DNA of 23,058 nt, taken from positions 1-23,058 of IMG/VR virus record IMGVR_UViG_3300028393_001996. One strand, 5' to 3'. Each line of letters opens with the position of its first letter. Position 1 is the first letter of the stretch. Below are positions 1-23,058 of this stretch, piece after piece. Source of the DNA: a virus. The notes under the pieces were generated by a model. The model was not told where the DNA came from. It searched no databases and saw only the letters and a list, made by a program, of their open reading frames with translations. The translations under genes and the position numbers were made by a program.

Positions 1-179
1 AATTTATCTTTTAACATATCAGGTATTGTTAGATATGGTTCTTCCAACAAAAATGGACAAGGTCTGCCCCATTTATGTTCACTCAGAAAAAATTTAAACA
101 GTTTCGTGTGTGATTTATCTTTTGGATTAAACAAATATTTTGGATTGTTTAATGTTTGCAATTCAATTAATTTACTCAT
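1..179 (-). CDS. Hypothetical protein, 3' end beyond the window
   Basis: An open frame starts with ATG at 179 and runs 59 codons leftward to the window edge without a stop. Its ATG overlaps the TGA stop of the 80-aa gene upstream (ATGA, 4-nt overlap), which indicates translational coupling. The visible N-terminus starts MSKLIELQTLNNPKY and contains an aromatic, basic stretch (KLFKFF) and WGRPCPF. I do not recognise a family. It could be one of the many small unknown T4-like phage proteins or the start of a longer one; only the continuation would tell. Confidence 0.65.
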   Translation of the reverse strand, partial: MSKLIELQTLNNPKYLFNPKDKSHTKLFKFFLSEHKWGRPCPFLLEEPYLTIPDMLKDK

Positions 180-418
180 TTAACAAACTCCAAATTATCT
201 TTTCGCATATAATGAATTGTTTGTGTTTCACCGGTAGGCATACCTTTGACCACAGGAATAAAAGTTATTCCATCAATCTCATTTGTTGCCCAATTTGAAT
301 AGGTGTAATAGATATCCTGATTCGTTTTTGAACGAACCTTTTTGAGAACGGCTTTACCGCCACTTGTGGTGGCAATATAACCAGGTCGAGAGGGTTTAGT
401 TTTGTTCCAGTTTTTCAT
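176..418 (-). CDS. Hypothetical 80-aa phage protein
   Basis: A short basic protein with ATG at 418 and TGA at 178-176 overlapping the next ATG. I do not recognise the family; it is rich in Lys, Thr and aromatic residues and has no membrane segment or metal-binding motif. There is no Shine-Dalgarno sequence before the ATG. Instead a consensus sigma70 promoter (TTGACA, 17-bp spacer, TATAAT) places the predicted +1 on the A of the ATG, so the message is probably leaderless. The next internal Met is near residue 60, so a shorter start is unlikely. It begins a new transcription unit just after a terminator. Confidence 0.75.
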   Translation of the reverse strand: MKNWNKTKPSRPGYIATTSGGKAVLKKVRSKTNQDIYYTYSNWATNEIDGITFIPVVKGMPTGETQTIHYMRKDNLEFVK

Positions 419-424
419 GATTTA

Positions 425-453
425 ATTATAACTCAAAAGAAGGGGGCTGTCAA
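425..453 (-). promoter_or_regulatory. Consensus sigma70 promoter, leaderless
   Basis: On the minus strand, TTGACA (453-448) is followed by a 17-bp spacer and TATAAT (430-425), a 12/12 match to the bacterial sigma70 consensus. Six bases separate TATAAT from the ATG at 418, so the usual +1 coincides with the start codon. The -35 box lies in the loop and arm of the terminator hairpin at 441-462. It is probably an early promoter used by host RNA polymerase. Confidence 0.75.
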
Positions 454-462
454 GAGCCCCCT
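441..462 (-). terminator. Stem-loop terminator after hsp20/microprotein unit
   Basis: A perfect 8-bp GC-rich stem (AGGGGGCT/AGCCCCCT) with a 6-nt loop, followed on the minus strand by TCTTTTGAG. The T-run is imperfect, but the stem is strong and starts 3 nt after the stop codon of the 23-aa ORF. Its loop carries the -35 box of the next promoter. Confidence 0.65.
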
Positions 463-465
463 GTA

Positions 466-537
466 TTATCTACCGTTTGGGTAGTTCAATTGTTCCCATT
501 CTTCATCGGATACAGGCCACCAGTTTAGATTATTCAT
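466..537 (-). CDS. 23-aa microprotein
   Basis: A small ORF of 23 codons plus TAA. Its ATG overlaps the TGA of the preceding 33-aa ORF (ATGA), and a purine-rich AAGAGG lies about 11 nt upstream. The product begins MNNLNWWPVSDEEWEQL and is acidic and Trp-rich. The unit ends 3 nt before a terminator stem. I do not recognise the family; support comes from the overlapping coupling, the stop next to a terminator and non-random composition. Confidence 0.5.
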   Translation of the reverse strand: MNNLNWWPVSDEEWEQLNYPNGR

Positions 538-635
538 CTTTGAAAATACCTCTTTTTCATTTCTTCAGCTTGTAGTTTCCTAGTATTTTGGATAACTTCA
601 ATGACGGCAAAAATAAATTTTTTGATAGTTTTCAT
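534..635 (-). CDS. 33-aa microprotein, hydrophobic N-terminus
   Basis: The ATG at 635 overlaps the TGA of hsp20 (634-632) as ATGA, giving a 33-aa product that ends on a TGA overlapping the next ATG. The N-terminal half (FIFAVIEVI) is hydrophobic and could associate with membrane or pack as a helix; the C-terminal half is charged (LQAEEMKKRYFQR). Tiny proteins of this layout are common between T4-like genes. No function is assigned. Confidence 0.5.
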   Translation of the reverse strand: MKTIKKFIFAVIEVIQNTRKLQAEEMKKRYFQR

Positions 636-1084
636 TTGATGGCAATCTTTTTGATGGCATCTTGTGCCTTTACTATATTCTCTAACCATACTTTGAGCAT
701 ACCATTGGCAATTTCAGCATCTTTAATTTCTACCTTATCGGCAAGAGTAAAAACACGATTAAAATTACGGTTAGCAATACCTTTGTAGATATAACTATCT
801 TTATCATCGGAACTATCAACTACAGCACCTTTGATTACCAATTTGTTACCATCTAAAGTAACTTCAATATCAGTTTTAGTAAATCCAGCAACTGCCATTT
901 CAATGACATACTTATTGTCTTTTACTTGACGAATGTTGTATGGAGGATAAGCAGGTGTTGCTTTGGCGACTGTTTCAGAGATATCACGGATTTGGTCTAA
1001 TACATCATCAAAACCAACTGTGAAAGGATCCAAAGATTTGGATAGTGAAGCCCATTGTGGGAATAATAGATTTGTGCTTGTCAT
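632..1084 (-). CDS. hsp20: Small heat shock protein, Hsp20/alpha-crystallin family
   Basis: A 150-aa ATP-independent holdase chaperone of the Hsp20 family, which in phages probably protects virion or replication proteins during infection. The N-terminal arm contains FDDVLDQI. The alpha-crystallin domain follows with YNIRQ, KYVIEMAVAGFTKTDIEV, KLVIKG and the late-strand pattern NRNFNRVFTLADKVEI...GMLKVWLE. The start at 1084 is chosen because AAGGAG stands 6 nt upstream; a longer in-frame ATG at 1150 has no ribosome site. Hsp20 genes sit in this region of many cyanophage-type T4-like genomes. Its leader carries overlapping early-type and late promoters. Confidence 0.93.
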   Translation of the reverse strand: MTSTNLLFPQWASLSKSLDPFTVGFDDVLDQIRDISETVAKATPAYPPYNIRQVKDNKYVIEMAVAGFTKTDIEVTLDGNKLVIKGAVVDSSDDKDSYIYKGIANRNFNRVFTLADKVEIKDAEIANGMLKVWLENIVKAQDAIKKIAIK

Positions 1085-1151
1085 GTGTTTCTCCTTAAAT
1101 TCAAGCGAGTTAGTCAATAAAACTGTGGCCTCAGATGAGCACCACACCATA

Positions 1152-1181
1152 AGTATACTATTATTTATAACACTTTGTCAA
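1152..1181 (-). promoter_or_regulatory. Sigma70-type promoter of hsp20
   Basis: TTGACA (1181-1176, overlapping the regA stop) is followed by an 18-bp spacer and TATACT (1157-1152). It matches 6/6 at -35 and 5/6 at -10. The predicted leader to the hsp20 ATG is about 60 nt. Confidence 0.6.
1162..1169 (-). promoter_or_regulatory. T4-type late promoter TATAAATA of hsp20
   Basis: Exact minus-strand TATAAATA, the sequence recognised in T4 by the gp55 late sigma factor. Predicted +1 is near 1156, giving a leader of about 72 nt. It lies inside the spacer of the sigma70-type promoter. Confidence 0.7.
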
Positions 1182-1585
1182 TAGACTCCTGGTTTTTTAC
1201 CAATATTATATTTTGGCATCAATTCCCATTCATCTTTTTCTTTGTGTGAAAGTATCTTAATCTGTGATAGGAAGATAGGAGGCGGTTCTTCAATTTGTTT
1301 AACATTAACCAATTTTACCAATTGCCAATCACTAAGTAACTTGGCAATGGCATTCCTACGGGATAGATCGTTTTCACTAATATCCGTGGGCTTGCCATCC
1401 AAAGCAAATAGTTCTTTAAAATGTACAATGTAATATCTACCTTGTTTATGTAAGATATGACACGATTGGTACAATATTCTATCTTTTTTAGAAGCTACGC
1501 CGATACGAGTGAGTGTTTCTCTAACTTTAAGGAAATCATCTTTATCGTTCAATGTAACTTCAACTAAATCATTAATTGAAATCAT
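1178..1585 (-). CDS. regA: RegA translational repressor
   Basis: A 135-aa homolog of T4 RegA (122 aa), which binds start regions of early mRNAs and blocks ribosome loading. Recognisable family pattern: MISINDLVEVTL, then FLKVRETLTRIGVASKK, HILHKQGRYYIVHFKELFALDG, and DLSRRNAIAKLLSDWQLV (cf. the RN..A.LL..W helix of RegA). It starts one base into the end of gp62, the same order as T4 (44-62-regA), with GGAG about 10 nt upstream. The C-terminal 20 residues extend past the usual length. In T4, RegA represses its own operon including 44 and 45; the same is expected here but not shown. Confidence 0.93.
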   Translation of the reverse strand: MISINDLVEVTLNDKDDFLKVRETLTRIGVASKKDRILYQSCHILHKQGRYYIVHFKELFALDGKPTDISENDLSRRNAIAKLLSDWQLVKLVNVKQIEEPPPIFLSQIKILSHKEKDEWELMPKYNIGKKPGVY

Positions 1586-1974
1586 TACTTGGTCACTCCG
1601 CCTTTTGCTGTTTTTATTTTTATTTCAGCGAGTTGTTCATCGTTTAGAATTCGTAAGGCCTCTTTGGCTCTTTCATTGGAATAGCCAAAATATTGCTTCA
1701 CACATTCTATATCTTTGTCGACCTCTGATTTCTGCCACGGTTGAAATTTCCGTTTCATTGGTCTTATGGTATTTAGAAGATATGAATATTGCATATCGGA
1801 GTCTATCCCCGTATGTATATTCATTTCATTCGCATATAAAACACAATCCATATGATACGACAAAGCACGATTTATAACAAAAGGTTTGTAATCCTTATAC
1901 TCATATTCATCTTGAAAAACGGACTTCTTCTTCTCCAGTATAGATGGTAGAATTTCTTTGAATAAATCTGGCAT
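1585..1974 (-). CDS. 62: Clamp loader small subunit gp62
   Basis: A 129-aa protein immediately after gp44, the position of T4 gp62 (187 aa), which joins the gp44 tetramer to load the gp45 clamp. The start overlaps the gp44 stop (TAATG), which keeps the two subunits translationally coupled. The N-terminal LFKEILPSILEKKK and central PFVINRALSYHMDCVLYANEMN are typical of the shorter gp62 of cyanophage-type T4-like phages. It is substantially shorter than the T4 protein. Assignment rests on sequence pattern plus position. Confidence 0.88.
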   Translation of the reverse strand: MPDLFKEILPSILEKKKSVFQDEYEYKDYKPFVINRALSYHMDCVLYANEMNIHTGIDSDMQYSYLLNTIRPMKRKFQPWQKSEVDKDIECVKQYFGYSNERAKEALRILNDEQLAEIKIKTAKGGVTK

Positions 1975-2906
1975 TATTTAAACTCACAATCCACCATTAT
2001 TTCTGTTAGACATGCTACCATATTAATCTCATGGTCGGCCACGAAAGCTGCCTGATATTGATACTTAGCAAGAATCAAAACTAGTTGTGGAACGGATTGA
2101 GGTTTTAATACCTCATATAGAGTATCGTATAATTTACGATAGATTTTGACTGGATCGTTATCCAGATTGGCGGTAACCCATTTACGAGTTGAACTAAAGT
2201 CTTTACTTTTTAAAGCCGAAATTAATGTGTCAAGTTGAATATCAGCAAGATTAGACAGGATACCAGCATCAATTGTGCCAGAAACCGAATATCGCTGCAA
2301 TTCATTAAGAACTCTACGATTATCCGGAAAGTGTTTTGTAATAACTGCTGCCACGACATCTTTAGAATAGGTGATATTTTCTTGTTCAAGTATCCATTCA
2401 ACTCTTTTAAAAAATTGTGCCGCCATTTTTGCCTTAGAACCGTTAATCTTAAAATCGACCACAGAACAACGAGAGTGTATTGGATCGATGATACGATTTT
2501 TAAAATTGCAGGTAAAAATGAATGAACAGTTTGAAGAGAATTCTTCAATGGCTCCACGTAATGCTGGTTGAGTTGAATTGGGATTAAGATAATCGGCCTC
2601 ATCGATGATAACAACTTTCCTACCACCAGCGAGAGATATTGATGAAGCATAGTTTTTAATTTTTGTCCGAAGGACATCAATGCCAGACTCATCAGACCCA
2701 TTAATAACAATGTAATCGCAACCGACCTCATTACACAATGCTCTAGCAATTGTAGTTTTTCCGACCCCTGCCGAACCAGATAGTAATAGATTCGGTATTT
2801 CTTTTCGGTTAACGTACTCCTGGAACGTAGATTTAATGGCATCTGGTAATATACAATCTTCAATAGTTTTTGGCCGATACTTCTCGACCCATAGTAAATG
2901 TTCCAT
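1974..2906 (-). CDS. 44: Clamp loader ATPase large subunit gp44
   Basis: A 310-aa AAA+ ATPase that loads the gp45 clamp at primer-template junctions. Visible: N-terminal WVEKYRPKTIEDCILP, Walker A GSAGVGKTT (44-52), Walker B VVIIDEAD (98-105), and the SRC box typical of RFC-type loaders (145-147). T4 gp44 is 319 aa and aligns along the whole length, including DAGILS and the C-terminal helical collar. A GTG at 2909 precedes the ATG at 2906; the ATG has the better 6-nt spacing from GGGAG, so it is chosen. It follows the DsbA-like gene after a 35-nt gap. Confidence 0.96.
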   Translation of the reverse strand: MEHLLWVEKYRPKTIEDCILPDAIKSTFQEYVNRKEIPNLLLSGSAGVGKTTIARALCNEVGCDYIVINGSDESGIDVLRTKIKNYASSISLAGGRKVVIIDEADYLNPNSTQPALRGAIEEFSSNCSFIFTCNFKNRIIDPIHSRCSVVDFKINGSKAKMAAQFFKRVEWILEQENITYSKDVVAAVITKHFPDNRRVLNELQRYSVSGTIDAGILSNLADIQLDTLISALKSKDFSSTRKWVTANLDNDPVKIYRKLYDTLYEVLKPQSVPQLVLILAKYQYQAAFVADHEINMVACLTEIMVDCEFK

Positions 2907-2941
2907 CACAAACTCCCATAATATAATACTTCATAGTTGGA

Positions 2942-3217
2942 TTACTTAACTTCAGTAATGCCTTCAAATAATGCTTCAAATTCTTTAAATTCTGCCACTT
3001 CTTCTTGTAATGATTGGTTTAGATATACTTTAGCCATACGCTTAATAAGTTTTTTAGGAATCTTTAAGTTGTCAAATGTAACATCAACAATCTCTTTAAT
3101 TTGATTCTGTTTAACTTTAATATTGTATTGGTGCTCATTAATTTCAGTAATGGCACCTAACAATTCTTTAAGTTGTTTATCATCAAATGTTCCGAATAAA
3201 GTTTGAATTGTAGGCAT
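2942..3217 (-). CDS. DsbA-like dsDNA-binding protein
   Basis: A 91-aa protein whose layout resembles T4 DsbA (89 aa), a small dsDNA-binding protein reported to bind near late promoters. The visible resemblance is a central I.EI.D....NLKIPKKLIKRMAKVYLNQ region followed by an acidic helix ending FEALFEGITEVK, like the DsbA C-terminus. The ATG overlaps the stop of the preceding ORF (TAATG). Its place between gp45 and gp44 differs from T4, where gp44 follows gp45 directly. Family assignment is moderate and function is inferred. Confidence 0.6.
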   Translation of the reverse strand: MPTIQTLFGTFDDKQLKELLGAITEINEHQYNIKVKQNQIKEIVDVTFDNLKIPKKLIKRMAKVYLNQSLQEEVAEFKEFEALFEGITEVK

Positions 3218-3408
3218 TAACTTAATTGTCCTTGTAAGACACCAACAACATCAATTTGTGATTCAGCTACAGGAATATTACCTGTAGTTGTGTTGATGAT
3301 AGTTGTTTCAACACCTGCTTCATCTTTTGCGGTGAAAACAAGAACAACAAATTTAGGGTTAACAGCAACCGAATTGCCATTTTGTTTATCTGTGAAATTT
3401 ACTAACAT
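3217..3408 (-). CDS. FlbD-like small beta protein
   Basis: A 63-aa protein with the pattern of short phage and flagellar FlbD-like proteins: LVNFTD...NSVAVNPKFVVLVF, then T.I.....N.PVAES...V..VL. The fold would be a small beta barrel; the role is unknown. An in-frame extension to 3489 runs inside gp45, but the ATG at 3408 has GGAGAA at ideal spacing. That Shine-Dalgarno is embedded in the last codons of gp45 (GGA GAA TAA), and the gene starts one base after that stop. It is part of the gp45-gp44 operon. Confidence 0.7.
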   Translation of the reverse strand: MLVNFTDKQNGNSVAVNPKFVVLVFTAKDEAGVETTIINTTTGNIPVAESQIDVVGVLQGQLS

Positions 3409-3409
3409 A

Positions 3410-4084
3410 TTATTCTCCGATTTTAGTTTCTTTAGCTTCAAATGCGATCCAATATTGGATGTCATCCTTAGTGTTTGTGAAATGGCCAATTCCCTTAAAT
3501 GAAATTTCTACTTCATAATTTCCAGGAATCAATTTAATATTTTCAGTTTTAAAAACGATATTGTATTTTTTACCATCACCTGTGCCAACTTTAATTGAGT
3601 TGGTGTGTGCTGAGTTATCAGCAGCATCAAAGGTAACAATTTCTACATTATCACCATCGGACTGAATACCGATATGTGGTGAGGATAGTACCGAAGCAGT
3701 TTTCATTACCCAATCATAATCTTCTTGAGTTAAAGTAAATTTACAATCAATAGAAGGTAGAGTAATTTCTTTTTCTGGAGGTGTAACAATCATTTCTTTT
3801 GAGGTCATACGATATTTTACTTTACTACGACCAGATTTAAAAATAATATTTGCATCATCGAAATCAAGTTCAGCAGAATCTTTAAACAAAGCATTAACTG
3901 ATAAAAATTGATTCAAATCATAAACACAAAAATCTTGTGGAAAATCATCTTTTAAATTTGCTTGAGCTAAAACAGTTTTACCAGATGATACTGTGGTAAG
4001 TTTGGTGCCTTTCTTAAATTGAATTCCTTGGTTGATTGCCGAGAAATTCTTTAATACTGTTAATGTTTCATTTGATAACTTCAT
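3410..4084 (-). CDS. 45: Sliding clamp gp45 (DNA polymerase processivity factor)
   Basis: A 224-aa clamp subunit, nearly the length of T4 gp45 (228 aa). It forms a trimeric ring that tethers the polymerase and, in T4, also acts as the mobile enhancer of late transcription with gp55 and gp33. N-terminal MKLSNETLTVLKNFSAINQGI.FK.G is typical, followed by the PCNA-like repeat pattern (LNQFLSVNALF, DANIIFKSGRSKVKYRM) and the C-terminal IQYWIAFE. It overlaps the DUF5664 gene by 4 nt (ATGA), with GGAG before the start. A sigma70-like promoter lies 30 nt upstream. Confidence 0.95.
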   Translation of the reverse strand: MKLSNETLTVLKNFSAINQGIQFKKGTKLTTVSSGKTVLAQANLKDDFPQDFCVYDLNQFLSVNALFKDSAELDFDDANIIFKSGRSKVKYRMTSKEMIVTPPEKEITLPSIDCKFTLTQEDYDWVMKTASVLSSPHIGIQSDGDNVEIVTFDAADNSAHTNSIKVGTGDGKKYNIVFKTENIKLIPGNYEVEISFKGIGHFTNTKDDIQYWIAFEAKETKIGE

Positions 4085-4575
4085 TTTGTTTCTCCATTAT
4101 GTAATTTACTTCTATTATACTCATCAACCATCACTTTGGCAATATCCTCGCCATCATATTTGGAATACTTCACATCATGCTCATACAAAAACATTAGGCA
4201 ACACATAGCGTGAGCCAAATGATGTAAGCCAGATTCAGGATCAAACTTCTCTCCTTCTTTCCAAGCCCATGTATGCCTTTGCATGGCATCAAAATACCTG
4301 CGCTTTGAATCTGATACTTTTTGCCAGTTATCTCTTTCGTACTTTTGAGCACCAAAAGTTAAAACTTCCACAAGAGCTTTTAATCCAAGTGGTGGAACTA
4401 AACCATATTCTAGTTTACCACCATCAAATTTACGACCAATTTCTTTTTTTGGTTCCATTGCCGCATCTTCATAACCTGGATGATAAGGTGCTTCAGCAAC
4501 AAGCTTATCTTGAACATTGATTTGGCCACCAAAGGTACCATCCAGATTATCAACAAAAACGGGTTCATACGACAT
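4081..4575 (-). CDS. dATP/dGTP diphosphohydrolase-like protein (DUF5664, MazG-like)
   Basis: A 164-aa protein with the DUF5664 signature: GRKFDGGKLEYGLVPP (47-62), ALVEVLTFGAQKYERDNWQKV, YFDAMQRHTWAWKEGEKFDPESGLHHLAHAMC. Family members include MazZ, which hydrolyses dATP and dGTP in phages carrying 2-aminoadenine. The Glu/His/Asp-rich helices would bind Mg2+ and the nucleotide. The first 45 residues are a nonconserved extension. It overlaps the glycosyltransferase stop (TAATG) and the gp45 start (ATGA), so it belongs to the replication operon. Likely role: trimming the dNTP pool. A Z-genome is not implied by this gene alone. Confidence 0.75.
   Translation of the reverse strand: MSYEPVFVDNLDGTFGGQINVQDKLVAEAPYHPGYEDAAMEPKKEIGRKFDGGKLEYGLVPPLGLKALVEVLTFGAQKYERDNWQKVSDSKRRYFDAMQRHTWAWKEGEKFDPESGLHHLAHAMCCLMFLYEHDVKYSKYDGEDIAKVMVDEYNRSKLHNGETK
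4114..4142 (-). promoter_or_regulatory. Possible sigma70-type promoter of gp45
   Basis: TTGCCA (4142-4137), 17-bp spacer, TATAAT (4119-4114). Predicted +1 is about 4107, with a 23-nt leader holding GGAG before the gp45 ATG. It lies in the 3' part of the DUF5664 coding region, so chance occurrence cannot be excluded. Confidence 0.4.
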
Positions 4576-5393
4576 TACATTTCTCCAACATAATTAGCAA
4601 CAGCAGGCATATCTCCATGGAAATGATACGTACCAATATGTGCAGTTTTCATCCATGGGCAAAGGAAGATTTCTCCACCAATCTTACGCCACATCTGACA
4701 AAACATATAATCTTCTGATAGGTAACGATCCGAGCCGCCGCCAGTAATTGATCCTTTAGTGTCGATGACTGTATCAAAGAAAGCATGGATGTAACGAGAT
4801 CCATCAAAGTTTGCCTGACCCACATGGTCTGGTCTATAACGAATTTCAGGATAAGCTGATTCCATTTTTTCAAATACTTCACGTTTAATCATCATGAATC
4901 CGGTACCAATTTCTAATACAGATAATGGTTCGGTTACGGAGAATTGTGCAGTACCTTTAACAGGATTAAAAACAAAATCACCGGCTACTTTTTCTAGTAG
5001 TTGCGGTTCGATATCAGGATTCTTTTGTACGGCAGTTTTAACTGATTTCCATTTGATTGCTTTTTTAGGATAAGGACCACCAATAACATCTTTATCGAGG
5101 GCCATCATTGCAATCACATCTTGTGGATTAAAATGTACATCAGAATCTATAAACAACATGTGTGTGCATCCAGATCGATGGATGAATTCGTCAACAAGAT
5201 AATTTCTTGCTCGTGTAATTAGGGACTCATTAAACAAGAATGAGAATTTAATTTGTACGCCATACTGAATACACATGCTTTGTAAATCTAAACACGCTTT
5301 CATGTATAGTCCGTGGTTTTGGCCACCGTACATCGGAGTAGCAACAAATAAACTTTTGGTTTGTAATTCTTCTTTTTTAATTGATATTTCCAT
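4575..5393 (-). CDS. GT-A-type glycosyltransferase
   Basis: A 272-aa protein with a Rossmann-like GT-A start (KSLFVATPMYGG), NESLITRARNYLVDEF, and the metal/sugar-nucleotide motif MLFIDSDVHFNP with DSD at 83-85. IGGPYPKKAIKW and GTGFMMIKREVF also fit phage family-2-like glycosyltransferases. GGAG stands 6 nt before the ATG. It is the first gene after the winged-helix gene's terminator and is directly coupled to the DUF5664/gp45 operon. The acceptor is unknown: modified DNA bases, a virion protein or a host surface sugar are all possible. No signal peptide or membrane segment is seen. Confidence 0.8.
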   Translation of the reverse strand: MEISIKKEELQTKSLFVATPMYGGQNHGLYMKACLDLQSMCIQYGVQIKFSFLFNESLITRARNYLVDEFIHRSGCTHMLFIDSDVHFNPQDVIAMMALDKDVIGGPYPKKAIKWKSVKTAVQKNPDIEPQLLEKVAGDFVFNPVKGTAQFSVTEPLSVLEIGTGFMMIKREVFEKMESAYPEIRYRPDHVGQANFDGSRYIHAFFDTVIDTKGSITGGGSDRYLSEDYMFCQMWRKIGGEIFLCPWMKTAHIGTYHFHGDMPAVANYVGEM

Positions 5394-5411
5394 TTGTACT
5401 CCGTAAATAAT

Positions 5412-5445
5412 AAAAAAAGGGAGTATCTCCTATGGAGAACTCCCT
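5412..5445 (-). terminator. Rho-independent terminator after the winged-helix gene
   Basis: An 11-12 bp stem (AGGGAGT.TCTCC paired with GGAGA.ACTCCCT, with one bulged base) and a 3-nt loop, followed on the minus strand by seven Ts and ATTATTT. It lies 9 nt after the stop of the gene at 5454 and 19 nt before the glycosyltransferase ATG. Confidence 0.85.
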
Positions 5446-5453
5446 GTGCTAAA

Positions 5454-5717
5454 TTAGGCTAAAGAATAACCTGATTTGATAGCAGCCTTAACCAAAGCTT
5501 TTGTTGGCTTACCCATGCGATAGAAGGCAACCTTCTGACCATCTACAACTTTTTTGTTTGTGTAGATTACATGACCTTCTTGGCGCAACTCATCGATACG
5601 AGCTGATACATTGGTGATGCCAAAACGGCGTTGTGCTTGTTTGACGGTGAAAGTGTTGTAACCTTCAGTTTGTTGTAAGGCATTCAACATCTTTTGTTTA
5701 GCAGATAAATTGCTCAT
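5454..5717 (-). CDS. Small winged-helix DNA-binding protein
   Basis: An 87-aa basic protein with a clear winged helix-turn-helix: SAKQKMLNALQQ (helix 1), FTVKQAQRRFGITNVSARIDELRQEG (helix-turn-recognition helix), then the wing HVIYTNKKVVDGQKVAFYRMG. It is probably a transcriptional regulator or a small DNA-binding accessory factor. GGAG precedes the ATG by 8 nt. It has its own sigma70 promoter and its own strong terminator, so it forms an independent, probably immediate-early unit between region B and the replication operon. Its target is unknown. Confidence 0.8.
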   Translation of the reverse strand: MSNLSAKQKMLNALQQTEGYNTFTVKQAQRRFGITNVSARIDELRQEGHVIYTNKKVVDGQKVAFYRMGKPTKALVKAAIKSGYSLA

Positions 5718-5747
5718 TGTAATACTCCATAGTAAAGTTAAAAAATC

Positions 5748-5762
5748 CTTGCCTTAAGCAAG
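5748..5762 (-). other. 5'-end stem-loop of the winged-helix mRNA
   Basis: CTTGC/GCAAG 5-bp stem with a 5-nt loop, beginning one base after the predicted +1 (5763) and followed by GGATTTTTT. It could stabilise the 5' end, cause early pausing or weakly terminate upstream transcripts. The short stem makes any role tentative. Confidence 0.35.
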
Positions 5763-5769
5763 TATTCAC

Positions 5770-5799
5770 ATCATATCATTTATGTATGTGATTTGTCAA
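5770..5799 (-). promoter_or_regulatory. Sigma70 promoter of the winged-helix gene
   Basis: TTGACA (5799-5794), 18-bp spacer, extended TGATATGAT with -10 TATGAT (5775-5770). The -35 lies just past the DruA-like stop codon. The 13-mer AAACGCTTGACAA containing this -35 recurs on the plus strand at 11145-11157. Confidence 0.7.
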
Positions 5800-5803
5800 G
5801 CGT

Positions 5804-7063
5804 TTATCGACCAACTTGTGGTAAATATTTCGCTTTCGTATCTTCCCATGACAGGTAAATCAAATCGTCATAGAAAAGAGTTTCGTAGGATACCGTATTC
5901 TTTTTTTGTAATTGTCGAATTCGGCCTTTGGCATATTTTGTTTTCCATATATTTGCCAATGTTTCTACACTGGTATCAAATGATTTTACCAAAGATTCAT
6001 CAGTAATCTCCTTACGGAGAAATTCATTGGTATTATTATAGAGTGGACTAAAATAGATACCACGTTGATGTTCGGTACGAATCAATTCTTTTGGTATACC
6101 AAGTTTAGAATAGGCAAAGTTTAATGAACGATTCTTGTGATCACGCTTAAGTGGAAGTCCTTGTGTGTTTTTGGCTTCCCACCATTCAAAATATTTACGA
6201 GTATGGTTCTCTTTAATCCAATCAAATACTAATTTTTTAGTTGATCTACTTGGTTCGAAAGCCACAGAACCAGAAGAAAAGCCCATAGGATTCCAATGGT
6301 CAAGACCATCATACTGCGAAAGGCCTCCGGTTTTTGTTTTTCCGTATAGTGACGTTGTAGTAACGCCAACAAGAGTGTCTCCATATTGTCTTTTCCAATC
6401 CGCTTGAACGGTATCTGATAAACACATCAATGCCAGTAACTTACCACCCATGTAATTAAAACCTAGTGGTTGTAACGGAACGATGGTGGAACCAATCGCT
6501 GTATGATTAATCATGTGTTGCTGTGTCTTAACATCTCTCGACCATCCGATTGCATTATCTCTCGGAGTCAAGTCCAGAAAGTCTGAGGAGATACAGATAA
6601 CACCAAGGTATTTACCAGTTACTTCATCAGTTAAAACATAGAATAGATTACGACCAATATTAGAATTGTTTTTCATTGTAGATGAGAATGTGCGAATGGC
6701 ATTCCATCTTTCGGCATCAGGACCATTTGAAAGAACCATGATAGGTTTCAACTTCTCATAATCATCAGGTTGTGTTGGCATCCAGAAATTGGATTTTACT
6801 TTATCAACTAATTTCTTTTGTTCAGGATCCACCATCTGTGTTTCTTGGCCAAACAAGGTAGATACTTCTTGCACAGGATATCTTTCTTTTACTTCACACC
6901 ACTTTTGGTATAAAGTATATTCACGAACATCCATTTGAGAAGCATAGGTTAAGTCCTTGATGAGGACCTCTTTCATATTGTTTTCATCAATATGTTCAAA
7001 GGTGGTATTCTTTTCAGACCACTCTTTCCATTGCTTTTCTACATATTCAATTGGTGTTGCCAT
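5804..7063 (-). CDS. DruA-like protein (DUF4338 / Druantia-type)
   Basis: A 419-aa protein. Its central part resembles DUF4338/DruA of Druantia anti-phage systems: RNLFYVLTDEVTGKYLGVICISS, RDNAIGW followed by an N/H-rich region (MINHTAIGSTIVPL), GGKLLALM...V..DW..QYGDTLVGVTTTSLYG, and the G..HWNPMGFSSG element. Residues 1-110 and 280-419 are not recognised. This small-molecule-binding-like alpha/beta core also recalls Mom/GNAT-type folds, so a DNA-modification or nucleic-acid role is possible. It follows peptide deformylase by one base and ends beside the next promoter. No other Druantia component is visible. Family assignment is by eye; biochemical function is unknown. Confidence 0.6.
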   Translation of the reverse strand: MATPIEYVEKQWKEWSEKNTTFEHIDENNMKEVLIKDLTYASQMDVREYTLYQKWCEVKERYPVQEVSTLFGQETQMVDPEQKKLVDKVKSNFWMPTQPDDYEKLKPIMVLSNGPDAERWNAIRTFSSTMKNNSNIGRNLFYVLTDEVTGKYLGVICISSDFLDLTPRDNAIGWSRDVKTQQHMINHTAIGSTIVPLQPLGFNYMGGKLLALMCLSDTVQADWKRQYGDTLVGVTTTSLYGKTKTGGLSQYDGLDHWNPMGFSSGSVAFEPSRSTKKLVFDWIKENHTRKYFEWWEAKNTQGLPLKRDHKNRSLNFAYSKLGIPKELIRTEHQRGIYFSPLYNNTNEFLRKEITDESLVKSFDTSVETLANIWKTKYAKGRIRQLQKKNTVSYETLFYDDLIYLSWEDTKAKYLPQVGR

Positions 7064-7064
7064 A

Positions 7065-7634
7065 TTATTTTAAGCCAATTCTTTTCAATATTTTATTGCG
7101 TTTCTTCATTCCATGATCCAATGCCATGGGTTTACATTTACTAGTATACACGATACCATTCAAATGGTCAAGCTCATGCTGGAAGCATCGAGCAGACATG
7201 CCAACTAAAGTGGTTTCTTTCCAAACACCCATATAATCTTGATAAGTTACCGCAACTTCTTCTGGTCTGGTGATTCTTAATCCTAAAAATGGAAATGATA
7301 AACATCCTTCTACCATATGAACTTCTGTTTTAGATTTCAATACAATACTAGGATTAAAAAATGCCACATAATTATCTTCCGCACCCATTACAAACATACG
7401 ATATGGGAATCCACATTGATTGGCTGACAGTCCAATACCACGATGCATTTTACACGTTTCTACCATTGTAGAAGCAAACTGTTCAGGATTTACTGGTAGA
7501 TTTGTAAAGTCGAATTCTGGTAATACTTCTTTCAGAATTGGATGACTTTCATGTACCAAATTAAATACTTCAGGTTTGGTAACTGTAGGACTCTTTAATG
7601 AATCCGTTGTATCAAAAGTTATAATTTCACTCAT
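7065..7634 (-). CDS. def: Peptide deformylase
   Basis: A 189-aa metalloenzyme that removes the N-formyl group from nascent proteins. All three hallmark motifs are present: GIGLSANQ (66-73; usual GxGLAAxQ), EGCLS with the metal-ligand Cys (109-113), and HELDH (153-157) with the two His ligands and catalytic Glu. The first 40 residues form an N-terminal part before the catalytic core. Phage deformylases are common in marine T4-like genomes and are thought to sustain processing of phage or host proteins during infection. The start overlaps the gp46 stop (ATGA). Confidence 0.95.
   Translation of the reverse strand: MSEIITFDTTDSLKSPTVTKPEVFNLVHESHPILKEVLPEFDFTNLPVNPEQFASTMVETCKMHRGIGLSANQCGFPYRMFVMGAEDNYVAFFNPSIVLKSKTEVHMVEGCLSFPFLGLRITRPEEVAVTYQDYMGVWKETTLVGMSARCFQHELDHLNGIVYTSKCKPMALDHGMKKRNKILKRIGLK
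7143..7171 (-). promoter_or_regulatory. Possible internal sigma70-type promoter before the DruA-like gene
   Basis: TTGACC (7171-7166), 17-bp spacer, TATACT (7148-7143), matching 5/6 and 5/6. It lies within the def coding region around the conserved HELDHLNG codons, so coding constraint may produce it. If real, +1 falls about 70 nt before the DruA-like ATG. Confidence 0.3.
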
Positions 7635-9346
7635 TGTGCTATCCTACTAAAATTATTATGTTTTTCAAATTTAATAATCGACCTAAATTTATCGAATAAC
7701 TGGTCACCTTTGTGTGAAATAACAAACACATTTGTATCGGTTCCCATCTCATGAAGCAGTTTCAAGAATTCTTCTGTGCCAACACCATCTAGTGATGAAT
7801 CAAACACTTCATCTAGAATTAATAGATTGGTGTTTGTAGAATTTTTTAACTTGGCAATCTGGCGCCATGTAAACAACAAAGCCAAATCGATACGCATTTT
7901 TTCACCTTCTGAAAAGTTGGCATAAGAGAATTCGTCACGATGCCTTGATTTAATTGTTTCTTCAAATGATTCATTAATATTAAAGTTAACAAAGAAATCC
8001 ATGGCCGTCAAATACTTATTGATGAGTTTATTCATAATAGGTAAATACTGACGAATAATTTTGGTTTTAATACCTGTATCTTTTAATAAGTTTCCAGCAA
8101 ACTCATAATACTGCTTCTCTACCGATAGTTCTTCCATCTTGGTAACCAACACGGACAGGTGTTCTTTTAATTCTTTAAACTTCTGATTCTCTTCTTCAAC
8201 GGTATCTTTACTAATTGCCAATTCATCAATTTCTCTTTGTAACTTAGAAACAAAAGCATTGATTGCGGATATTGTAGAATTGTGTTTAACAATTTCATTA
8301 TTATGACCAGAAATGTGTTTGTTAATATTATTAATTTCTTCTATTCGTTGGTTTGCTTTAGTAATCTCCGCTGCGATTTCCGTAAGGCCTTCCCGTTGAG
8401 TAACGACTTTGGATTTTCTTTCGCTGACTTGTTCTGACTTGAAGTCTCCTTCAATAGTTTGTTTGCAGGTTGGGCAGTTGTCGTGTTCTTCATAGAAAGC
8501 AATGTCCTTTTCATTTTTCTTAATATTGGTTTCAATCTTTGATTCTAACTGTAACAACTTCTTACTTTTCTTTTCCACAGAAAGTTTATCTTCAATCTTT
8601 CTTTGTAGTACATCAATATGTTTTTGAATTAAATCCACATCTCGTTTGAGTGTAAATATTTGGTCTACACTATCAGATATTTCTTTTCGTTTTTTACCAA
8701 TCTCTTCATCACTTCTATTCTTGTGGTCCTCAATACTCTGTTTTTGGAAATTAATTCTTTCGGATGTCAAGTCCATTTCGTGTTTGCTTTTAACCGAAAG
8801 GTCTTTAATTTCAGCCATCTTCTCTTTAACAACACCATTCATTGAGGAGAAGATATTAATATCTAATAAGTCCTCAATAATTGCCCTACGATCCGCAGGA
8901 GTTAATTGCATAAATGGAACAAACGATGCAGAACCTAATATAACAACTTGAGTAAAGGATTTAAAATTTATTTTGAGAATGAACTTTTCTAAGAACTCTT
9001 GATAATCTTTTGCTTTGGCATCTTGGTCAAGTAGTTTGTCACCAAGATATACTTCAAAGACATTCGGTTTAATACCACGAATGACTTTATATTCTTTTTT
9101 ACCAATGGCAAATTCAATCTCTACAACACAAGCTTGTTGGTTGATAGAGTTTAATAATTGTGGTTTGTTTATCTTACGAAATGGTTTACCAAAAAGACCA
9201 AAACATAAGGCATCTAGAATTGTGGACTTGCCTGCACCGTTATGACCAATGATTAGTGTATTGGGTGACTTCTGAAAGTTGATTTCTGTAAAGGTATTAC
9301 CTGTTGATAAAAAATTCTTCCATCGGACCTTTGAAAATATTATCAT
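7631..9346 (-). CDS. 46: Recombination endonuclease subunit gp46 (Rad50-like)
   Basis: A 571-aa SMC/Rad50-type ATPase, partner of gp47, which resects DNA ends for recombination-dependent replication. Walker A GHNGAGKST (34-42), long coiled coils on either side of the zinc hook CPTC (291-294), ABC signature NFSEGEKMR (477-485), and Walker B LLILDEVFD (508-516) are all visible. T4 gp46 is 560 aa. It lies 7 nt after gp47, consistent with a single transcript. The catalytic residues look intact. Confidence 0.97.
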   Translation of the reverse strand: MIIFSKVRWKNFLSTGNTFTEINFQKSPNTLIIGHNGAGKSTILDALCFGLFGKPFRKINKPQLLNSINQQACVVEIEFAIGKKEYKVIRGIKPNVFEVYLGDKLLDQDAKAKDYQEFLEKFILKINFKSFTQVVILGSASFVPFMQLTPADRRAIIEDLLDINIFSSMNGVVKEKMAEIKDLSVKSKHEMDLTSERINFQKQSIEDHKNRSDEEIGKKRKEISDSVDQIFTLKRDVDLIQKHIDVLQRKIEDKLSVEKKSKKLLQLESKIETNIKKNEKDIAFYEEHDNCPTCKQTIEGDFKSEQVSERKSKVVTQREGLTEIAAEITKANQRIEEINNINKHISGHNNEIVKHNSTISAINAFVSKLQREIDELAISKDTVEEENQKFKELKEHLSVLVTKMEELSVEKQYYEFAGNLLKDTGIKTKIIRQYLPIMNKLINKYLTAMDFFVNFNINESFEETIKSRHRDEFSYANFSEGEKMRIDLALLFTWRQIAKLKNSTNTNLLILDEVFDSSLDGVGTEEFLKLLHEMGTDTNVFVISHKGDQLFDKFRSIIKFEKHNNFSRIAQ

Positions 9347-9353
9347 AATATAA

Positions 9354-10424
9354 TCACGCTTGCTCCTGATTCAATGCCTCAACATACAGTTCTTTTAATA
9401 CCGTTTTGAGTTTATCATTATCAATATGTTCTTCTTTAATACCATCTACAAACTTGTTAATAATCGTGATAGTATCTTCAGCTTCATTAATCATATCATC
9501 ATCCACACCTTCTGTCAAGTCAGCAAAATCTTCCGCAATGGTAATATCGATTGGATTAACCTTGTATAGCTTATCCATAAATCGGTCAAATAAGTGTGGA
9601 TTGGTTTTGTTGACTACCACAACCTTTACATATGTTCCGGTATACTTGTCTAATTCTTTGGCTAACATCTCTGAGATGGTGGTTTCTTTATCATCATATG
9701 TTATCCGATGAAACATTACGTTGGGGTTCTCAATAAATTCCAAATCAAGAGAATTAAGATCAAACAAATGAAAGCCCCTCGGATCATTATAATCCTGCCA
9801 GGTGAGTTCGTAAGGATTACCAAGATAACGGATATTATCCTGATTTGAACGATGGTGATAGTGACCTGAAAAAACAGTATCAAACTTTTTAAATAGTCCA
9901 CGGTCTAATCCTTCTTGTGATGGCATACCACGATGCATGGCAAAGCCGGCAATTTCAAAGTGTCCCATACAAATGTTAGCATCGGTTTCTTTAATTGTTT
10001 GAATTGAATCGTTGTAGTTTTCAGCACAAATCCACGGCATCATGCAAATGGCTGTGTCATTTATATTAATCGTGGTTGGTTCATCGATTACGGAAATGTT
10101 GTTGTACTCTTTTAATAGTAAACGAACCGAATTAACTTCATTGGTATTTTTGAAATAGGTATCATGGTTACCTGCCAACATATGGACTTGAATGTTCCGT
10201 TTGGCTAACTCATCAAAGAACATCTCCTTGGTTCGTTTCAAGGAGTAAAAGTTTACATACTTACGGCGGTCAAAAGTGTCCCCAAGTATGAGAACAGTAT
10301 CAATACCATTACTGTCAAGAGTAGGAAAGAATGTATCTTTATAAAACTTCTCATAGTAATCCAAAAAATGGGGTGAATCGTTTCTAGCTCCGAAGTGCTG
10401 ATCTGTTATTACTGCTATTTTCAT
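9354..10424 (-). CDS. 47: Recombination endonuclease subunit gp47 (Mre11-like)
   Basis: A 356-aa calcineurin-like nuclease. The metal-binding motifs are present: DQHFG (8-12), LGDTFDRR (47-54), GNHD (85-88), MGHFE (153-157) and SGHYHH (186-191). T4 gp47 is 339 aa. It forms the Mre11/Rad50-like complex with the adjacent gp46. The C-terminal 100 residues would be the Rad50-binding cap. Its first 41 nt overlap the end of the 55-aa ORF in a different frame. Confidence 0.96.
   Translation of the reverse strand: MKIAVITDQHFGARNDSPHFLDYYEKFYKDTFFPTLDSNGIDTVLILGDTFDRRKYVNFYSLKRTKEMFFDELAKRNIQVHMLAGNHDTYFKNTNEVNSVRLLLKEYNNISVIDEPTTININDTAICMMPWICAENYNDSIQTIKETDANICMGHFEIAGFAMHRGMPSQEGLDRGLFKKFDTVFSGHYHHRSNQDNIRYLGNPYELTWQDYNDPRGFHLFDLNSLDLEFIENPNVMFHRITYDDKETTISEMLAKELDKYTGTYVKVVVVNKTNPHLFDRFMDKLYKVNPIDITIAEDFADLTEGVDDDMINEAEDTITIINKFVDGIKEEHIDNDKLKTVLKELYVEALNQEQA
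9490..9518 (-). promoter_or_regulatory. Possible internal sigma70 promoter within gp47 driving gp46
   Basis: TTGACA (9518-9513), 17-bp spacer, extended TGATATGAT with -10 TATGAT (9495-9490). The match is strong, but it lies entirely inside acidic gp47 codons, where GAT repeats may mimic a -10 by chance. Confidence 0.35.
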
Positions 10425-10551
10425 ATAGTTTAATCTCAGTTACCGAATTAATTGGTTGTGAATTGCAAAACAAAGTGGCTTCAAATAAAGTTTCAAAAAA
10501 TTTATAACTAATAGTTGAAGAACCATTTAAATAATAAGATACTCTGTACAT
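10384..10551 (-). CDS. 55-aa hypothetical protein between gp55 and gp47
   Basis: A short ORF beginning with ATG at 10551, 4 nt after the gp55 stop and with GGAG at 9-nt spacing. It ends at TAG inside the first 41 nt of gp47. The product begins MYRVSYYLNGSSTISYKFF and continues with FEATLFCN...SVTEIKLYEN, a beta-alpha-beta pattern seen in small uncharacterised T4-like phage proteins. It fills an otherwise empty 130-nt gap. I give no function. Confidence 0.65.
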   Translation of the reverse strand: MYRVSYYLNGSSTISYKFFETLFEATLFCNSQPINSVTEIKLYENSSNNRSALRS

Positions 10552-10555
10552 TATA

Positions 10556-11110
10556 TCATTCTCCTAAGAATTTTTCAATACCTTTAGGCTTCTTTACCTC
10601 TTTTTTCTTATCTCTTGCCACTTCATAGTTTTCAATAAATTCTGCAATGTTATCATAGAGTTCAAACTGTTTGGTGGTGCCATCTTCAAACTCCATTAAT
10701 TCCATTTCATCAAGTATGCCCATTTGTTCTGTGGCTTTAAATTTCACATAGGTCTGTTTTTTTTCTTTTTGTATTCTACGCAAAAAGGCATAATAGATGA
10801 TTTGAGTAAAGTATGCAAACGGATTCTTAGATTTGGTGGGATCAAAGTTGGCAAAGTACATCAAACAGTTTTCAATACCATCCGAAATCATTTCATCTCG
10901 ATAGGTGTAATTAATAAAATTAGGTTTATGTGATAGACCTTCTGCAATTTTCATAAAACATTCACCTATGTAATTTGGAATAGGAGGCAATGATGTTTTA
11001 TTTTTTTTGGCTAGTGTCAACTTATCTTGATAATCAATAAGAGCCTGTAAAAAATCTGCATTGTTTACATACTGTTTAGGTTTCTTTAGTGCTTTAGGTG
11101 TCGTACTCAT
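10556..11110 (-). CDS. 55: Late-transcription sigma factor gp55
   Basis: A 184-aa protein matching the T4 gp55 length (185 aa). It directs host RNA polymerase to TATAAATA late promoters together with the gp45 clamp and gp33. Recognisable core: the conserved IGECFMKIAEGLSHKPNF, then YRDEMISDGIENCLMYFANFDPTKSKNPFAYFTQIIYYAFLRRIQKEKKQ, which is sigma region 2 with aromatic residues. The C-terminus is charged and ends GIEKFLGE, a plausible clamp-binding tail as in T4 gp55. TATAAT lies 23-28 nt before the ATG but without a good -35. Confidence 0.95.
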   Translation of the reverse strand: MSTTPKALKKPKQYVNNADFLQALIDYQDKLTLAKKNKTSLPPIPNYIGECFMKIAEGLSHKPNFINYTYRDEMISDGIENCLMYFANFDPTKSKNPFAYFTQIIYYAFLRRIQKEKKQTYVKFKATEQMGILDEMELMEFEDGTTKQFELYDNIAEFIENYEVARDKKKEVKKPKGIEKFLGE

Positions 11111-11139
11111 TTATTTCTTTCATGTTTACCATATTATAC

Positions 11140-11168
11140 TTGACAAACGCTTGACAAGACTATATTAT
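11140..11168 (+). promoter_or_regulatory. Plus-strand sigma70 promoter with tandem CTTGACAA repeats
   Basis: On the plus strand, TTGACA (11140-11145), 17-bp spacer, TATTAT (11163-11168). The spacer holds a second CTTGACAA, giving two copies 11 bp apart (11139-11146 and 11150-11157). No plus-strand gene follows; the transcript would be antisense to the Sm-like gene. The site lies in the 89-bp gap between the Sm-like gene and gp55. Confidence 0.45.
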
Positions 11169-11199
11169 CGTCTATGTCCCGGTTTCAAGAATGTTGTTA

Positions 11200-11577
11200 T
11201 TAATGTAATGTAAATCCATCATCTTTCAATTCCTCAAATGCATCTATAACATCATCTAATTCACTATCACTAAGTTCATCCACAAGATTCTTGGCTTTTA
11301 ATAACTCTCGAATTTTTTCCACAGTATTGACATAATATTCACAAAAGTCATCTGCAGGTTCAATAAAACAAAGAATGTCATTTTGTGATATCATTGTTTG
11401 ATTTTTTTTAAGAAGTTGAATAGGCAACCAATGTTCTAACATTAGTCCAGCTTCTTTACCTCGAAACTCAATGCCTACCGACATTGGTTCAATAATATCA
11501 TACATGCCACTATCGTTTAGTGATATATTACCTACTATATCTTCACCATTCTTTAATCTGAGTATTTTTATTTCCAT
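11200..11577 (-). CDS. Sm/Lsm-like phage protein
   Basis: A 125-aa acidic protein. The N-terminal half (MEIKILRLKNGEDIVGNISL, then MYDIIEPMSVGI) has the strand-turn pattern of Sm-like folds, in which a ligand strand is followed by 'L.NGE.I.G.I'. The C-terminal half is an acidic helical tail (ELSDSELDDVIDAFEEL). Similar short proteins occur beside gp55/uvsW in cyanophage-type T4-like genomes. An RNA-binding or transcription-related role is only suggested by the fold. It starts 5 nt after the uvsW stop. Confidence 0.55.
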   Translation of the reverse strand: MEIKILRLKNGEDIVGNISLNDSGMYDIIEPMSVGIEFRGKEAGLMLEHWLPIQLLKKNQTMISQNDILCFIEPADDFCEYYVNTVEKIRELLKAKNLVDELSDSELDDVIDAFEELKDDGFTLH

Positions 11578-11582
11578 GGTGT

Positions 11583-13091
11583 TTAATCCTTTTTAGATTC
11601 TTTAAGATTAATATTATATATCTTAAAAGGAAACTGCTCTTCCGTGTATATCTTAACACGGTCAACAAAGTGTTTTAATGTGTAATTCATATGTTTTTTA
11701 TATCTCATATCATCCGAAATATCATACAAAGTGGCTATTTCTTTGCCTTCACTTTGTCGTAGACCTCGTCCAATAGATTGCAAAGTTCGAATGCTCGATT
11801 TTGTTGGCATTGCAAATATAATGTTATGGAGATTCCTAATGTTAATACCAGTACTAAAAGTACCAAAAGAAGCCACAACAATTGCATTTTGTTCAATCTC
11901 CATTATTCTTCTAATTTCTTCTCTGTCGGCAGCATCAACACCACCGTATACAAAGAATATTTTTCTATCACCCAACAACTTCGTATTCTTAATCATATCA
12001 TACAGTATTTTGCCATGTTTGTCAACCATTTGATATAGAACAAGTGTATTTTTACCTAAGCTAACTGCAAGATTCTTAACGAATTTATTTCTGGACTCAT
12101 TGCTGATTAGATATTGAATTTCTTCTGCATAGGTTTTTTCTTTATACAGTTTGGATATTTCTTCATTGTGTTTTAATACTAAACATTTAATTTCAAAATT
12201 GGACACCTCACCTTTATCGATCAGTTCTTTTGTAGAGATTACCTTTCTAACGGTACCAAACAAACCTTCTAATACAAGCTTATGTGTTTTGGTACCATCT
12301 AATGTACCTGTAAGACCAATACGATATTTGGCATTAACACAAGAAGTAAGAATGGTGGTAAGTGATTGTGCCTTAAAATTATGAGCTTCATCACCAATAA
12401 CATAATCAAACTGTTCAAAATATTCTTTTGGCATTTTATATAAAGATTGCCAAGTGGATATTGTCAACGGTTTATCTGTATTTTTATCTTTGCCTTGATA
12501 AATACGGTGTATGTGTTCTTCCATACTATCATTGTTGTAATCACCAAAGTCAGAAAATAATTGTTCCACCAAAGAAGTGGTTGGAACAATTACAAGTCCT
12601 TTTAGTTCTTGGTACTGCCAGAGTTGTCTAAAGATAAGGTAGATGATGAGTGATTTGCCTGAAGCTGTTGGAGATAAGAGTAATGATCTACGCTTCTGCA
12701 TTGCATGAATGTAAGCGGCAATTTGGTATTCTCTAACCTCAATTGGTTCTCCACGAGCATGCGGATTAAGTTGTGTGATAAATTTCTTTGCATGATATTC
12801 TGAGTACTCATCTTGTAGTTCCAATCCATTTTCATATTCAATGGTATAATCTCGTTCTTCACAGAACAGTTCAATATATGGAAGTAAACCAAGATAGATT
12901 TGTTGTGTTTGTAAATTTAAGAGACGAATTTTTCCGTCCCAAATTCTATTACGATAAGCTGGAACAAAAGTATAACCAGGAACAAAGAATGTAAAATATT
13001 CGGATAGTTCTTGTAGTATATGCCGTTCACAAGTTACCTTGGCATATACTTCATTTTTTTTCGATATACTTAGGTTTGAGATTTTTTCCAT
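11583..13091 (-). CDS. uvsW: UvsW superfamily-2 helicase
   Basis: A 502-aa RecG-like helicase that unwinds R-loops and branched DNA and in T4 switches replication from origins to recombination. The N-terminal domain (LQELSEYFTFFVPGY...NRIWDGKIRLL) matches T4 UvsW. Walker A SPTASGKS (140-147), DEAH (234-237), GLTGTLDG and QSIGRGLRQSEG (motif VI) are intact. The start at 13091 gives 502 aa, against 503 in T4; a longer frame to 13151 adds 20 residues without homology. It overlaps the DUF3820 gene by 41 nt. Confidence 0.95.
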   Translation of the reverse strand: MEKISNLSISKKNEVYAKVTCERHILQELSEYFTFFVPGYTFVPAYRNRIWDGKIRLLNLQTQQIYLGLLPYIELFCEERDYTIEYENGLELQDEYSEYHAKKFITQLNPHARGEPIEVREYQIAAYIHAMQKRRSLLLSPTASGKSLIIYLIFRQLWQYQELKGLVIVPTTSLVEQLFSDFGDYNNDSMEEHIHRIYQGKDKNTDKPLTISTWQSLYKMPKEYFEQFDYVIGDEAHNFKAQSLTTILTSCVNAKYRIGLTGTLDGTKTHKLVLEGLFGTVRKVISTKELIDKGEVSNFEIKCLVLKHNEEISKLYKEKTYAEEIQYLISNESRNKFVKNLAVSLGKNTLVLYQMVDKHGKILYDMIKNTKLLGDRKIFFVYGGVDAADREEIRRIMEIEQNAIVVASFGTFSTGINIRNLHNIIFAMPTKSSIRTLQSIGRGLRQSEGKEIATLYDISDDMRYKKHMNYTLKHFVDRVKIYTEEQFPFKIYNINLKESKKD

Positions 13092-13263
13092 TATAATTAT
13101 TTCTGTATTCCATTTCTTCATTAAACCAAATTCGCATACCTTTGTCGTCATAGTTTACTGAAGCCCATTCAATATACCAATCTGGCAATTCTTTAATAAA
13201 TATTCCTTTAAATTTACCCCAAGGCATTTTGGTATTTTGTCTTGAAATATGGTCTTTGTTCAT
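13051..13263 (-). CDS. DUF3820-like small protein
   Basis: A 70-aa protein carrying the DUF3820 motif: MPWGKFKGIFIKELPDWYIEWAS. That family has a conserved [MF]PFGK.KG...ELP..Y..W core and unknown function. The ATG at 13263 overlaps the uvsY stop (TAATG), with GGAGG 5 nt upstream, so the longer frame starting at 13314 is rejected. Its placement between uvsY and uvsW suggests a recombination-linked or nuclease-accessory role, but this is inference only. Confidence 0.75.
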   Translation of the reverse strand: MNKDHISRQNTKMPWGKFKGIFIKELPDWYIEWASVNYDDKGMRIWFNEEMEYRNNYNGKNLKPKYIEKK

Positions 13264-13697
13264 TATTGTCCTCCGATGAATTTTTCCCATCCAATAAAGT
13301 CTCTTAGCTGCCAAGTTCTTTGTTTTAATTCATTCATAACAGATTCTACCACAGAAACACATTCTTCGTGGTATACTTTTTTTTCTAACATCTTAATTAA
13401 ATCATTATCACCTTCTAAGTAGGCATTGATATCCGATTTCAATACAAAGGCAAAAGGCTCCCATCCATGAGATTGTAATTCTTCTTGGCCCATTCTACCT
13501 GAGTAGTATTCAATCTTTAGTTTTCTTCCACGCAAATAATCAAAGTGTGCTTTTTTGGAAGCAATTTTATGCTTGGTGAGAATAGAGAGATATTTGTTGT
13601 GTAGTTTAGGAATCTTTAGCAGTTCTTTACCAGGCTCGGTCTGGTCAATATCTGCATCTGTTTCCCAATACTTTAAGATTTGTTCTAAGTTTTCCAT
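13263..13697 (-). CDS. uvsY: UvsY recombination mediator
   Basis: A 144-aa homolog of T4 UvsY (137 aa), which loads UvsX recombinase onto gp32-coated ssDNA. Visible: NLEQILKYWETDADIDQTEPGKELLKIPKLHNKYL, where the W..D..ID.T......IP.LH.KY pattern is diagnostic, followed by the basic KLKIEYYSGRMGQEEL and a C-terminal helical oligomerisation region. It sits next to uvsW as in T4, separated by the small DUF3820 gene. No strong ribosome site is seen. The leader contains a palindrome over a predicted promoter. Confidence 0.93.
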   Translation of the reverse strand: MENLEQILKYWETDADIDQTEPGKELLKIPKLHNKYLSILTKHKIASKKAHFDYLRGRKLKIEYYSGRMGQEELQSHGWEPFAFVLKSDINAYLEGDNDLIKMLEKKVYHEECVSVVESVMNELKQRTWQLRDFIGWEKFIGGQ

Positions 13698-13712
13698 AAT
13701 ATTTTCAAGAGT

Positions 13713-13736
13713 TTAACATGCTATTCAACATGTTAA
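13713..13736 (-). promoter_or_regulatory. Palindromic operator-like site before uvsY
   Basis: TTAACATG (13713-13720), 8-nt centre, CATGTTAA (13729-13736): a perfect 8-bp inverted repeat. It covers the predicted -10 of the uvsY promoter and the start site. No T-run follows, so an operator or mRNA stem-loop is more likely than a terminator. Confidence 0.5.
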
Positions 13737-13758
13737 CACAAACTAAATTAAAAGTCAA
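13730..13758 (-). promoter_or_regulatory. Predicted sigma70-type promoter of uvsY
   Basis: TTGACT (13758-13753), 17-bp spacer, TGT-TAACAT (extended TGn, -10 13735-13730). It matches 5/6 and 4/6 plus the TG element. Confidence 0.4.
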
Positions 13759-13764
13759 TACTTT

Positions 13765-14298
13765 TTAGGTAATATTTACAAAGTTAAAATAATCAAACAT
13801 GAATAAACCATCAGCAGAAATAACATCATCTGCCGATTGTGTAGAATCAAAAATGATATCGGAAAGAGTAATTGGGAACATATTAATAAATTGCACTCGT
13901 AAAATAGGATTATTCAAAGAAGATAATATGGTCAAAGTGGCATCTGAATATGCTGATGGTCTTTTGGTTTGCAATTTTGTTTGTAAACCAGATAACCTTT
14001 TTCTTTCATCATAACTTTCAGGTGAGGCAATAGAACGGTACCAATTGTGTAATTCACGCCAGCCCGTCAAAGTTTCATCCACCAAAAAACGAATGTTAAA
14101 TGGGTTATATGATATCTTGTTACCTGGTGCAAAAACATCCAACGTTGGAGTATTTAATTGAGCTTGACCCAAGTTAATTCCTGGTATGTTTGCTGATTGA
14201 CAAAAAAACTGAACCGTTGGTATTCTATCAAAAGTTAATAGGTACTTGGTTGGTTGCAGTAAATTTGTATTTTTAGGAGTTCTAGTTAGTGCGTTCAT
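13765..14298 (-). CDS. Tail-tube-fold virion protein (gp19-like paralog)
   Basis: A 177-aa protein with the gp19-like tail-tube pattern: TKYLLTFDRIPTVQFFCQSANIPG, DVFAPGNKISYNPFNIRFLVDETLTGWRELHNWYRSI, and the C-terminal INMFPITLSDIIFD. The IPG...T...D...L.I.F..D.....W......W motif is shared with the gp19 encoded at 20716. It may be a tube-initiator-like or terminator protein; gp3 (tail-tube terminator, about 176 aa in T4) is the main alternative, since gp3 lies after gp23 in cyanophage-type maps. It begins a separate late transcript with a promoter at the ATG. Confidence 0.75.
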   Translation of the reverse strand: MNALTRTPKNTNLLQPTKYLLTFDRIPTVQFFCQSANIPGINLGQAQLNTPTLDVFAPGNKISYNPFNIRFLVDETLTGWRELHNWYRSIASPESYDERKRLSGLQTKLQTKRPSAYSDATLTILSSLNNPILRVQFINMFPITLSDIIFDSTQSADDVISADGLFMFDYFNFVNIT

Positions 14299-14303
14299 AT
14301 TAG

Positions 14304-14311
14304 TATTTATA
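14304..14311 (-). promoter_or_regulatory. Late promoter TATAAATA, leaderless
   Basis: Exact TATAAATA followed by CTAAT and then ATG. With the usual T4 late spacing, +1 is the A of the ATG, and no Shine-Dalgarno lies upstream. Confidence 0.75.
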
Positions 14312-14316
14312 AGACC

Positions 14317-14344
14317 AAAAAAAGACCACCCGAAGGTGGTCTTT
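14317..14344 (-). terminator. Strong terminator after gp23
   Basis: A perfect 10-bp stem (AAAGACCACC/GGTGGTCTTT) closed by the extra-stable cTTCGg tetraloop, followed by four more Ts on the minus strand. It lies 39 nt after the gp23 stop and 6 nt before the next late promoter. Confidence 0.9.
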
Positions 14345-14382
14345 CAAAATATCACTCTAAGGTGATTTATTTAATGTTACTA

Positions 14383-15729
14383 TTACATCAAGTTTTGAAC
14401 CTTGAAAATACGATAGTAAACGTTGCTGCGTGGGTTGATTTGGTTAGAACCAGCGCCATTGGTGTAATCACCTTTAGCAAACGGGTTAGCAACCATACCG
14501 TAACGAGTTTTGAAACCAATCTTAGGTTGGAATGTAAACTGGTCAACAGCACGAACCATTTGTAGCGGAACGTATGGGCAATAGAACAAACCAGCGTCAT
14601 AAGGTGAAGAACCTTTGTAACCGATTGTAACGAGTTCTTGATTGCTTGTGTATCCACCAAAATACGGGTCGATATAAACCTTGATACGACCATGCAACAA
14701 ACCAGCAAATGTATTGCCTGTATCGTCAACTTGGAGGTCAGTTTGCAAAGCAGGAGTATATTGCAATACACCAGCCATTGCCATTGCTGAAGCAACGTCA
14801 GAAGAAACGATCAGAACATTACCTTTGCCTCTACGAGTTTGCTTGGCAATCACGTTGGCATCACGTTCAATTTGGAAAATTAGACCTTTGAAACGCTCAA
14901 CTGACCAACGGCCGTTAGAGTCTGTATCTAAGTCAAATGTACCAGCGTTAGTTGTACCAAACTGAGCACCAGGAACGGCAGTCATGTAGATAGTACGAAT
15001 AACTTCACGGTTGATTTCAGCTAGGATTTCTGTAGACAGAATGTTTGACAATTCTGTTTCAGCATCAAGACCATGAATTGCTTTCAAGTCTTGTGCAAGT
15101 TCTAAAGAATACTCGGCTTTCAGAGCACGTGACTGAGCAGTTACAGTAACTTTCTCAATGCTGAATGCCATTTGCTGAAATACATCAGTTGTGTTATTGA
15201 TACCTAACGTTTCTGCGTGAGCAGTCGTCATGCCAATACCAGTTGTAAATGCGTTAGCAGTCAATGAAGCAACAGGGTTTGTACCAATATCGCTTGTTGG
15301 ATCTACTGTACCACGGAAACCGTATGGGTTTGTAGCAGAAGAAGAACCAGAGAAAATGGTATTTGCTTCGTTGAAGAAAGCTTCTGTACCAGATTGGTCA
15401 GCGTAACGAGCACGCATTGCAAAAATCAAACCGGTAGGACCAGTCATTGGCTGAACACCAGCAACGTCATAAGCGATTAAATTTGGCAAAGAACGGCGTA
15501 CCAAGGAAATCAAAATTGGATCAAAATTAGAAACACCACTACCAACGTTAGTTGGACCAGCAGAGTAATCTGTTTCGTTCAAAGCTTGACGGTCTTGAGC
15601 CATAGCTTGTTGTTGGTTTTCCAAAACAAGAGCTGTAACAGCTTTCTTGTATGGGTCTTTAATAGCTTCGAGTTCTGGATGTTCCAGAACAGGTTGCCAT
15701 TTCTTACTTAATTCTTCGGTCATATACAT
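14383..15729 (-). CDS. 23: Major capsid protein gp23
   Basis: A 448-aa HK97-fold capsid protein of the T4 type, processed by gp21. N-terminal scaffold-like segment, then LVRRSLPNLIAYDVAGVQPMTGPTG (the most conserved gp23 block), YSLELAQDLKAIHGLDAETELSNILSTEILAEINREV, and NVLIVSSDVASAMAMAG. T4 gp23 is 521 aa; members of this length lack insertion-domain sequence. A predicted gp21 cleavage site, LNE|T at residues 50-53, would remove a 52-aa propeptide. AAGGA precedes the first ATG at 9-nt spacing. No gp24 vertex gene is seen nearby. Confidence 0.97.
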   Translation of the reverse strand: MYMTEELSKKWQPVLEHPELEAIKDPYKKAVTALVLENQQQAMAQDRQALNETDYSAGPTNVGSGVSNFDPILISLVRRSLPNLIAYDVAGVQPMTGPTGLIFAMRARYADQSGTEAFFNEANTIFSGSSSATNPYGFRGTVDPTSDIGTNPVASLTANAFTTGIGMTTAHAETLGINNTTDVFQQMAFSIEKVTVTAQSRALKAEYSLELAQDLKAIHGLDAETELSNILSTEILAEINREVIRTIYMTAVPGAQFGTTNAGTFDLDTDSNGRWSVERFKGLIFQIERDANVIAKQTRRGKGNVLIVSSDVASAMAMAGVLQYTPALQTDLQVDDTGNTFAGLLHGRIKVYIDPYFGGYTSNQELVTIGYKGSSPYDAGLFYCPYVPLQMVRAVDQFTFQPKIGFKTRYGMVANPFAKGDYTNGAGSNQINPRSNVYYRIFKVQNLM

Positions 15730-15761
15730 TTTTAGTTTTCCTTATGTTGTATATTAATGGC

Positions 15762-16940
15762 TTATTTGGCCATTGATTGAGAAATTGCATTTGCATAAAT
15801 GTTCATTGAAGGATCTGTAGAAACGGATTTCTTTTCTTCTTCAACTAATACTTCATCTAAAGCAGAATTATCCGCAACTTTAACATCAGCTTTGAAATAT
15901 GATTCTTTCAACGTGCTTAGTTTGGTAACAAATTCTTCCTCAGTAGTAAAATCCACACCCTCTGCGAGTGATTTTAATTTTTCTACTTGAGTCTGCGTTA
16001 GGCCTTCACACGCTGTGTAGATAGCCTCAATTTTTTTCTGTTCGTTTAACTCTTTGCTGAGTTCAACACCATGGTTGATTTGTTCATTAAGAGCAGATTC
16101 GAGCTCTTCAACTTTGCTTGTCAACTCTTCAACAACGTCCACTTTGTCAGCAGGAATGTCGATATAATGTTCAACAAACAAGTTACGCAAACCACCAATA
16201 AAGTCTTCCACGATTTCTGCACGGAGACCTTTTTCGATTGCGATTTCATTGTCTTTGATCCACTCTTCAACCATGTAGTTAAGATAGTCATCAACCTTAG
16301 CAGCCAAATCTTCTTTAACTTCCTCAACAGCAGCTTCAAACTGTTCTGTAAGTTGAGATTCAACATCAGCAATAACTTCTTCTGCACGAGCAATAACAGC
16401 AGCTTCAAAAATTGTAGAAGCTTTGGTTACAAACTCTTCTGAAAGGTTTTCACCAGACAGTAATGCATCCATATCTTCTTTCATTTTAGCCTTACTCATC
16501 ATTTTTTTAATCATTGCTTTATCTTGTTTTTCATCTTCGTGGCCTTCTTCTTTTTCTTCGGACACAACATCATCTTCAGATTCGGTTTCTTCACCATAAG
16601 ATTGGAAAGTAGCGCCAGGATTTTTAGCCATCATTTGTTTGCCGGCTTTGCCTTCGGGTTGCTCTACAGAACCAGATTGAGCTGGTTGGCTTTTGAGTTT
16701 CTTCATTGGCTCAGAACCTACAGGAGGCGTTGCGCCAGGAGCAGTAGCTGATGGTACGCCGTCACAATAGTCAGGATTTGCATCGGTTGTTTTTAAAGGT
16801 GTATGGCCAACGTCTACTTCTTTTGTGCCGTAAGCAACATCACCACTTAGTTTTGCTGGTTTATCTTGACCACTTTTCTTTGATGCAACAGAGGCACCAA
16901 GAATTTCTTTAGCGGCTTCGGACAGATTAAATTTTCCCAT
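15762..16940 (-). CDS. 22: Prohead core scaffold gp22
   Basis: A 392-aa scaffold that nucleates the prohead and is then degraded by gp21. Residues 150-350 form the T4-like helical core (MDALLSGENLSEEFVTKASTIFEAAVIARA, EEWIKDNEIAIEKGLRAEIVEDFIGGLRNLF). Residues 1-145 are a disordered Gly/Pro/Lys then Glu/Asp-rich extension absent from T4 gp22 (269 aa). gp21-type sites are visible as LNE at 284-286 and 298-300 and LAE at 325-327. AAGGAG precedes the ATG, and a TATAAATA late promoter lies about 30 nt upstream. Confidence 0.93.
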   Translation of the reverse strand: MGKFNLSEAAKEILGASVASKKSGQDKPAKLSGDVAYGTKEVDVGHTPLKTTDANPDYCDGVPSATAPGATPPVGSEPMKKLKSQPAQSGSVEQPEGKAGKQMMAKNPGATFQSYGEETESEDDVVSEEKEEGHEDEKQDKAMIKKMMSKAKMKEDMDALLSGENLSEEFVTKASTIFEAAVIARAEEVIADVESQLTEQFEAAVEEVKEDLAAKVDDYLNYMVEEWIKDNEIAIEKGLRAEIVEDFIGGLRNLFVEHYIDIPADKVDVVEELTSKVEELESALNEQINHGVELSKELNEQKKIEAIYTACEGLTQTQVEKLKSLAEGVDFTTEEEFVTKLSTLKESYFKADVKVADNSALDEVLVEEEKKSVSTDPSMNIYANAISQSMAK

Positions 16941-16968
16941 TTTGAAAATCTCCTTGATTTATTGGATA

Positions 16969-16976
16969 TATTTATA
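16969..16976 (-). promoter_or_regulatory. Late promoter TATAAATA of gp22
   Basis: Exact TATAAATA in the 37-nt gap between gp21 and gp22. Predicted +1 is near 16963, leaving a leader of about 23 nt that holds AAGGAG. Confidence 0.8.
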
Positions 16977-16977
16977 T

Positions 16978-17622
16978 TTAAAGTTTTTTGAAGAAGTTCT
17001 CAAAAATGCGTAGACTTACTTCCTCAATCTCTTTTCGTGAAGCTTGGCGAATTTCTTGAATTGCCTGAGAGTGATCCTGTTCGGTCCAAACACCGTTGAC
17101 TAACATCCATTCTTTACCCTCCATGATACCTTGTACAAAGGCACCAGGTGCGGAAGGGTCTGCTACAATATCTGCCGCTGTGGCTAGATAAAAATCGGGC
17201 TGAACAATGTTAACACCATTGACATTCTTCAAAGAGCCCATTCCTCTTGAAGATACACCTAATTGAGCACCGCCTTCAATAAGACTTCTGGCGATATTAC
17301 CCATTGGAGTATCTAAAACCTTTGCTTTTCCGATCCATTGCGTACCATCTTCTTTTAAAGATTTGATTAGAATTGCAACACGGTCCAAATTAATTGATGG
17401 TGATTCTGGATGACCAAGTTCACCAAATGCACGGTTTTTATTAATATAATCTTCTGTGTAACGATACACTTCTTTTTTCATTGTATTGAATTCATACAAA
17501 CGGCCGTTACGGTTTTTCTTTTCTGCAACTAAAAAAGGACCTTCGATGTGCAATTCCTTCTTGCCATCAGCATCTTCGGTAATATAATTTACCGTTTCGT
17601 TAATTTCTTTTATGAGCTTCAT
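16978..17622 (-). CDS. 21: Prohead protease gp21
   Basis: A 214-aa serine protease of the herpesvirus-assemblin-like type, matching T4 gp21 (212 aa). It matures the prohead by cutting gp22, gp23 and the core proteins. Conserved: LHIEGPFLVAEKKNRNGRLY, GELGHPESPSI with catalytic His71, and GAQLGVSSRGMGSL with the nucleophile Ser at 124/125, the SSRG motif of the family. The start overlaps the stop of the basic gene upstream (ATGA). Confidence 0.96.
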   Translation of the reverse strand: MKLIKEINETVNYITEDADGKKELHIEGPFLVAEKKNRNGRLYEFNTMKKEVYRYTEDYINKNRAFGELGHPESPSINLDRVAILIKSLKEDGTQWIGKAKVLDTPMGNIARSLIEGGAQLGVSSRGMGSLKNVNGVNIVQPDFYLATAADIVADPSAPGAFVQGIMEGKEWMLVNGVWTEQDHSQAIQEIRQASRKEIEEVSLRIFENFFKKL

Positions 17623-18014
17623 AATCCTAATGCCCTTCTTTTTCTTAAAGATGTTCTTCTTTTTCTTAATGATACATTTAACTTGGATCTACGCTTAAAC
17701 TTTGATCGCCTAGATGCCACCTTGCGATTTCTAAGTTCCGTAGGCATCATTCTTGTTAACTTACCACCACGAATGGTATAACCTTTTACAGCCGAAAACT
17801 TTTTACGGCGTTGAACCTTACCTTTTCTGACCCTAACACGAATCAGCTTGGTTCTACCCATTTTTAAAACATTACCTTCGCCTAACAACTCATCCGTTAA
17901 GCGAACTTTAATCTGGTTGACTTTTTCTTCAACCAGATTTTTGATCTTTTTGTCTAATTCATTCCTTGCTTCTACAAGTTCATTAGATAGAAGTTTTGAA
18001 ATAAAAGAGAACAT
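17619..18014 (-). CDS. Very basic prohead-region protein (gp68-position)
   Basis: A 131-aa protein with two halves. Residues 1-50 are an amphipathic, coil-like helix (LLSNELVEARNELDKKIKNLVEEKV). Residues 52-131 are extremely Lys/Arg-rich (RVRVRKGKVQRRKKF, then RRSKFKRRSKLNVSLRKRRTSLRKRRALGL). It occupies the slot of T4 gene 68 (prohead core protein) before gp21, but the sequence is not recognised. The basic tail could bind DNA, or the acidic gp67-like and gp22 proteins. It overlaps both neighbours by 1-4 nt, so it is a true gene. Confidence 0.75.
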   Translation of the reverse strand: MFSFISKLLSNELVEARNELDKKIKNLVEEKVNQIKVRLTDELLGEGNVLKMGRTKLIRVRVRKGKVQRRKKFSAVKGYTIRGGKLTRMMPTELRNRKVASRRSKFKRRSKLNVSLRKRRTSLRKRRALGL

Positions 18015-18556
18015 TACGGTTTAAGACTATAGTTTCCGTAGTTAAATGCAGCCGGATCATTAAATTGACCACGCTGGTAGTGTTCGTTATCTTTTCGTAT
18101 TTCAACTATAATAGTATAACTTGCATTGGCTTGTTGGCCTCTGGTTCTAACAGCAATATCACCATTGTTATTTGCTGTAACTGTTGGGTTTTTAATTGTA
18201 ATCCAATTTCCATTGCCATCATATTCACCATTACCTTGCATGAATATAATAGGAGTTCCATCTCCTGCATCATTGCTTGCAGTATTTCTCCAAAACAATT
18301 GAACATCACCAACAGATGTATCAACATCGTACCATAATCTATTGATGGTTAATCCGTAATATGGTTTTGCTGTGTTGCTTTGACTTAAAGATGAACGCAA
18401 AGGAACATTATTTGCATCTAAAGCACCATATAATGAATTTGCTGAAATTCTAGATACATTATTTTCTTGGCCAGAACCATCAAATTCAGCAGTTAATTTA
18501 ATAACTGCGTGTTGTGTATCATCTTTTAAAACTTGATATGAAAATATATTCGCCAT
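18014..18556 (-). CDS. Beta-rich virion structural protein
   Basis: A 180-aa protein, rich in Asn, Gly and Ser, with alternating strand patterns (HAVIKLTAEFDGSGQE, YGLTINRLWYDVDTS, DVQLFWRN, YTIIVEIRKD) and the C-terminal RGQFNDPAAFNYGNYSLK. No signal peptide or membrane segment. Similar proteins lie in the head cluster of cyanophage-type T4-like genomes and are annotated only as virion proteins; a capsid decoration or neck role is possible. AGGA lies before the ATG, and TAATG joins it to the basic gene. Confidence 0.7.
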   Translation of the reverse strand: MANIFSYQVLKDDTQHAVIKLTAEFDGSGQENNVSRISANSLYGALDANNVPLRSSLSQSNTAKPYYGLTINRLWYDVDTSVGDVQLFWRNTASNDAGDGTPIIFMQGNGEYDGNGNWITIKNPTVTANNNGDIAVRTRGQQANASYTIIVEIRKDNEHYQRGQFNDPAAFNYGNYSLKP

Positions 18557-18565
18557 TTTTTATTC

Positions 18566-18784
18566 CTATTTAAATTCTGATGGTACCGATGATGACCATT
18601 GCATCGATTCGTAAGGTACGGTTACATATTTATTAATCTTATCCACATAATATAATGCCACTCTCTGACCATTAGGAAACTGTCTAACAGATTTACGTTT
18701 CATAATCAAAACGGCAGGAGGATCCATAGTTTTGGATTCTTCCAATTTATGGTTTTCTGCCATGAATTGTTTAAGAGTTTTCAA
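18566..18784 (-). CDS. Small internal-head protein candidate with capsid-targeting N-terminus (TTG start)
   Basis: A 72-aa protein starting at TTG (18784), read as Met, with AGAGGA about 6 nt upstream. The first residues, MKTLKQFMAEN, closely resemble the T4 internal-protein capsid targeting sequence (MKTYQEFIAE|A), which sends proteins into the prohead and is cut by gp21 after the Glu. The remaining part (RKSVRQFPNGQRVALYYVDKINKYVTVPYES) is beta-rich and unknown. The next in-frame ATG lies within the motif and has no ribosome site. It overlaps the gp67-like gene by 14 nt, inside the head operon. Confidence 0.75.
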   Translation of the reverse strand: MKTLKQFMAENHKLEESKTMDPPAVLIMKRKSVRQFPNGQRVALYYVDKINKYVTVPYESMQWSSSVPSEFK

Positions 18785-18956
18785 CAGAATCCTCTTCGCC
18801 AGTATCTTCTTCGGGTTGCATTAAGTTTTGTGCAACCGCTTGTTTTGCAGCTTCAATGTGAGCTGTCACTTTATCGTGAATGGTGGAATAGAGTGCATTT
18901 CTGAACTCAACACCATTGTTATCTTGTGCGTAATCTACAATTTTTCTAGTATCCAT
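18771..18956 (-). CDS. 67: Prohead core protein, gp67-like (PIP)
   Basis: A 61-aa acidic protein in the T4 gene 67 position after gp20 (T4 gp67 has 80 aa). It shares the layout of a short helical head (FRNALYSTIHDKVTAHIEAAKQAVAQNLM) and an acidic tail (PEEDTGEEDSVENS). T4 gp67 is a prohead core protein cut to internal peptides. The ATG is 10 nt from the predicted late +1, and GGAG lies in that short leader. Confidence 0.8.
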   Translation of the reverse strand: MDTRKIVDYAQDNNGVEFRNALYSTIHDKVTAHIEAAKQAVAQNLMQPEEDTGEEDSVENS

Positions 18957-18971
18957 AATTCTCTCCTCAAA

Positions 18972-18979
18972 TATTTATA
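18972..18979 (-). promoter_or_regulatory. Late promoter TATAAATA overlapping the gp20 stop
   Basis: Exact TATAAATA spanning the gp20 stop codon. With the usual spacing the transcript starts at GGAGAGAATT-ATG, a 10-nt leader that begins with the Shine-Dalgarno itself. Confidence 0.7.
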
Positions 18980-20645
18980 ATATACGTTTTAATTTTACCA
19001 ACGTAGATTCGTTAGCAGCTTTGGTATCTTGTTGTAACTGTTGCTTTTGCATCTGTTGTTCGTGCTCTTGGTCATCTGGATGGTCTGGTTGTTGTGGTAC
19101 CTGTGACATCATTTGTTGTTGTGCCACATCGTTCATTACACCAACTGGTAATCCTAAACCATCTTTTTTCTCATCTTCCATTTCTTTTTGCATTGATTCA
19201 ATCTCATCGTCAGTTAAACGCAATACATTTTGTTGAATCCATTTTTGTGAGAAATAACGACCAGTATATGGGTCAACTGCACCCAACAAACTTAATCTTT
19301 CTTTCATCAATTCTGCATCTCTAAGTTCAGTAAAGTTATTGTCTTTAATGAAATCGTAGTGAATGTATTCTTTAAATTCTGCCCAATCTTCTGCTGTACA
19401 AATACCTTTAAAAATACACTGTACACGAAGAGCTTGGTCAAACAAATCTGAAAACTTATTACGCAATCTGTCTACAAATTTAGAAAACTTAACCTCATCT
19501 CTGGTAATTTCTGTGCTTCTACCTAAAGAGAATCCTGAACTTTCTGGATTCAAACGTGAAACTGGAACATTCAAAGCTTTGTATAGTTTCTTTTCAAAAT
19601 ACTTAACATCTTCTAACTCACCTAGGTTTTGACCACCAGGTAATGTTGCAATTTCTGTACCTTTTCCACCTTCACGGCGAGGTAACCAAAAATCTTCTAA
19701 CATTGAAAGGTGTTTACGGTCATCACGGACTTCACCGGTGGCGGAATCATATACAAGTTTGTTCTTGTATTTGACCATAATATCACGGAGATACTGTTCT
19801 GCCTTTAGTTTTGGCAAATTACCCACATCAATGTAAAAAATACGGCGCTCAGGGGCACGGCTAATACGATAGATAACCGTTGCATCTTCAATCATTCTTA
19901 ACTGATTAAGTGGTTTGATTGCTTTGTGTAGGTATGATAATACCACAGCACGGCGTGAATCCATCAAGCCAGACACTACCGATACAATAGAATCAGTAGT
20001 AATGCGAACCCCAATAGGTCCAAAATTGGCGGAGGACCCTGTGGTGACTTTATCGTTAAAGATGTAATACTCATTGATGACATTTACTGTATCAACACCT
20101 GTACGCTCATCTTTTTGCTTCTTAACTTCACGAACCTTACGCAATTTACGTGGGTCGATATATCTTAATTCTTTGATACCTTGTTCTGGATGTTCACGGT
20201 CAATAATCATGTGATAAAATAATCTACCATCCACATAGTATCTACGGAAAATATCTTGTGCCATACTCTTATAATTGAGCAAACGAGATATAGTTTCAAA
20301 CTCAGCTAAGATGGCATTTTTAATTTTTTCTGGTTGCTTTAGATCATCCAGTACCAATTTAATGATTTTACCATCATCATCTTGGCAAATGGCTTCACCA
20401 ACAATATCATCAATTGCTGATTCAATTTCTGGTTGCATTGCCATTTCACGATAACGAGAAATGAGTTCTACATCATTTTTGGCCGTGCCGTCTAGGTCAA
20501 CATAAGTACCATAATATGCGGCAGAAGTAATAGTAAGCGCACCGTCATCGTTTGACGGGGGCGTAAAGGATTGTTGTACGGTTTGGTCTTCCTGACTTTT
20601 ATCCCGTGCAATCGTAAATCCAAAGAGTGAAAATTTATTTGCCAT
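18975..20645 (-). CDS. 20: Portal protein gp20
   Basis: A 556-aa portal vertex subunit (T4 gp20 524 aa), the 12-mer through which DNA is packaged and to which the neck attaches. Conserved: DLDGTAKNDVELISRYREMAMQPEIESAIDDIVGEAI (the block commonly used for g20 diversity surveys), RRYYVDGRLFYHMIID, VVLSYLHKAIKPLNQLRMIEDATVIYRISRAPERRIFYIDVGNLPK, and GGQNLGELEDVKYFEKKLYKALNVP. The C-terminal 60 residues are Gln-rich. It lies after a terminator, without a visible TATAAATA of its own. Confidence 0.97.
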   Translation of the reverse strand: MANKFSLFGFTIARDKSQEDQTVQQSFTPPSNDDGALTITSAAYYGTYVDLDGTAKNDVELISRYREMAMQPEIESAIDDIVGEAICQDDDGKIIKLVLDDLKQPEKIKNAILAEFETISRLLNYKSMAQDIFRRYYVDGRLFYHMIIDREHPEQGIKELRYIDPRKLRKVREVKKQKDERTGVDTVNVINEYYIFNDKVTTGSSANFGPIGVRITTDSIVSVVSGLMDSRRAVVLSYLHKAIKPLNQLRMIEDATVIYRISRAPERRIFYIDVGNLPKLKAEQYLRDIMVKYKNKLVYDSATGEVRDDRKHLSMLEDFWLPRREGGKGTEIATLPGGQNLGELEDVKYFEKKLYKALNVPVSRLNPESSGFSLGRSTEITRDEVKFSKFVDRLRNKFSDLFDQALRVQCIFKGICTAEDWAEFKEYIHYDFIKDNNFTELRDAELMKERLSLLGAVDPYTGRYFSQKWIQQNVLRLTDDEIESMQKEMEDEKKDGLGLPVGVMNDVAQQQMMSQVPQQPDHPDDQEHEQQMQKQQLQQDTKAANESTLVKLKRIL

Positions 20646-20665
20646 AGTATTTGTTATTCCAATTC

Positions 20666-20700
20666 AAAAAAACATGATGAGAGAGTCCGTAGACCCTCTC
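20666..20700 (-). terminator. Terminator between gp19 and gp20
   Basis: A 9-bp stem (GAGAGGGTC/GACTCTCTC with one G-U pair) closed by a cTACGg tetraloop, followed 6 nt later by a run of seven Ts on the minus strand. It probably ends part of the gp18-gp19 transcript, with some readthrough into gp20. Confidence 0.75.
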
Positions 20701-20715
20701 TTATAATAATATATA

Positions 20716-21258
20716 TTAATTTGTCGTAATAGCTTCCCACCATTGATACGCAAATGTTACTGAGTATTCTTCAATAGTGTCATTTGATCCCCAATCTAAA
20801 TCAATTGGTGCCAAATCAAGTGGAAATAATCCAACAAACTTATACGTTTTCAATACATCGCCAGTTTTACCAAATTGTGTAACTTCTGCATCAACTGAAT
20901 ATCCTAAAGGACCTTTTGCATTAGCATTACGGACATTGCTAGAGTGTGAGTTGATTGCGTTCATCCACGATTCCATAGAATTGCGAATTGTAAAATCTTC
21001 ATCATTAATAATTTGTAAAGTCCAATCAGTAAAGGTTCTGTTACCAGCAAACTTTAGTTCACGACCAAAGTAATAAACTGGAACGGTACCTACTGTTGAT
21101 CCTGGTAACTGAGCGGTCTTTGCCATAAATGTGGCTTTTTGACCAGAGATTGCACCATTATCAGCAACTGTTGGAAAGTTTAAAGAGACCTGAAATAGAT
21201 TGGGACGGGCACCGTCACCAATCATATTTGCTCTAAATTCTGCTACATTGAATGCCAT
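20716..21258 (-). CDS. 19: Tail tube protein gp19
   Basis: A 180-aa tail-tube subunit (T4 gp19 163 aa) that stacks in hexameric rings under the sheath and forms the DNA channel. Conserved: MAFNVAEFRANMIGDGARPNLFQVSLNFP, KTAQLPGSTVGTVPVYYFGRELKFAGNRTFTDWTLQIINDEDF, TYKFVGLFPLDLAPIDLDW, and the C-terminal EEYSVTFAYQWWE. It follows gp18 by 29 nt, with AGGAG before the ATG, as expected for a sheath-tube operon. Confidence 0.97.
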   Translation of the reverse strand: MAFNVAEFRANMIGDGARPNLFQVSLNFPTVADNGAISGQKATFMAKTAQLPGSTVGTVPVYYFGRELKFAGNRTFTDWTLQIINDEDFTIRNSMESWMNAINSHSSNVRNANAKGPLGYSVDAEVTQFGKTGDVLKTYKFVGLFPLDLAPIDLDWGSNDTIEEYSVTFAYQWWEAITTN

Positions 21259-21287
21259 TATTTTCTCCTATATCGTTGTATTATTTA

Positions 21288-22979
21288 TTAGAACTTACCA
21301 ACGACTTCTGTGAAATCGACACCAGTTCTTACTGCAACAAAATTCAACTGGATAAAGTTGATGGAACGAGCAGGTTTAATATAGATGTCACCAATAAACT
21401 GATTAGCATCAACAACTTCTGCGGTATTGTTTGTAGTATCGCAAACAACTTTAAAGTCATAGATACCACGGCGGCCTTGAATATCACGCAAGAATGGTGT
21501 TACAAGAGCAACAAATTGGCCTCTTGAAAACTCATCATTGAATTCAAACAATGAATATCTAGAAGCAGTAGAAATTGCTTTTTCAAGAACAATAAACAAC
21601 CTACGAACATTGATACGGTCAAATGCAGAAGGCTTAGTTTGTAGTGTTTTATCACCATAAAGAACGGTGCCTTGACCTGGGAATGTTGCAACAGGATTTA
21701 CACCTGCAGAATAAATTGTATCTCTTTGTGTTTTGTTTGGATTCCAAGATAACTTAACAACATTCTTTAAATTACCACGGTTAAATCCAGCAGGTGAGAA
21801 CCATGGATCACGAACTGTATCTGTGTATACGCAAAGACCAGCAATATCACCGTTTAATGGTACCCAACGGTAGATGTTGTTGTATTTGTCGAACATATAT
21901 TTCCAACCAGAATCAGCAACTGCATAAGAACTTGAACGAGCTAACTCTGATGCCCAAGCAACAACTGAAACTGTTTCATTGCCTAAATTATTAACCACAG
22001 CGGTAGATGGAGGAGAAATAAAGGTTACACAATCTTTTCGTGCTGATGAAATGTTATCAATTGCATATTGTTGTGTTGAAATAGAAGCTGCACCAGTAAT
22101 AACCAAAGAAATATCAATTTCATCACCATTAGTAAATAATGAATATGCTCTCTGATAATCACCATCTGTTGCTGCTGCACTTGTACCATTTACAAGAGTT
22201 GCAGTTTTTGCTGTTGATAGTGTTGCAAAAGTTGTTCCAGAATTTAATCCCCAAGTTGAAACTGTACTGGAATAATCTACTGGATCAGTTGCATAAACAT
22301 ATTTGGATTGTTTGAATATAATGTTTTTGTAGTAATTTGAATTGCCTAAAGAATTTACGGCATCATTAGCTTTAGATACAAAAGCAAAAGTTTCTAAAAC
22401 TGCATTTTTTGAACCAGTAAATAAACCACCAGCATCAAGAACAATAATATGAATTTCATCATTTAAACCACCAGCTTCAATGGCTTGTGCTGATGTTCCT
22501 GGAGCGGTACTAAAATATGCTTTGTAATCCCAAGCAGAAAAACTTGGATTATCGCAAACAGAAACTTTTAATGAATTACCTAAAGCCCCTGGGTATCGAG
22601 CAATAAATGCACCCAAACTATTGTTATTGTTTGAATATAGATAAGTGGCTTCAAAAACATCTTCATTAGAAACTTGCACAGAAGCTGCAGATGAGTTGGC
22701 TGTAGCATTAAATGATGATGTGTTGGCCGCACGAACTACAGATAAATTATTTCCATAAGCTAAAAAACTAGCTGCTGTAAAAAAGTCTGAAGATGATGTG
22801 CTACTTGGTTGACCGAATCTTTTGACTAGTGTAATTTCACTATCAATTAAAATACGCTTATTTACTGGACCCCATGAAAAAGATCCCGCAAAAGCACCGG
22901 CTGTAGTTAGGACTGAAGGTACGACTGTAGTAAGGTCGACTTCGGAAACTAATACGCCTGGAGACAATTGAAATGCCAT
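21288..22979 (-). CDS. 18: Tail sheath protein gp18
   Basis: A 563-aa contractile sheath subunit (T4 gp18 659 aa) that shortens on infection to drive the tube through the envelope. N-terminal SPGVLVSEVDLTTVVPSVLTTAGAFAGSFSWGPVNK is typical; the C-terminal domain shows LSWNPNKTQRDTIYSAGVNPVATFPGQGTVLYGDKTLQTKPSAFDRINVRRLF, the highly conserved sheath core. The middle (about 100-340) is variable, with Asn/Ser/Ala-rich sequence, as for surface-exposed insertions. AAGGAG lies before the ATG. Confidence 0.97.
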   Translation of the reverse strand: MAFQLSPGVLVSEVDLTTVVPSVLTTAGAFAGSFSWGPVNKRILIDSEITLVKRFGQPSSTSSSDFFTAASFLAYGNNLSVVRAANTSSFNATANSSAASVQVSNEDVFEATYLYSNNNNSLGAFIARYPGALGNSLKVSVCDNPSFSAWDYKAYFSTAPGTSAQAIEAGGLNDEIHIIVLDAGGLFTGSKNAVLETFAFVSKANDAVNSLGNSNYYKNIIFKQSKYVYATDPVDYSSTVSTWGLNSGTTFATLSTAKTATLVNGTSAAATDGDYQRAYSLFTNGDEIDISLVITGAASISTQQYAIDNISSARKDCVTFISPPSTAVVNNLGNETVSVVAWASELARSSSYAVADSGWKYMFDKYNNIYRWVPLNGDIAGLCVYTDTVRDPWFSPAGFNRGNLKNVVKLSWNPNKTQRDTIYSAGVNPVATFPGQGTVLYGDKTLQTKPSAFDRINVRRLFIVLEKAISTASRYSLFEFNDEFSRGQFVALVTPFLRDIQGRRGIYDFKVVCDTTNNTAEVVDANQFIGDIYIKPARSINFIQLNFVAVRTGVDFTEVVGKF

Positions 22980-23047
22980 TTTTTTCTCCTTGAAAATTAT
23001 GATTTATTTGGCAGTTATGATACCATACGGATATTTATGTAAGGCCA

Positions 23048-23055
23048 TATTTATA
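23048..23055 (-). promoter_or_regulatory. Late promoter TATAAATA of gp18
   Basis: Exact TATAAATA, 69 nt before the gp18 ATG at the right end of the window. Predicted +1 is near 23042. A weaker CATAAATA lies about 20 nt downstream. Confidence 0.75.
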
Positions 23056-23058
23056 GAT

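Follow-up and report, generated by a model that had tools for sequence, protein, structure and literature searches.

The window analyzed here, that is, the whole stretch of 23,058 nucleotides, is a 23-kb virus record from a T4-like phage, and its minus-strand genes include those for the sheath, the tube, the portal, a gp67-like protein, a 72-aa open reading frame (ORF), a 180-aa protein (p180), a gp68-like protein, gp21, gp22, and gp23. The question raised by this locus is whether the 72-aa ORF, read from a TTG, encodes a protein bearing a capsid-targeting sequence of the T4 type and, if so, which role such a protein might play in the head. T4 is the phage in which capsid targeting sequences were established by experiment; in the present case, the start site chosen during annotation decides whether the targeting-like tag becomes visible. 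The features considered are the following (the arrow marks a predicted cut):

18566..18784, minus strand: 72-aa ORF, with a TTG start and a TAA stop.
18791..18794, minus strand: Shine-Dalgarno-like GAGG, 6 nt before the TTG and within the gp67 coding sequence.
18755..18784, minus strand: capsid-targeting-like leader MKTLKQFMAE (residues 1-10), kept in all complete relatives.
18752..18757, minus strand: predicted cut 1, E10↓N11 (M8-A-E10), from motif analysis.
18734..18739, minus strand: predicted alternative cut 2, E16↓S17 (L14-E15-E16), nearer to L/I-X-E (PMC9026906).
18725..18727, minus strand: internal ATG (Met20), a possible choice of gene callers.
18587..18724, minus strand: conserved core, residues 21-66 (DPPAVLIMKRKSVRQFPNGQRVALYYVDKINKYVTVPY...), predicted to form a three-stranded beta sheet.
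18771..18956, minus strand: gp67-like prohead core protein (phrog_1064, E 4.9e-6), overlapping the ORF by 14 nt.
18014..18556, minus strand: p180, the 180-aa downstream neighbor, located downstream in all informative loci.
17619..18014, minus strand: gp68-like basic 131-aa protein, assigned by position, with a weak phrog_1064 match (E 0.039).
16978..17622, minus strand: gp21 prohead protease (Peptidase_S77, E 5.6e-33; phrog_207, E 1.3e-75).
15762..16940, minus strand: gp22 scaffold (phrog_237, E 1.4e-84).
14383..15729, minus strand: gp23 major capsid protein (phrog_138, E 9e-160), L-N-E↓T preceding its conserved mature portion.

Concerning the distribution of the gene, tblastn searches of 50,697 phage records (E ≤ 1) returned no relative of the 72-aa protein (18784..18566, minus strand; translation MKTLKQFMAENHKLEESKTMDPPAVLIMKRKSVRQFPNGQRVALYYVDKINKYVTVPYESMQWSSSVPSEFK) from cultured phages, and none was found in GTDB genomes; p180, too, had no tblastn match in cultured phages. 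Relatives were found in IMG/VR, 261 in the first search and at least 362 with a profile search; the ORF shows about 99% identity in L001 and L084, and it is present in a single copy per contig in the nine contigs that were searched whole. From five seeds, 346 loci were collected, along with 114 distinct proteins whose start is of the K-[STN] type; the starts of the relatives were chosen by this K-[STN] rule, and positions 4 and 7 of the protein played no part in the choice. Three body architectures are found behind one leader, which all of them keep, the inserts differing between the mid and long forms:

Short form, 68-78 aa: the core DPP...VTVPY alone.
Mid form, about 100-187 aa: the core joined through an acidic linker to a helical domain at the C-terminus (the linker/domain type being 156-187 aa).
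Long form, 232-241 aa: a further N-terminal domain with an EF-hand-like loop.

In all 114 distinct relatives, the start codon falls at the position of the window TTG and reads ATG, GTG, or TTG (TTG or GTG in 55 of the 68 distinct short forms). No conservation among relatives was detected upstream of this position, and a Shine-Dalgarno-like sequence precedes the start in 54 of the 68 short relatives. These data, together with the GAGG 6 nt upstream, confirm the observation made in the initial annotation, i.e., that the TTG is the true start, with a good Shine-Dalgarno, of an ORF opening with a tag. The internal ATG, whose choice would erase the tag, was ruled out as a start: Met20 is missing in 21 of the 68 distinct short relatives, therefore this reading is wrong, and the relatives share the codon at the TTG position. 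Moreover, conservation is not confined to the sequence after the internal ATG, as would be expected of a spurious tag; the leader is conserved too, and the claim stands. The position of gp21 as the third gene downstream of the ORF was likewise correctly given, according to the Peptidase_S77 and phrog_207 matches. The interpretation placed on the ORF, taken as a whole, is partly supported, as detailed below.

The leader of the window ORF, MKTLKQFMAE, is of the capsid-targeting type; the T4 record carries MKTYQEFIAEASVVKA at two loci. According to the T4 work, as reviewed (PMC9026906), the ten N-terminal residues of IPIII are enough for it to be incorporated, residues 4 and 7 being responsible for targeting and residues 8 and 10 for processing; Asp10 in IPIII blocks processing and leaves targeting unaffected. 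Across the 114 distinct relatives, position 4 is always hydrophobic (L/F/I/Y/M), as is position 7 (F/L/I/V/Y). K2 is invariant, a count (114 of 114) that is partly due to construction because the starts were chosen by K-[STN]; nevertheless, K2 still holds, since the 15 distinct complete ORFs outside the rule include MKRLKDF, MKKFSDF, and MKKFNHF starts. The alignment of the first ten residues thus upheld the T4-like leader, with its hydrophobic positions 4 and 7, and not the Glu10 that had been described as part of it: this column is not conserved and is replaced by a sliding [LIM]xE. In five related contigs, ORFs of 50 aa or more offer 11,796 candidate start codons; a tag-like 7-mer opens at 9 of them, and five of these nine are the gene itself, one in each of the five contigs. 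Tag-like starts were also observed in two other genes on contigs of relatives, G003:C1:3731(-) in L176 (MKTFKQFVTE↓EYLEEKSPAWQR..., 106 aa, basic, DUF6321 with E 3.3e-19) and G001:C1:29597(-) in L165 (MKTFKQFSE↓AVKKPTG..., 99 aa), which, judging from these starts, may encode additional head-packaged proteins. The family yields a search rule for other head-packaged proteins.

The published cut motif of T4 gp21 is L/I-X-E (PMC9026906). The window ORF harbors two candidate sites, corresponding to a possible mature length of 62 or 56 aa: the 62-residue product proposed initially agrees with M8-A-E10↓N11, which fits [LIM]xE with a Met at P3, whereas L14-E15-E16↓S17 matches L/I-X-E better and would leave 56 aa. 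Glu10 is not supported as a universal cut site, since P1 of the [LIM]xE motif lies at residue 10, 12, 13, or 14, the next residue being mostly K, A, or S. In the 56 distinct spacers, a spacer being the stretch from residue 8 to the core, [LIM]xE is present in 49, vs. 13.7 ± 3.1 expected when the same residues are shuffled, and the strict [LI]xE in 36, vs. 7.1 expected; in the remaining 7 the motif is missing, 2 of them having V at P3. Among the control motifs (other spacings, other end residues), none was enriched beyond z 1.6, and the spacings [LIM]E and [LIM]xxE were depleted. Because distinct spacers are not fully independent, the shuffle comparison on its own makes the evidence look too strong, and the count on a tree is safer: in a tree built from the core DNA of the family itself, P1 moved at least eight times; therefore, the motif was re-made or kept through repeated shifts. 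An apparent loss of Glu10 in half of the family was discarded as an alignment artefact, the motif having shifted position. The p180 tree, which gave 22 label changes vs. 12 on the gene's own core, was dropped for this purpose since p180 has apparently recombined relative to the gene, near-identical leaders being observed in both deep p180 clades.

Similar motifs are present in the neighboring head proteins: the N-terminus of the window gp21 reads MKLIKEINE↓T, with I-x-E at residue 9, in the place of the T4 LIE-9, and the gp23 junction reads LNE or LTE before the mature part in all the relatives listed, L-x-E being found at the capsid-protein junction of T4, Melnitz, and HTVC008M as well. The family provides T4-independent evolutionary evidence for the two-part rule derived from T4 mutants, residues 4 and 7, responsible for targeting, being retained and the cut motif being kept but mobile.

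As regards the body, the strands of the core span residues 28-35, 41-47, and 52-57 in the AlphaFold2 model (pLDDT about 90), and the predicted mature protein has a pI of about 9.6. The median identity of the core is 87% (window ORF vs. 226 loci); the corresponding values are 80% for the portal, 83% for gp21, 85% for gp23, and 56% for gp67 and p180. No family match was found for the 72-aa protein in Pfam, PHROGs, or NCBIfam, nor in the PDB by sequence, and no fold or family match pointed to a function of the core: the structure matches of the 72-aa model in BFVD are uncharacterised phage relatives, and the chromo-domain/SH3-like small beta sheets proposed by Foldseek and VIA-align (E > 0.2, Z < 3) were taken as uninformative. 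The family profile A1 had no T4 match at E ≤ 1, and proteins this short may diverge beyond detection.

In L052, L056, L201, and other long forms, this head-operon protein carries the EF-hand-like loop SPDENGDGVLSPTELHHHLD, which suggests calcium binding in the virion or the prohead; EF-hand_5 matched in 7 of 37 (best E 1.4e-4). The structural model of the long form has low confidence (pLDDT 67), and no fold claim was built on it. A search for the long form among cultured phages gave a weak match in Melnitz, limited to the C-terminal domain. The C-terminus of the long form is also matched by the C-terminal domain of phrog_696, annotated as "major head protein", a cyanophage protein encoded far from the head genes (L397:1361-2227, S-SSM4 CYXG_00152; L391). 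The N-terminus of phrog_696 resembles the capsid protein just past its cut site (AGTGGFSG..GP.AGFDPV), and the label looks like a carry-over from this capsid-like stretch.

The order portal-gp67-X-p180-gp68-gp21-gp22-gp23, where X is the gene under study (hereafter, the slot gene), is held in every locus with flanks. Elsewhere in the window, the regions 7065-7634 and 632-1150 were read from their sequence as a peptide deformylase and a small heat-shock (HSP20) protein, respectively; both are often found in aquatic T4-like phages.

According to these data, the slot protein is probably a component of the prohead core or an internal head protein, tagged and trimmed by the protease. Residues 1-7 of the leader, with their hydrophobic positions 4 and 7, would dock the precursor onto the gp22/gp67/gp68 core during prohead formation; gp21 would then cut after the glutamate of [L/I/M]-x-E (E10 or, alternatively, E16) during maturation, and the cut would free a basic beta-sheet protein of 56-62 residues, staying inside the head with the DNA. 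The sequence data show the start codon, the conserved leader, the sliding motif, the operon position, and the conserved body; from there we infer that the protein is targeted, cut, and located in the virion, and that it serves head structure or assembly instead of acting on the host. A core as conserved as the portal, gp21, and gp23 favors a constant task in structure or assembly over a fast-varying injected protein.

The alternative that the slot protein is injected, i.e., targeted, cut, packaged with the DNA, and delivered to counter defence or to take over the host in the manner of the T4 internal proteins (IPs), is unlikely. This analogy draws on the leader and the cut motif, which are as in IPII/IPIII, on the small size and basic nature of the protein, and on a second body type in the slot (described below) that resembles the IP bodies swapped behind one tag. 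However, the T4 IPs are described as highly diverse defence proteins in which only the targeting sequence is conserved (PMC3012670), whereas conservation of the slot body exceeds that of most of the capsid operon; body conservation, together with the fixed position in the core operon and the single copy, points to a head-assembly or structural role over a variable IPI/IPII/IPIII-like protein.

Less likely still is that the slot protein represents a scaffold-like part of the core and, like most of gp67, gp68, and gp22, is completely degraded and lost from the head. The gene does lie between the gp67 and gp68 homologs, and encodes a small protein whose leader would attach to the core; yet the cut motif precedes the body, and the body, a compact and conserved beta sheet, shows in the alignment no [LI]xE recurring within its core, in contrast to core proteins with multiple cuts.

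Finally, the leader overlaps another gene. The 14-nt overlap with gp67 (window 18771-18784) occurs in 60 of the 68 distinct short forms, the gp67 stop codon overlapping codons 4-5 (Leu4-Lys5) in 60 of the 68 distinct short relatives, and codon 4 of the short relatives exhibits zero synonymous change; hence, leader conservation there is partly at the nucleotide level. The least probable reading, according to which the leader does not serve as a tag for targeting and owes its conservation to this overlap plus a generic amphipathic N-terminal helix (a helix 4-16 is predicted, with low confidence), must reckon with residue 7 and [LIM]xE lying outside the overlap, with the retention of the leader in 29 long forms and 8 short ones devoid of the gp67-stop overlap (as MKSLKDF or MKSFKEF in long forms and several short ones), and with the depleted [LIM]E and [LIM]xxE spacings, which a helix alone does not predict. 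The slot gene is probably translationally coupled to gp67. In the long forms, the start is ATG in 29 out of 29 and the gp67 overlap does not exceed 4 nt; weak, coupled initiation in the short forms may set the dose.

Coming back to a prohead-core or internal head protein, the comparison with known systems helps to place it. With T4 IPII/IPIII (MKTYQEFIAE), the slot protein shares a 10-residue leader with MKT, a hydrophobic residue 4, F7, and E10, a gp21-type cut motif, and a small basic mature protein (predicted here); unlike them, its body lacks any detectable sequence relation to theirs, its gene is highly conserved and single-copy within the core operon, and its cut position slides, P3 often being Met. 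Like T4 gp67 and gp68, it is small, encoded in the same portal-gp21 interval, and likely associated with the core, but it has one N-terminal cut motif and not many; moreover, it is not homologous to them, phrog_1064 matching both neighbors (17619-18014 weakly) and not the ORF. In T4, gp67 and gp68 stand alone in this interval, while in two marine cyanophages it is occupied by one small protein.

The closest parallel of position comes from Melnitz (MZ577097 gene 205) and HTVC008M (gp085), where an 82-aa hypothetical protein occupies the slot after gp67, overlapping gp67, with the leader T-L-S-[QN]-[FL]; p180-like proteins were observed at the same place in both phages. For the Melnitz group, the start reads VSKTLSQF..(E/N)LPE↓KDEH, and the Melnitz query detected at least 579 related stretches in IMG/VR; for the HTVC008M group, it reads MITLSNLRKLTTE↓K, and the P3 of TTE↓K does not match L/I. 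The body is unrelated to that of the slot protein, being probably helical, as read from its sequence, and devoid of the beta core. A slot protein with a probably helical body and a similar tag and cut site is found in SAR11 and OM43 phages, and the two-part rule is extended to a large uncultured group as well as to these cultured phages. Since LPE↓KDEH of the Melnitz group resembles LNE↓KEDH of the beta-core family, the comparison suggests that leader and cut site are of common descent in the two groups, the bodies having been exchanged. It is possible, if somewhat doubtful, that the gp67-gp68 interval of uncultured T4-like phages represents a dedicated slot, in which one leader with a sliding cut site would serve exchanged cargo (the beta core alone; the beta core with EF-hand-like and helical domains; a purely helical body), the cargo being an essential internal part of the head and not a dispensable injected protein.
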